A stretch of DNA of 45,380 nucleotides from a virus. The notes beneath the pieces are model-generated. The model worked only from the letters and a program-made list of their open reading frames with translations, did no database searches and was not told where the DNA came from. Positions within the stretch are counted from its first letter, which is position 1, and the number at the start of each line of letters is the position of its first letter. Made by a program: the position numbers and the translations under genes. Positions 1-45,380 of the stretch are shown one piece after another. The DNA lies in the IMG/VR virus record IMGVR_UViG_3300037087_000143, positions 1 to 45,380 of that record; one strand, given 5' to 3'.

Positions 1-143
1 ACGCACTGAAGTTCGGAGAGGAGTCGGTCTGAGGATCCTGCCCGAGGGTCGCCATCGACGTAAGAGTACGACCGCTTGAACACGGCCTCCGCGTATCTAT
101 CGCGCTTCGAAGCTATGTCGAAGACGGCCAGGAACTCCTTGAT
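1..143 (-). CDS. Terminase large subunit, nuclease domain, 5' end of the HNH-bearing allele (cut by window start)
   Basis: This is the start of the same reading frame found complete at 44061-44837; bases 1-122 are identical to 44695-44816. The frame encodes the RNase H-fold strand with the first catalytic Asp (FDIASKRD). No ATG, GTG or TTG lies in frame near the start. The first residues shared with the other allele begin at an ATC codon (141-143), 10 bases downstream of AGGAGG (154-159). The upstream HNH gene stops at 145-147 in another frame. AUC initiation is an inference. The first residues read IKEFLAV here against IREYICT in the other allele. Confidence 0.75.
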   Translation of the reverse strand, partial: MKEFLAVFDIASKRDRYAEAVFKRSYSYVDGDPRAGSSDRLLSELQC

Positions 144-144
144 T

Positions 145-828
145 TTAGGCGGCCCTCCTATTGCCTTTGGCGAGATTTTCTGTCGCCCACAGCGGTTGGA
201 GGTTTGTCCAATGCGAAGCCACGAACACAAGCGAGGAATCTTTTTTGAAAGGGAACCAGGAAATAGGGACGATGTGATCGACGTGCCACTCGCCGTAGTT
301 CTCCCACGTCATGCCGGGTTTGAACAGAGATTCGAGATGGTTACGCAGGAATCCAGGTGAACATCCGATGAGTTGTCTTGTCCTGACGCTGGCGGTCTTC
401 TCTTGGATCATTCGGCTGACAGCGGACCACGGAACCCTGTATCCGGGGTTATCCCTGTCGCGCCTTTTTTGCCATTCGTTCTTGAGAATGTTGTGACGAC
501 CTGGATTTTTTAGACGCCACTCGCGTGATCTTTCCCGTGCGCGCTCCCTGTTTTTTTCGGAGTATTTTAGGCACCTCGCAAGGAACTTACCGGGATCTTC
601 GGCGTATTCTTTGCGCCTTCTCTCAGCGATCTCCTCCCTATGTTTCGCATCATACTTTCGCCTCACTTCGAGAATATGATCGTGGTTGGCCTTCTGGTAG
701 CGCTTGATGCCCTGCCTGATTGTCTCGGTTCCTCCGGGATGAGCCTTCCTCCAGAGACGAGTCCTCTCACGAGCCTCCTCGCGGTGCTCCCTCTGGTATT
801 TGCGATGTTCCTCCCGTCGGTCCTTCAT
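145..828 (-). CDS. HNH homing endonuclease, free-standing
   Basis: The 227-residue protein has an Arg/Lys/Glu-rich helical N-terminal half with repeated KY..HREE-like units, probably DNA-binding. Its C-terminal HNH nuclease motif is WHVDHIVPISWF followed by HWTNLQPLW and ENLAKGN, giving the metal-binding His-Asp-His and the late Asn. It sits exactly between the 78-residue gene and the terminase nuclease gene and is missing at the equivalent place (44838-44840). It is therefore an inserted mobile gene. Insertion replaced about 20 bases of the downstream terminase frame with a diverged version, as expected from co-conversion during homing. Its 3' end supplies the ribosome site for the nuclease gene. 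Confidence 0.9.
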   Translation of the reverse strand: MKDRREEHRKYQREHREEARERTRLWRKAHPGGTETIRQGIKRYQKANHDHILEVRRKYDAKHREEIAERRRKEYAEDPGKFLARCLKYSEKNRERARERSREWRLKNPGRHNILKNEWQKRRDRDNPGYRVPWSAVSRMIQEKTASVRTRQLIGCSPGFLRNHLESLFKPGMTWENYGEWHVDHIVPISWFPFKKDSSLVFVASHWTNLQPLWATENLAKGNRRAA

Positions 829-831
829 TGC

Positions 832-1068
832 TCAGTCGCCCGGGCAGTCGCCGTCCATGTCCATCGCGGGTTCGGCCGGGTCCCAGGGCTTGCCGTCCGA
901 GCGCTGCGCGCCCTTGACGTAGTTTCCCGGCGCGGGCCACGGGGAAATCGGGACACGCCCGCCAGGGGTGTAGGCGGGAGCGGGGAGTGCGTTCCCGGGG
1001 TAGGGGTTGGAGATCCGCACCGCGTTTCTTCCGCCAGGGAGGGCGGGATTGCTCTTGCTCTTCGCCAT
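832..1068 (-). CDS. Small Pro/Gly-rich protein, left allele
   Basis: This 78-residue protein starts MAKSKSNPALPGG, is rich in Pro and Gly, and ends in an acidic tail (MDMDGDCPGD). Its ATG overlaps the TAA of the upstream gene (TAATG). A near-identical copy at 44841-45077 differs at several bases with few amino-acid changes, which supports real coding. No family is recognised. Its position between the two halves of the terminase suggests a virion or packaging accessory, but nothing in the sequence proves it. Confidence 0.8.
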   Translation of the reverse strand: MAKSKSNPALPGGRNAVRISNPYPGNALPAPAYTPGGRVPISPWPAPGNYVKGAQRSDGKPWDPAEPAMDMDGDCPGD

Positions 1069-1355
1069 TACGAGTTGGGGATCTGGGAAGCGGTCACCAT
1101 CGCCGCCACCTCGGTCGGGGTGCAGAGCACCATGAAGACCTGGCCGTGGTTCCCCAGGGCGACCAGCTCGTCCATCGCGGCCTTCAGTCCCTTGACCTTC
1201 ACGCAGTCCAACTCCGAGGGGGTCCCGTTGCCTCCCAGGAGAGCCGCCTGTACGCTGGCGCCAACGGTGCTGAAGTTGCGGTTCAGGCACTGCTTCAGCG
1301 TGAGCGATGCGCCTCCGACTTCCGTCGAGTCGATTTCCAGAATGTCGACAATGAT
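1068..1355 (-). CDS. Unknown protein between terminase halves, non-AUG start or +1 frameshift
   Basis: The frame reads IIVDILEIDSTEV and ends at ASQIPNS with TAA overlapping the next ATG. The copy at 45077-45364 differs by conservative changes (Ala/Ser, Leu/Ser), so the frame is coding. There is no ATG, GTG or TTG before its middle. An ATC codon (1353-1355) lies 8 bases after GGGAGG (1364-1369), which would give 95 residues. Alternatively a 31-codon GTG frame just upstream ends GGG TAA C, and a +1 slip there would join it to this frame. No homologue is recognised. Confidence 0.6.
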   Translation of the reverse strand: MIVDILEIDSTEVGGASLTLKQCLNRNFSTVGASVQAALLGGNGTPSELDCVKVKGLKAAMDELVALGNHGQVFMVLCTPTEVAAMVTASQIPNS

Positions 1356-1359
1356 GGCG

Positions 1360-1455
1360 TTACCCTCCCGGCAACAGTGTTGCCTCGAAAAAGTTGGGGC
1401 GGAAGCGGGCGCCGTGAGGATGAGTCAACGGTGCCGCGGCGAAGACTCCCTTCAC
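1360..1455 (-). CDS. Short GTG-initiated frame, possible N-terminal part of the next protein
   Basis: This 31-codon frame starts at GTG and ends FFEATLLPGG-stop. Its last codons (GGA GGG TAA C) form the ribosome-binding-like stretch of the next frame, which lies in the +1 register. The join would read smoothly as LLPGG-NAIIVD. That could be programmed +1 frameshifting, a real frameshift mutation or an assembly error. No clear Shine-Dalgarno precedes the GTG. The rest of 1456-1576 shows no gene or recognisable RNA. Confidence 0.35.
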   Translation of the reverse strand: MKGVFAAAPLTHPHGARFRPNFFEATLLPGG

Positions 1456-1576
1456 GGGAGGCTGACACGAGTGGGTCGGGGAGTGTTTAGCTTCCCGATA
1501 CTCGCACGGAGGATGGCCGTGCCGCGCGGTCTATCCCGCCCCTTGCTGTCGAGAATGTGTCGAATCGCGGGGAGAG

Positions 1577-1726
1577 TCAAGTGCGCGACCGCTCCGCGTT
1601 GGTCTTCTTCACCTGCCGGTAGAGAGCCACGAGGGCCTGCTGCTGGCGGTTGGCCTTGTAGCCGTGTTCGATCTCGATCTCGACTGTCTCGGCCACATTC
1701 AACGCCTCGCTTACGGACATGCTCAT
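1577..1726 (-). CDS. Small helical protein following the terminase ATPase gene
   Basis: The 49-residue protein begins MSMSVSEALNVAETVEIEIE and ends KKTNAERSRT. Its ATG overlaps the TGA of the terminase ATPase gene (ATGA), so it is translationally coupled. It is probably a single helical hairpin. The function is unknown. Confidence 0.7.
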   Translation of the reverse strand: MSMSVSEALNVAETVEIEIEHGYKANRQQQALVALYRQVKKTNAERSRT

Positions 1727-2649
1727 TCCTCGATCTCCTCCGGTTCCTCTCGGAACGCCTGTATGTCGTCACGCACGATGACCCCGGACTTCAGAGCCCG
1801 CAGGTCCTCGCCAACGGCGAATGCGCGCGCGATGTCGCTGTAGCTGAAAAGCTGGGCGTCCGGCTCGACGAACTCCCCGCACTGCTCTTGGCGGTACTGT
1901 TGCTGGCCGAGGTTCTTGAGCTGGACGTTGAGCTGGTGGTCGAGGTTGCGGTGCCGGGGGGAGTAGTAGCCGATGATCCCCTTCGTCTCCTGCTCCGCGG
2001 AGAACTCCTCCTCGGTCTGCATCATCTCAAGGGAGGTCCCGCTGGTCGGGGTGTAGGGCGAGCGCACGTAGTACCGCTCCCAGGATCGGTCGTGGAAGAC
2101 GCGGAAGAAAAATCCGGTCCTTCCGTTCGGAGTGGAGGGGACGAGGAGCTCGCATTCCTCGTTCGAGGTCAACATGGGGATGATCCCGCTGGTGATCGCC
2201 ACGTCCTCGACGCGGGATGCCTCATCGACGATGATTACCGAGGGCTTGCTTCTGCCGCGGGCGGACTTCTCGGTGGTGCAGAGGACCTCGATGCGGCTCT
2301 CGTCTTCGGTGACCACCAGGGAGTCGGATTCCCGGATGAGCTTGGGGTAGGTGGGGTCGCGCGCCATGCACGCCTTGATCTTCAGCATGTCGTCGGTGGC
2401 TTGGTCCTCGGTGGCGGCCAGGACGAGGATCCGCGATCCCGGCTTGTACTTGGCCGTGTGCGTCGGCACCACGGCGATGATGCTGGACTTCCCCGCCTGC
2501 CGGGCGCAGTTCAGGCACTTGAACTTGTGAGTCGATGCCAGGAGGCGGCGCTGCCAAGCGAAAAGGACGAAGCCGGCCACGAGCTTCGCGTAGCGCACGC
2601 GGTCCATCGCGTACACCGCGTCCATGTAGCTGCGGTGGTCGAGCTTCAC
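1723..2649 (-). CDS. Terminase large subunit, ATPase domain only (split TerL)
   Basis: This 308-residue protein carries the DNA-packaging motor ATPase. Walker A is CARQAGKS at residues 48-55, Walker B is VIIVDEAS with Asp142-Glu143, and PSTPNG follows as the coupling motif. The frame stops after the linker (EEPEEIEE), just where a normal large terminase would enter its RNase H-fold nuclease. That nuclease is encoded separately at 44061-44837, beyond three or four small genes across the window join. Translation starts at GTG overlapping the preceding TGA. The two proteins probably assemble into one packaging enzyme. A frameshifted single gene is ruled out by the distance. Confidence 0.9.
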   Translation of the reverse strand: MKLDHRSYMDAVYAMDRVRYAKLVAGFVLFAWQRRLLASTHKFKCLNCARQAGKSSIIAVVPTHTAKYKPGSRILVLAATEDQATDDMLKIKACMARDPTYPKLIRESDSLVVTEDESRIEVLCTTEKSARGRSKPSVIIVDEASRVEDVAITSGIIPMLTSNEECELLVPSTPNGRTGFFFRVFHDRSWERYYVRSPYTPTSGTSLEMMQTEEEFSAEQETKGIIGYYSPRHRNLDHQLNVQLKNLGQQQYRQEQCGEFVEPDAQLFSYSDIARAFAVGEDLRALKSGVIVRDDIQAFREEPEEIEE

Positions 2650-2891
2650 TGGTCATCGCTTTCGTGGGTGTAGTCGTCAACGTCGCGGACCGCAAGCGCC
2701 TGCTCGTGCATGAAAACGTGCGAGAGCATTCCGAGTCGCTCTACCCGGGAGCACGAGAAACTCTGGCACACCGCACCCTCTTCGTCGAGGTAGATGATGA
2801 GGCACGCCTTCATTTTCCCCGAGCGCATGAGGGCGTCGGAGATGATCTCCCCGCAGCTCTGCGCGTTCGTCTTCTTGGGTTCGTCGCTCAT
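2646..2891 (-). CDS. Small hypothetical protein upstream of terminase
   Basis: The 81-residue protein (MSDEPKKTNAQSCGE to DDYTHESDDQ) has a central beta-like stretch, KACLIIYLDEEG. Its start overlaps the upstream stop (ATGA) and its stop overlaps the GTG of the terminase ATPase gene, so it lies inside a coupled chain. No domain is recognised. Confidence 0.75.
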   Translation of the reverse strand: MSDEPKKTNAQSCGEIISDALMRSGKMKACLIIYLDEEGAVCQSFSCSRVERLGMLSHVFMHEQALAVRDVDDYTHESDDQ

Positions 2892-3058
2892 CTGGGCGGC
2901 TGGAAGGCGGCGACGGTGCGGAAGAGGATAGCCAACTCGGGAGGGTCGGTCTCGATGAGGGGGAAGCACTTTGTGTAGGTCCCTCCGGGGAGCTCTATCC
3001 CCTCGAATGGCTTCAGGTGACGAACGCGCCACTGCCAGTAACGGTCACGTAGTTTCAT
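2888..3058 (-). CDS. Small hypothetical protein
   Basis: The 56-residue protein begins MKLRDRYWQWRVRHLKPFEGIELPGG. Its ATG lies 14 bases inside the 3' end of the TerS-like gene and its TGA overlaps the next ATG. The basic, aromatic N-terminus could bind nucleic acid, but no family is recognised. Confidence 0.65.
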   Translation of the reverse strand: MKLRDRYWQWRVRHLKPFEGIELPGGTYTKCFPLIETDPPELAILFRTVAAFQPPR

Positions 3059-3845
3059 CGGGGGTTGCCTCCAAGGCCAGGGCCTTTTGCTCGAACATGG
3101 CGACAATGGTTTCCTTGGCGTCAGGGATCGCTTCAAGGGCTCGGAGAGCCTCGGGGAATTGCGCCAACACCTTGAGCATGTTGGTCTGATACTCCATGAG
3201 CGCCCTCAGAATGTCAGACATCACGAATGACCAGATTTGGGTGCGGCTGATGTTGATCTTCACTTCCCCGCCCATCTTCTGGAGGTAGGCCACGCGGTCG
3301 ATAACCTCCATCGCCAGGCGCATCGCGTCGTGGTACAGGCGGCGGGTGTCGTCGCGCTTGACGGTGAACTCGAAGGCGGACTTCCCGCTCTCGGCCATCT
3401 GCGCGATGAGGACGGAGAGCTGGGTGGTCTTTCTCCGTGTGATGGGCGCGCCGGCCTTGGTGACCTCTCCGGTGTCCTGGTCGTAGTGGGCCACGACCTC
3501 CTCGGCCTGGAGGCCCATCCAGATTTTGGTGGGGTCGTTGGGGTCCTTCAGGTACTCCTCGAAGGCGGTGATGTTCCGCGCCGCCCGGTCGGCCATCTCC
3601 TCCAGCTTGGTGAGGAGTCCGTCCACGGTGCGCATCCCGCGCGCAGCGCGCCGCTGGGCAAGGACCTCGGCAACCCACTTCTGGCGGTACTGGCGGACAG
3701 TTCCCGCGGAGATCCCGTGGCGGCGTCCAATTTGCGCATCAGTTCCGCGGTCGTCCTCGATGTCCTTGAGGATGGCGGCCCTCCGCGGGTGGGTGTCGAT
3801 GACGGTGGCCTGGGGGGCGCGAAGGTGGCGGGAGGGGGTGCTCAT
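3045..3845 (-). CDS. Terminase small subunit-like protein
   Basis: The 266-residue protein has an N-terminal helix-turn-helix (about residues 20-50: ILKDIEDDRGTDAQIGRRHGI, then SAGTVRQYRQKW). A long helical region and a C-terminal domain follow. A DNA-binding HTH plus helical oligomerisation region, two genes upstream of the terminase ATPase, fits the DNA-recognition subunit of the packaging enzyme. Its ATG overlaps the upstream TGA. The assignment rests on the HTH and synteny rather than a diagnostic motif. Confidence 0.65.
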   Translation of the reverse strand: MSTPSRHLRAPQATVIDTHPRRAAILKDIEDDRGTDAQIGRRHGISAGTVRQYRQKWVAEVLAQRRAARGMRTVDGLLTKLEEMADRAARNITAFEEYLKDPNDPTKIWMGLQAEEVVAHYDQDTGEVTKAGAPITRRKTTQLSVLIAQMAESGKSAFEFTVKRDDTRRLYHDAMRLAMEVIDRVAYLQKMGGEVKINISRTQIWSFVMSDILRALMEYQTNMLKVLAQFPEALRALEAIPDAKETIVAMFEQKALALEATPDETT

Positions 3846-4093
3846 GTTGGGTATTCCATGAACCAAGTTCCCGGTCCGAAGGCAAACGTCACTTTGTTCC
3901 TGAAGCGACGCGGAACCCTGAACATCTTTGCCTTTTTCTTGGTGATCTCCCACGGGAACTTTCCCGTCCGCGAATACATGGCGTTCGCCGAGTCCATTGC
4001 ATCTCTCATGGCGGCCTTGAAGCCATCTACGGGCTTCCCGCCCCCGGGCTCTCTACCGTCCTTCCTGATAAGTGCGGCGATGGTGACACTCAT
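3842..4093 (-). CDS. Small hypothetical protein
   Basis: This 83-residue basic protein (MSVTIAALIRKDGREPGGG to FGPGTWFMEYPT) is coupled by ATGA overlaps on both sides. KKKAKMFRVPRRFRNK in its second half is strongly basic. No family is recognised. Confidence 0.7.
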   Translation of the reverse strand: MSVTIAALIRKDGREPGGGKPVDGFKAAMRDAMDSANAMYSRTGKFPWEITKKKAKMFRVPRRFRNKVTFAFGPGTWFMEYPT

Positions 4094-4416
4094 CCCCGGA
4101 TCCTCCTCTCCTGCTTGTACATCTCCCGCCAGTCGGGGTGGGGATCGACGAGGAAGTCGCCAAGCCAGTTCTGCGGCCTCGGGTCTCCCTTCAGGTATAC
4201 GTCGAATCGCTCCCCCTTCAGAGGAGTCACCTTCATCCCGAGGAAAGCCGTCACGTCCTCGAACTTCATCCCGTACTTGGCGGCGAACTCGAATCGCAGA
4301 TAGTCAACGGCCGTCTGATATCCGAAGCGAATGTGATCGACCTCCCTGCCCATTTCGCGCAAGGCGAGGCACTTCCTCTTGATGCAGTAGACCATGAAGT
4401 CGGGTTCTTCTCTCAT
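4090..4416 (-). CDS. Hypothetical protein downstream of the exonuclease
   Basis: The 108-residue protein begins MREEPDFMVYCIKRKCLALREMG and ends YKQERRIRG. Its ATG overlaps the TGA of the exonuclease gene. It has a compact alpha/beta look with no recognised motif. Translational coupling suggests a role with the exonuclease, but this is only context. Confidence 0.7.
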   Translation of the reverse strand: MREEPDFMVYCIKRKCLALREMGREVDHIRFGYQTAVDYLRFEFAAKYGMKFEDVTAFLGMKVTPLKGERFDVYLKGDPRPQNWLGDFLVDPHPDWREMYKQERRIRG

Positions 4417-4988
4417 CGGGTGAGCCTCGCAAGGTCGATGAGCTTGGACAGGACGAAGCGGGTCATCTTCAGGTCCCAGGAGGCGTCGTGGGCGCCGGCG
4501 GTGTCCATCCCGAAGTGGCGGGCAAGGTCGGTGAGTTTCGCGTCGGCAAGGGGTACGTCCACGCCCATGTAGGCCAGCGCTGCCAGAAGCGACGAGGGAT
4601 CCAGCGCGGCGAAGTGGAACCAACTCCCGAAGTAGTCGTCGTGCTGGTCCCTCCAGAGTGTGCGCAGGAAGGGAATGTCGAACCCCCGCACGTTGTACCC
4701 GCCGGCCATGAACTTGTCGTGGTGGTCGTACTTCTGGACGTACTGGCCGAAGATGTCCAGCAGGGCGTAGTACATCTCCCTCGGCGGGGGGAAGCCCAGG
4801 AGCTGCCCGCGGCTGAAGTGGTTGATGTTCAGGGCCGAGTCGTCGATGGCCTTGCCCTCACAGGAGGAGCGCAGTTCTCCCGAGGCCACTTCCTGGCCGT
4901 CGATCTCCACGGCGTAGGACAGGCTGATGATGCCGTGGTGCGCGGGGTCGAGGCCGCTCGTTTCCAAATCCATCCAGAAAATCTTCAT
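4413..4988 (-). CDS. DnaQ-like DEDDh 3'-5' exonuclease
   Basis: The 191-residue protein carries the three exonuclease motifs in order: Exo I MDLETSG (Asp7, Glu9), Exo II GYNVRGFDIPFL, and Exo III with the DEDDh signature HDASWDLKMT near the C-terminus. It should remove nucleotides from 3' ends using two metal ions. As a stand-alone protein it could proofread, process DNA ends or degrade small RNAs. GGAGG precedes the ATG by 5 bases. It follows the replication-initiator-like gene, so a replication or repair role is likely. Confidence 0.88.
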   Translation of the reverse strand: MKIFWMDLETSGLDPAHHGIISLSYAVEIDGQEVASGELRSSCEGKAIDDSALNINHFSRGQLLGFPPPREMYYALLDIFGQYVQKYDHHDKFMAGGYNVRGFDIPFLRTLWRDQHDDYFGSWFHFAALDPSSLLAALAYMGVDVPLADAKLTDLARHFGMDTAGAHDASWDLKMTRFVLSKLIDLARLTR

Positions 4989-5000
4989 GTCATCCTCCTG

Positions 5001-5306
5001 TCAGTCATGGGTGTCTCCCGCCGCCGCCCGCTTCCCGTCGTGCAGGGGAAGCTCCTTCTTTGCCGAAGCCTCCTCCAGCTTGTGACTCTCCGCGTGAACC
5101 TGAATCCTCATGGCGAATATCTCATGGACTCCCGGTGGAACTCTGAACGTAGACGGGTGCTCCTGAAGAACGACCTGGCGTAGCGCGTCAATCCACCTGT
5201 CATTCTTCTTGTTGGCATCCAGCCAGATTTCAACCTCCCGTTTCATCGCCTGGGTGTACTTTCCGTAGACCGCCTCAGCCCACGCCGTGAACTGCTGTGC
5301 TGTCAT
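5001..5306 (-). CDS. Hypothetical protein after the replication gene
   Basis: The 101-residue mostly helical protein begins MTAQQFTAWAEAVYGKYTQ and contains EIWLDANKKNDRWIDALRQVV. GGAGG stands 9 bases before the ATG, inside the end of the upstream gene. Directly following a DnaD-like initiator, it could be a helicase-loader or primosome partner. This is inferred from position only. Confidence 0.7.
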   Translation of the reverse strand: MTAQQFTAWAEAVYGKYTQAMKREVEIWLDANKKNDRWIDALRQVVLQEHPSTFRVPPGVHEIFAMRIQVHAESHKLEEASAKKELPLHDGKRAAAGDTHD

Positions 5307-6193
5307 TACGCGGGCCCTCCCTCGATTATCTCTCTTACCGCAGGATCAAGCTCATCTTGGCGCATCGACTCCAGAACCCTGTCCCAGATACTCACCGTGT
5401 TCAGAGTGCTGGGCGTGAACGGCTGTCCCGCCCAGAACCTGTCTCTCGACTGCTTCAACTTCCAGAAGGCGTCGATCACCGCAGCAACTACCTCCTCAGC
5501 ATTCTCCTTGTCCCTGGCTTTGGCCCTCTTGATGATCTGCTTGATCGACGCTCCCTCACGAGCGTAGTCGGTGAACTTATTCCCGTTCTGGCTCAGGAAC
5601 GCCTGCTCAACCTTGTGGTACAACTCCCCATCCTCTCCTATAGTCTCCCGAGTTATCTTCTCTTTCTTCGAAGAAAGAGAATTAGGAAGTTCAGTATAAG
5701 ATAAGGTGTCGCGAGGACTCGTCGAGGACTCGTCGAATGATCCAGGAGTTGTAGTCGAATCATTGGTTTTGGACACACTGAGCTTTTTTGTATTCGACGA
5801 ACGCTCGACGAGTAATCGACGAGTAATCGACGATAGATCAGCGAGGACTTCTACCGTAGAATCGTCTATCCCTGGAATGGTTGATGGAGTGGGTCTGTCT
5901 ATTCTCTGGTAGCGAAACCAATTAGGATGCCATAGATAGGCATAGCTATCATCCCTGTAAACCACCACCAGACCGGACCTGGCTATTTGCTCAAGATCAA
6001 CACCCACCATTTTCTCGCTGAAGTTGTCGCACGGATGAACCCTGGCTCTGAAAAGAGGCAGTGATACCTTCACCCGTCCATCGTCGTCAGCTTGTGATAT
6101 CAGGTAGATGTACAACTTGAACTGAGAATCGGTCAGCTCCATCACCTGCTGACTATCCCATATCCTCGGATCAATCATCCGTTTCCTTGCCAC
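5306..6193 (-). CDS. Phage replication initiation protein (DnaD/winged-helix type)
   Basis: The 295-residue protein begins with GTG to give MARKRMIDPRIWDSQQ, an N-terminus typical of phage replication initiators with a winged-helix domain (about residues 1-95). A Ser/Thr-rich linker (about 100-175) and a helical C-terminal domain follow. AAAGGAA lies 5 bases before the GTG; an ATG five codons later is the alternative start. The protein likely binds the origin and recruits host replication proteins, since no polymerase or helicase is encoded here. Its codons are less GC-rich in the linker. Confidence 0.75.
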   Translation of the reverse strand: MARKRMIDPRIWDSQQVMELTDSQFKLYIYLISQADDDGRVKVSLPLFRARVHPCDNFSEKMVGVDLEQIARSGLVVVYRDDSYAYLWHPNWFRYQRIDRPTPSTIPGIDDSTVEVLADLSSITRRLLVERSSNTKKLSVSKTNDSTTTPGSFDESSTSPRDTLSYTELPNSLSSKKEKITRETIGEDGELYHKVEQAFLSQNGNKFTDYAREGASIKQIIKRAKARDKENAEEVVAAVIDAFWKLKQSRDRFWAGQPFTPSTLNTVSIWDRVLESMRQDELDPAVREIIEGGPA

Positions 6194-6325
6194 CAAGATT
6201 CCTTTCCAAGACGACGGGCAGCACAACGCGCCAGGTGATTAGGTCTGGCATCCCCAGAAGGAAGGACTGTTGAACTGCCCGTGATCTTGACCCTCTGTTT
6301 GCGTCGTCAATCACACGACTCGCAT

Positions 6326-6354
6326 AGTGAACCACCGCAGAATCCAGTTGTCAA
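6326..6354 (-). promoter_or_regulatory. Possible sigma70 promoter for the replication/terminase operon
   Basis: The minus strand reads TTGACA (6349-6354), 17 bases, then TTCACT (6326-6331). The -35 is perfect and the -10 is weak. The start site would lie near 6319, about 125 bases before the GTG of the replication gene. No other promoter is obvious there. The GC-rich stretch 6420-6500 holds a direct repeat (gcggacccc twice) and can fold, but matches no RNA I know. Confidence 0.4.
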
Positions 6355-6604
6355 GAAGAATCTTTCGAAATCGTCTCCCCTCCTGGTCACGTAACTCGCA
6401 CACGGACGAGGGGAAGCAGGGAGAGGGTAAGGGCGCGCGCGGACCCCAGCGGACCCCGCCTCGCCCTGGGCGCGGGTCCTTCTGGGAGAATCGACGTGGG
6501 GGGGGGCGTGCCCTGTCTACGTGTTCTGTGCCTGCTCTGTGAGATTCCCTTGACTCGTGCAACGTAACAGTAATTAGGTGATTATTGCCATAGGCAGACT
6601 ATGT

Positions 6605-6644
6605 ATGCGTGATAGCGCTCACTTGTCCATCATAGCGCACGCAT
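6605..6644. promoter_or_regulatory. Nested repeats resembling a repressor operator
   Basis: GTGA-N6-TCAC forms a short palindrome at 6609-6622. A 7-base inverted repeat (ATGCGTG 6605-6611, CACGCAT 6638-6644) encloses two direct copies of ATAGCGC (6612-6618, 6632-6638). A further pair of TCACTGTGA copies lies near 6678-6701. Such half-sites in a gene-free region between two operons fit a regulator-binding site. No regulator is identified. Confidence 0.35.
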
Positions 6645-6679
6645 CCACGAGCCAGCACGGGCGACGACGACCCGGTATG

Positions 6680-7096
6680 TCACTGTGATAGCATCACTGT
6701 GAGTCTATCTACTTCTGCCCTGAGTCTTGCGTTCTCCGCGAGGAGCTGTCCGATGATCTTTGACTCTTCGCTGTTGTGCTTGAACGTTGCCCATTCGAGG
6801 TTGTCGAGCCGATTGTTCAGCTTGTTGTTGTCGATGTGATGGACTACGCATCCTTCTTGAACACCCTTGAATGCCTTGAGCACCAAGGTATGGACATGCA
6901 CCGAATTGGTCCGCCTCTTTCCTGATTTTGTCCTAACCATTCCCAGCGACACCCGAAGGTATCTTCCCATCATCGAGCCTTTGACTATCCTGGATTTTCC
7001 ACGGATCACGCTCTTGACCCTTCCGATAGAGCTCACCCAATAGTCAGCACCTCGCGGGTCAGTGTGCTCCTTGATCTGGCGCCATTCTTCTCTCAT
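6680..7096 (-). CDS. HNH endonuclease with NUMOD4 domain
   Basis: The 138-residue protein has an N-terminal NUMOD4 motif (EEWRQI, then YWVSSIGRVKS). An HNH nuclease (VHTLVLKAFKG, HHIDNNKLNNRLDNLEW) and a C-terminal coiled coil follow. This is the typical form of free-standing homing endonucleases of phages. A TTG three codons earlier is an alternative start. It lies alone in the gap between the divergent plus-strand operon and the replication operon. Confidence 0.9.
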   Translation of the reverse strand: MREEWRQIKEHTDPRGADYWVSSIGRVKSVIRGKSRIVKGSMMGRYLRVSLGMVRTKSGKRRTNSVHVHTLVLKAFKGVQEGCVVHHIDNNKLNNRLDNLEWATFKHNSEESKIIGQLLAENARLRAEVDRLTVMLSQ

Positions 7097-7182
7097 GTTG
7101 TGCAACGTATCATATGGCTACACTTACGTATAGTAGTATCTGAAAAATCTTCGGGTTTTCGTCAGATTATTGACAATCGTGC

Positions 7183-7211
7183 TTGACATATACCCAACAC
7201 CGTGCGATACT
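7183..7211 (+). promoter_or_regulatory. Sigma70 promoter of the plus-strand early operon
   Basis: TTGACA (7183-7188), a 17-base spacer and GATACT (7206-7211) form a strong sigma70-type promoter. The first ribosome site (GGAGG) follows only about 10 bases after the -10, so the leader is very short. A second TTGACA (7170-7175) overlaps upstream without a good -10. It would drive the compact gene set running to 12306. Confidence 0.75.
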
Positions 7212-7233
7212 TTAGACACGGAGGATGAAGAGG

Positions 7234-7386
7234 ATGAATACAACATTTTGGATGGGCGACACGATGGTCACGATCAAGGCACGGGACGATGCGGAGATCG
7301 TCAAGGCACTACGGGAGATCGTGGAGCGGAGAGACGATCGGTACACGGCGCAGTACGTGCGCAACTCGGAAAAGGATGGAGACTGA
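7234..7386 (+). CDS. Small protein, first gene of the early operon
   Basis: The 50-residue protein begins MNTTFWMGDTMVTIKARDDAE and continues with a charged helix (IVKALREIVERRDD). GGAGG lies 9 bases before this ATG; an in-frame ATG three codons earlier is too close to it. As the first early gene it may be a regulator, but no family is recognised. Confidence 0.65.
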   Translation: MNTTFWMGDTMVTIKARDDAEIVKALREIVERRDDRYTAQYVRNSEKDGD

Positions 7387-7387
7387 G

Positions 7388-7747
7388 ATGAAACCAGCCT
7401 ACGCTACCATTTCCCATGATGCGGGCCGGTTCGGATGGACGGGATACGCCGAGCCGACCGGACAGCCGGGGTGTTTCTCAACGGGCAACAGTGAAGGGTA
7501 CAGCGCCGAGCAATCATTTCATGATCTCTCCTCGGCTCTCCCGTTGATCCGGTTCGATGCGGCCGACCTTGACTCGGTATGGGCAGTGATCCGGATGCAC
7601 GACAATTGGCGGATTGAGAACGTTGATCCGCAGTACCATCACGCAAAGCCGGTCACTCTGGACGATTTCTTGACTATGGTCCGGGCCGCCGGGGTGCCAG
7701 TGGAAACAATCGGCGAGTACATGGCCAGAAAGGCCGGGAGGAAATAG
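7388..7747 (+). CDS. Hypothetical early protein
   Basis: The 119-residue protein begins MKPAYATISHDAGRFGWTGYA and ends EYMARKAGRK. GGAG lies 6 bases before the ATG, one base after the upstream stop. It has a mixed alpha/beta character with no recognised motif. Confidence 0.75.
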   Translation: MKPAYATISHDAGRFGWTGYAEPTGQPGCFSTGNSEGYSAEQSFHDLSSALPLIRFDAADLDSVWAVIRMHDNWRIENVDPQYHHAKPVTLDDFLTMVRAAGVPVETIGEYMARKAGRK

Positions 7748-7749
7748 CG

Positions 7750-8559
7750 ATGAACGCAATCGTTCCGCCGTTCTGTCACTATGAAATCTGCCGGGATGGC
7801 AAGATGGAACTTTGCGGCGCCGATGCTCCGGACGTCCTGGACGAATCGGGCAAGGTGAGGTGTACCGGGCTATGCGCCGAACATGCGGAATTTGTCATGG
7901 ATTCAACGCGCGGCCCGTTCACGGCGAGCAAGAAGGCTCACCCGGCCGGGTTCAATTGGTTGAGCAAGGCCCGGACTGCATACGGTATCAAACCTTTCTC
8001 TATGGGCAAGCCGAGCGATGCGGGGAAGCCGGCGCACAATCCATGCACTGCGGCCGAGTCTGCCGCATGGATTGCCAAGATGCCGAGATACAACGATGGC
8101 GGCGAGCCGGTGCGCACGGTGGAAATGATCGAAGCACGATATCAGGAGATCATAGCGGCCGAAGGCAATGGAACCGAGCCGGCTACCGTGTTCACGGTGG
8201 AAGGTTTGAACGGATTCACGGCGCACACTGTACCGAGCACGCCGGAGCCGGAGCCGGTTGACTTTGCAGCTCTTGAAAAGGAAATCCACGAGAACGTATC
8301 AGCCGGGCTCTCCGAACCGGCGCCCATCGCCCAGGATGACGGGCCGGCCGCCGATTACACCCGGGAGGAGATAGAAGCCGCGTGCGTTCGGCTCATGGAA
8401 GAGCGGGACACCTACCGGGGGACCGGGATCCCGGGCGTGCTCTGGAATGTCGGTTTCCGGATCGTGTACCAGAAGCGCGCCGGCAGTGACGCACAGATAG
8501 CATTCATCCGGGCACTGATTGCCAAGAAGCCGGAGAAGTACGCTCCGCTTCTGGTGTAG
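7750..8559 (+). CDS. Hypothetical early protein with Cys-rich N-terminus
   Basis: The 269-residue protein has an N-terminal Cys/His cluster (FCHYEIC, MELCG, RCTGLCAEH) that could bind zinc, a Pro/Glu-rich middle and a C-terminal helical domain (YTREEIEAACVRLMEERD onward). The stop TAG overlaps the first base of the hammerhead ribozyme, so ribozyme cleavage would cut the mRNA 38 bases beyond the stop. The frame stays open past the TAG to 8790. The function is unknown. Confidence 0.75.
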   Translation: MNAIVPPFCHYEICRDGKMELCGADAPDVLDESGKVRCTGLCAEHAEFVMDSTRGPFTASKKAHPAGFNWLSKARTAYGIKPFSMGKPSDAGKPAHNPCTAAESAAWIAKMPRYNDGGEPVRTVEMIEARYQEIIAAEGNGTEPATVFTVEGLNGFTAHTVPSTPEPEPVDFAALEKEIHENVSAGLSEPAPIAQDDGPAADYTREEIEAACVRLMEERDTYRGTGIPGVLWNVGFRIVYQKRAGSDAQIAFIRALIAKKPEKYAPLLV

Positions 8560-8625
8560 GCCGAAACGGCCGGGCGCTCCCCGCGCGCCGGGCCGTCAGC
8601 CCGTGTTACGGGCTCTGATGAGGCC
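8559..8625 (+). ncRNA. Type II hammerhead self-cleaving ribozyme
   Basis: All catalytic-core elements are present in the order of a hammerhead opened at stem II. They are: stem II strand GGCC (8559-8562); GAAA (8563-8566); stem III 8567-8577 with 8585-8595, ten pairs and one G-G mismatch around a 7-base loop; UC (8596-8597) completing the GUC site; stem I 8598-8604 with 8608-8614, seven pairs and a 3-base loop; CUGAUGA (8615-8621); and GGCC (8622-8625) closing stem II. A15.1-U16.1 and G10.1-C11.1 pair as required. Cleavage is predicted between 8597 and 8598. This is read from sequence alone; activity is untested. Confidence 0.93.
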
Positions 8626-8658
8626 GAGAGCGCGTGGGCAGTCGGTCCGGATGACACC

Positions 8659-8790
8659 GTGGAGAACGCGGAGCGGTGGGTACGCGCCAGGGGAGACGCA
8701 AAGCGCGTGCGCGTGGTCTACGATTCGCCCCGGCGCTACCGGCCGAGAAGGGCCGCGCACTTTCACGTCTACGTCTGGACGCCGAGATAG
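8659..8790 (+). CDS. Possible small basic protein downstream of the ribozyme
   Basis: The 43-codon GTG frame (MENAERWVRARGDAKRV, ending FHVYVWTPR) looks coding in composition but has no good ribosome site. The frame is open back through the ribozyme to the TAG of the upstream gene, so stop readthrough or a non-AUG start is possible. Between 8791 and 8880 there is GC-rich foldable sequence (a 7-base-pair hairpin at about 8793-8810, and GGCTC/GAGCC) but no gene. Confidence 0.35.
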   Translation: MENAERWVRARGDAKRVRVVYDSPRRYRPRRAAHFHVYVWTPR

Positions 8791-8894
8791 GGATGAGCCT
8801 TTCGGCTCATGGGCCGGGCTCCGGGGCAGACCGAGCCGGGGCCGGCCAGAGCTGCGGGCGACGAAGGGCGCCGAGCACAACGGAGGTTTGGGGA

Positions 8895-9170
8895 ATGGAG
8901 AAGAAAACGGTATTGACAGGGTTTGCCATCGTGGTCTGTGACCGGGGATTTGTCTACGTAGGGCAGATAACCCATGACGGAGAGTTTGCCGTTATCGAGG
9001 GAGCGCGCAACATCCGTTTTTGGGGAACAACGGCCGGCCTGGGGGAGCTGGCGCTTAACGGCCCGACGAGCAAAACAAAGCTCGACCTAGTGGGGATTGT
9101 GCGCGTGCCGGCGCGTGCAATCATCAACATCATCGACACCGAGGCCACGAAATGGCCGCCCTCGAAATAA
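8895..9170 (+). CDS. Hypothetical protein
   Basis: The 91-residue, beta-rich protein starts MEKKTVLTGFAIVVCDRGFVYVG. GGAGG lies 8 bases before the ATG. ITHDGEFAVIEGARNIRFWG and LVGIVRVPARAII suggest a small beta-barrel. Similar short beta proteins occur in phages, but the function is not known. It overlaps the next gene by 19 bases. Confidence 0.8.
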   Translation: MEKKTVLTGFAIVVCDRGFVYVGQITHDGEFAVIEGARNIRFWGTTAGLGELALNGPTSKTKLDLVGIVRVPARAIINIIDTEATKWPPSK

Positions 9171-9409
9171 CACTCGACGGCGACGGCTCCGGCTCCGGCT
9201 CCGGCGACGGCTCCGGCTACGGCTACGGCTCCGGCTACGGCTCCGGCTACGGCGACGGCTCCGGCGACGGCTACGGCTACGGCTCCGGCTCCGGCGACGG
9301 CTCCGGCGACGGCTACGGCTACGGCTACGGCTCCGGCTCCGGCTCCGGCTCCGGCGACAGCTCCGGCTCCGGCTACGGCTCCGGCTACGGCGACGGCGAC
9401 GGATCTTAG
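9152..9409 (+). CDS. Gly-rich low-complexity protein (Gly-Ser/Tyr/Asp repeats)
   Basis: The 85-residue protein has an ordinary start (MAALEITLDGDG) followed by about 70 residues in which every second residue is Gly and the others are Ser, Tyr or Asp. GAGG lies 7 bases before the ATG. The DNA is a run of GGC-TCC, GGC-TAC and GGC-GAC units. The absence of stops in other frames follows from the repeat, so only this frame, with a start and ribosome site, is called. The flexible acidic chain may phase-separate or coat a surface; no function is established. Confidence 0.7.
   Translation: MAALEITLDGDGSGSGSGDGSGYGYGSGYGSGYGDGSGDGYGYGSGSGDGSGDGYGYGYGSGSGSGSGDSSGSGYGSGYGDGDGS
9177..9400 (+). repeat. 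Hexanucleotide-based tandem repeat
   Basis: About 37 six-base units run in a row, each GGC followed by TCC, TAC or GAC. The order is irregular, with higher-order blocks such as TCC-TAC-GAC. Such tracts change length by slippage in whole codons. Confidence 0.9.
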
Positions 9410-9495
9410 AACATCAGCACGTCCCGGCGGCAGACTGAGGCCGGGCGTGCCATCGAGCGCGGACACTACAGGGTGTCGGCTCACGGAGGATGGCA

Positions 9496-9747
9496 ATGGT
9501 CAAGATCGTGATCGTTCTGCGGGGTGGATTGGTCGAGCAGGTAATAGCGGACGGGGAGAACGTCGAATACATTGTGGCCGATCTGGACACGGAAGGCGCC
9601 GGCGACGATGAGATCAGTCAAGTTTTCGACGATTCAGAGGACGCCGTTCTCTCCGGAGGGACGGCGGATTTTGCGGCCGGCACGGTGGGGGACGTTTGGA
9701 ACGTCTTTTCCGCTGAGATCGCGGAGGCCGAACGTGCAGGCGCGTGA
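9496..9747 (+). CDS. Hypothetical acidic protein
   Basis: The 83-residue protein starts MVKIVIVLRGGLVEQVIADG and is acidic overall (DLDTEGAGDDEISQVFDDSEDAV). GGAGG stands 6 bases before this ATG; an ATG two codons earlier abuts it. The N-terminal beta-strand pattern followed by an acidic region could mimic DNA, which is speculative. Confidence 0.75.
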   Translation: MVKIVIVLRGGLVEQVIADGENVEYIVADLDTEGAGDDEISQVFDDSEDAVLSGGTADFAAGTVGDVWNVFSAEIAEAERAGA

Positions 9748-9973
9748 GTGGCAAGCCGAGTGGCAGGCAGGCATGGAGCGCGACGAGCGCGGCATCTGCG
9801 CCTGCCGGCAGGTCGTGCTCATCGGGGAGCTGGCAGAGCTCCAGAGTAAGCACCGGATCCGCCGGGCGTGGAAGGCGGTCAAGAAGGCGCTGGCCGGGCT
9901 TGCGCAGTGGTGGCGGGCGTACTGCGCGGCGCAGCGGTTCTACGACGAGCAGAGAAAGGGGCGCCTGGGATGA
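9734..9973 (+). CDS. Hypothetical basic helical protein
   Basis: The 79-residue GTG-initiated protein (VQAREWQAEWQAGMERDE, ending FYDEQRKGRLG) is Trp- and Arg-rich. GGAGG lies 6 bases upstream, inside the previous gene. CACRQV supplies two close cysteines. The function is unknown. Confidence 0.65.
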   Translation: MQAREWQAEWQAGMERDERGICACRQVVLIGELAELQSKHRIRRAWKAVKKALAGLAQWWRAYCAAQRFYDEQRKGRLG

Positions 9974-10155
9974 TTGAGCGCTGGTGCGCGTGGCACAAGC
10001 CGGCCCCGATCATGTTCGCGCATTACGGGGACGGTAGGAAGAAGGTCAGCCGGACGCACGGGATATGCCCGAAGTGCCTCCCGCGCGTCTTGGCAGAGCT
10101 GAACGAAAGAGCCCGGAAAGGCTACTGGTACGGGCTGGAAAGGGGGGAGGCATGA
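9970..10155 (+). CDS. Small Cys/His protein, possible zinc-binding
   Basis: The 61-residue protein begins MIERWCAWHKP and contains SRTHGICPKCLPRVLAELNERARKG. The WC.WH and HGICPKCL elements resemble small proteins related to histidine-kinase or zinc-ribbon sequences in many genomes. It is coupled by ATGA to the upstream gene. No catalytic part is present. Confidence 0.7.
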   Translation: MIERWCAWHKPAPIMFAHYGDGRKKVSRTHGICPKCLPRVLAELNERARKGYWYGLERGEA

Positions 10156-10325
10156 CAACCAAGCGAGATGAGTACGGGTTTCCGGAGAATCTGCCCACAA
10201 CGTTCATTTGCTCGCACTGCGGGCAGGAGGTTGATATCAACCAAGAGGGAGACCCGCGCCTTGAATACGGCATGATGGTTGACTGCCCGAATTGCGGAAC
10301 AGTCTCGAAGCTCTCCCATGAGTAG
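10152..10325 (+). CDS. Zinc-ribbon protein
   Basis: The 57-residue protein has two CxxC knuckles (ICSHCGQE and DCPNCGTV) separated by about 25 residues, a classic zinc ribbon. It overlaps genes on both sides (ATGA upstream, ATG of the recombinase downstream). Such proteins often bind nucleic acid or assist transcription. The target is unknown. Confidence 0.75.
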   Translation: MTTKRDEYGFPENLPTTFICSHCGQEVDINQEGDPRLEYGMMVDCPNCGTVSKLSHE

Positions 10326-11184
10326 CTTGGCCATCGTGCGCCCGGAGGCCGGGATTGCCCCCCCGGCCCTCCTGGAGGTCTCAGGTAGAAGCGTGGAAAC
10401 GACCACGCACTACCGGCGGGCAGCCGCGGCGTGGATCGCCTGGGCGAAGGGCCGGCCGTTGACCGCGCACCTGTTCGCGGCATGGATCGACGCCGAGCGC
10501 AGGAAGGGTGTGAGCACGGCAAAGCTCCGCGTGGAGCTGTTCGGCGTGAAGGCGGCCATCATGCAGGCAGGGGAAAAGGCCGGGATGAGCGCGCGCGAGC
10601 TCGCCGGCATGAAGGCGGCCCTGGACTCCATCCCGATCCCGAAGGCGCAGAAGGTGCCGGACATCGCGGTCGTGGACGGCCGGGAGCGCCATGCCCTGAT
10701 CGCAGCTCTATCCCCCCGCATGTCCTTGGTCGTGCGCTTCCTGTACGCCACCGCGGCCCGCGTCAGTGAGGCGATCGGCGTCCGGGAGACCGACATCAAG
10801 GTCATGGAGAAGTCGGCGCGCGTGCGGCTCCAGGGCAAGGGCAGGAAGGAGCGAACCGTCACGATCCCACTTGACCTGCTGGTGGAGATCAACGCGGAGT
10901 TCCACAGTCTGCGGCGCGTGTTCCTCTTCGAGGGCAGGCCGGGCAAAGCGTACTGCCGAAGCCATATCAGCCGGGCCATCGGGGAGTGCGCGAAGGCCGA
11001 GATCGGCCGGCAGATCGGCGCCCACGTCCTGCGCCATTCCCGGGCCACGGACCTGTTCGCCAAGAGCAGGAACCTCAAGGGAGTGTCCGAGATGCTCGGG
11101 CATTCAAGTATCGAAGTCACCGCCCGCTACTACGTGCGTTCCACGTTGAGCGAGGACGATCTCTGGAAGGGAGAAGATATCTGA
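10318..11184 (+). CDS. Tyrosine recombinase (integrase/XerC-D type)
   Basis: The 288-residue protein has a SAM-like core-binding N-terminal part (residues 20-105) and a catalytic domain with Arg148 (ATAARVSE), Lys in GKGRKERT (about 174-178), His236-x-x-Arg239 (HVLRH), His262 (MLGHSS) and Tyr271 or Tyr272. It should cut and rejoin DNA at specific sites through a phosphotyrosine. It implies either integration into the host chromosome or resolution of phage DNA multimers. The arm-binding domain of lambda-type integrases appears absent, so a XerC/D-like mode is possible. No attachment site could be identified. Confidence 0.9.
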   Translation: MSSLAIVRPEAGIAPPALLEVSGRSVETTTHYRRAAAAWIAWAKGRPLTAHLFAAWIDAERRKGVSTAKLRVELFGVKAAIMQAGEKAGMSARELAGMKAALDSIPIPKAQKVPDIAVVDGRERHALIAALSPRMSLVVRFLYATAARVSEAIGVRETDIKVMEKSARVRLQGKGRKERTVTIPLDLLVEINAEFHSLRRVFLFEGRPGKAYCRSHISRAIGECAKAEIGRQIGAHVLRHSRATDLFAKSRNLKGVSEMLGHSSIEVTARYYVRSTLSEDDLWKGEDI

Positions 11185-11960
11185 TGGGTGAGACAACTTG
11201 GAAAAGCGACCTGAAAGACGTGTCCTGGCTGAAGGAGCCGGAGGCAATCCTGATTGGATGGCGAGGGTCGATAGCCCACGGGATGTACGTCCCGAAAAAT
11301 GACCCCAACAGCATCGACGACAAAGACATCCTCGCCGTTGTCATTCCCGGGCCTGAGTTCTATTTCGGCCTGAAGGATTGGGGAAGCCGGGGCGTCAAAG
11401 AACTGATGCGCAACGAATGGGATTGCGTCGGCTACGAGCTGAAGAAGTTCGTTTCCCTGCTGTGCAAGGGAAATCCGAACGTCCTGGGGATGCTCTGGCT
11501 TTCCCGCGAGGACTATATGCTCCTTTCTGATGCAGGAAAAACCCTCATCGAGAACCGAAAGCTATTCGCAACCCGGCAGGCATATCACTCCTTCGCTGGG
11601 TACGCCCACGGCCAGCTCCACCGAATGACGCACATGGCCTTCGAGGGCTACATGGGAGAGAAGAGAAAGGCGCTGGTGGAAAAGCACGGGTACGACACAA
11701 AAAACGCGGCCCACCTGATCCGGCTTCTTCGCATGGGAATCGAGTTCATGACCGAGGGCGAGCTGCACGTCAAGCGCCAGGATGCAACACAGCTCCTTGA
11801 GATCAAACGGGGGGAATGGACACTGGAGCGGGTGAAGTCGGAGGCAGACCGTCTCTTTGCCTTGGCAGAGGAGAGCTACGTTCGCTCGCCCCTCCCGGCA
11901 GACATCGACCATGACAAGGTAAACGGGATGCTGGCCGACATTCTGAGGAGTTCCCTGTGA
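11184..11960 (+). CDS. Predicted nucleotidyltransferase (T4 NrdC.11-like, polymerase beta superfamily)
   Basis: The 258-residue protein carries the nucleotidyltransferase signature GWRGSIAHGMYVP followed by SIDDKDILAVVI, giving the GS motif and the metal-binding Asp pair. A helical C-terminal half (HSFAGYAHGQLHRM, HLIRLLRMGIEF) follows. This fits the phage/bacterial family that includes T4 NrdC.11. The substrate is unknown; nucleotide transfer to RNA or protein is possible. Its start codon shares one base with the integrase stop. Confidence 0.8.
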   Translation: MGETTWKSDLKDVSWLKEPEAILIGWRGSIAHGMYVPKNDPNSIDDKDILAVVIPGPEFYFGLKDWGSRGVKELMRNEWDCVGYELKKFVSLLCKGNPNVLGMLWLSREDYMLLSDAGKTLIENRKLFATRQAYHSFAGYAHGQLHRMTHMAFEGYMGEKRKALVEKHGYDTKNAAHLIRLLRMGIEFMTEGELHVKRQDATQLLEIKRGEWTLERVKSEADRLFALAEESYVRSPLPADIDHDKVNGMLADILRSSL

Positions 11961-12127
11961 GGGCCCCCACGAAGGCGCAGATCCGGGCCAGCAGGAGGAA
12001 CGGGAGGAAGCCCGTCAAGGAGGGAAGCCGGCCCCGCGGTCGCCCCCGGGGGCCGCAGCCGTGGCTGGAGCTGGGCATCACCAGGCAGGCGTGGCACGTA
12101 AGGCGGAAGAAGGAGGCAGGGAAGTGA
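11957..12127 (+). CDS. Small basic DNA-binding-like protein with AT-hook motif
   Basis: The 56-residue GTG-initiated protein is very basic. SRPRGRPRGPQPW resembles an AT-hook, followed by LELGITRQAWHVRRKKEAGK with helix-turn-helix character. It overlaps genes on both sides (GTGA). It is likely a DNA-binding regulator or accessory; this is inferred from composition and motif only. Confidence 0.65.
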   Translation: MRAPTKAQIRASRRNGRKPVKEGSRPRGRPRGPQPWLELGITRQAWHVRRKKEAGK

Positions 12128-12306
12128 AGATCGAGATCCCGGACGCCAAGGCGCGTATGCTCGCGCTCTTGCTCCACCGTCTCACATGGGAGGACGTGAT
12201 GAGGCGTGCGGAGAGCAAACAGCAGTGCGAGGACATGCTGATTGCCGCAGAATGGGCTCGGCAGGAGATTGGGAGGGCGGGCGGTAGGGATAAAACTGCC
12301 CCGTAG
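12124..12306 (+). CDS. Small hypothetical protein, last gene of the plus-strand operon
   Basis: The 60-residue GTG-initiated protein (VKIEIPDAKARMLALLLHRL, then TWEDVMRRAESKQQCEDML) is predicted all-helical. It is coupled to the upstream gene by GTGA. After its stop, a 7-base-pair hairpin (12318-12334) lies between the convergent operons but has no clean T-tract. Confidence 0.65.
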   Translation: MKIEIPDAKARMLALLLHRLTWEDVMRRAESKQQCEDMLIAAEWARQEIGRAGGRDKTAP

Positions 12307-12351
12307 GGCCTCAAGGAGGGTCGCCAAGCGATCCGGCGCCCCTCTGCCGTG

Positions 12352-12771
12352 TCATTTTACCTCGGTGAAGTTTATGTCAGGGTAGCGGGTCAAAAGCATC
12401 TGGAGCTTTGCGCGGTAGAGGGGGGTGGAAACCCCTTTGACATCCTCCACCACGAGCTCCCCGAAGATGTGCGGTCCCGTGGCCTTGGGGACGGTGCGGT
12501 AGCGGAAGTCGGCGCGGTACTTCACCCCTCGAAACTTCTTCCCCTTGTACACAAAAGGATACACAAGCACGTACTCCGGCTGGAGCTCGATGTCCCGGAT
12601 CTCCCCCGCCTTCTCCATCCACTTCAGCTCCTGATATCTCTTCATTTCGGCGCGGGAGTCGAAGACGATGCCGTCCATCGTGCGGTCGGCCTTCTTCGCC
12701 ACCCCGTACTTGGAGCGCACCACGTCGGCGCCGCCGTACCTGTCTCTCGCGCTGATGCCATTACCACGCAC
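12352..12771 (-). CDS. DUF1064 family nuclease, putative Holliday-junction resolvase-like
   Basis: The 139-residue protein shows the DUF1064 pattern: KYGVAKKADRTMDGIVFDSRAEMKRY in two parts, QPEYVLVYPF, YRADFRY, VVEDVKG and YRAKLQMLL. The Glu, Asp and EDVKG residues match the PD-(D/E)XK-like core of this phage family, which is thought to cut branched DNA. It is the last gene of the recombination operon, which fits. The start used is GTG. Confidence 0.82.
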   Translation of the reverse strand: MRGNGISARDRYGGADVVRSKYGVAKKADRTMDGIVFDSRAEMKRYQELKWMEKAGEIRDIELQPEYVLVYPFVYKGKKFRGVKYRADFRYRTVPKATGPHIFGELVVEDVKGVSTPLYRAKLQMLLTRYPDINFTEVK

Positions 12772-13072
12772 GCCACGCCCTCACTTTGTCAATGTCCCTC
12801 GCGTGCGGCTTCGGAAGGTACTCGATGGGGATCCCCGACGAGGAGTGGAAGCGGTACGTCATCCTCCCGCCGGCCAGCTCGATGCACAGGTGCGCCCGCA
12901 GCTTCATCGGCGTAACCCCGTTCATGGGAGGGACCACGACTTCCAGCATATCTTTGGAGATCGCCTTCCTGGACATGCTGAACTCCGCGGCCTCCCGCCA
13001 GTCGTCGAAGTCGTAGACGGTCCCCGAGAGCGGCCCCCCGTCCCCCTTGATGCGGCCGATGTTGCGCTTCAC
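12761..13072 (-). CDS. Hypothetical protein of the recombination operon
   Basis: The 103-residue protein begins at GTG (VKRNIGRIKGDGGPLSGTVYDF), overlapping the upstream TGA, with GAGGA 6 bases before. The middle part, KDMLEVVVPPMNGV, and the end, RDIDKVRAWRAW, show no recognised motif. An upstream in-frame ATG at 13144 lies inside the previous gene and is less likely. Confidence 0.65.
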   Translation of the reverse strand: MKRNIGRIKGDGGPLSGTVYDFDDWREAAEFSMSRKAISKDMLEVVVPPMNGVTPMKLRAHLCIELAGGRMTYRFHSSSGIPIEYLPKPHARDIDKVRAWRAW

Positions 13073-13242
13073 GAGGCTTCCTCGAACCACACGCTGTTGA
13101 ACGATTTCCCGGGAAAGTCCTTCAGAAATACCTTGGTGTGCCATGTGTGCTGTTCAACACGGAGCACATCATAGGTTGCTCCAACGACAAGGAGTCCCCG
13201 GGGATCCGAGTGGCCTCCCCAAGGATATTTCATTTCTTCCAT
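13069..13242 (-). CDS. Small conserved phage protein (SH3-like size)
   Basis: The 57-residue protein reads MEEMKYPWGGHSDPRGLLVV, then a GATYDVLRVEQHTWHTKVFL core and FPGKSFNSVWFEEAS. The Y-x-V...WHT...FNSVWFE arrangement recurs in small phage proteins of unknown function. AAGGGGGA precedes the ATG by about 6 bases. It has the dimensions of a small beta-barrel. Confidence 0.75.
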   Translation of the reverse strand: MEEMKYPWGGHSDPRGLLVVGATYDVLRVEQHTWHTKVFLKDFPGKSFNSVWFEEAS

Positions 13243-13254
13243 CACAAATCCCCC

Positions 13255-14136
13255 TTAAACAATAGAACCGTTGCTAATTCTCCAATCCTCAGCCTCTTTG
13301 CGAGTCAGGAAGAAGTGAATCCCATGCGAGCATTCAACACGGATGTCGTCGTCGAAGGAGTCAGAGCGAACTATCTCTCCCACCACGTACCGCGTTGAAG
13401 GTCCATTTCCGCATCCATTCGATTCTACCGGCTCCCCGCCTTCGATGGAGATAACGCGCACAAACTCTGCTCGGCACTTACGGCCGATAAGGGAACCGAT
13501 TCGCTTTGACTCTGGCGGGATAGCGAGCTTTACGAGCTTATCCTGCACCTTTTTCCATACGATCAATTCTCCTTCATCGGGTATGCCAAATCCAGTAAGC
13601 TTCGCGCTGCGGAGGTCCGCGCTGCGGAGGTCCGCGCCGTAGAGGTCCGCGCTGCGGAGGTCCGCGCTGCTTAGGTCCGCGCTGCGGAGGTCCGCGCTGC
13701 GGAGGTCCGCGCCGTAGAGGTCCGCGCTGCGGAGGTCCGCGCTGCTTAGGTTCGCGCTGCGGAGGTCCGCGCTGCTTAGGTCCGCGCTGCGGAGGTCCGC
13801 GCTGCGGAGGTCCGCGCCGTAGAGGTTCGCGCTGCGGAGGTCCGCGCTGCGGAGGTCCGCGCCGTAGAGGTCCGCGCCGTAGAGGTTCGCGCTGCGGAGG
13901 TCCGCGCTGCGGAGGTCCGCGCTGCTTAGGTTCGCGCTGCGGAGGTTCGCGCCGTAGAGGTCCGCGCCGTAGAGGTCCGCGCCGTAGAGGTTCGCGCTGC
14001 GGAGGTCCGCGCTGCGGAGGTCCGCGCTGCTTAGGTTCGCGCTGCGGAGGTCCGCGCGTTCTCCTCCTTCTCCTTTTAGCCACTTCGCATGTTCTTCAAG
14101 AATCTTTTTCATCTCATCAATCGTGTAGGTTTTCAT
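13255..14136 (-). CDS. Pentapeptide-repeat protein with C-terminal DUF5758-like domain
   Basis: The 293-residue protein has a short N-terminal helix (EMKKILEEHAKWLKGEG), then about 30 five-residue units of A-[DN]-L-[RSY]-[SG] type (residues about 27-180), and a C-terminal domain (VWKKVQDKLVKLAIPPESKR, RKCRAEFVRVISIEG, GIHFFLTRKEAEDW). The repeats should fold as a right-handed quadrilateral beta-helix. Some such proteins mimic DNA, but most phage ones are uncharacterised. GGAGGAGGAG precedes the ATG. Confidence 0.88.
   Translation of the reverse strand: MKTYTIDEMKKILEEHAKWLKGEGGERADLRSANLSSADLRSADLRSANLYGADLYGADLYGANLRSANLSSADLRSADLRSANLYGADLYGADLRSADLRSANLYGADLRSADLRSADLSSADLRSANLSSADLRSADLYGADLRSADLRSADLSSADLRSADLYGADLRSADLRSAKLTGFGIPDEGELIVWKKVQDKLVKLAIPPESKRIGSLIGRKCRAEFVRVISIEGGEPVESNGCGNGPSTRYVVGEIVRSDSFDDDIRVECSHGIHFFLTRKEAEDWRISNGSIV
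13605..14056 (-). repeat. 15-base tandem repeats encoding pentapeptides
   Basis: About 30 nearly perfect 15-base units fall into three main versions (gcgctgcggaggtcc, gcgccgtagaggtcc and gcgctgcttaggtcc, as read on the plus strand). Near-identity at the DNA level, beyond what protein structure demands, points to recent duplication or recombination among units. Confidence 0.92.
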
Positions 14137-14214
14137 TTGCTCCTCCTCCTTGAAACAGTTCGGGAGATTCGAACATGTTCTCTCGCTGGGCCATCAATAG
14201 GATATTCAAGACCC

Positions 14215-14694
14215 TCAAACTCCCCATCGCATTGCCAAGTCATGCCCCTGCCCCTCGGTGCCAGCGGTACCAACCTTGTCTATCTCTGCCATGCCATCCA
14301 TGGCGCGGTTGTATGCGGTAGCATCGCTCTGGCAGCAGGCGGCGATCTGAGCGAACAGCCTGTGCAGATAAACGAGGTCGACAGCGGAGGCGGGTGGGGA
14401 TACCGGTATGTCGGGATTCAGTTTCGTATACAGCCACTGGTAGTCGTGGCGAAGCGCATACATGATCCGTCTCGCCATCTCACGGCCTATCTCCTCACCG
14501 TCGCTATTGAAGGTCAGACGGGCGATCACGTCCTCGGGTGGTAACGGCTTCCCTTCCTCCCGAGCCTCGGCCAGTAGGGCGCGGAGATCGTCCTCAACTT
14601 CGGAGGCGCTTCGCATTTGCCTAAGCACCCGCAATCCACGGTACTTATCAGCCAGCGCCTCCAGCCTCTCGGCGGGAACCGATGCGTTACTCAT
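14215..14694 (-). CDS. Hypothetical helical protein
   Basis: The 159-residue, mostly helical protein starts MSNASVPAERLEALADKYRGL and includes EEIGREMARRIMYALRHDYQWL. Its ATG overlaps the TGA of the SLT gene. No family is recognised. Confidence 0.7.
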   Translation of the reverse strand: MSNASVPAERLEALADKYRGLRVLRQMRSASEVEDDLRALLAEAREEGKPLPPEDVIARLTFNSDGEEIGREMARRIMYALRHDYQWLYTKLNPDIPVSPPASAVDLVYLHRLFAQIAACCQSDATAYNRAMDGMAEIDKVGTAGTEGQGHDLAMRWGV

Positions 14695-15086
14695 CTCATC
14701 CTCCTCCACAGGTACAGCGCCAGGCTGTCCCGTTTTCTCTCCACCGTCTTCCCCCACGCAATCGAGTAGGCACCGGGGAAGTCGCCCCCGTTGTAGTGGC
14801 TCACCTTCGTCGAGAGGTCACGGCCCGCGCAGTCCCGCAATATCTCCGCTCCCTTGGCGATATGAAGCAGCAGGTTCCCCCTGTACTGCTCGTGCCACTC
14901 GTTGTCGATCTGCCAGAGCCCGAAGCTGGTGTGACCCCGGGGCTCCACGCGCAGCGCCCTTGGGTTGAACTGGCTCTCGCACTCCACCACAGAAACACCG
15001 TCGAGTCCTGACATCCAGTAGACCTCGGCTACCAGGTTGGGGTCTCGATGGAGGAGCGCCGCGAGTAGGAGAGCGCATTCAATCAT
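14691..15086 (-). CDS. SLT-type lytic transglycosylase/lysozyme-like protein
   Basis: The 131-residue protein has the soluble lytic transglycosylase signature: VECESQFNPRA (catalytic Glu probably residue 37), HTSFGLWQID and SHYNGG. It should cleave peptidoglycan glycan strands. The short hydrophobic start (MIECALLLAALL) may act as a weak membrane or signal segment. The ATG lies 3 bases after the 3' end of tRNA-His, so the ribosome site falls inside the tRNA acceptor stem. It lies in the recombination operon rather than with the other lysis genes. Confidence 0.82.
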   Translation of the reverse strand: MIECALLLAALLHRDPNLVAEVYWMSGLDGVSVVECESQFNPRALRVEPRGHTSFGLWQIDNEWHEQYRGNLLLHIAKGAEILRDCAGRDLSTKVSHYNGGDFPGAYSIAWGKTVERKRDSLALYLWRRMR

Positions 15087-15088
15087 CG

Positions 15089-15161
15089 GCCCGCCGAGGA
15101 GTCTCGAACTCCCACCTCTGGATCCACAGTCCAGTGTGCTACCTATTGCACCACGACCGGC
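15089..15161 (-). tRNA. tRNA-His (anticodon GTG)
   Basis: The cloverleaf is: extra 5' G (15161) facing discriminator C (15089), the hallmark of tRNA-His; acceptor 15154-15160 with 15090-15096, with one G-G mismatch; D-arm GTGC/GCAC; anticodon stem CTGGA/TCCAG with loop CTGTGGA (GTG); T-arm GGGAG-TTCGAGA-CTCCT. No CCA is encoded. It sits inside the recombination operon, just before the SLT gene. Confidence 0.92.
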
Positions 15162-15207
15162 AAGAAAGGGCTGGAGATTCCTCGATTCGACCGACAGGTC
15201 CGTGGTT

Positions 15208-15315
15208 TTACGATGCGCCAACGATCCACGGCTTACTGTCATCGTCTGGGTTGCCCCAGCCCCTGGGTTGCCGGAACCCGTCAGTTGACCAGCCCCGGCT
15301 CGCCCCAAACACCAT
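15208..15315 (-). CDS. Possible small protein between RecT-like gene and tRNA-His
   Basis: This 35-codon ATG frame (MVFGASRGWSTDGFRQPRGW, then GNPDDDSKPWIVGAS) has only a weak AAGG ribosome site 4 bases before the ATG. An AAGCC/GGCTT hairpin precedes it. Nothing else is seen between 15162 and 15339. Confidence 0.4.
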   Translation of the reverse strand: MVFGASRGWSTDGFRQPRGWGNPDDDSKPWIVGAS

Positions 15316-15339
15316 TAAGCCTTCACTGGCTTTTGGGTT

Positions 15340-16314
15340 CTACTCTGTGAAGCCGAGTCCCTCCTGGCCCTCGTCATCCTCGCCCGGCTCCCGCTCTCCG
15401 CTCTCCGCGTCCAGCTTGCCCTTCTCGGGTGCGCCCTTCTGCCCTCGGTTGAACACGCCACCGAATGGTCCGCGCGCCCCCTGCGCCTTCTCCTGCACGG
15501 AGGCGCGAACGTCCTGCGCCCCCTCCTTCTTCTTCACGGGGAAGTATTCCTCGGGCTTCCTGCCCTCGGTGTCGATCGCCGTGTAGATTCGGCCCATCGC
15601 CAGGATCTCCGCGTTGCTCATGTCCTCGGCCTTGTGCTTCAGGTAGGCTTCCAGCCTCTGGCGGTCCACGCCCACCTTCTCGAAGGTGGCGATGAGGCTC
15701 TTGATGATCTCGGCCTTCGGGCGCCCGCTCTTGGTGAGCTCGGCCTCCTGGGTCTTCTCGCACTCGTCAACGGCCATCTCCACCACGTCCACGGGTATCG
15801 CGGCCAGGATGCACGCCCTCATCCTTCGGGCTGCCTGGTTGGCGTTGTTCTCGTAGATGTCACGGGGGTCCACCAGCCTCTTCGTTCCCTCCCGGGTGTA
15901 CCTGACGTGCGGGACATCGAAGATGCGCTCGAACCTGGAGTTGGTCTCCACGTCCCACGCATAGGTCTGGATCGTGGACTTCTGCCCGTCGCTGGAAAGC
16001 TCCCGCCACCCGGACTGGAAGTTCCCCCACGACTGCGCGAGGGCCTCGGCACAGCGTATGCTCGGCCCTGTCACCGTCTGCCCTCCCTTTGGGTAGGCAT
16101 AGATGGCCTTCTCCGCGAGGGAGGGGCGCCGGCACATGGCCCGGATGCGCTCCACCGCTGCGGCCTGGTCCCTGGGGTTGGCCATTGCGACGGTGATCGC
16201 CCCCTTGACCTCGGCGATGGCCCGCTCGGCCTCCGTGTTCGCCGCGGCCCCCACGGCCTTCACGGGGGAGGAGAACCCTCCCCCCTTCACGACTGCTGTC
16301 TGTTCGCTGCTCAT
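15340..16314 (-). CDS. RecT-like single-strand annealing recombinase
   Basis: The 324-residue protein includes AAVERIRAMCRRPSLAEKAIYAYPKGG, TGPSIRCAEALAQSWGN and RDIYENNANQAARRMRACI (each within a longer conserved core). A disordered acidic tail, about residues 275-324, follows. This pattern is shared by phage proteins found beside YqaJ-type exonucleases and proposed as annealing recombinases. The YqaJ-like nuclease lies three genes upstream. It would anneal single-stranded DNA during replication-linked recombination. The family assignment is from pattern memory and synteny. Its ATG overlaps the upstream TGA. Confidence 0.7.
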   Translation of the reverse strand: MSSEQTAVVKGGGFSSPVKAVGAAANTEAERAIAEVKGAITVAMANPRDQAAAVERIRAMCRRPSLAEKAIYAYPKGGQTVTGPSIRCAEALAQSWGNFQSGWRELSSDGQKSTIQTYAWDVETNSRFERIFDVPHVRYTREGTKRLVDPRDIYENNANQAARRMRACILAAIPVDVVEMAVDECEKTQEAELTKSGRPKAEIIKSLIATFEKVGVDRQRLEAYLKHKAEDMSNAEILAMGRIYTAIDTEGRKPEEYFPVKKKEGAQDVRASVQEKAQGARGPFGGVFNRGQKGAPEKGKLDAESGEREPGEDDEGQEGLGFTE

Positions 16315-17036
16315 GCCACCACCGTCTTCTCGGGCATCGCCGCGTTCAGCCACGCCTTGATTGCGACGATTGCCTTGATCTGCCACGCCCCACCGTCCGC
16401 CTCGAACAGCGCGCACTCCGGCGGATCCTCTTCGTCTCCACCCTTCACGCGGAAGAGGAAAGAGCTGATCGGCTGCGGAAGCTCGTTGAAGCTGCGGAAC
16501 GGAGCGAGGTCCACGCGCGGCCTGATGTCCACCGATTCCTTCAAGGCCACGCCCTTCTTCACGGTGACCACCTGCGTCACCCCGTCGTCCTCCCTGGTGA
16601 TCTCCTTTCCGGCAACGATTCGGCTGCACAGCTTCAGGAGGTAGTCCCGGTCGGGCGTCGGCTCGAACATGGTCTGGAGGCAGATGACGAACTGATCGGC
16701 CTCCATGTACTGCCCGAAGGAGAACTGTTTCCGGTCCGGCGGCTTCACGGTGAGCATCTTGCTCCGCTTCAGGTACGGACCGTCTGCGGGTCCCCGGACG
16801 CTGACGACCGTTGGCGACTCGACGTGCAGGATCACGGGGATCTCGTCGAGAACCTTCGAATCGACATCCGATTCGAGGTAGTCCTTGATCGCTGTGAGCG
16901 TGAACGCGCTGATCGCCTCTGGCCTCGGGTCGTGCGCGACCAAGTGAAGCTGGTCCCGGGAGAACTGCTTCCCATCCACCGTGAGGAGTGTCGGCGCTCC
17001 GAGAGCGACGATCTCTGTTGCTACGCCCTTCTCCAT
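16311..17036 (-). CDS. DUF2303-like phage protein
   Basis: The 241-residue protein starts MEKGVATEIVALGAPTLLTVDG. It includes KQFSFGQYMEADQFVICL and ends with a helix (WQIKAIVAIKAWLNAAMP). Overall it resembles the YfdQ/DUF2303 phage family, commonly found with recombination genes. GGAGG lies 6 bases before the ATG. The biochemical role is unknown. Confidence 0.6.
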   Translation of the reverse strand: MEKGVATEIVALGAPTLLTVDGKQFSRDQLHLVAHDPRPEAISAFTLTAIKDYLESDVDSKVLDEIPVILHVESPTVVSVRGPADGPYLKRSKMLTVKPPDRKQFSFGQYMEADQFVICLQTMFEPTPDRDYLLKLCSRIVAGKEITREDDGVTQVVTVKKGVALKESVDIRPRVDLAPFRSFNELPQPISSFLFRVKGGDEEDPPECALFEADGGAWQIKAIVAIKAWLNAAMPEKTVVA

Positions 17037-17383
17037 CAGTTTCCTCCTGCCTTCGGCATGGGTGTGACGTTGAGAGGAAGCTGCGGCTGCTTCACTTCCT
17101 CCTCGAATGCGACCAGCTCACCGGCCTCCTGGCCGATGTGAGCGTGGGTCTCGTAACCCTTGTACTTGGCGAGCTTGGCGTCCGCGCTGATCTCCAGCGT
17201 GGCGTAGTCGCGCGCCTCGTTGGGGTGGATCTTCACCGTCAGCACGATGGTCCGCGCCGCCTTGTACGGGGTGTTCACGTCGGCGATGTTGTCCAAGACT
17301 TCTTTCATCTTGGCATCGAACAGCTCCGACGCGGCTCCCGATCCGAGAGTCGATAGGGCGACTCTCTTGACCTCAGTCTTCAT
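17036..17383 (-). CDS. Hypothetical recombination-operon protein
   Basis: The 115-residue protein (MKTEVKRVALSTLGSGAASEL to NVTPMPKAGGN) has a beta-rich centre (TIVLTVKIHPNEARDYATLEI). Proteins of this size and pattern recur next to DUF2303 and YqaJ genes in phages. GGAGG precedes the ATG. Confidence 0.7.
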   Translation of the reverse strand: MKTEVKRVALSTLGSGAASELFDAKMKEVLDNIADVNTPYKAARTIVLTVKIHPNEARDYATLEISADAKLAKYKGYETHAHIGQEAGELVAFEEEVKQPQLPLNVTPMPKAGGN

Positions 17384-17396
17384 GGTCCCTCCTCCG

Positions 17397-18347
17397 TTAC
17401 TTCTGTTTCGAGAGCCGCAGCTCCCGTGTCGGCTTCACGTCGAATGCTTCAACGTGATAGCCGTCTTTCGACTTCCATGTGCAGAGCTTCACCGAACCCG
17501 CCATGAGGGTGTCCCCGTTGTCCCCGATGGCGAGCTTCAGAACCAGGGCAAGCTCCTTGTCCTTCTCTTCGAGACGCTTCTGCGCAGCACGCACCAGACC
17601 GATTCTCCTGCGGGCTTCCTTGGCAACCTCGTCCGCCTGCACTTCCCCCTCGTGTGACAGCGGCCACCGGCGGTTGGCCTCCTCGGCCGTCTCGGGAGGA
17701 GGAAGCTCCCCGCGCTCCACGTACTGCCACACGCGGTCGTACTCCAGACGGATCATGGCCTCGATGAACGCCTCGTCGCGCTTCACCGTGTAGATCAGGA
17801 GCCGCTGGCCCCCGAAGAGAACGGGTATGTCGGCGAAAAGACGGTCCGAAACCGCGAGGTTGTGTTGAACTTGGGAGAAATATTCCGGTGGAACCTCGTC
17901 GGTCCCCGGCTCGCCCCACTCCACTTCCTTGCTGGCCTTGGTGGTCTTGGCCTCGATGATCCCGCTCTCGTTGATGATGATGCGGTCCAGGTGCGCGCCC
18001 ATCCACGGGTACTTCGGGTGACGGAGGAGCCGCGGGACACGGCGCACCTTCCGGCCGGTCCTCCTCATGTACTCCTGGCAGACCACGGCCTCCAGGATGG
18101 TCCCGAAGTACACGTCCTCCCGGGTGGAAAGGTCGTCGGGGGGGCGAACCCCCAGCTTCTCCTCGGCCAGCGAGTAGCTATCGCCCCACCGACTCTCGTT
18201 CAGCGCCTTCGCGGCGTCGCTCCCCCCGATGTATGTCCGCCTCTCCTCGGGTGACATCCCCGGCATGACGGCCAGTGCGGTCTCGGGGACCGTGACGTGG
18301 ACCAGCTCGGGAAGTTCATCGTCGGGGACAAGCTCGATGCTGCTCAT
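17397..18347 (-). CDS. YqaJ-type recombination exonuclease
   Basis: The 316-residue protein has the YqaJ/lambda-exonuclease core: YIGGSDAAKAL (entry motif), FGTILEAVVCQEYMRRTG (catalytic Glu), MGAHLDRIIINESGIIEAKT (Asp and E-x-K of PD-(D/E)XK) and YFSQVQHNLAVS (Gln-rich motif). A C-terminal extension contains a coiled coil (RAAQKRLEEKDKELAL). It should resect double-stranded ends to expose single strands for the RecT-like protein. Its ATG overlaps the RNA ligase stop. Confidence 0.88.
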   Translation of the reverse strand: MSSIELVPDDELPELVHVTVPETALAVMPGMSPEERRTYIGGSDAAKALNESRWGDSYSLAEEKLGVRPPDDLSTREDVYFGTILEAVVCQEYMRRTGRKVRRVPRLLRHPKYPWMGAHLDRIIINESGIIEAKTTKASKEVEWGEPGTDEVPPEYFSQVQHNLAVSDRLFADIPVLFGGQRLLIYTVKRDEAFIEAMIRLEYDRVWQYVERGELPPPETAEEANRRWPLSHEGEVQADEVAKEARRRIGLVRAAQKRLEEKDKELALVLKLAIGDNGDTLMAGSVKLCTWKSKDGYHVEAFDVKPTRELRLSKQK

Positions 18348-18895
18348 TCGTGTCCCTTTCCGGCGTCGTCCTTCTCGATGGTCTTCTTGAAGTATCCACG
18401 GAGGGAGACGTGGTAGATCACCACGCCCTCGGGATTCATGAATCCAGGCGCCGCGGAGCTTCCCTTCTCGGCAAGGTCCTGAACGACGGCCGCTATCTCC
18501 AGCGTGCTGAAAATGCCAGTGTAGAGAATGGGTACCACGTCGCAACACGCGGGCCGCGTCTCGATCCACTTCGACGTGTTGAACAGGGAGAATCTCTTCC
18601 TCTCCTGATCGTAGCGGCGCTGGATTCCCAGACCCCACCACTCCCCGAAGTGGCGGCCGACGCCGAGTCCAGTGCGAAGCTCCTCCGCGTGCTCGGCTAC
18701 CCAACGTGCAAACCCGAAGTTGTCGGCCTCGGGAGTGATCCATTGGGTGCGGCTCCCAGCAATCACTCGTCCGTCCTCCATGACGAGTACGCACCCGTTG
18801 GTACCGTCGATCTTCTCCGTCACCACGCAATCGCGCGAGAGACGAGGGATCTTCGGAAACTCCTCGAACTCAGGAACCACAACGACATCGCTCAT
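18344..18895 (-). CDS. RNA ligase (Rnl2-like nucleotidyltransferase)
   Basis: The 183-residue protein contains motif I EKIDGTNG with the adenylated Lys at residue 28, GRHFGEWWG (motif III-like), EGVVIYH (motif IV) and YFKKTIEKDD (motif V). It is a compact catalytic core without an obvious extra C-terminal domain. It would join RNA ends through ligase-AMP and RNA-AMP intermediates. Its ATG overlaps the upstream TGA. Targets are unknown; repair of cut tRNAs is the usual phage role. Confidence 0.85.
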   Translation of the reverse strand: MSDVVVVPEFEEFPKIPRLSRDCVVTEKIDGTNGCVLVMEDGRVIAGSRTQWITPEADNFGFARWVAEHAEELRTGLGVGRHFGEWWGLGIQRRYDQERKRFSLFNTSKWIETRPACCDVVPILYTGIFSTLEIAAVVQDLAEKGSSAAPGFMNPEGVVIYHVSLRGYFKKTIEKDDAGKGHE

Positions 18896-19188
18896 CCCCT
18901 GGCCCTCCTCTGCAAGTCTATTTCCCCCGGAGTCTCCTCCAGAATCTCTTTCATGGCAACCGAGGCCAGCACCATCAGAACGGCCCCGGGGAGCTTACCC
19001 TCGTTGAGCATGTCCACCATGATCCGCGCAACGTCGGCCTTCTCACCCACGGCCTGCTCCCGGGCGCGAATCTGGATGTCGGCGATGTGCTCGGCCATCT
19101 TCTGCGTGCTCATCCCGAAGGTCTCGCACAGTCCTGTTCCGCGCACGTCGAAGCTGAAACTGAAGAGGAAGGTCTGCTTCTCGGTCAT
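18892..19188 (-). CDS. Hypothetical protein
   Basis: The 98-residue protein starts MTEKQTFLFSFSFDVRGTGL and continues with helices (MAEHIADIQIRAREQAVG). Coupled by ATGA on both sides, it lies in the middle of the recombination operon. No family is recognised. Confidence 0.7.
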   Translation of the reverse strand: MTEKQTFLFSFSFDVRGTGLCETFGMSTQKMAEHIADIQIRAREQAVGEKADVARIMVDMLNEGKLPGAVLMVLASVAMKEILEETPGEIDLQRRARG

Positions 19189-19367
19189 GTGCGACTCCCG
19201 TGCTTCATCCTGTTCTCGTAGGCTGCCGATGTCGAGGCCGCTGTCATGGTGAACCACTCCGAGAGTGATTCCTCCCCATTCGCCACGAGGGCGGCCTTCA
19301 GACGCCTGACAAGCTCTACGGAGACATTCCTGATCCGAACGTCTTGGAGCCGCCCCTTGGGCTTCAT
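19185..19367 (-). CDS. Small ribbon-helix-helix-like protein
   Basis: The 60-residue protein (MKPKGRLQDVRIRNVSVELV, then RRLKAALVANGEESLSEWF) has the strand-helix-helix pattern of Arc/CopG DNA-binding proteins. Its ATG overlaps the upstream stop. It is a candidate transcription regulator. The fold is inferred from pattern only. Confidence 0.6.
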   Translation of the reverse strand: MKPKGRLQDVRIRNVSVELVRRLKAALVANGEESLSEWFTMTAASTSAAYENRMKHGSRT

Positions 19368-19825
19368 ACCACCTTCTCCTTCAGGTCATCTCCAGAGGCC
19401 TCTTTTCTGAGAAGTCGAAGAAGAGCGAACAGCTTTGGGAGTCTATTGTTGAGAGGAAATCTGATGTAGAAGCGATCAACGAACCTGATGCACTCCTCTT
19501 CCGCTTCCTTTTCGAGGAGGATCATCTTGTCAGGATTGGCGACTACTTTTCTTGTACTCTCGTAGCCCCCACCGTGCTGCCGGTGAATCTTGAAACTTTG
19601 AGCGGCGCGGACCCTTTCCCCTCCGATCTCTATCTCGAACTCTCTGATGAGAGACCTTGCGGAGAGGATCCTGTACGCCTTGGCAGCCGCCTCATCATCC
19701 CACTCGAAATAGTCATGGAGTGGACTCTTCGCTGGCTTCGCTTTGTCGAGAACCATCTCGGCGGTGACGACCTCGTTGTCGGCGAATATCTTCGCCAATT
19801 CCTGAGCGTACTGTTCCTTCATCAT
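19364..19825 (-). CDS. Hypothetical protein
   Basis: The 153-residue helical protein starts MMKEQYAQELAKIFADNEVV and includes SPLHDYFEWDDEAAAKAYRI and a basic C-terminal part (LPKLFALLRLLRKEASGD). GGAGG precedes the double ATG by 4 and 7 bases. The SPLHDYFEW pattern recurs in phage proteins beside recombination genes. The role is unknown. Confidence 0.72.
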   Translation of the reverse strand: MMKEQYAQELAKIFADNEVVTAEMVLDKAKPAKSPLHDYFEWDDEAAAKAYRILSARSLIREFEIEIGGERVRAAQSFKIHRQHGGGYESTRKVVANPDKMILLEKEAEEECIRFVDRFYIRFPLNNRLPKLFALLRLLRKEASGDDLKEKVV

Positions 19826-20490
19826 ACGACCTCCGTTGCTTTCACGACATCGAAGGTTCCCCACCCCATGCCAGCGCTCTTGCTGGACTTGGAGTCGTGG
19901 CGGCCTTCCCCAATCCCGACCTGCATTCCGACGCGCATGAGAAGGTTGATGACATCCTGCGCCTGGAACTGGTCAGCATCGTACTTCATGATGACCTCTG
20001 CCGTCCACTTTCGCCACATGGCGCGGGTGCGAACGTCGTGGCTTCCGTCAGCGTTCGTTACAGTGTGAGTGACGCGTTCGGGATCGCCTTTCAGGATGAC
20101 GAGTGGTATTCCTTCCTTTTCGTCGATGCCACTGGCCTCGCAGAACAGGGAGAGCTTTCCGAGGGTCATCTTGAAGTTGACGAGACGGCATGCGCTGATG
20201 CAGGCGACACGAAACGCCGCAGCGGGAATCCCGCGCAAGCCTTCCGCCGTCTGATACATGGCGTCTTCGTACTCGCCCTCGAACTCCCTCGGCTCCCTTC
20301 CAGCTTTCGAGCGGGTCCGCTTTGCCGCCTGACCTTCCGCGGTCATGGCGTCCATCATCCTCTTCTTCTTCTTTTCCGAGAAGCGAAGCTGGACATAGGG
20401 GGCCGTCCCCTGAATCTTGAACAGGAGCTTGCGAAGATCTGGGGCTGTTATGACCACCTTCTTCGTCTCGGGAACCTTTGCCTTTGCCAT
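19822..20490 (-). CDS. Conserved phage protein with glycine-rich loop, first gene of the recombination operon
   Basis: The 222-residue protein contains FKIQGTAPYVQLRFSEKKK, AAAFRVACISACRLV, RKWTAEVIMKYD and a C-terminal Gly-rich loop (GMQVGIGEGRHDSK, then GMGWGTFDVV). The same layout appears in phage proteins next to recombination genes. The Gly loop recalls RAMP-type RNA-binding folds, but that likeness is tentative. GGAGG lies 7 bases before this ATG; an ATG one codon earlier is also possible. Confidence 0.72.
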   Translation of the reverse strand: MAKAKVPETKKVVITAPDLRKLLFKIQGTAPYVQLRFSEKKKKRMMDAMTAEGQAAKRTRSKAGREPREFEGEYEDAMYQTAEGLRGIPAAAFRVACISACRLVNFKMTLGKLSLFCEASGIDEKEGIPLVILKGDPERVTHTVTNADGSHDVRTRAMWRKWTAEVIMKYDADQFQAQDVINLLMRVGMQVGIGEGRHDSKSSKSAGMGWGTFDVVKATEVV

Positions 20491-20493
20491 CAT

Positions 20494-20813
20494 CCATCCT
20501 CCGTTTGAAACTCGATCTCGTGTCCCTTCAACGAGGGACTACCATGCCAGCCTTGACGTTACATAACAGGCCGGGTCGCACCGCACCGCGCCGAGCCCCG
20601 ACACACCTGCCGTGACCCGACTGGCCACAACTGATCGAGCCCTGCTATGACGATCCATGCCTGCCGTTCCACGCCATACCTTGACAATGCACGCCTATCC
20701 CAACCACGCCTGCCAAGCCGCTACACACGCTGACCAGCCGAGCACTGTCATGACGAGCCTGCCCAGCCTTGTCGCACCGCGCCCATCCTTAACCATCCTT
20801 TCCGAGACACGGT
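20494..20813 (-). promoter_or_regulatory. Long leader with 5-base periodicity
   Basis: Between the promoter at 20820-20848 and the first gene lies a leader of about 320 bases without a gene. From about 20576 to 20765 it shows a 5-base period. In 24 successive five-base blocks from 20641 to 20760 (plus strand), I count C at the first position in 17 and at the fifth in 16, against 4-7 at inner positions. The transcript therefore carries G-NNN-G units in tandem. The function is unknown. Confidence 0.7.
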
Positions 20814-20819
20814 AGATGG

Positions 20820-20848
20820 ATTATGCACACTATGCACCGTGGTGTCAA
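20820..20848 (-). promoter_or_regulatory. Sigma70 promoter of the recombination operon
   Basis: The minus strand reads TTGACA (20843-20848), a 17-base spacer and CATAAT (20820-20825), nearly consensus. Transcription would start near 20813 and read the periodic leader into 20490-12352. It lies immediately downstream of the late-operon terminator. Confidence 0.85.
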
Positions 20849-20864
20849 GAACTATTTTGGGAAA

Positions 20865-20887
20865 TAAAAAAGGGGCGTTGCCGCCCC
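20865..20887 (-). terminator. Rho-independent terminator of the late operon
   Basis: The minus strand forms GGGGCG-GCAA-CGCCCC (20887 to 20872) followed by a T-rich run (20871 to 20865). It is the textbook end of the structural/lysis transcript, 50 bases after the last gene. Confidence 0.9.
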
Positions 20888-20939
20888 GGGGGAATCCTAC
20901 TTACCGGACATGCCAGCTTTCGGATTCAAGCCAAAGGTA

Positions 20940-21293
20940 CTACTTTATCCCGAGACGGTGCAAGAGGTCGTCGAAGTGGCACTGAGTCTCGAAGTGCTGG
21001 ATGCCGTTGCGGACCTCTAGGATCTTTTCGCGCACGTCCTTGGCGAGGAGGATGCCCTCCCCCTCCACGGCCTTCACGACGCCCTTGCTCTTCTTGAGGG
21101 CCTTCTCCACGGCGGCGCGGACCTCTTCCTCCCACCGGGACTTGATATCGGCGAGCTCCTGCTCCATCGCGCCGATCCTGTTCATGTCCGAGGCATGGGC
21201 CTCTGCGGCTGTGCGCGCCTCCTCCTCCAGAGAGCCGATCTGGTCCTGGAGTCTCTGGATCGAAACCTGGGGGTCTTCCTGCTGATCGCTCAC
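20940..21293 (-). CDS. Coiled-coil protein, last late gene
   Basis: The 117-residue GTG-initiated protein (VSDQQEDPQVSIQRLQDQIG) is nearly all coiled coil through residue 75, followed by KGVVKAVEGEGILLAKDV. GGAGG lies 5 bases before GTG. It has no signal or membrane segment. It may partner the lysis proteins encoded just upstream. Confidence 0.7.
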   Translation of the reverse strand: MSDQQEDPQVSIQRLQDQIGSLEEEARTAAEAHASDMNRIGAMEQELADIKSRWEEEVRAAVEKALKKSKGVVKAVEGEGILLAKDVREKILEVRNGIQHFETQCHFDDLLHRLGIK

Positions 21294-21306
21294 ATGATCC
21301 TCCGTT

Positions 21307-21861
21307 TCACCACACCTTCAACAGGTGTCCTGCTTCGTAGACTGCGACGGCTCCAAGGCCGACGCCGAACGTGATACACCCGACCTTCAGGATGGATACC
21401 TGAGTCTCCAAGGAAGTCGCCTTGCTCTTTATGTCAGACAGAGCCAAGAGGGCATGGGCCTGCTTCTCGTCCTCACTGCCCGAGAAGTCCGTCAACATAG
21501 GCAACAGCTTGTCGGAGAAGCTCTGTAGTTTTGTGACTCGATCCGACAAGGCTTGCAGCGCCTGCTGCGATTGCTGCTGCTCGATCTGCCTCTGCTTGTC
21601 GTCGGCTATCTTCTGCTGCCTGTCTTGCTCGATCTGCTGCTGCTGCTGAATCGAGAGCGTGTCTGAGTTCTCCGAGCTGGTCAACGATTGGTCGAGCAAC
21701 GGCTTCAAGGCTTGCAATACGGCTCTTTCTGTCGGCGTAATCGGCGGTGACGGTTGAACGGTATCCGTCGATGGCTGCGTTGAGCTTTGCCCCTGCGCCA
21801 TGAGAGATCCAAAGCACAACAGCACCGCACAGAACAGCACCGAGGGCAAACGCAATCGCAT
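21307..21861 (-). CDS. Exported Gln-rich coiled-coil protein overlapping the spanin-like gene
   Basis: The 184-residue protein starts with a signal-like segment (RLRLPSVLFCAVLLCFGSLM). A Gln-rich coiled coil (about residues 70-135) and a hydrophobic C-terminal segment (GCITFGVGLGAVAVYEAGHL) follow. It shares about 390 bases with the 21473-21880 gene in another frame and then runs on alone. No lipobox is seen, so it is not a classic Rz1. A role in envelope disruption is inferred from position. Confidence 0.65.
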   Translation of the reverse strand: MRLRLPSVLFCAVLLCFGSLMAQGQSSTQPSTDTVQPSPPITPTERAVLQALKPLLDQSLTSSENSDTLSIQQQQQIEQDRQQKIADDKQRQIEQQQSQQALQALSDRVTKLQSFSDKLLPMLTDFSGSEDEKQAHALLALSDIKSKATSLETQVSILKVGCITFGVGLGAVAVYEAGHLLKVW

Positions 21862-21880
21862 GGCTCACCCAGCCTTTCAC
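21473..21880 (-). CDS. Inner-membrane spanin-like (Rz-type) protein
   Basis: The 135-residue GTG-initiated protein has one N-terminal membrane helix (HAIAFALGAVLCGAVVLWIS) and a periplasmic Ala/Arg-rich coiled coil (DSAAAADRARQAAEDSRRQA). That is the layout of inner-membrane spanins, which fuse the two membranes at the end of lysis. Its GTG overlaps the stop of the holin-like gene. Most of it is overprinted by the 21307-21861 frame. Confidence 0.72.
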   Translation of the reverse strand: MKGWVSHAIAFALGAVLCGAVVLWISHGAGAKLNAAIDGYRSTVTADYADRKSRIASLEAVARPIVDQLGELRHALDSAAAADRARQAAEDSRRQAEADRAAAIAAGAASLVGSSHKTTELLRQAVAYVDGLLGQ

Positions 21881-22080
21881 GGCTGCTTCGGGAGAAGGGG
21901 GTTCTGGATCGCGCTGTCAGTGAACCAGATGCGGAGGATCCCGTTGCCGAGGGCCACAAAGATCGTCAGCCCGACAACCCAGCCCTGGCTCTTCACCACG
22001 CCGAGCACCGCGGCCAGCACGCCCACGATGAGCGTGATGATGTTGAACCAGAGGGTCTTGCTTAAATACCAAGGTTTCAT
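21877..22080 (-). CDS. Holin-like small membrane protein
   Basis: The 67-residue protein (MKPWYLSKTLWFNIITLIVG onward) has two membrane segments: NIITLIVGVLAAVLGVV, and VVGLTIFVALGNGILRIWF after SQGW. It ends in a short polar tail. Size, topology and the neighbouring spanin-like and putative peptidase genes indicate a holin. GGAGG lies 6 bases before the ATG. Confidence 0.75.
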   Translation of the reverse strand: MKPWYLSKTLWFNIITLIVGVLAAVLGVVKSQGWVVGLTIFVALGNGILRIWFTDSAIQNPLLPKQP

Positions 22081-22081
22081 A

Positions 22082-22621
22082 TCACGCCTCCATTTCAAGT
22101 ATGCCGTCGATCAGGTCACCGGGCTTCACGCCCTGCGCGATGAGCGCGGCGTTGAACTGGCGAAGCTCGAGATCGGGTTGCACAAAACATCCCGCCGACC
22201 ACGCCACGCGCGTGTCCTGGCCAGCGGGCTTTCCGCTGGACTTCGGGAACTCCCAATCGTGGTTGAGCCATCGGCTCTTGTTCGTCGCCGTGCAGGAGTC
22301 GTCACCGATCACGTCCCCGCGCAGTGTTACGGCGTTGCAGATGCCGTTCGGCTGGCACTGAAAGTCACGGGGATCCACGCGGAACCGCAGCTTGAAAGGC
22401 CCCGGGGCGATCGTGTCGTAGATATGGACTCCGGGGTCCAGCCCCTCGAGGTTGGCGACGGTCTGGACATGGCCCCAGAAGAGGGGTGTTTCGTCAAGCA
22501 TGAGGGACAGGAGATCGAGGGAGTTGTTGCCGTCATTGTTGTCCCATGCGGCCGGAGCGTCTGGTCTTCTCTTCGGCTGGAGAGACAGGCGGGACCGAGT
22601 GACTTTGATGAGGAGGCTCAT
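22082..22621 (-). CDS. Putative cell-wall peptidase of the lysis cassette
   Basis: The 179-residue protein contains DPGVHIYDTIAPGPFKLRFR, GDVIGDDSCTATNK and a Cys motif in VAWSAGCFVQPDLELRQFN. The S-A-G-C motif preceded by a conserved His/Asn region recalls the SxGC active site of L,D-transpeptidase-like or related phage cell-wall enzymes. It lies directly upstream of the holin-like gene, where an endolysin is expected. The enzymatic assignment is an inference and could be wrong. Confidence 0.45.
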   Translation of the reverse strand: MSLLIKVTRSRLSLQPKRRPDAPAAWDNNDGNNSLDLLSLMLDETPLFWGHVQTVANLEGLDPGVHIYDTIAPGPFKLRFRVDPRDFQCQPNGICNAVTLRGDVIGDDSCTATNKSRWLNHDWEFPKSSGKPAGQDTRVAWSAGCFVQPDLELRQFNAALIAQGVKPGDLIDGILEMEA

Positions 22622-22938
22622 CTTCGTTCCTTCTGGCTGATGGCGGCGTTGGTAAGAAACACAGACACCCTGTTCTTGAAGTTGGAAACCTTCTCCTTGG
22701 CCTTGTGGAGATTCCCATTGTACGCCTTCCCCTCGATGCACTCCAGCTCGACGAGGTTCACGTCGAACAGGATGAGGAGCGCCTCCAGCATGAGGGGACT
22801 CATGCTCTCGATACGGTCAATCCTCTTTGGAAGGTGCCCGATCTTCCCCGTGAACATCACGATGAACACGATGAGGAGAGTCAGGGCACCCCCAAGTCCA
22901 GCTCCTATTACTTCCCAGACGAGAGCTGAGACCTGCAT
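22618..22938 (-). CDS. Membrane-anchored small protein
   Basis: The 106-residue protein has one N-terminal membrane helix (VIGAGLGGALTLLIVFIVMF) and a cytoplasmic-type helical domain (RIDRIESMSPLMLEALLILF). Position at the head of the lysis genes suggests a holin partner or antiholin. It overlaps the next gene by 4 bases. Confidence 0.65.
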   Translation of the reverse strand: MQVSALVWEVIGAGLGGALTLLIVFIVMFTGKIGHLPKRIDRIESMSPLMLEALLILFDVNLVELECIEGKAYNGNLHKAKEKVSNFKNRVSVFLTNAAISQKERR

Positions 22939-22942
22939 CGGC

Positions 22943-23122
22943 CTACTTCTTGTGCATCTTCCTCAGGGTCTCGGCGAGACGGGCTTCCTTGCCCACCTTG
23001 CCTCCCTTCTTGGCAGCCGCGGCGAGTTTCTTCGCCGGGATCTTCTCACCCTGGGGAACCCCGAGCGCCCGGTGGAGGGCGCCCTTGTTCTTCGTCGCTC
23101 CCGCGATCCAGTTTTTCGCCAT
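22943..23122 (-). CDS. Small basic conserved phage protein
   Basis: The 59-residue protein (MAKNWIAGATKNKGALHRAL, then GVPQGEKIPAKKLAAAAKKG) belongs to a short basic family that recurs in phage structural regions. GGAGG is 6 bases before this ATG; an ATG two codons earlier abuts it. A virion or scaffold role has been suggested by context only. Confidence 0.8.
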   Translation of the reverse strand: MAKNWIAGATKNKGALHRALGVPQGEKIPAKKLAAAAKKGGKVGKEARLAETLRKMHKK

Positions 23123-23139
23123 GACCATCCTCCCTTTCG

Positions 23140-24384
23140 TCAGATGTCCGCGTCCGCGGTCCAGTGGATGGAGCAGAGGTCTCCCACCGCTCCGTTGGTC
23201 GTGGCCTCCGCGGTAACGGTGATCGAGGATCCGTACTCCGTGGTGGCGCTGGTGTTGGCCGCGGCCACTCCCTGCACGGCAGGAGTCGTTCCTGTGTGAC
23301 GGTAGGCAGTGGCGCCCGCCCCGACAGGGGTGAAGAGGGTGAGCGTGGGGACTGCCCTCTTCCTCGCCACGAACTGGATGGGGACCTGGACGGCCGCTGC
23401 CGTTCCCGAACCCGTCCTGTTGAGGATGGCCTGCGCCCCGTACCCGCCGTTGGCCACCGTGACCGACGCCGCGGGGGCGATCAGGAGCGGGAAGCTCTTC
23501 TCGTAGAAGCGCTGGCACGCGATGAGCTCATCCCCGAAGGAGCGCGGGTAGTAGTCGCGGACTTCCGAACCCACGTACAGCCCGCATTCGGTGATCTGGA
23601 TGATGTCGTTGATCGCGGGGATCGAGTTCGTCCAGATGGTGGGGACAAGGTTTTTGATGTTGGTTCCCGGGGGGACCACGAAGGTCGCCGAGAACCTCTG
23701 CATGACCGCCGAGAGCACGCAGTCCACTCCGCCGCTGCCCCGGGTGTTGTTGATGACGCCCGTCGATTCGGTGAGGACGGGGTTCAGGGCCAGCATGTTC
23801 GTTCCCCAGGTGGGGTCAACGTTCACGAGGCCGAACGCCGACGCGATGGTGGCCGGCGGGGTGTCCGTGGTTCCCGAGGCGTTGAGGTAAAGCATCCCCA
23901 GGCGAAGGGTGGCGGGGTTGGTGAGGTACCTGGCCTTGAACTGGAAGCGCACGAGCAGCCCGGCGAGCTCCGTTGAGTCAGTTCCGTCCAGCCACTGCAT
24001 GAGGACGAACTTCCCCGCTCCGGTGATCTGCTTGAAGTTCCCCATGAAGCGGGCTTTCACTCCCGCCACGGGAGCTCCGCTGTTGTCCACGTTCTGGAAC
24101 TGGAGGGAGGCCACCGAGTTGACCATGGCCCACCTGTCGGCGGCGTACACGCGCGCCGTGGTGGAGCTGTACGGGGTCAGCGTGGTGGGGACCTGCCGCT
24201 GGGCGATGGCGAACTCGGGGTTCATCAGGAAGTTCCTGTCCCTGATGCCCGATGGAGACAGCATGTCGATGCTGCCGTCCGACTGCATAGCCTTCAGGTT
24301 GCCATCGGCGGGGTCCTGGTAGATCGAAACCTTTCCCACCGGGGGAACGGAAGGGACCTCCTGAGAGAGAATGAGCTGACCCAT
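23140..24384 (-). CDS. Tail fibre or receptor-binding protein
   Basis: The 414-residue protein begins MGQLILSQEVPSVPPVGKVS and has the motif RNFLMNPEFAIAQRQ typical of phage fibre proteins. Beta-rich carbohydrate-binding-like domains follow (FIYxS-like and Gly/Ala/Thr-rich strands to residue 414). It likely sits at the tail tip and binds the host surface. No catalytic motif is seen. Confidence 0.72.
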   Translation of the reverse strand: MGQLILSQEVPSVPPVGKVSIYQDPADGNLKAMQSDGSIDMLSPSGIRDRNFLMNPEFAIAQRQVPTTLTPYSSTTARVYAADRWAMVNSVASLQFQNVDNSGAPVAGVKARFMGNFKQITGAGKFVLMQWLDGTDSTELAGLLVRFQFKARYLTNPATLRLGMLYLNASGTTDTPPATIASAFGLVNVDPTWGTNMLALNPVLTESTGVINNTRGSGGVDCVLSAVMQRFSATFVVPPGTNIKNLVPTIWTNSIPAINDIIQITECGLYVGSEVRDYYPRSFGDELIACQRFYEKSFPLLIAPAASVTVANGGYGAQAILNRTGSGTAAAVQVPIQFVARKRAVPTLTLFTPVGAGATAYRHTGTTPAVQGVAAANTSATTEYGSSITVTAEATTNGAVGDLCSIHWTADADI

Positions 24385-24385
24385 G

Positions 24386-24568
24386 TTATGTTACCTCCAC
24401 GATTGATCCGAGACCCGCGTCTATGGAGGCCCCGGTTGAGAGTTCAAGACTCCGAGAGAAGATCATGAACTGGCTTGGCAACAGCACGATGCTGTAGTTG
24501 ATGAAGTTGGACATCGCCACGTATTCGGTGGCCGCTTTCCCCGCTATGTTCTTGCCGAGTTCACCCAT
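24386..24568 (-). CDS. Small structural-region protein
   Basis: The 60-residue protein (MGELGKNIAGKAATEYVAMS to GLGSIVEVT) lies tightly between fibre genes, with its stop beside the next ATG. No family is recognised. Confidence 0.65.
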   Translation of the reverse strand: MGELGKNIAGKAATEYVAMSNFINYSIVLLPSQFMIFSRSLELSTGASIDAGLGSIVEVT

Positions 24569-24580
24569 GACCCTCTCCTT

Positions 24581-25372
24581 CTACACGTAATGGATCGTCA
24601 GGTCAACGGCGACCTGGCCAGCGGCGACCAGCGGAACCACCTTGAGAACGATGTCTGTCCCCGCCGGGTAGTCGAGATTCAAGTGCTCCATGTCGATGTA
24701 CCCTGCCGAGCCAGCGGTGAGGCCAGCGATGACCGTCTGGTAAGCGGTAACCAGTCCGTTGTCGGTGCCTATGTTCCCCTGCACCTGGATGAGGAGCTTC
24801 ACGTTCTGGACGGCAGCCGAGGGGTACAGCGCCTTGAGTTTTCCCGTGCGCTTCGGAACCTCTCCCCCCTGGACCGCAGTGAGGTCCGCGGGGACCGTCC
24901 AGTAGCCCGAGTAGCCGGAGCCGTTGGCGATGAGGATCTTGCAGCAGACGCTCGCCGCGGTGAGGGTGTTCGGTACCCCTCCCGCCCATGTGCTCGATCC
25001 CGTCTTGATGACGTAGATGTCCCCCGCCTGCACCCCGTCCGTTCCCACAAGGGAGACGGCCGCTGCGAAGACTCGGCGGAAGGTCCCGACCGTGGTGACG
25101 GCCGTCTGCCCGTTGAGCGCTATCTCCTCGACCAGAGGACGGAGATTGGCGTCCAGCCCATAGACCTTGATCTTTCTGGCTCCCGTTCCCGCCGCCACGT
25201 CCTTCGTGTTGTCCGAGCTGGTGATGTCCAGCTTGAACCCCGCCGTCCCGAAGAAAACGGGGAGGCTCTGGTTCACCGCGAAGTCGTTGAGGTTGAGGAT
25301 CGAGGTCCCCGAGTTCACGCCGAAAGCGTGAATCGTGATGTCCTTCCCGAACAGGGAGCCAGTGAGGTCCAT
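24581..25372 (-). CDS. Putative minor virion protein
   Basis: The 263-residue beta-rich protein (MDLTGSLFGKDITIHAFGVN onward) contains VYGLDANLRPLVEEIALNGQ and ends with VDLTIHYV. The composition (many Val, Thr and Gly in short strands) and its place among fibre genes fit a structural protein, perhaps a fibre trimer or appendage. AGGAG precedes the ATG. Confidence 0.65.
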   Translation of the reverse strand: MDLTGSLFGKDITIHAFGVNSGTSILNLNDFAVNQSLPVFFGTAGFKLDITSSDNTKDVAAGTGARKIKVYGLDANLRPLVEEIALNGQTAVTTVGTFRRVFAAAVSLVGTDGVQAGDIYVIKTGSSTWAGGVPNTLTAASVCCKILIANGSGYSGYWTVPADLTAVQGGEVPKRTGKLKALYPSAAVQNVKLLIQVQGNIGTDNGLVTAYQTVIAGLTAGSAGYIDMEHLNLDYPAGTDIVLKVVPLVAAGQVAVDLTIHYV

Positions 25373-25383
25373 TCGCTACTCCT

Positions 25384-25737
25384 TCAATTCCAGTCCACCG
25401 AGGGATAGACGGGAATTGCGAACGTGATCCCCGCATCCGTGGGGGGTACGACCACGGTGAAGACCTTTGAGGGATTCCCGAAGGCGTCTATCGTCACCGT
25501 GAGTTGATAGTCTCCCGCCGTGACGGCCTGCTCGTAGTAGTAGGCGTGGCCATCAGCGCGCAGAGCGGGAAGGTAGTGATCCGCACTTCCGTTCGCGGAG
25601 ACCGTGGCATTGTACTGACACCAGTTTTCCACGCGGAACATGGGGTCGAGTGCCGTGGTTGCTGCCGGGACCGCTGCCTGCTGGCATCCCGTGAGAGCGA
25701 GAAGTCCGAGAAGCAGGATGGTGGAAAGGTATTTCAT
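25384..25737 (-). CDS. Lipoprotein
   Basis: The 117-residue protein has a signal peptide ending in the lipobox LTGC (MKYLSTILLLGLLALTGC), so Cys18 would be lipidated. The mature part is beta-sandwich-like (DYQLTVTIDAFGNPSKVFTV). It is likely anchored in a host membrane late in infection. A phage lipoprotein among fibre genes could block receptors against superinfection, which is an inference. GGAGG lies 8 bases before the ATG. Confidence 0.82.
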   Translation of the reverse strand: MKYLSTILLLGLLALTGCQQAAVPAATTALDPMFRVENWCQYNATVSANGSADHYLPALRADGHAYYYEQAVTAGDYQLTVTIDAFGNPSKVFTVVVPPTDAGITFAIPVYPSVDWN

Positions 25738-25761
25738 CTGAGTATCCTCCGTGCCACCATC

Positions 25762-26169
25762 TTACCCTGTCACCTGCGTCTGTGCAACATAAATCGGATC
25801 ATCGGGAACGTCCTGCAACTCCTGGACGGCCCATGGATCATCGGGAGACTCGTTGTTGTGCATCTCCACGGTGAGCTTCCAGCGGTAGAGGAGGCCCTGG
25901 TAGTGGTCCTTGGCGTCGGGGATGGGGTGCTCGGGTACGGCCTCCACCGGATCGTCCTTCCCCACGGAGGCGCGAGCCATCGTCGACAACTCGGCGTTCA
26001 TCGCCTGCGTGTTGCTGGAGACCTCCGCAAGATCGGCCGCGGTGTCAACGGAGAAGAGGACGGTGCCCTTCTGGTCCACGACTTGGAGCGTGGAGGGGAT
26101 CGCGGCAACGGGAACGGGTTCCGATACTTCCGAGGGGTCCTCGCCGAACACGGTGACGAACTTCATCAT
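25762..26169 (-). CDS. Hypothetical protein downstream of the tail fibre
   Basis: The 135-residue protein starts MMKFVTVFGEDPSEVSEPVP and contains LQVVDQKGTVLFSVDTAADL. GGAGG lies 8 bases before the double ATG, inside the end of the fibre gene. Immediate coupling to a fibre gene suggests a fibre-assembly or tip protein. Confidence 0.68.
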   Translation of the reverse strand: MMKFVTVFGEDPSEVSEPVPVAAIPSTLQVVDQKGTVLFSVDTAADLAEVSSNTQAMNAELSTMARASVGKDDPVEAVPEHPIPDAKDHYQGLLYRWKLTVEMHNNESPDDPWAVQELQDVPDDPIYVAQTQVTG

Positions 26170-27638
26170 GCCACGTACCTCCCCATCCAAAGGCTCAAGG
26201 CCGCTCCCATACTCTTCGCCTCAGTGCTCTTGCCCATGCGGGGGGTTCCGTTGGTGCCGTCGGTGGTGGGATCCCATTCACCCAGAAATCCTAAATTGTC
26301 ATTGGTTGCCGCGTTTGCAAGACCCGTTGATCCTGACGACCCGTACTTGTAGGTAGTCTTGTGCCTATGCCCCTGCCCCCAGCTCCTTCTCCTGAGCCCG
26401 ATGATGTTCTTGTTCTGCGCGGAGTAGGGCGTCTCCTCGTCAAGGTCGCCAGTGGACATGAGCGTTCGGCCCTGCGCCTTGTAGACGAGTGCGGAGGTTG
26501 CGCTCCCCGATATCCGGTAGGCGTAGAAGTTGGCGTTGAAGGCGCCACCGGAGTTGTTGGCCACGGTGTAGGAGAAGGTGAGCGTCCGGGAGCCTGCGTT
26601 TAGGTTTGTGATCGCGTAGTCGCCGGCCGGAACGCTGGCACCGAGAGCGGGAACAGTGACTGGCCGCCATCCCGTGTACGTGCTGCCGTGAACGAGAAGT
26701 TCCTCGGCAAGTGCCGCCAGGATCGCGTCGTTGGCTGTGGTAGCGTTGAACGTGATGGTGACGACGTTCGATGTGATCGACCACCCCGAGCACCCGAAGG
26801 CCGTGACCTCCGTTCCCTGCCCGCGCTGGTAGGCGATGGGGATGCTGAGAAGGTGAGGTACTCCAAGAGGCCAGTGAGCCGTGGTGATCGTCTGGTCGCC
26901 GTTCTCAAGGTAGAGGCCCGCCCAATGGTTCTGAGGGTTCGCCGGATCGTACTGTGACGGGGCAACGTAGTCGTCCGTCCACACGTACTCCCCGAGGCGG
27001 TGGCGGTTCTCCATGTCGAACTGCATCTTGTCGATGGTCGATCCAGCGGGGATGAGTCCGAAGGCGATCTGGAGAGCGATCACCTGTGACTGCGCAAGTC
27101 CCGCCTGCCACACGGCGTTGATGGGAGCACCGGCCGGAGCGGTTACCGCGGGTGCTCCCGAGGCGTCGAAGGTGAGCTGCTGGAGCGCGCGGGTAGCCAC
27201 AATGGGAAGGACGTAACTGAGTCCCGGGGGATCGCTCGTGGGGAAGGTGAGGGCGTACCCCGAGGTAGGGATGTTGCCGTTGCCGATCTCCTGGATCATC
27301 TGGGTGAGCTTGTCGATCATGAACTCAAGGCGGTCGGCGACGATCCCCCCGCCGTCCACAACGCTCTCCTCGTTGACGTGAGGGGTAGAGCGGAAGATCG
27401 TGAGGTTCCCGTAGCGAACGTCCCACGTCCCCATCTTCGTGAGCGTCCCCCCGGTGGGAGAGGGCAAGGTAAAGCTGAAGTCCACCCCCTGCGTGAGCTG
27501 GAGGTTCGGCAAGCCAGTCTGCGACATGATGGCGAATATTTCGGCCTGCTGCCTGTAGCCGAAGGGGATGTTGTACGTCGAAGGCGATGCGCCCGGGGTG
27601 AAGGTGTAGAGTTGGCTCGTCTGCGTCGTGGCTATCAT
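26166..27638 (-). CDS. Tail fibre protein (T7 gp17-like N-terminus)
   Basis: In the 490-residue protein, residues 1-150 (TFTPGASPSTYNIPFGYRQQ, FRSTPHVNEESVVDGGGIVA, RLEFMIDKLTQMI) match the virion-attachment domain of podovirus tail fibres. A beta-rich shaft follows, then a C-terminal part with RSWGQGHRHKTTYKYG and a small-residue tip. It should bind the tail through its N-terminus and the receptor through its C-terminus. Confidence 0.85.
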   Translation of the reverse strand: MIATTQTSQLYTFTPGASPSTYNIPFGYRQQAEIFAIMSQTGLPNLQLTQGVDFSFTLPSPTGGTLTKMGTWDVRYGNLTIFRSTPHVNEESVVDGGGIVADRLEFMIDKLTQMIQEIGNGNIPTSGYALTFPTSDPPGLSYVLPIVATRALQQLTFDASGAPAVTAPAGAPINAVWQAGLAQSQVIALQIAFGLIPAGSTIDKMQFDMENRHRLGEYVWTDDYVAPSQYDPANPQNHWAGLYLENGDQTITTAHWPLGVPHLLSIPIAYQRGQGTEVTAFGCSGWSITSNVVTITFNATTANDAILAALAEELLVHGSTYTGWRPVTVPALGASVPAGDYAITNLNAGSRTLTFSYTVANNSGGAFNANFYAYRISGSATSALVYKAQGRTLMSTGDLDEETPYSAQNKNIIGLRRRSWGQGHRHKTTYKYGSSGSTGLANAATNDNLGFLGEWDPTTDGTNGTPRMGKSTEAKSMGAALSLWMGRYVA

Positions 27639-27690
27639 GCGCGCATCTCGCTTTCGATAGTGTGCCGGGAGACGGCGGGAGTCAAGGGCA

Positions 27691-30600
27691 TCACTTCTCC
27701 AGCCTCTGCTCGATTCCGCGCGCCACCGAACGCGGGCTCTTGATGGAGGTCCCGAAAACGCCCAGGCCGATGTCTGTCACACCGTCAACGAACTTCTGCA
27801 TGGCGTTGGCCCGCTGCATCTCATTCAGTTTTTCGCCTTGGTGCAGTTTTGCAAGAGCGTCGAGCGTCTGACCGATGAGATCCTCCACTGATCCTCCGAC
27901 GTTGCCCGTGTAGGCGCTGGGGAACTTCGTTCGCGTGATGGCTCCCGAGGCAATCGGTCCCACCACGGGAACGTAGTTGAGGTTGGCGAGGGCCTCCTCT
28001 TCCCCGAGATTCGGCGCGCGTTTATCCTGCTGCGCCTGATTTCCCTTGAGGCTCCCGAACAGCGCATTCCACACCGAGTCGAGTCCGTAGAATACGGCTC
28101 CCTCTGCTACGGTGTAGAAGGTCATCGTCTTCACCAACTTCGACAGATTGAACGTGCTCTTGTTCTGCTGGTAGTCCATGAGGGAGCGCCGCATGTTCTC
28201 GAAGGCTTTCATGGGCTCGCTCTGGAACTTCGTGAGTAGGCGCGTTGGAGCTGCCTTCTGAATCCCGATCTCCTGGCCGCGGGCAGAGGAAGCGTGGGTC
28301 TCTCCGATCACCTGATCGGCGAACTTCCCTGCGGCGCTCATGCGCTGCCCGGGGGTGAGGGCCGCCACGTCTCCTTCCGAGAGCCCCGTGGCCGATCGGA
28401 AGCTGTCAGATAGGAAAGGTTTCCCCTGCTCGGCGCGTTCGAACTCGATCATGGAGTGCTGGATTGCGGCGTGGGCGTCGATGAGGAAGGAAAGCTGAGT
28501 GCCCTTCTTGTTGAGAAACATCCCCGCCTTCTTAACCTGCGTCCGAACGGCCTTGAACGTCTGGAGTCCCCCCTCGGTGTTGAGCATCTGGCTCTGCTCC
28601 AGCGTCCCGCCCTTGCGCCGAGCTGTGCTCACGAACATCGAGACAGCCTCGGCGGCTTCCTGGGCCTTCCGAGGGTGGGTCGCAACGTAGGCGGCTCCCT
28701 TCAACCACGCATCGGCCCGGACTTCCGTGAAGGACCGGCCAGCGAGGAGGGCCTGCTTGATGGCAGACTTCACGTTGTTGGCGAGGTTGATGCTGGTGAT
28801 GACGTTGCCCAGCCCGTCCATCCCCTTCTCCCACCACTGGCTGGTGTTCCCCTGACCGGCCATGAACTTCAGGTCGTCCCTCATTCCGTTGAGCACTGGC
28901 GCTCCCTGGCGCTGCTTCACGGTCTCGCTGATCTTCGGGTCCCAAAGGATCTTCCCAGCCTCTCCCACTACGGGACCCATCTCGACAACGTGGGCCGTGT
29001 CGGCCATGACCTCGGGGTAGACCTCGAAGAAGTTGCGAAGCCGAATCGGACCCTTGGCCCCGGTGCGCTCTATCGAGTGACTTTCATCGGGAGCCGCGCG
29101 CACCCAGCGCATGGACTTGCGGAGGGCTTCGATGTCGCTCCGGACATCGGCATCGCGGACCACGTTCTTCGGCCAGTAGTTCTGCTCCCGTGACATCGGG
29201 TAGCCGTAGCGATTCTCGAACTCCTTGGCCCGCTCGTCGCCAGCCTTCAGAAGGTCCCGCGCGGCGATCTCCTTCATCATCTTGATCTCTTTCGGGTCGA
29301 GGTGGCTGAAAAACTTCTGGTAGGTCTCGTCCGGTATCTGGATGACGCGGTTGGGGTCGATGGAGCTTGCGATGGCCGCCCCCGAAAGGAGAGACGCCTT
29401 GTTGTTCTCGGCCTGGTAGTGCATGTAGGCCGACATGATGTCTCCTCGGTCGAGAGTGAAGCCGTCTTCGGTGAACTGCTCGGTGGCATACTTGATGTAC
29501 TTCAGCGGCTGAGTGCGCCGGTTGATCCCCATGTCTTTCGAGAGCCAGTCGTCCATGACGGGGGAAAGCAGGGCGTTGGCGTGAGGCTCGCGCCGAAGGT
29601 CGGCCTGGAGGAGGTTGCGCGAGACGATCCGGTAGTTCTCCGTGTCCTTCCCCCCGAACACGCGCTGGGCGTTGAAGTCATATCCTGCGAAGCCCGTGTT
29701 CCCCGTGCTCTTGGCGTCCCGCCAGAACTCCTTGCTCTTGCGGGCGAGGGGAGCGCGGGCGCCAGAATCTGCGCGAGCCTGCTCCTCGGCGTTGAACTTC
29801 AGCCCCTGCACCTTCTCGGTAGCTTCCTTGCGGAGGCCGTCCAATTCGATAGCTTTCCCGGTGTCCTGCACTTTGTCGCGCATTCTCTGGACCCATGCGA
29901 GGTTCTTCAGCGCGTCAGTGACATCGGAGAGATCCTCCGGAGAGAGGTCGCGGGCTTTCACGCGCGAAAGGTCTTTCAGCTTCCCGAGGTCGATGGTAGG
30001 TCCGCGGTCGGGTTCGGCAACCAGAGCGTCGTGGACCGCGGAAAGCTCGGAGAGGTAGTCCTTCGTGAGGTTGGCCTTAGAGGTCTTCCCCTTCAGGTCC
30101 AGCTTCTCCCCGAGGGCTTTCACGGCATCACCGAGGTCGCGGTTCATGTACTTGGCCCCGGCTACCACGGCCTTGATGTCGGCCAGGTCCTTATTCGTCT
30201 GAGCGCGAGTCTTGATCTGATCCCGCAAGGACTTCACTGCGGCAGTCTTTTCTGCCCGAGCGGCTTCGAGCGCGGCCTTTCCCTCGGTCTTCCCCTGGTC
30301 CACGGCGAGTTGGAGGTCCGATATTTTCTTGTTGAGGGCCTGCACGTCGGGCCGGCGCTCAATGTAGTCGGATGTGCCCTCCTCGGAGCGCGTAGCCTCG
30401 TCGAGAACGCGGCCCTGTTCTTCGCTCATGGCAGGGGTGACCGGACGGGTTGCGGGTTCGGGGTTCGTTACTCCACCGTTTCCCGTCGAAGGCCGTTCGG
30501 TCGCCTTTGCCTCCAGGGGTTCTACAATCGCGTGCGTCCCGCCCTCGGCGTCGTTGTACCAGAGGACAGCCTTTCCCTCGTCATTGGGGTCCATCCGAAC

Positions 30601-32475
30601 AGCGTCGTGCCAGTCCTTGGTGACCCCCGGCATCTTGATGTCTTCCCCGTGGGCTTCCTTGGCCTTGTCGAGCATGGCCTTCAGTTGCTCGTCGCTCACG
30701 GTCGTCTTCTTCGCTGTCTCGGCTTCGAGCTGGGCGGCGTAGGGATCCTCGGCAGGCTTCACTTCGGGGAGTTGGGGTTCCCTGTCCACGATGTCCCCGA
30801 TGGTCTGCTTCGCCTGCATCTCGCGCGTTGCAGCCTCGATGGGGTGCTGAGGGATCTCCGCGGCCTTCGCCTTCTCCGTGGCCGCCTTCACGGCTTCCTC
30901 GAAGCGCGCTTCCTGGGCCTGCTTGGCGAGTTCCCGGTCGGCCGCTGCGGAGACGGCGTTCTCGATGTGCGTCTGGACCATCGAGCGAAGCGCCTCGTGG
31001 GCGCCAACGGCACCGCCGGCCACGAGGAACTGGCCTACCGCTCCTTCGGTGATCTCGGTGGCAAGCTCCCCGGCGCTCTTCAGCTTCGTCTTGCCGTACT
31101 CGTTTGCCTGCTCCTCATGGAGAAGCTGGGCATAGGCGTCAGCGTGCTCTGGGTTGTCGAAGATTCCGAGATGTTTCCCTGTCTTGTGGTACAGAGCGAT
31201 GGCCTGATCGTCAGTGAGATGTTTTCCGTCGTCACTGATTGTCGGGACAAGGATCTCCTTGCCGCGCTCCTCGAATGACATCGACTCCACGGTGCTGATT
31301 GAGCCATCCTCATTCTGTACCGTTGGGCGAGCGTGGATGTCGATATTTCCGGGAGTGAGAAGGCCCGGTGATTTTGCGAGTCGAGCTTCCTGAGCCTTCG
31401 CCTGCTGGTCCTTCAGCCTGTTTGAGAGCGAGGCCGCCACTTCGGGAAGCGCGGCGTTCGCCGTCGCCATCCCCACCGCCATGAGCCCCTGCTTCCCGAA
31501 CGCCCCGGCCGTCTCTGCCGTGGCCGCATCCATCCCGAGGGTTGTACCCAGCTTCCCGGCGGCAGCTTTCGGGATCGCCGTGGCCGCGGTCTTGTCGATC
31601 GCTCCGTTGAGCATGGGACGAATCACGCCGTCGATGAGAGCGTCCCCAACAGGCTTTGAGGCTTCCTGCCCGATTGGGATTGCCATGAGGCCGATCTGGA
31701 GAGCGCCAAGGCCCGCGGCGGCCATGCGGGCGTAGGTGGGGTCCACTCTGCGGTCGATGAGGCTCCCGTAGGCGCCTCCCACGAGGGAGCCGAATACCTT
31801 CTGAGATTCCCCCACCGCAGCTTCGAGGAAGTGCGTCTTCGTGTTCATGCCCAGCGTCTTCGAAAGAAGCTCCCCGCTGAGGATTGAAAGGCCCGTGTAG
31901 GCAACGGTGTCGGTGGCGTGCTCCACCTGATAGCCGAGTTGGAAGGCGATCCCTGCGGCCTGCTGAGGGAGCCACCCCAGCGTAGGCCCCAGCTCGGCCT
32001 GCTGCTTCTTCACGGCAGAACGCGCGTCCTTCGTGGCTTGACTGTCATCGCCGAGGAACATCTTGCCCGCGAGATCCGCATCCTGGGCCGCGAGCTGCTG
32101 GCCCTTGAACGTGTTCTGGACCTTCTGGAATATCGTGGCCGGCGTCTGCCCTTTCACCGAGTCACCGTAGATGTGCTGCGTCACGGCGTCGAAGTTCTGG
32201 TGGACATCCACGGGATGGATCTTCAGCCAGTCGCCAATGGCCTTCGAAGCCTGGATCTTCGCATCGGCCTGAGCGGGATCCGGGGAGAGCGCCATCACGT
32301 TCTGGCGGGCCTGCTCGGGATTTGGGGCAGAGTACGCCGTAGGGACATCGCCCACCGGGAGCTGCGGCTGGTTTGGGACCTTCGGCTCCGGGTTCGGCGG
32401 GGCATACGCGGGAGCCGGGGCTACCGCTGTCGCCGACCCGGGCTCAGGATTCGGAGCGTCGTACTGGTCGCTCAC
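27691..32475 (-). CDS. Large internal virion / DNA-ejection protein
   Basis: The 1594-residue protein is the largest in the genome. Near residues 370-450 is a domain recurring in big phage proteins (NIDIHARPTVQNEDGSISTV, SMSFEERGKEILVPTISDDG, HLGIFDNPEHADAYAQLLHE). Long coiled coils, a helical C-terminal half and Ala/Gly-rich hydrophobic helices (about 240-340) may cross membranes. Size and place fit the T7 gp16-type ejection protein. No lytic transglycosylase motif is evident. It starts at GTG overlapping the upstream stop. Confidence 0.75.
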   Translation of the reverse strand: MSDQYDAPNPEPGSATAVAPAPAYAPPNPEPKVPNQPQLPVGDVPTAYSAPNPEQARQNVMALSPDPAQADAKIQASKAIGDWLKIHPVDVHQNFDAVTQHIYGDSVKGQTPATIFQKVQNTFKGQQLAAQDADLAGKMFLGDDSQATKDARSAVKKQQAELGPTLGWLPQQAAGIAFQLGYQVEHATDTVAYTGLSILSGELLSKTLGMNTKTHFLEAAVGESQKVFGSLVGGAYGSLIDRRVDPTYARMAAAGLGALQIGLMAIPIGQEASKPVGDALIDGVIRPMLNGAIDKTAATAIPKAAAGKLGTTLGMDAATAETAGAFGKQGLMAVGMATANAALPEVAASLSNRLKDQQAKAQEARLAKSPGLLTPGNIDIHARPTVQNEDGSISTVESMSFEERGKEILVPTISDDGKHLTDDQAIALYHKTGKHLGIFDNPEHADAYAQLLHEEQANEYGKTKLKSAGELATEITEGAVGQFLVAGGAVGAHEALRSMVQTHIENAVSAAADRELAKQAQEARFEEAVKAATEKAKAAEIPQHPIEAATREMQAKQTIGDIVDREPQLPEVKPAEDPYAAQLEAETAKKTTVSDEQLKAMLDKAKEAHGEDIKMPGVTKDWHDAVRMDPNDEGKAVLWYNDAEGGTHAIVEPLEAKATERPSTGNGGVTNPEPATRPVTPAMSEEQGRVLDEATRSEEGTSDYIERRPDVQALNKKISDLQLAVDQGKTEGKAALEAARAEKTAAVKSLRDQIKTRAQTNKDLADIKAVVAGAKYMNRDLGDAVKALGEKLDLKGKTSKANLTKDYLSELSAVHDALVAEPDRGPTIDLGKLKDLSRVKARDLSPEDLSDVTDALKNLAWVQRMRDKVQDTGKAIELDGLRKEATEKVQGLKFNAEEQARADSGARAPLARKSKEFWRDAKSTGNTGFAGYDFNAQRVFGGKDTENYRIVSRNLLQADLRREPHANALLSPVMDDWLSKDMGINRRTQPLKYIKYATEQFTEDGFTLDRGDIMSAYMHYQAENNKASLLSGAAIASSIDPNRVIQIPDETYQKFFSHLDPKEIKMMKEIAARDLLKAGDERAKEFENRYGYPMSREQNYWPKNVVRDADVRSDIEALRKSMRWVRAAPDESHSIERTGAKGPIRLRNFFEVYPEVMADTAHVVEMGPVVGEAGKILWDPKISETVKQRQGAPVLNGMRDDLKFMAGQGNTSQWWEKGMDGLGNVITSINLANNVKSAIKQALLAGRSFTEVRADAWLKGAAYVATHPRKAQEAAEAVSMFVSTARRKGGTLEQSQMLNTEGGLQTFKAVRTQVKKAGMFLNKKGTQLSFLIDAHAAIQHSMIEFERAEQGKPFLSDSFRSATGLSEGDVAALTPGQRMSAAGKFADQVIGETHASSARGQEIGIQKAAPTRLLTKFQSEPMKAFENMRRSLMDYQQNKSTFNLSKLVKTMTFYTVAEGAVFYGLDSVWNALFGSLKGNQAQQDKRAPNLGEEEALANLNYVPVVGPIASGAITRTKFPSAYTGNVGGSVEDLIGQTLDALAKLHQGEKLNEMQRANAMQKFVDGVTDIGLGVFGTSIKSPRSVARGIEQRLEK

Positions 32476-34442
32476 TTACTCACCACCGGCCACTTCGTCA
32501 CGTCAGACCCGGCCTTGAACTGTGCGGCCTTCACCGCGTGCCACTGGCCGTTGCCGTTGGCATCCACCGCGTAGGCGTAGACGTTCCCCCCCGCGCTGTG
32601 GAGGTACTGCTGGCCGCTTGCGTCGTGCTGATCGACCTTCGTGACTTTAACTCCAAGATTCTTGGTGAGGTCGTTCTGGAGGACTGTGGAGAACCGCTTC
32701 AGCGTCGGCTGGAAGCCCTCCGTCTGCGACATCTCCCCGATCTCTCCGCGCTGGATGCGCCCCTGGAGATCGTTCATGGCGCCGCGGTCCTGGGCACCGA
32801 AGAATACCTGGTTGAGGATTCCCTCGGTGGAGAACATCTTCCCCACTTCCTTGTTGAGCACCTTGTCCGTCGTCACGGCTTTGATATGGTCCACCGCAGA
32901 GTAGATGTCCTCCAGAGTGGGAGGCTTTCCCTGCGCTGCTTTGTCCCGGTACCACTGGTCGAGCATCATCGTGGCCGCCACTCCCTGCTCGCGCGGTACC
33001 AGTCCCGGGGCTCCGGTCACGGGGTTTGGTGAGGACCACGAGTTGATCATTGATTTCGCGTCGTGGAGAGTGGGGTCGTCGTCTCGCCGGTTCTTCAGGA
33101 GGTAGTCCAACTCCTCGCCGTCGATCTTGATGACCTTTCCCTTGTCCGGCCCGTCCGGGACGGTATAGCCTCCCTCCTTGAACGCCTGACGGAATATCGC
33201 ACCCTTGTCCAGTTTCTCGGAAGAAGGCTCGGAGTCGAGGAGGAGGAGGTACGGGGGGATGCGATTGGCGATCGGTCCCTTCGGTGGCTCCTTCTCGTCG
33301 TTGATGCGGGCCTCGATGTAGGCGTATTCCTGCTGGTACTCGGTGTTGGACTGGAACTTCTGGTCCCTGTCGGAGAACCAACGCAGCGTGTCCTCCCAGG
33401 AGTTGCCGTCCTGGTTGAACTTATTCACGCTATTTCGCATCGCCGTGTTGTTGATCTTGTCCTTGGCGTCCAGATAGGACATCGCCGCCTTCATCGTGGC
33501 TTCCTGGCGGAAGCCCGGGACCTGGCTCACGAGTTGGTCGAGGGCCTGGCTGTAGATCATGCCTCCCTCGTCGTGCGCCTTCACCGCGGAGTCGATGACC
33601 TTCTGGTTCCACTGCGACTGCTCGCCGGCGTCTACTGCTTTCACCTGGTTGGTGAGTTGCACACGATCCTTCTCGGCTATATCTCCTCGCATTCCAAGCT
33701 CTGCCAGAGCCGCATCAGATCCTTTCTCTTGAACCGTCTGGAGAAGACTCTTTGAGAGCATCCCAAGTTGGGCCGCGGCCTTTGCCGCATCTACCTTCTC
33801 GGCAAGAACCTGCGGGTGGTAGAAGTTGCTGTAGGTGGGGTTGGAGCCGAAGGCATCGAGCAAATCGGTCTTCCCCGTCCTTATCGCATCTTGGGTCGCG
33901 TACTGAAGTGCTCTGTCCACTCCCGCCTTGCCGTCATCAAGGGCCTGTTTGGTTGCCTCAGCGTATGCAGATTTGTGTGCTTCCACTGCCGTACTCGTGA
34001 AGTTCTCCATCGCGTACTTAACGAGGTCGGGAAAAGCCTTGTACTTTTCTGCGATGTTCTGCTGCTGCTCATCGAGATACTTCTGGAAGTCCGGGTTGAG
34101 TTTCAAGGAGCGCATCGGAGCTGTGTTTCCGTTGTCGTCTATGCCTTCGCTGGTGATGAAGTCGTAGCCCTTCCCTGGCCCCTGGTGAACGAGGTCGATG
34201 GCCTTCGCGTTGGCTCCCTCTTTCGCGTGAAGGAGGTCTGCCTGCATGTTCACGAAAGCTGCGTCCTGGGATACTTGGTGGAGGTATTGACCAGCCTTTG
34301 AAAGTATCTCTGCTCCAGACTTTATTAAGTCACTGGAGTTTTTCTGGTTTTGCTCGGTCGCTCGAAGCAGTCCGGAGTAATCAATGCGTTCAGCTTGGAG
34401 GCTTGGAGTTGCGGGAATAGTGAAATCGTCAAGTCCTGCCAT
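32472..34442 (-). CDS. Internal virion protein
   Basis: The 656-residue protein is almost all helical (MAGLDDFTIPATPSLQAERI onward) with long amphipathic stretches and a small C-terminal domain (HSAGGNVYAYAVDANGNGQW). It overlaps the large ejection protein gene. By order after the tail tube genes it corresponds to T7 gp15-type core proteins. Confidence 0.68.
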   Translation of the reverse strand: MAGLDDFTIPATPSLQAERIDYSGLLRATEQNQKNSSDLIKSGAEILSKAGQYLHQVSQDAAFVNMQADLLHAKEGANAKAIDLVHQGPGKGYDFITSEGIDDNGNTAPMRSLKLNPDFQKYLDEQQQNIAEKYKAFPDLVKYAMENFTSTAVEAHKSAYAEATKQALDDGKAGVDRALQYATQDAIRTGKTDLLDAFGSNPTYSNFYHPQVLAEKVDAAKAAAQLGMLSKSLLQTVQEKGSDAALAELGMRGDIAEKDRVQLTNQVKAVDAGEQSQWNQKVIDSAVKAHDEGGMIYSQALDQLVSQVPGFRQEATMKAAMSYLDAKDKINNTAMRNSVNKFNQDGNSWEDTLRWFSDRDQKFQSNTEYQQEYAYIEARINDEKEPPKGPIANRIPPYLLLLDSEPSSEKLDKGAIFRQAFKEGGYTVPDGPDKGKVIKIDGEELDYLLKNRRDDDPTLHDAKSMINSWSSPNPVTGAPGLVPREQGVAATMMLDQWYRDKAAQGKPPTLEDIYSAVDHIKAVTTDKVLNKEVGKMFSTEGILNQVFFGAQDRGAMNDLQGRIQRGEIGEMSQTEGFQPTLKRFSTVLQNDLTKNLGVKVTKVDQHDASGQQYLHSAGGNVYAYAVDANGNGQWHAVKAAQFKAGSDVTKWPVVSK

Positions 34443-34886
34443 CTATCCCCCCAGCCCAAGCCCGAGGAACCCACCATGCCCGAAGAGTCCTCCTGTTTGT
34501 GTGGCATCAGCCGTAGCTTTTGCTACCTCAAGTTGGCCTTCGGCTTTCGTCTTCTCCAATTCAAGTTGGTTCACAAGGACTTCATAGCCTGTGTCGTACA
34601 GGCTTTTCTGCTGAGTATATGCAGCGGCACTTGAGGTGGGCTGACCTGATCCTCCCGTGTCAATTCCCCTCATGCCCATCGCGGCAAGGCGGTTGCCAAG
34701 GGTTTGTGCCTCGCCGGTCTTATACTCTGTTTTTTTTGCCTCTGAATACTGAGGGAAGAAGTCCAGGTACTTCTGGTAGACGGCCATGTCGGATTCGGCC
34801 GCTTGGTGTCCTGCTTTTGTGGCAGATTTATCTCCAAAGAGGTCAGTAAGCAAATCGATACCGAGTTTGACAAAGTAATCGCTCAT
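34443..34886 (-). CDS. Small internal virion protein candidate
   Basis: The 147-residue protein (MSDYFVKLGIDLLTDLFGDK) has a Gln/Glu-rich helical middle and a Gly-rich end (GGLFGHGGFLGLGLGG). Similar small proteins precede the internal core proteins in podoviruses (T7 gp14-like place). The assignment is by synteny and composition. Confidence 0.6.
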   Translation of the reverse strand: MSDYFVKLGIDLLTDLFGDKSATKAGHQAAESDMAVYQKYLDFFPQYSEAKKTEYKTGEAQTLGNRLAAMGMRGIDTGGSGQPTSSAAAYTQQKSLYDTGYEVLVNQLELEKTKAEGQLEVAKATADATQTGGLFGHGGFLGLGLGG

Positions 34887-36772
34887 ACTTCAACCAACTT
34901 GTAGCGCGCCGTGATCGACACGAGGTTGAAAGGAACAGGGTCCACGATGGCGACGTACACCCCCTGATTGTCGTCGATCTGCATGGGGAGGTTGTCAACG
35001 GGGATGAATCCCGACTTCATCGCCGGGGGGTTCCCGTAGGTCATCACACCGAGGATCTGGAGCTTGTCCCAGAAGTTGATCAGCGTCTCTCCGGGGTTTC
35101 CCAGGGGATCGCTCGGAGCCGTCTGCCCAACCCACCCGCCGAGGGATTTGTATACCTTCAGCCAAGCCTTCTCGATTGAGCGCAGCAACCCCAGTGCCCC
35201 ACCCTTCGCGGGAAGTATCGGGATGAGATCCCACCACGCCGAGTAATACGGGAATCCTACCTGGAGCTTCTTCACCGGCTGAGTGTAGTCGATGACCCCA
35301 CCCCCCGAACAGGTGACCAGCGGCATCACCCTTCCGTCTCCGAATCCCGCCACCTGCTGAGTACCGAGCGGGGAAGGAAGGCCGGTGAAGTGGGTGGTGC
35401 CAACGCCCCCGGGCGTCTGTGTCTGCCCGCAGTCCAGGTAGAAGCTGTCTTCCTGCGCGGTGGTGTTGATGTCGTCCAGGTACAGGTACTCGATGGAGAC
35501 GGTGGTGCCGCGCACCACGGCGAGCCAGAGCTCATCGTAATTGGTACCGGAGAGGACGCACCCTCCCGCCACCTTGCCAGAGCCCCCAATCTGGTGCTGG
35601 GAAAATCCGCAGCCGGCGTTCACGATGAACCCTGTGTCCTGCTGCTTCACGTTCGCAGAGACGATCGTGCCGTCAGCCATGCGGATCCACGCGATGGGCT
35701 CGGGTCGAAGCGTAACCCAGAAGTCCACGGCGACGCGGGACATGAGGTGCTCGGCGTGGTCGGACAGCGGTGCGTCTGAGAAAAATCCCCTCTGGAGCGA
35801 GAGGATGAGGCTGCGCAGCGTCTTTCCATCCGCGCCAAGATAGAGGTTGACGTTGACTACAGGGACCGGCCGCGAGTTGGCAAGAGCCCCGTAGCTGGCG
35901 CTCTTCTTCATCCAGTAGGTAGCGGGAGTTGGGGGGGTACCTGTTACCCCATCAGGGTACATCCATGTGGACTTGTCGGTTCCCGCCAGAAGGGACTGCG
36001 TTGCCAGGAGCCAGAGAACGCGCGAGGCGTTCATGTCGTTCTGGAGGAGGTAGATGGCGTCTGCCGCGGCCGGGGAAGCTGGGATCGTGAAGATGAGATA
36101 GGTCTGCGCCGTCCCGGGAGCAGGGAGCGTGCAGGCGTACTGTGCCGTGGGGTTGGTGTTGGTGCCCGTCAGGAAGAGGCGGCCCGCGTAGAACTCTCCA
36201 GCCCCGGGATAGTGATTCAGGCTGCCGAACGTCTCGGGTGTCCCTGCCGTAGTATTGGTGAACGTCGGCTGGCTTGCCGACCAGGCCCCGCTTCCGTCAG
36301 AGGCGGCGTTCACGATCTCGCAGACGGGGCAGCCCCCCGCGGTACCCGTTGCCGTCCCCGACATGAAGAGCCAGAGCGTTCCGTTCGTCGATGCGTGGTT
36401 GATCGCCGGAAGGTCCGCGAGGGCATAGGCGGGAACGTTCGTGGTGATCGTGGTGACGTAGGCGTGCGTGGCTTGGGAGAACACGTAGATCGTGGCTACT
36501 CCGGAGACGAGGCAGATGACCAGCGCGAACTGCTGGCCGTACTTCGCGGTGAACTTGACCATGCGGACAACCTGAGAGTCCGCGGGCACCACGTAGGAGA
36601 AGCGCGTCCCGGGGCGCCGCCGCCAGCCCCCACCCGCGCGCGGGAGCACGTTATACATGAGGGCCGAACCCGTCTTGTACTCGGGGGATTCCACTCGGCC
36701 CTGGAAGGTCGGAGCTATCTCGCCGTAGCCGAAGTCACCCTTCGTTACCTCATGGACATCGAGATCGCTCAT
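34883..36772 (-). CDS. Tail tubular protein B / nozzle-like
   Basis: The 629-residue beta-rich protein contains QGRVESPEYKTGSALMYNVL and GGWRRRPGTRFSYVVP, the N-terminal pattern of podovirus nozzle proteins (T7 gp12-like: many Arg, then beta-propeller-like repeats). It follows the adaptor gene as expected. It forms the tail channel below the portal. Confidence 0.8.
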   Translation of the reverse strand: MSDLDVHEVTKGDFGYGEIAPTFQGRVESPEYKTGSALMYNVLPRAGGGWRRRPGTRFSYVVPADSQVVRMVKFTAKYGQQFALVICLVSGVATIYVFSQATHAYVTTITTNVPAYALADLPAINHASTNGTLWLFMSGTATGTAGGCPVCEIVNAASDGSGAWSASQPTFTNTTAGTPETFGSLNHYPGAGEFYAGRLFLTGTNTNPTAQYACTLPAPGTAQTYLIFTIPASPAAADAIYLLQNDMNASRVLWLLATQSLLAGTDKSTWMYPDGVTGTPPTPATYWMKKSASYGALANSRPVPVVNVNLYLGADGKTLRSLILSLQRGFFSDAPLSDHAEHLMSRVAVDFWVTLRPEPIAWIRMADGTIVSANVKQQDTGFIVNAGCGFSQHQIGGSGKVAGGCVLSGTNYDELWLAVVRGTTVSIEYLYLDDINTTAQEDSFYLDCGQTQTPGGVGTTHFTGLPSPLGTQQVAGFGDGRVMPLVTCSGGGVIDYTQPVKKLQVGFPYYSAWWDLIPILPAKGGALGLLRSIEKAWLKVYKSLGGWVGQTAPSDPLGNPGETLINFWDKLQILGVMTYGNPPAMKSGFIPVDNLPMQIDDNQGVYVAIVDPVPFNLVSITARYKLVEV

Positions 36773-36775
36773 GGC

Positions 36776-37492
36776 CTACGCGAACCTGTTCGGGTCTGAG
36801 AGATCGCCTTCGGTCGAGGAGTCGCCGCCCCGGGTGTCCTCGTAATACTTGTAGCCGCGGACGCCGCTGCCCTGGAAGGTCATCTTCATCTTGTCGTCGT
36901 TGGCGATGGCATTGCGCAGGGATGAGTCGGCGCTCTTCTCCAGGATCTTCAGGAGCGACGGGTTCTGACGCATCGGCATACAGAGGCCGCAGGCAAGCTG
37001 GTCGTGGACCGCGTGAAGGAACCAGTCGGGGAGCGTTGCCGCATCCTCGTTGTAGAGGAGCCGCTGGTACTTCAGGTAGACCGCCGTTGCGTTGGTGAGA
37101 ATCCACCGATCCTCTCGCGCCCACGGCATACTGGAAAGGGTGTCGTCGTCGGAGATCGTCGTCCCGGCTGGAACCGCGTTGATGGCAATCACCCCGTCCT
37201 GCTGGAAGTCGGAGCAGTCGTTGGGAAGCGCGTAGGCGTAGAGATAGCCGTAGGCGGGAACGTAGTTTCCGTCCACGACGAGCTGGGCGCGCTTCCTCAG
37301 CACGCACCAGTCGTCGTTGGCCGCCAGTACGGCCGTGATGGCATCGGGGAGCAGGTCCGCGCAGATGGCGGAGTTGGGGTCGGTCCCGCCAATGGCCGAG
37401 ATTCGGTCCTTCCCCACCGCCCGAAGTGCAGTGTTGCACACCGAAACCCAGGACGCCCCGGGGGATGCTCCAACTATGGGCGTCTGGGCCAT
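36776..37492 (-). CDS. Tail tubular protein A / adaptor-like
   Basis: The 238-residue protein begins MAQTPIVGASPGASWVSVCN and contains ADLLPDAITAVLAANDDWC and RQNPSLLKILEKSADSSLRNAI in separate blocks. This fits the helical adaptor that joins portal and nozzle in podoviruses (T7 gp11-like). A neighbour of the nozzle gene, it is separated by 3 bases. Confidence 0.75.
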   Translation of the reverse strand: MAQTPIVGASPGASWVSVCNTALRAVGKDRISAIGGTDPNSAICADLLPDAITAVLAANDDWCVLRKRAQLVVDGNYVPAYGYLYAYALPNDCSDFQQDGVIAINAVPAGTTISDDDTLSSMPWAREDRWILTNATAVYLKYQRLLYNEDAATLPDWFLHAVHDQLACGLCMPMRQNPSLLKILEKSADSSLRNAIANDDKMKMTFQGSGVRGYKYYEDTRGGDSSTEGDLSDPNRFA

Positions 37493-37499
37493 GTGTGTC

Positions 37500-38099
37500 C
37501 TACGCCCCCACCGTGGCTTTTTCTTTCTTCTTGGCTCGGGCCGCGGCCAGACGCTCGCCGGCCTCCTTCCTTGCCTCGGCGCTCATGGGCTTGCGGGTGC
37601 CCTTCTTGGCGGCGGGAGCGGGCCGCGCCGCGGGAGCCGCCGGCTTCTCGGGCCGCGTCAGGGTGATCGGGCCGCTGGCCTCGTAGGTCAACTGGTCCTG
37701 TCCCGCGATGACCTCCTCGGTCGTTTTCTTATTGCGCATGAGAGTCGGCCTGGTGATGGCAACGACGCCGTGGGGAAGTGTGAACTTGCCCTCGCCGGTC
37801 TTGGCGACCAGCCTGTCGTTGGCCTCTTCCTCCGCGGTGAGCTTCCGGTAGGGAAGGACACGCGCGTCCACGATGTCGCACAACTCGTCGTTGTGGGCCT
37901 CCACCCATGCCGCGGCGGCCTCGTCCCCGTACTCGAAGACCTCGGGGAACAGGCCGATGGCCGTCAGGCGGCGAAGCTGGGCCTCGTCGATGTCGTAGAT
38001 GCGCTCCCGCCGGTAGTTGTGCGTGATCGGGGTCTCGCGCTTGGAAAGGTGCTGGCGGTCTCCGCTGTCGATGGCGTCGTCGATGCAGATGAACTTCAT
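37500..38099 (-). CDS. Structural-region protein with Lys/Ala-rich tail
   Basis: The 199-residue protein starts MKFICIDDAIDSGDRQHLSK. Its C-terminal 60 residues are Ala/Pro/Lys-rich (PAAPAARPAPAAKKGTRKPM onward), like histone H1-type tails that bind nucleic acid. GGAGG lies 5 bases before this ATG, so the ATG seven codons earlier is not used. It may be a head-completion or DNA-binding virion protein. Confidence 0.7.
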   Translation of the reverse strand: MKFICIDDAIDSGDRQHLSKRETPITHNYRRERIYDIDEAQLRRLTAIGLFPEVFEYGDEAAAAWVEAHNDELCDIVDARVLPYRKLTAEEEANDRLVAKTGEGKFTLPHGVVAITRPTLMRNKKTTEEVIAGQDQLTYEASGPITLTRPEKPAAPAARPAPAAKKGTRKPMSAEARKEAGERLAAARAKKKEKATVGA

Positions 38100-38124
38100 C
38101 AGATCCTCCGTTGGATACAAGAGA

Positions 38125-38148
38125 TGGCCCCCTCATACGAGAGGGCCA
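38125..38148 (-). terminator. Hairpin between capsid-region and tail genes
   Basis: A stem of about 7-8 base pairs (tggccccctc with gagggcca) around a 6-base loop lies between two gene groups. It lacks a T-tract, so it may slow polymerase, protect mRNA ends or process the transcript. Confidence 0.35.
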
Positions 38149-38178
38149 CCCGAGTATACCGATTCGGAATCGCGGTTT

Positions 38179-38658
38179 CTACAGGTTGTTCCCGCCGAGG
38201 GTCACAGCCAGCGCGGCCCGTGCGCCGTGCTCGAAGAACACCTCGAAGGTGTTGGACGTGTAGGACCCGCTGGACTTCGCCGTCAGCCCCTGGCTGAAGT
38301 AGCGCCGCACCGTCTCCGGTGCCCGGTGCCTCCACTCCTGCCCGATGGGCCACACGATGCCCGTGGTCGTCGGGGCGTAGGTGGCAACGTAGGCCAGGGT
38401 CGAGTTCATGGCCGCCACGGTGTCGTCCGCGATGAACGGGATGATGTAGTCCGCCGCGTTGAAGGCGCCAAGGGCGCGCCACACCGCGTACAGGTCCCGG
38501 TCCAGGGTGTGCCGCGTGAAGCGGCTCAGGGTGGACATCGCCCCCATGTCGATGTAGGTCGTTCCGACCGCACCCGCCGGGTAGTAGTCGGTGTCCTTGG
38601 TCGTCGGGGAGATCGTCGCGTTGGCGATCGGTCCGTAGGAAAAGATTGCGTCTCTCAT
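38179..38658 (-). CDS. Capsid-adjacent structural protein
   Basis: The 159-residue protein starts MRDAIFSYGPIANATISPTT and is beta-rich (YYPAGAVGTTYIDMGAM, TFEVFFEHGARAALAVTLGG). It lies 26 bases downstream of the capsid gene. Size and position fit a head decoration (cement) protein. This is inferred from context. Confidence 0.7.
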   Translation of the reverse strand: MRDAIFSYGPIANATISPTTKDTDYYPAGAVGTTYIDMGAMSTLSRFTRHTLDRDLYAVWRALGAFNAADYIIPFIADDTVAAMNSTLAYVATYAPTTTGIVWPIGQEWRHRAPETVRRYFSQGLTAKSSGSYTSNTFEVFFEHGARAALAVTLGGNNL

Positions 38659-38684
38659 GGTCTTTGCTCCTCTTTCCCTTCTGC

Positions 38685-39665
38685 CTACGCCAGCGCCGTC
38701 AGGTTGTTGGGGATGCCTTCGTGCATCCGCAGCGGGATACCCGCCACGAACGTCACAGGCCCGTAGCCCTCGATCGCCTGCACGGTGAGCGCGCCGTTTG
38801 CCGTGTCGCGGTACGCCTGCGCCTCGATCTGGCCCTTGATCGTGCGGTTGACGAACAGGAAGGCGTTCCGTCCGAAGTTCTGGAGCTGGTTCTTCCCGTA
38901 GCGCACGAAGTCGGTGATCGAGAACGTGTTGGCCGCGCCGCTGGTGGCGAGGTTGGTGTAGCGCATGAGCGCCCTGTTGTTGCGCAGCACGATGCCCGCC
39001 CAGATCTGGTACAGGCGGCACCAGGCGTAGTTCTGCCCGGTCCCGGTCGGGGAGGTTACCCTCTGGCGACCGCGGTCCTCGTTGTGGAACCCGGGGGTCC
39101 CGCTGTTGGACGGGAAGGACAGGTGCAGGGTGTTCGGGGACAGCTCCATGAGCCACGCATCGGAGACGGAAGCCGCAGCCCCGCCGCTGAAAACGTAGGG
39201 AGCGCAGCCGGTGAGGGCCGCGCGCCTCATGCTCATCGAGTAGAAGTTGTCGGGTGCCAGTCCGTCGTTGCCGTACAGGAGGTTGTACGCCCAGTCCTGG
39301 AACGCCCCCTCCATGTTCAGGCCGTCTTCGCTGTCGCGCACGGCCAGGGGGTCATCGACGCCCTGGAGGATGCGCTCGTCGATCTGCGACTCTCCCTCGT
39401 AGAGCTTCACGGGCTCTTCGATGAAGTCGCCAGTCGAGGAGATGGTGGGGATGGGCTGGTTGGCGCGGGAGAACGTGCCCGTTCCGAGGCGGCTGCCCTG
39501 GAACTGGCGGTTCATCACGCCGTGGGTCGCCTTCAGCCAGGGCATGACATCCAGGAGGTCGATGATCTGAGCGAGCTCTCCGAGAGAGGCCGCCAGATTG
39601 TCGAAGTCCTTTCGGATAATCGCCTGGGGAAGGGTCATCTGCGCAAACGCGCTGAGACCTGCCAT
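38685..39665 (-). CDS. Major capsid protein
   Basis: The 326-residue protein begins MAGLSAFAQMTLPQAIIRKD. It has an N-terminal helical arm (LGELAQIIDLLDVMPW), a core with GFHNEDRGRQRVTSPTG and SITDFVRYGKNQLQNFGRNA, and a C-terminal strand region (GYGPVTFVAGIPLRMHEG). Pattern and length resemble coat proteins of BPP-1/BcepC6B-like podoviruses with the HK97 fold. AAGGAG lies 7 bases before the ATG. It follows the scaffold gene group and the tRNA, with a 164-base leader showing nothing else. Confidence 0.8.
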   Translation of the reverse strand: MAGLSAFAQMTLPQAIIRKDFDNLAASLGELAQIIDLLDVMPWLKATHGVMNRQFQGSRLGTGTFSRANQPIPTISSTGDFIEEPVKLYEGESQIDERILQGVDDPLAVRDSEDGLNMEGAFQDWAYNLLYGNDGLAPDNFYSMSMRRAALTGCAPYVFSGGAAASVSDAWLMELSPNTLHLSFPSNSGTPGFHNEDRGRQRVTSPTGTGQNYAWCRLYQIWAGIVLRNNRALMRYTNLATSGAANTFSITDFVRYGKNQLQNFGRNAFLFVNRTIKGQIEAQAYRDTANGALTVQAIEGYGPVTFVAGIPLRMHEGIPNNLTALA

Positions 39666-39829
39666 TGGTTGGCTCCTTACAGAATGCGTTTCGTGAGAAA
39701 CACACCGTCCGGTTCCCAGGCAGGTCAGGGAGGATCAAGGTCCCGATTTACACGGTTCCCAAGGCCCTCTTGAACTTCGAGGTCTCTTCTGAGTGCGGGT
39801 GGAGTCCCGGCACCGCCGAGAAGCTCCTA

Positions 39830-39903
39830 TGGCTGGGATGGGATTCGAACCCATGATCTCGGGGATATGAGCCCCGCGAGGACGACCACTCCTCTACCCA
39901 ACT
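39830..39903 (-). tRNA. Initiator-type tRNA-Met (anticodon CAT)
   Basis: The cloverleaf is: acceptor AGTTGGG (39903-39897) with CCCAGCC; D-arm GAGG/CCTC; anticodon stem CGGGG/CCCCG with loop CTCATAT; T-arm ATGGG-TTCGAAT-CCCAT; discriminator A; no CCA encoded. Three initiator hallmarks are present: 1-72 unpaired (A-C), A11-U24 in the D-stem, and three consecutive G-C pairs next to the anticodon loop. Elongator Met and Ile2 tRNAs lack these. Confidence 0.92.
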
Positions 39904-39909
39904 ATGCAA

Positions 39910-39938
39910 TCAATACTGCCGCTCTGTGAAGTTGTCAA
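39910..39938 (-). promoter_or_regulatory. Sigma70 promoter for the tRNA and capsid genes
   Basis: The minus strand reads TTGACA (39933-39938), 17 bases, then TATTGA (39910-39915). Six bases separate the -10 from 39903, the first base of the tRNA, so transcription is predicted to start at or within a base or two of the mature tRNA 5' end. It immediately follows a terminator. Confidence 0.75.
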
Positions 39939-39943
39939 TAGGC

Positions 39944-39973
39944 AAAGAAAAGCCCCTCCAGGGGGGAGGGGCT
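39944..39973 (-). terminator. Rho-independent terminator before the tRNA-capsid unit
   Basis: The minus strand forms AGCCCCTCC / GGAGGGGCT (nine base pairs, 5-base loop) followed by TTTCTTT (39950 to 39944). It ends transcription of the portal-scaffold group and isolates the tRNA-capsid promoter. Confidence 0.9.
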
Positions 39974-39993
39974 GTCTCTCGCTTCGGTGGTCG

Positions 39994-40320
39994 TCAATAG
40001 TGCCGGGCAAATAGCCCGTCACACTCCTTGCCGGCCAGCGGCGAATTGTAGATCGCGTTCAGGTTTGCGATGCGTAGTGAAGTCACGGATTCCGAAATCA
40101 TCATAGTGGTGGAAGCAACGACCGCTTCATTCGGAGGGACGGCGAGTGCCGTCATGCTTTCAGCGGTGAAGGTCCCGCCTACTTCCTCCTGGATGGTGAT
40201 CTTGGTTCCAATCATCGAGGCGGAAAAATCCGTCCCGTTGTTCGCCCCAAAGGCGAACGCTGGTACCAGCATCGCAACCAGCAAGGCTGCCAGTATCAGC
40301 GCGATCATGCCAGACTTCAC
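39994..40320 (-). CDS. Secreted or membrane-anchored protein
   Basis: The 108-residue GTG-initiated protein has a clear signal sequence (VKSGMIALILAALLVAMLVP, then AFAFGA). A beta-rich exported part follows (GTKITIQEEVGGTFTAESMT, ending DGLFARHY). GGAGG lies 7 bases before the GTG. An exported protein inside the head gene cluster is odd; host-envelope modification is a guess. Confidence 0.75.
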   Translation of the reverse strand: MKSGMIALILAALLVAMLVPAFAFGANNGTDFSASMIGTKITIQEEVGGTFTAESMTALAVPPNEAVVASTTMMISESVTSLRIANLNAIYNSPLAGKECDGLFARHY

Positions 40321-40369
40321 GATTGCACCTCCGCGTTTTTCATGCCCGCCGGCAAATTGAGAGACATGG

Positions 40370-40726
40370 TTATGAGGAGACCAGCCGGCTCCCGTCGCTG
40401 CTCCTGCCATTCAGGGCAACCGGCTCCCCGTCCGCGCCGTAGATGACGCCCGGGGTCAGCTTCGGCGGGGTCTTGTGGACTCCGAGAAGACGCTGGGCCT
40501 CCTCGCTGTAGTGAAAACCTGAGTGCTTCTCCACGACCTGCTCGCCGATGACCTCGCCCTGTCCGTTGACGTTCGGGATGGTGATGAACACGGCCCTCCG
40601 CTCTCCCTGCGGCTGCGGCCGTGCCCCCTGCTTTGACTCGAAGCGCCGGGCGTTCTCGGCCACTCGGTCCACCTGCCCCTTGGAAGCCTCGATGCTCTTG
40701 AGGATGTCCTCTTCCAGCTTGCCCAT
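40370..40726 (-). CDS. Hypothetical head-region protein
   Basis: The 118-residue protein (MGKLEEDILKSIEASKGQVD) has an N-terminal helix and then a beta part (RRAVFITIPNVNGQGEVIGE). It lies directly downstream of the scaffold gene. A possible 16-codon frame follows at 40317-40367 but is too short to call. Confidence 0.7.
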   Translation of the reverse strand: MGKLEEDILKSIEASKGQVDRVAENARRFESKQGARPQPQGERRAVFITIPNVNGQGEVIGEQVVEKHSGFHYSEEAQRLLGVHKTPPKLTPGVIYGADGEPVALNGRSSDGSRLVSS

Positions 40727-40729
40727 GGT

Positions 40730-41488
40730 CTATGCTCCTGCCGCCTTCGGACCGTGAACCGCTACCCACTCGGGGGAGTAGTTGCCCTGGCGGCCGTTGA
40801 CCGCCGGCTTCTTGTCGCCCCCCCCACCTGCCCCTCCACCCTCTCCGGTAACGAACCCCTTCGGCTCCAGTTTCGCCTGCTCCGCGGCGATGTCCTTCAG
40901 GAAGTCGGGATCGTAGGCGACACCGCTGTTGATGAGGGCCGTCCGCGTTTTCTCCGAGTACCCCGCAAGCCTCTTCACCGCGAGGTTGTAGGCGGCCTCC
41001 GCAGCCTTGGAGTCGCCCCCCATTGCCGCGGTGAGCGCCTGCATCTTGTTCGCCTCCCCCTGGGCCTTTCGCGCCTCGGTGCGACCGGCCGCGGCCTTGG
41101 CGATGCCCTCGATTTTGGTCATGTACGCCTGGGCCTGCTTGCGCGTGTAGCCGTTGGCGTGAACGAAAGCCTTCGCGTCGTCCACGACCTCTTTCGGGAC
41201 GAACTTGTCGTCGTACTTGAGATCGTACTCCTCGGCCTTGGTGGGGAGGTCCATCCGCGCATGGAACTCGGCGACCTCCTCGGGAGGGCTGTCTTTCGTG
41301 GGGATGATGATGCCGCGCTCCTTAACCTTCTGCGCGAGGGAGGCGTGCTCAAGGAAAAGCTCGTTCACGTCTTTCCCGGCGTAGGACTTCAAAACGTCGG
41401 CGTACTGCTCGCGGACCTCTTTCTTGACTTGGGAAGCAAACTTCGGCTCTGCGGCTTTCGCGGCGGCCTCTTCTTCAGGTGTTGCCAT
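40730..41488 (-). CDS. Capsid scaffolding protein
   Basis: The 252-residue protein is acidic and helical at the N-terminus (MATPEEEAAAKAAEPKFASQ). The centre is TKAEEYDLKYDDKFVPKEVV and AKAFVHANGYTRKQAQAYMT, and the end is a Gly-rich, then basic tail. Composition, length and place between portal and capsid are those of podovirus scaffolds, which guide procapsid assembly and are then removed. Confidence 0.82.
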   Translation of the reverse strand: MATPEEEAAAKAAEPKFASQVKKEVREQYADVLKSYAGKDVNELFLEHASLAQKVKERGIIIPTKDSPPEEVAEFHARMDLPTKAEEYDLKYDDKFVPKEVVDDAKAFVHANGYTRKQAQAYMTKIEGIAKAAAGRTEARKAQGEANKMQALTAAMGGDSKAAEAAYNLAVKRLAGYSEKTRTALINSGVAYDPDFLKDIAAEQAKLEPKGFVTGEGGGAGGGGDKKPAVNGRQGNYSPEWVAVHGPKAAGA

Positions 41489-41837
41489 CTGTTCCTCCGA
41501 TTTGTGTGAGTTCTGCGGTCACATCGTTCATGTTGGCCGTCGATAATAGCACCTTGGCTTCCGCGGTGTAAGCCCTGAGTGCTGCGGGGTCAGTGAGGTT
41601 CACGTTGGGCTCCTCGCCCTCCCGGATGCCCAGCATGGACAGGAGCCAGTTGTGGAACGCCACGAGGTCGGGCTTGATGCGCTCGGCCTCCGTCTCGTTG
41701 CATCCGCAGCGGTTGGCGATCGCCGAGAGCACCAGCTCCCCGTAGTCTCCCGTTCCCTGGAAGCACGCGATGAAGGCGGCCCGGAAGGCGTGCTGGATGC
41801 GCAACTCCAGAAGGCGCTCTTCGTTGGGTTCGCTCAT
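41475..41837 (-). CDS. Hypothetical head-region protein
   Basis: The 120-residue helical protein (MSEPNEERLLELRIQHAFRA) contains ANRCGCNETEAERIKPDLVA and ends GGTDGNT. It overlaps the scaffold gene by 14 bases and the upstream gene by 4. No family is recognised. Confidence 0.7.
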   Translation of the reverse strand: MSEPNEERLLELRIQHAFRAAFIACFQGTGDYGELVLSAIANRCGCNETEAERIKPDLVAFHNWLLSMLGIREGEEPNVNLTDPAALRAYTAEAKVLLSTANMNDVTAELTQIGGTDGNT

Positions 41838-42109
41838 GCCCCGTCCAACTCGTTCGCGCCCTTGATGTGCGAGGCCCCGCAGATGAAGGCAGCAGCGGTA
41901 ACGGACCGCTTGATGTCCTCCTCGGAAAGGTGAGCGCCCTGCACTTCCACCATTCCGTCCGTGTAGGCGAGGATGATGACGAACCCCGCGATGTGCTCGC
42001 CCTGGCAGTGCTTGGCGAGGGCGTTCTCGGCGCCAGCCGCGGCGATCATCTTCGGAGCGTTTCGCACGGGAGGGCCGGGCCTCCAGAGCTTGTTGTTGTT
42101 CTCGCTCAC
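41834..42109 (-). CDS. Hypothetical head-region protein
   Basis: The 91-residue GTG-initiated protein (VSENNNKLWRPGPPVRNAPK) has a beta/helix core (GFVIILAYTDGMVEVQGAHL). It is coupled on both sides. The function is unknown. Confidence 0.68.
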   Translation of the reverse strand: MSENNNKLWRPGPPVRNAPKMIAAAGAENALAKHCQGEHIAGFVIILAYTDGMVEVQGAHLSEEDIKRSVTAAAFICGASHIKGANELDGA

Positions 42110-42321
42110 GACTTTCCGAACCCGTGCTTCTTCATCAGGTCCTTGGCGTCCTTGTCCGCCTCGGCTTCCGCCATGACCCGCTGGTAGTTTCCGAGGAAGA
42201 TCCCCGCGTACTCCTTCATCATCGTGAGAAGGTTCGCCAAGCCGTTCTTGTTCGCCCGAATAGCGTCCTCAAGCTCGGCGACCCTCGCCTTCAGCGCCGC
42301 GTTCTCCTGTTCCAAATCCAT
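42106..42321 (-). CDS. Coiled-coil protein downstream of portal
   Basis: The 71-residue protein starts with a leucine-zipper-like coil (MDLEQENAALKARVAELEDA). GGAGG lies 5 bases before the ATG. It may be a small scaffold or head-assembly helper. Confidence 0.7.
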   Translation of the reverse strand: MDLEQENAALKARVAELEDAIRANKNGLANLLTMMKEYAGIFLGNYQRVMAEAEADKDAKDLMKKHGFGKS

Positions 42322-42330
42322 GCCATCCTC

Positions 42331-44064
42331 CTATCCAAGTGCCGACCCCATCGTGGCCGGTGCGGGCTGCGCCATCGGCTGCGCTGCGCCCTGTACGATC
42401 GCGCCCTTGGCGTTGGCCGCCGTGGCGCGAGCTCGATCCAGATTTATGCGGGATTCAGTCTCTTTCTGTTGCGTGATCGCCTGCTGCTGTGCCGCCGCGG
42501 CCCTTCCCTGGCGGATCCGCTGCACGTCCACCATGTTGCGAATCACGTCCTTCGCCATGTCGTAGGACACCCCGATGTCCCGCGCGTACTGGCTCAGGTC
42601 GAAGTTGTCCAAAACGTCGCCCGGCTGGCCAGCGGAGAGCTGCATCTGCACCAGCGCGTTGATCTGCTGGAGGGCGGCCATCGTGGAGTTAAGGACGAGC
42701 TGCTGCCGCTGCATCTGCCAGAGAGGGCCAACGAAGTTGAGCTTCATCTGGCGGCCCTGCGCGCTGCGCGGAGGAGCGCCGAGTCGGCCGGCCCGAAGCT
42801 CCATGAAGAAGAGGTCCTTCAGGAGCGGCTCGACGTACTCGACCTCCAGGCGCGAGGAGAATGCGGCCAGCATCGCGGCCTTCTCGCTCTGAAGGCCGTT
42901 GACGCCAGTGGCCGTGCTCTTGGTGATGGCATCCAGGTTCTGCGTGAGGACGAGGAAAAAGTCCTTGTGGTAGCCGGCCTGCACGTTCTTCTGGATGGCG
43001 AGGTACCTCCCCTCCAGCATCCTCGGATCGCCCTCCACCTTCTCCCGCTGGTAGTCTTGACCGGGAGGGAGGTAGCTCACATCGCCAGGGACCCGGGTGA
43101 TACGGCCGCGGGCGCCGATCGTCGCCTTGATCGACGGGTCGGCCATCCTCTGGCTGATCTTCAGCATGTCCTGGCTCATGGAGTTGAGCATCTTGATGTT
43201 CCCGAGTTGGAGCATCCCGGGGGCGCCCTGGCCCCACGGGCCGGCGTCGTAACTTCGCATGTAGCGCGCGGCGAAGAAGGGCTTCGTCTGGTGGGGGTCT
43301 ATCCGCAGCGGGTGGTACCAGTCGCATAGGGGGAGGGTGATCTCCACGTACTCCCCGGCCGGGACCTCAAAGTCCAAGTCCGGGCTGTACTTCGTCTGCG
43401 GGAAGCAGAAGGAGATGAGCATCCAGAGCTGGTCCTTGTTCTGGTCGAAGGCGTCCTGGATGGCCGGCGGGCACGCCTCGTATCCGTACTCGGCGACGAT
43501 GTTCTGCGCGCTCCACCAGATGTCGCGGATGAGCACGTCCACCACGCCCCACTGGTCGTTGTCGATATAGCACCGATTCAGGTGCAGCGTCTTGTAGGAG
43601 GGCCTGCCGAGGGCCGCGTTCTCCTGCCGCCACATGATGCCGGTGGAAAAGTCCAGGAGGGATCGGAGGAAGATGCGAAGCTCGTCCTTCCACGGCGAGA
43701 CGTGAAGCTGCTTGTAGACCTGCTTCTCTGCCTTCTGGAGGAACATGCCCGCATTCTCGTTCATCTTCTCGTCGTCGAACTCCATGCGGAACCAGACGTT
43801 GGAAAATCCGTAGCCCAGGAGTCCGTCCGCGCACTGGAGGCTGGACTCGGGGGCGGTCCAGTCGAAAATCTTCATGCCCGTGTTCGGCGATCGCCCGCTT
43901 TGCTCGGGGTCGCTCCTGATGTACCAGTCACTCATGTCCTGGTTCACGAAGGAGGCGATCTCGCGCATCGTGTTGTCTTTGAACATGCGCACCTTCCACC
44001 GCTGGTGGTAGATGTGCTGGAGTTGGGTGATGCTGTAGTTGGAGATCGGGAGGGAGAGGCTCAT
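42331..44064 (-). CDS. Portal (head-tail connector) protein
   Basis: The 577-residue protein starts MSLSLPISNYSITQLQHIYH. It has the portal layout: an alpha/beta wing, a stem with SMSQDMLKISQRMADPSIKA and RVPGDVSYLPPGQDYQREKV, a long crown helix region and an Ala/Gln-rich tail. It sits directly after the terminase nuclease gene (ATGA overlap), as expected. It forms the dodecameric DNA channel. A GTG two codons upstream is an alternative start. Confidence 0.82.
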   Translation of the reverse strand: MSLSLPISNYSITQLQHIYHQRWKVRMFKDNTMREIASFVNQDMSDWYIRSDPEQSGRSPNTGMKIFDWTAPESSLQCADGLLGYGFSNVWFRMEFDDEKMNENAGMFLQKAEKQVYKQLHVSPWKDELRIFLRSLLDFSTGIMWRQENAALGRPSYKTLHLNRCYIDNDQWGVVDVLIRDIWWSAQNIVAEYGYEACPPAIQDAFDQNKDQLWMLISFCFPQTKYSPDLDFEVPAGEYVEITLPLCDWYHPLRIDPHQTKPFFAARYMRSYDAGPWGQGAPGMLQLGNIKMLNSMSQDMLKISQRMADPSIKATIGARGRITRVPGDVSYLPPGQDYQREKVEGDPRMLEGRYLAIQKNVQAGYHKDFFLVLTQNLDAITKSTATGVNGLQSEKAAMLAAFSSRLEVEYVEPLLKDLFFMELRAGRLGAPPRSAQGRQMKLNFVGPLWQMQRQQLVLNSTMAALQQINALVQMQLSAGQPGDVLDNFDLSQYARDIGVSYDMAKDVIRNMVDVQRIRQGRAAAAQQQAITQQKETESRINLDRARATAANAKGAIVQGAAQPMAQPAPATMGSALG

Positions 44065-44837
44065 CTCCACGCTCCCCCGCCGGCCTGTAGCGGAACGTCG
44101 TGCGCGGAGTCGTCCTTCGCCGTGAAGGCGGCAAGGGGGTCCCAGGAATCACTCTCGTCCTTCGGGAGGACCTCGCCCTCGACGATCTCGTTCTCGTTGT
44201 AGTGGACCCACCACGCGGCCATGAGGATGCAGATCACGAGGTCGTCGTGGAGATCCTCGGTCTCGGCCATGTACTTTTGCTTTTTCTTGTTGAAGTTGAA
44301 CCCCGTGAGTTGCGCCTCGATGGCCTCCCGGAAGGGGAGGTCCTTGGCGAAAGCAAGGCGTCCCTGCTCCAGGAGAAGCCCGCCATCGGCAACGAGATCG
44401 CGCCGTGGCACCAGCCACTCCTTGATCGTGCGCATGGGGGAAAGCTCTCCCGAGCGGGACTCCCCGAAGACGCGGCCGATCTCCTCGTACACGGGATGCG
44501 CTCGGCCACCGTTGGTGAAGACGATGCTGTGCGGGAAACCCCCGAGCTTGCGGAGACGCTCGACTACCGCATCGCCGACGCCGGTTCCGTCCACCAACTC
44601 GTCGCAGTTGCCGCGAAGTTCCTTGCGGCGGATGAGGGCCATGTAGCGCCGCTCCATATCCTCATACCTGAGATTCTCGTCATGCCACGCCCACACGCAC
44701 TGAAGTTCGGAGAGGAGTCGGTCTGAGGATCCTGCCCGAGGGTCGCCATCGACGTAAGAGTACGACCGCTTGAACACGGCCTCCGCGTATCTATCGCGCT
44801 TCGAAGCTATGTCGAAAGTGCAGATGTATTCGCGGAT
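44061..44837 (-). CDS. Terminase large subunit, nuclease domain (split TerL; AUC-start candidate)
   Basis: The 258-residue frame holds the packaging nuclease. First Asp is in TFDIASKRD (residue 9), the second acidic motif is ELVDGTGVGD (about Asp83), and the C-terminal motif is TEDLHDDLVICI (Asp198/199), an RNase H-like two-metal site. The frame opens directly after a TGA with GTC ATC CGC and has no AUG/GUG/UUG before the GTG at 44777. Starting at that GTG would remove the catalytic Asp. GGGAG lies 8 bases before ATC (44835-44837). The matching ATPase is 1723-2649. Confidence 0.85.
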   Translation of the reverse strand: MREYICTFDIASKRDRYAEAVFKRSYSYVDGDPRAGSSDRLLSELQCVWAWHDENLRYEDMERRYMALIRRKELRGNCDELVDGTGVGDAVVERLRKLGGFPHSIVFTNGGRAHPVYEEIGRVFGESRSGELSPMRTIKEWLVPRRDLVADGGLLLEQGRLAFAKDLPFREAIEAQLTGFNFNKKKQKYMAETEDLHDDLVICILMAAWWVHYNENEIVEGEVLPKDESDSWDPLAAFTAKDDSAHDVPLQAGGGAWR

Positions 44838-44840
44838 GAC

Positions 44841-45077
44841 TCAATCTCCCGGGCAGTCGCCGTCCATGTCCATCGCGGGTTCGGCTGGATCCCAGGGCTT
44901 GCCGTCCGAGCGCTGCGCGCCCTTGACGTAGTTCCCCGGCGCGGGCCACGGGGAAATCGGAACACGCCCGCCGGGGGTGTAGGCGGGAGCGGGGAGTGCA
45001 TTCCCGGGGTAGGGGTTGGAGATCCGCACCGCGTTTCTTCCGCCCGGGAGGGCGGGATTGCTCTTGCTCTTCGCCAT
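44841..45077 (-). CDS. Small Pro/Gly-rich protein, right allele
   Basis: This is the second allele of the 832-1068 gene, 78 residues and nearly identical. In this copy the TGA is followed at once, and in the same frame, by the terminase nuclease codons, with no endonuclease between. UGA readthrough would fuse the two proteins, but the left allele does not keep that frame. Confidence 0.8.
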   Translation of the reverse strand: MAKSKSNPALPGGRNAVRISNPYPGNALPAPAYTPGGRVPISPWPAPGNYVKGAQRSDGKPWDPAEPAMDMDGDCPGD

Positions 45078-45364
45078 TACGAGTTGGGGATCTGGGAAGC
45101 GGTCACCATCGCCGCCACCTCGGTCGGGGTGCAGAGCACCATGAAGACCTGGCCGTGGTTGCCGAGGGCGACCAGCTCGTCCATCGCGGCCTTCAGGCCC
45201 TTGACCTTCACGCAGTCCGACTCCGAGGGGGTCCCGTTGCCTCCCAGGAGCGACGCCTGTACGCTGGCGCCAACGGTGCTGAAGTTGCGGTTCAGGCACT
45301 GCTTCAGCGTGAGCGATGCGCCTCCGACTTCCGTCGAGTCGATTTCCAGAATGTCGACAATGAT
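45077..45364 (-). CDS. Unknown protein, right allele
   Basis: This is the second allele of the 1068-1355 gene, with conservative changes only. The AUC and GGGAGG arrangement (45362-45364 and 45373-45378) is the same. The window ends 2 bases beyond this ribosome site, so the region upstream is not repeated. Confidence 0.6.
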   Translation of the reverse strand: MIVDILEIDSTEVGGASLTLKQCLNRNFSTVGASVQASLLGGNGTPSESDCVKVKGLKAAMDELVALGNHGQVFMVLCTPTEVAAMVTASQIPNS

Positions 45365-45380
45365 GGCGTTACCCTCCCGG

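What the first reader, a model, noticed from the sequence alone, without database searches (positions are those of the whole stretch)
8559..8625. Complete type II hammerhead ribozyme in the phage early operon
Seen: GGCC-GAAA, an 11-position stem III, GUC, a 7-pair stem I, CUGAUGA and closing GGCC in exact hammerhead order, with every core base intact. Known: hammerheads occur in bacteria and phages, with type II among the prokaryotic forms. Inferred: it cuts the early mRNA 38 bases after the stop codon of the upstream gene, separating 7234-8559 messages from the downstream Gly-rich, integrase and nucleotidyltransferase genes. The cut leaves a 5'-OH end on the downstream RNA.
Basis: partly seen in the sequence, partly recalled or inferred. 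Interest (0 to 1): 0.92.

Follow-up and report, generated by a model that had tools for sequence, protein, structure and literature searches.

The report
Phage type II hammerhead self-cutting RNA
Just after a gene's stop codon, this phage encodes a complete RNA element of a known self-cutting kind (a type II hammerhead ribozyme) that should split its early messenger RNA; it belongs to a common phage group in which the ribozyme usually sits on or beside a stop codon, and some relatives carry a tail that pairs with the catalytic core.

Summary
Positions 8559-8625 form a complete type II hammerhead: stem II GGCC/GGCC, GAAA, an 11-pair stem III with one G-G mismatch, GUC, a 7-pair stem I, CUGAUGA. 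Its minimum-energy fold is the hammerhead, no shuffled window gave one as good, and Rfam Hammerhead_II matches at 33 bits (E 3.6e-5), below the 37-bit cut-off. Another relative has lost the element, so it is dispensable. It is a new member of a known kind; type II hammerheads in phages and prophages, some near ardA or integrase genes, were published in 2011.

Two things go beyond that. Among 219 phage hammerheads of this subclass, a stop codon of an upstream open frame lies within 10 nt in about 80%, and overlaps or abuts stem II in about half, as here. About a third (not this one) carry a 3' tail N'UCAG that pairs with catalytic CUGAN; N' covaries with core base N7 (A in 31/32 with U7, G in 43/44 with C7), suggesting an alternative or post-cleavage fold. 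Cleavage and function are inferred, not shown.

The parts
8559..8625 (+). Whole type II hammerhead ribozyme (67 nt)
   Evidence: Direct reading; RF02276 33.0 bits; MFE fold; compensatory stem I in L004
8557..8559 (+). TAG stop codon of the upstream gene; its A is the invariant A(-1) and its G is the first base of stem II
   Evidence: A(-1) in 219/219 relatives
8559..8562 (+). Stem II, 5' strand GGCC
8563..8566 (+). Core G12 A13 A14 and A15.1 (GAAA)
8566..8596 (+). Stem III hairpin, 6+5 pairs around one G-G mismatch (8572/8590), loop 8578-8584
8595..8597 (+). GUC; predicted cleavage after C8597, 38 nt after the stop codon
   Evidence: Direct reading; hammerhead chemistry from established knowledge
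8598..8614 (+). Stem I hairpin, 7 pairs, triloop GUU; five inner pairs replaced with full compensation in L004
8615..8621 (+). Core CUGAUGA (C3-A9)
8622..8625 (+). Stem II, 3' strand GGCC
7183..7211 (+). Promoter-like site TTGACA-17-GATACT with TG before the -10; likely start of the transcript that carries the ribozyme
   Evidence: consensus match only; one found, 1.4 expected in shuffles
7750..8559 (+). Upstream gene, 269 aa, no Pfam or PHROGs match; its stop codon overlaps the ribozyme
8895..9170 (+). First downstream ORF with a clear GGAGG ribosome-binding site, 91 aa, weak DUF6948 similarity
   Evidence: E 1.9e-5, 25.2 bits, cut-off 27

Best explanation
8559-8625 is a functional type II hammerhead ribozyme in the intercistronic space of a phage early operon. 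The transcript starting near 7218 folds it as it is made and cuts itself between 8597 and 8598. Because stems III and I are both local hairpins in the type II permutation, cleavage gives an upstream mRNA ending in the stem III hairpin (2',3'-cyclic phosphate, stop codon kept) and a downstream mRNA starting with the stem I hairpin (5'-OH). It therefore works as an RNA-processing site that uncouples the two mRNAs and caps both new ends with hairpins. Shown: sequence, structure by covariation, placement on the stop codon. Inferred: transcription start, cleavage, end protection, differential stability or expression.
For: Complete core and stems; Rfam Hammerhead_II 33 bits; 0 of 400 shuffles as good; L004 differs at 10 of 67 positions, all compensatory in stem I; same location after the same C-terminal codons in L004, with an antirestriction-like gene starting 18 nt later; over 200 relatives in IMG/VR with an invariant A(-1) and a U-containing stem I loop; stop codons of frames with 60+ open codons within -10..+2 in 174/214, and overlapping or abutting in 111/214, versus 7.6% and 4.2% at control AGGCC sites; promoter-like site upstream and no + strand terminator-like site between. 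Literature: three tandem hammerhead arrays from bacterial genomes were cleaved in vitro, and those of A. tumefaciens also in E. coli (PMC3088659).
Against: No cleavage data for this RNA. Below the Rfam gathering score. With flanks, more stable competing folds exist in silico. The published loop I-tail pseudoknot is not supported in this subclass (22/91 against 28 in shuffles), so the speed at physiological Mg2+ is unknown. L002, a close relative, has lost the element by deletion.
Confidence: 0.85

Rival explanations
1. Translation-coupled switch: a ribosome terminating at the TAG covers the 5' strand of stem II and GAAA, so cleavage depends on whether the upstream gene is being translated; the element senses translation rather than acting as a constitutive cutter.
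For: The stop codon shares its A and G with the ribozyme here, and overlaps or abuts stem II in about half of relatives, 49% with one counted per flank cluster.
Against: Overlap may only reflect genome compactness, since A(-1) and G fit UAG, UGA and UAA endings; no direct evidence of regulation.
Confidence: 0.2
2. A structured but inactive or barely active relic, kept as an intercistronic hairpin (3' end stabiliser or spacer).
For: Below Rfam cut-off; no supported pseudoknot; competing folds; lost in L002.
Against: Five stem I pairs were replaced with perfect compensation while every core base stayed identical; core positions are kept across the subclass, although the search pattern fixed most of them.
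Confidence: 0.1
3. The ribozyme feeds an RNA repair step: the 5'-OH end is handled by the RlaP-family nucleotidyltransferase encoded in the same operon (10986-11960).
For: RlaP match E 2.1e-16, and Pfam places the family in RNA repair.
Against: No RlaP above its cut-off in 48 other viral records with such hammerheads, many of them fragments.
Confidence: 0.03
4. Chance resemblance.
For: GC-rich sequence pairs easily.
Against: 0 of 400 shuffles as good; covariation in L004.
Confidence: 0.01

Closest known systems
Type II hammerhead ribozyme, Rfam RF02276 Hammerhead_II; Perreault et al. 2011 (PMC3088659)
   Same: Same permutation, same core, same phage and prophage operon setting, integrase in the neighbourhood, A before stem II in the Rfam consensus.
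   Different: Scores 33, below the cut-off of 37; stem II is 4 bp GGCC/GGCC rather than the 2 pairs of the Rfam model; stem I closed by a triloop with no supported loop I-tail pseudoknot; stop codon fused to stem II.
Triple hammerhead array around ardA in Agrobacterium tumefaciens, and hammerhead-ardA pairs in Legionella (PMC3088659)
   Same: Intercistronic phage-type hammerhead; in relative L004 the gene right after it matches proteins annotated ArdA-like or antirestriction.
   Different: Single copy here; the gene after it in the window is not ArdA-like.
HDV-like theta ribozymes of gut phages (PMC10879173)
   Same: By its abstract, ribozymes in phage genomes.
   Different: Different ribozyme class, linked to tRNA-based recoding; here the two tRNAs are His(GTG) and Met(CAT) and far away.

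Membership tests
Type II hammerhead ribozyme (RF02276) | Core nucleotides CUGAUGA, GAAA, UH in order | tested here: met
Type II hammerhead ribozyme (RF02276) | Stems I and III closed by loops, stem II open | tested here: met
Type II hammerhead ribozyme (RF02276) | Stems conserved by compensatory change in relatives | tested here: met
   Stem I: 5 pairs changed on both sides in L004, and pairs 1-5 standard in 95/95 of the 17-nt stem I hairpins (the pairing filter used in collecting them biases this upward). Stem II was fixed by the search pattern and stem III is identical in window and L004, so neither is tested by this.
Type II hammerhead ribozyme (RF02276) | Score at or above Rfam gathering threshold | tested here: not met
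   33.0 against 37 bits; the threshold also misses most relatives scanned, so it measures the model's coverage and is not a defining structural feature
Type II hammerhead ribozyme (RF02276) | Loop I-3' tail pseudoknot (common, not universal, in the published set) | tested here: inconclusive
   No signal in the GGCC subclass; a 4-pair match exists in the window, but such matches occur at the frequency expected by chance
Type II hammerhead ribozyme (RF02276) | Self-cleavage 3' of C17 giving 2',3'-cyclic phosphate and 5'-OH | not testable with these tools
   Needs in vitro transcription or 5'-OH end mapping

The most novel reading that the evidence does not exclude
Phage type II hammerheads of the GGCC subclass are a standardised intercistronic device that shares its first bases with the upstream stop codon and, in about a third of members, carries a 3' anti-core tail N'UCAG. 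The tail pairs with catalytic CUGAN once the 5' fragment is gone, making cleavage irreversible and giving the downstream mRNA a double-hairpin 5' end. The window is a member without the tail.
Probability: 0.45. Interest if true: 0.7.

Novelty: new member of a known kind. Interest (0 to 1): 0.5.

Why it matters
The role of hammerheads in phages has been open since they were found. The finding gives a clean homologous pair (window and L004) with stem I rebuilt by compensation, ties the ribozyme to the upstream stop codon with a measured enrichment, and exposes a covarying anti-core tail in relatives. Each is directly testable at the bench. It also shows that Rfam's type II model, at its curated cut-off, misses much of a subclass that is common in viral contigs.

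Tried and rejected
Phage records similar at DNA level: none. Relatives through the nucleotidyltransferase: none. RNA repair link through RlaP: 0 of 48 above cut-off. Loop I-tail pseudoknot by complementarity and mutual information: no signal. Suppressor tRNA or TAG recoding link: the tRNAs are His and Met. Anti-core tail in the window or L004: absent from their tails (GAGAGCGCG, GAGAGTACG). Hammerheads in relatives G001, G003, G004 by RF02276: none, though G003 appears to end inside the early region and RF02276 is insensitive to this subclass. Half-ribozyme swapping as the cause of the new stem I: unlikely, because CTGATGAGGCC and the next five bases GAGAG are also identical.

Full report
What is there. 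The window is a 45,380-base virus record classed as linear with podovirus-like genes: head-tail connector, tail proteins, and an integrase. At 8559-8625 the sequence reads GGCC-GAA-ACGGCCGGGCGCUCCCCGCGCGCCGGGCCGU-C-AGCCCGU-GUU-ACGGGCU-CUGAUGA-GGCC. This is a full type II hammerhead: stem II open, stems III and I closed, and every core base the consensus. Its isolated minimum-energy structure is the hammerhead at -39.8 kcal/mol. Only this site in the window fits even a relaxed descriptor; 400 shuffles gave one relaxed fit and none as good. Rfam's type II model scores it 33.0 bits, E 3.6e-5, against a cut-off of 37.

Relatives of the same phage. L004 (3300037104_000416) has the element in the same place. 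Compared with the window, the last 28 bases before it and 57 of its 67 bases are identical; the 10 differences are 8599-8603 and 8609-8613, the two sides of stem I pairs 2-6, and all five new pairs are Watson-Crick. L002 (3300036886_000049) has lost it: the sequence jumps from the TAG to the equivalent of 8769. The ribozyme is therefore under structural constraint where present, and dispensable. In L004 the next gene starts 18 nt after the ribozyme with a GGAGG site; its relatives include proteins annotated ArdA-like and antirestriction in Mycobacterium and Citromicrobium phages. PMC3088659 reports ardA next to hammerheads in Agrobacterium and Legionella.

The wider group. Together with a second scan for N7 = A, C or G, 219 distinct hammerheads were collected. 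Collection required GGCC on both sides, most of the core, and pairable stems, so those features are built in. Not built in: A immediately before stem II in 219/219 (most of the chance matches lack it); a stem I loop resembling GUNANGC; and the stop codon. A stop ending a frame of 60 or more open codons lies within -10..+2 of stem II in 174/214 and at 0/+1 in 111/214; with one per flank cluster, 77% and 49%. At 2,384 control AGGCC sites in the loci of the first 107 of these hammerheads the figures are 7.6% and 4.2%. Placement in intergenic space would raise these numbers by itself, but would not by itself give the sharp peak at the exact overlap. The window belongs to this peak. The main text of PMC3088659 does not mention stop codons.

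The anti-core tail. In the first 107 hammerheads, 31 had AUCAG within 10 nt after stem II. AUCAG is complementary to core CUGAU. I predicted that where core position 7 is C, the tail should read GUCAG, and scanned for such cores. Of the NUCAG tails found, N7=U gave AUCAG in 31 of 32, and N7=C gave GUCAG in 43 of 44. The Fisher test I ran, p = 2.8e-20, used the table [[31,1],[0,43]], which leaves out the one N7=C tail with UUCAG, and it ignores relatedness. The tail occurs in 15 flank clusters with N7=U and 16 with N7=C, and four clusters hold both matched forms, for example L141 (CTGATGA, ATCAGTAAACGA) and L186 (CTGACGA, GTCAGTAAACGA). Position 7 is unpaired in the active fold (established knowledge), so the covariation points to an alternative helix. 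In the energy model the hammerhead state is more stable than the anti-core state before cleavage in 76 of 77, by 1.5 kcal/mol on average, while the 3' product's minimum-energy fold contains the anti-core hairpin in 77 of 77. This fits a post-cleavage lock, but a pre-cleavage brake is not excluded. I found no description of it in the open-access papers searched, which is a limited library. Neither the window nor L004 has this tail.

How it most likely works here. One promoter-like site (TTGACA-17-GATACT, TG before the -10) lies at 7183-7211, and no terminator-like site on the + strand was found up to 12000; these are consensus matches only, and 1.4 promoter-like sites were expected in shuffles. 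A transcript from there would cross the element. Cleavage after C8597 would leave the upstream message with its stop codon and the stem III hairpin at its 3' end, and the downstream message with a 5'-OH and the stem I hairpin. That both new ends are hairpins is a consequence of the type II permutation. I infer a processing and end-protection role; none of it is shown experimentally for this RNA.

What weakens it. With flanks, the energy model prefers other folds, so co-transcriptional folding would have to favour the hammerhead. The loop I-tail pseudoknot that speeds other type II hammerheads has no support in this subclass. RlaP in the operon suggested an RNA repair link, but none of 48 other records with these hammerheads had RlaP above cut-off.

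Verdict. The added interest lies in the stop codon fusion and in the anti-core tail of its relatives.

Noticed in passing
loci L026 onwards, e.g. the L141 and L186 hammerheads: About a third of phage type II hammerheads of the GGCC subclass carry a 3' tail N'UCAG complementary to core CUGAN, with N' covarying with N7. Absent in the window.
   Followed up: partly
L027 (3300038412_000035): At least six type II hammerheads in one 8.5 kb stretch, with similar stem III starts and stem I loops but differing, still paired, stem I sequences.
   Followed up: no
window 8813-8886: Stretch conserved at 97% in L002 and 82% in L004 ahead of genes that look different, beside a GATGAGCC-TTTC-GGCTCATG hairpin (about 8793-8812); possibly another structured element or a cassette boundary.
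   Followed up: no
window 8560-8790: The frame after the TAG stays open for 76 codons in the frame of the upstream gene, so readthrough would run through the ribozyme; no Pfam match.
   Followed up: partly
window 9152-9409 and 13508-14147: Two repeat tracts: an ORF of Gly/Ser/Tyr/Asp repeats, and a 15-base-period array.
   Followed up: no
window 10986-11960: RlaP-family nucleotidyltransferase (RNA repair family in Pfam, E 2.1e-16) downstream in the same direction; not found above cut-off in 48 other hammerhead-bearing records.
   Followed up: yes
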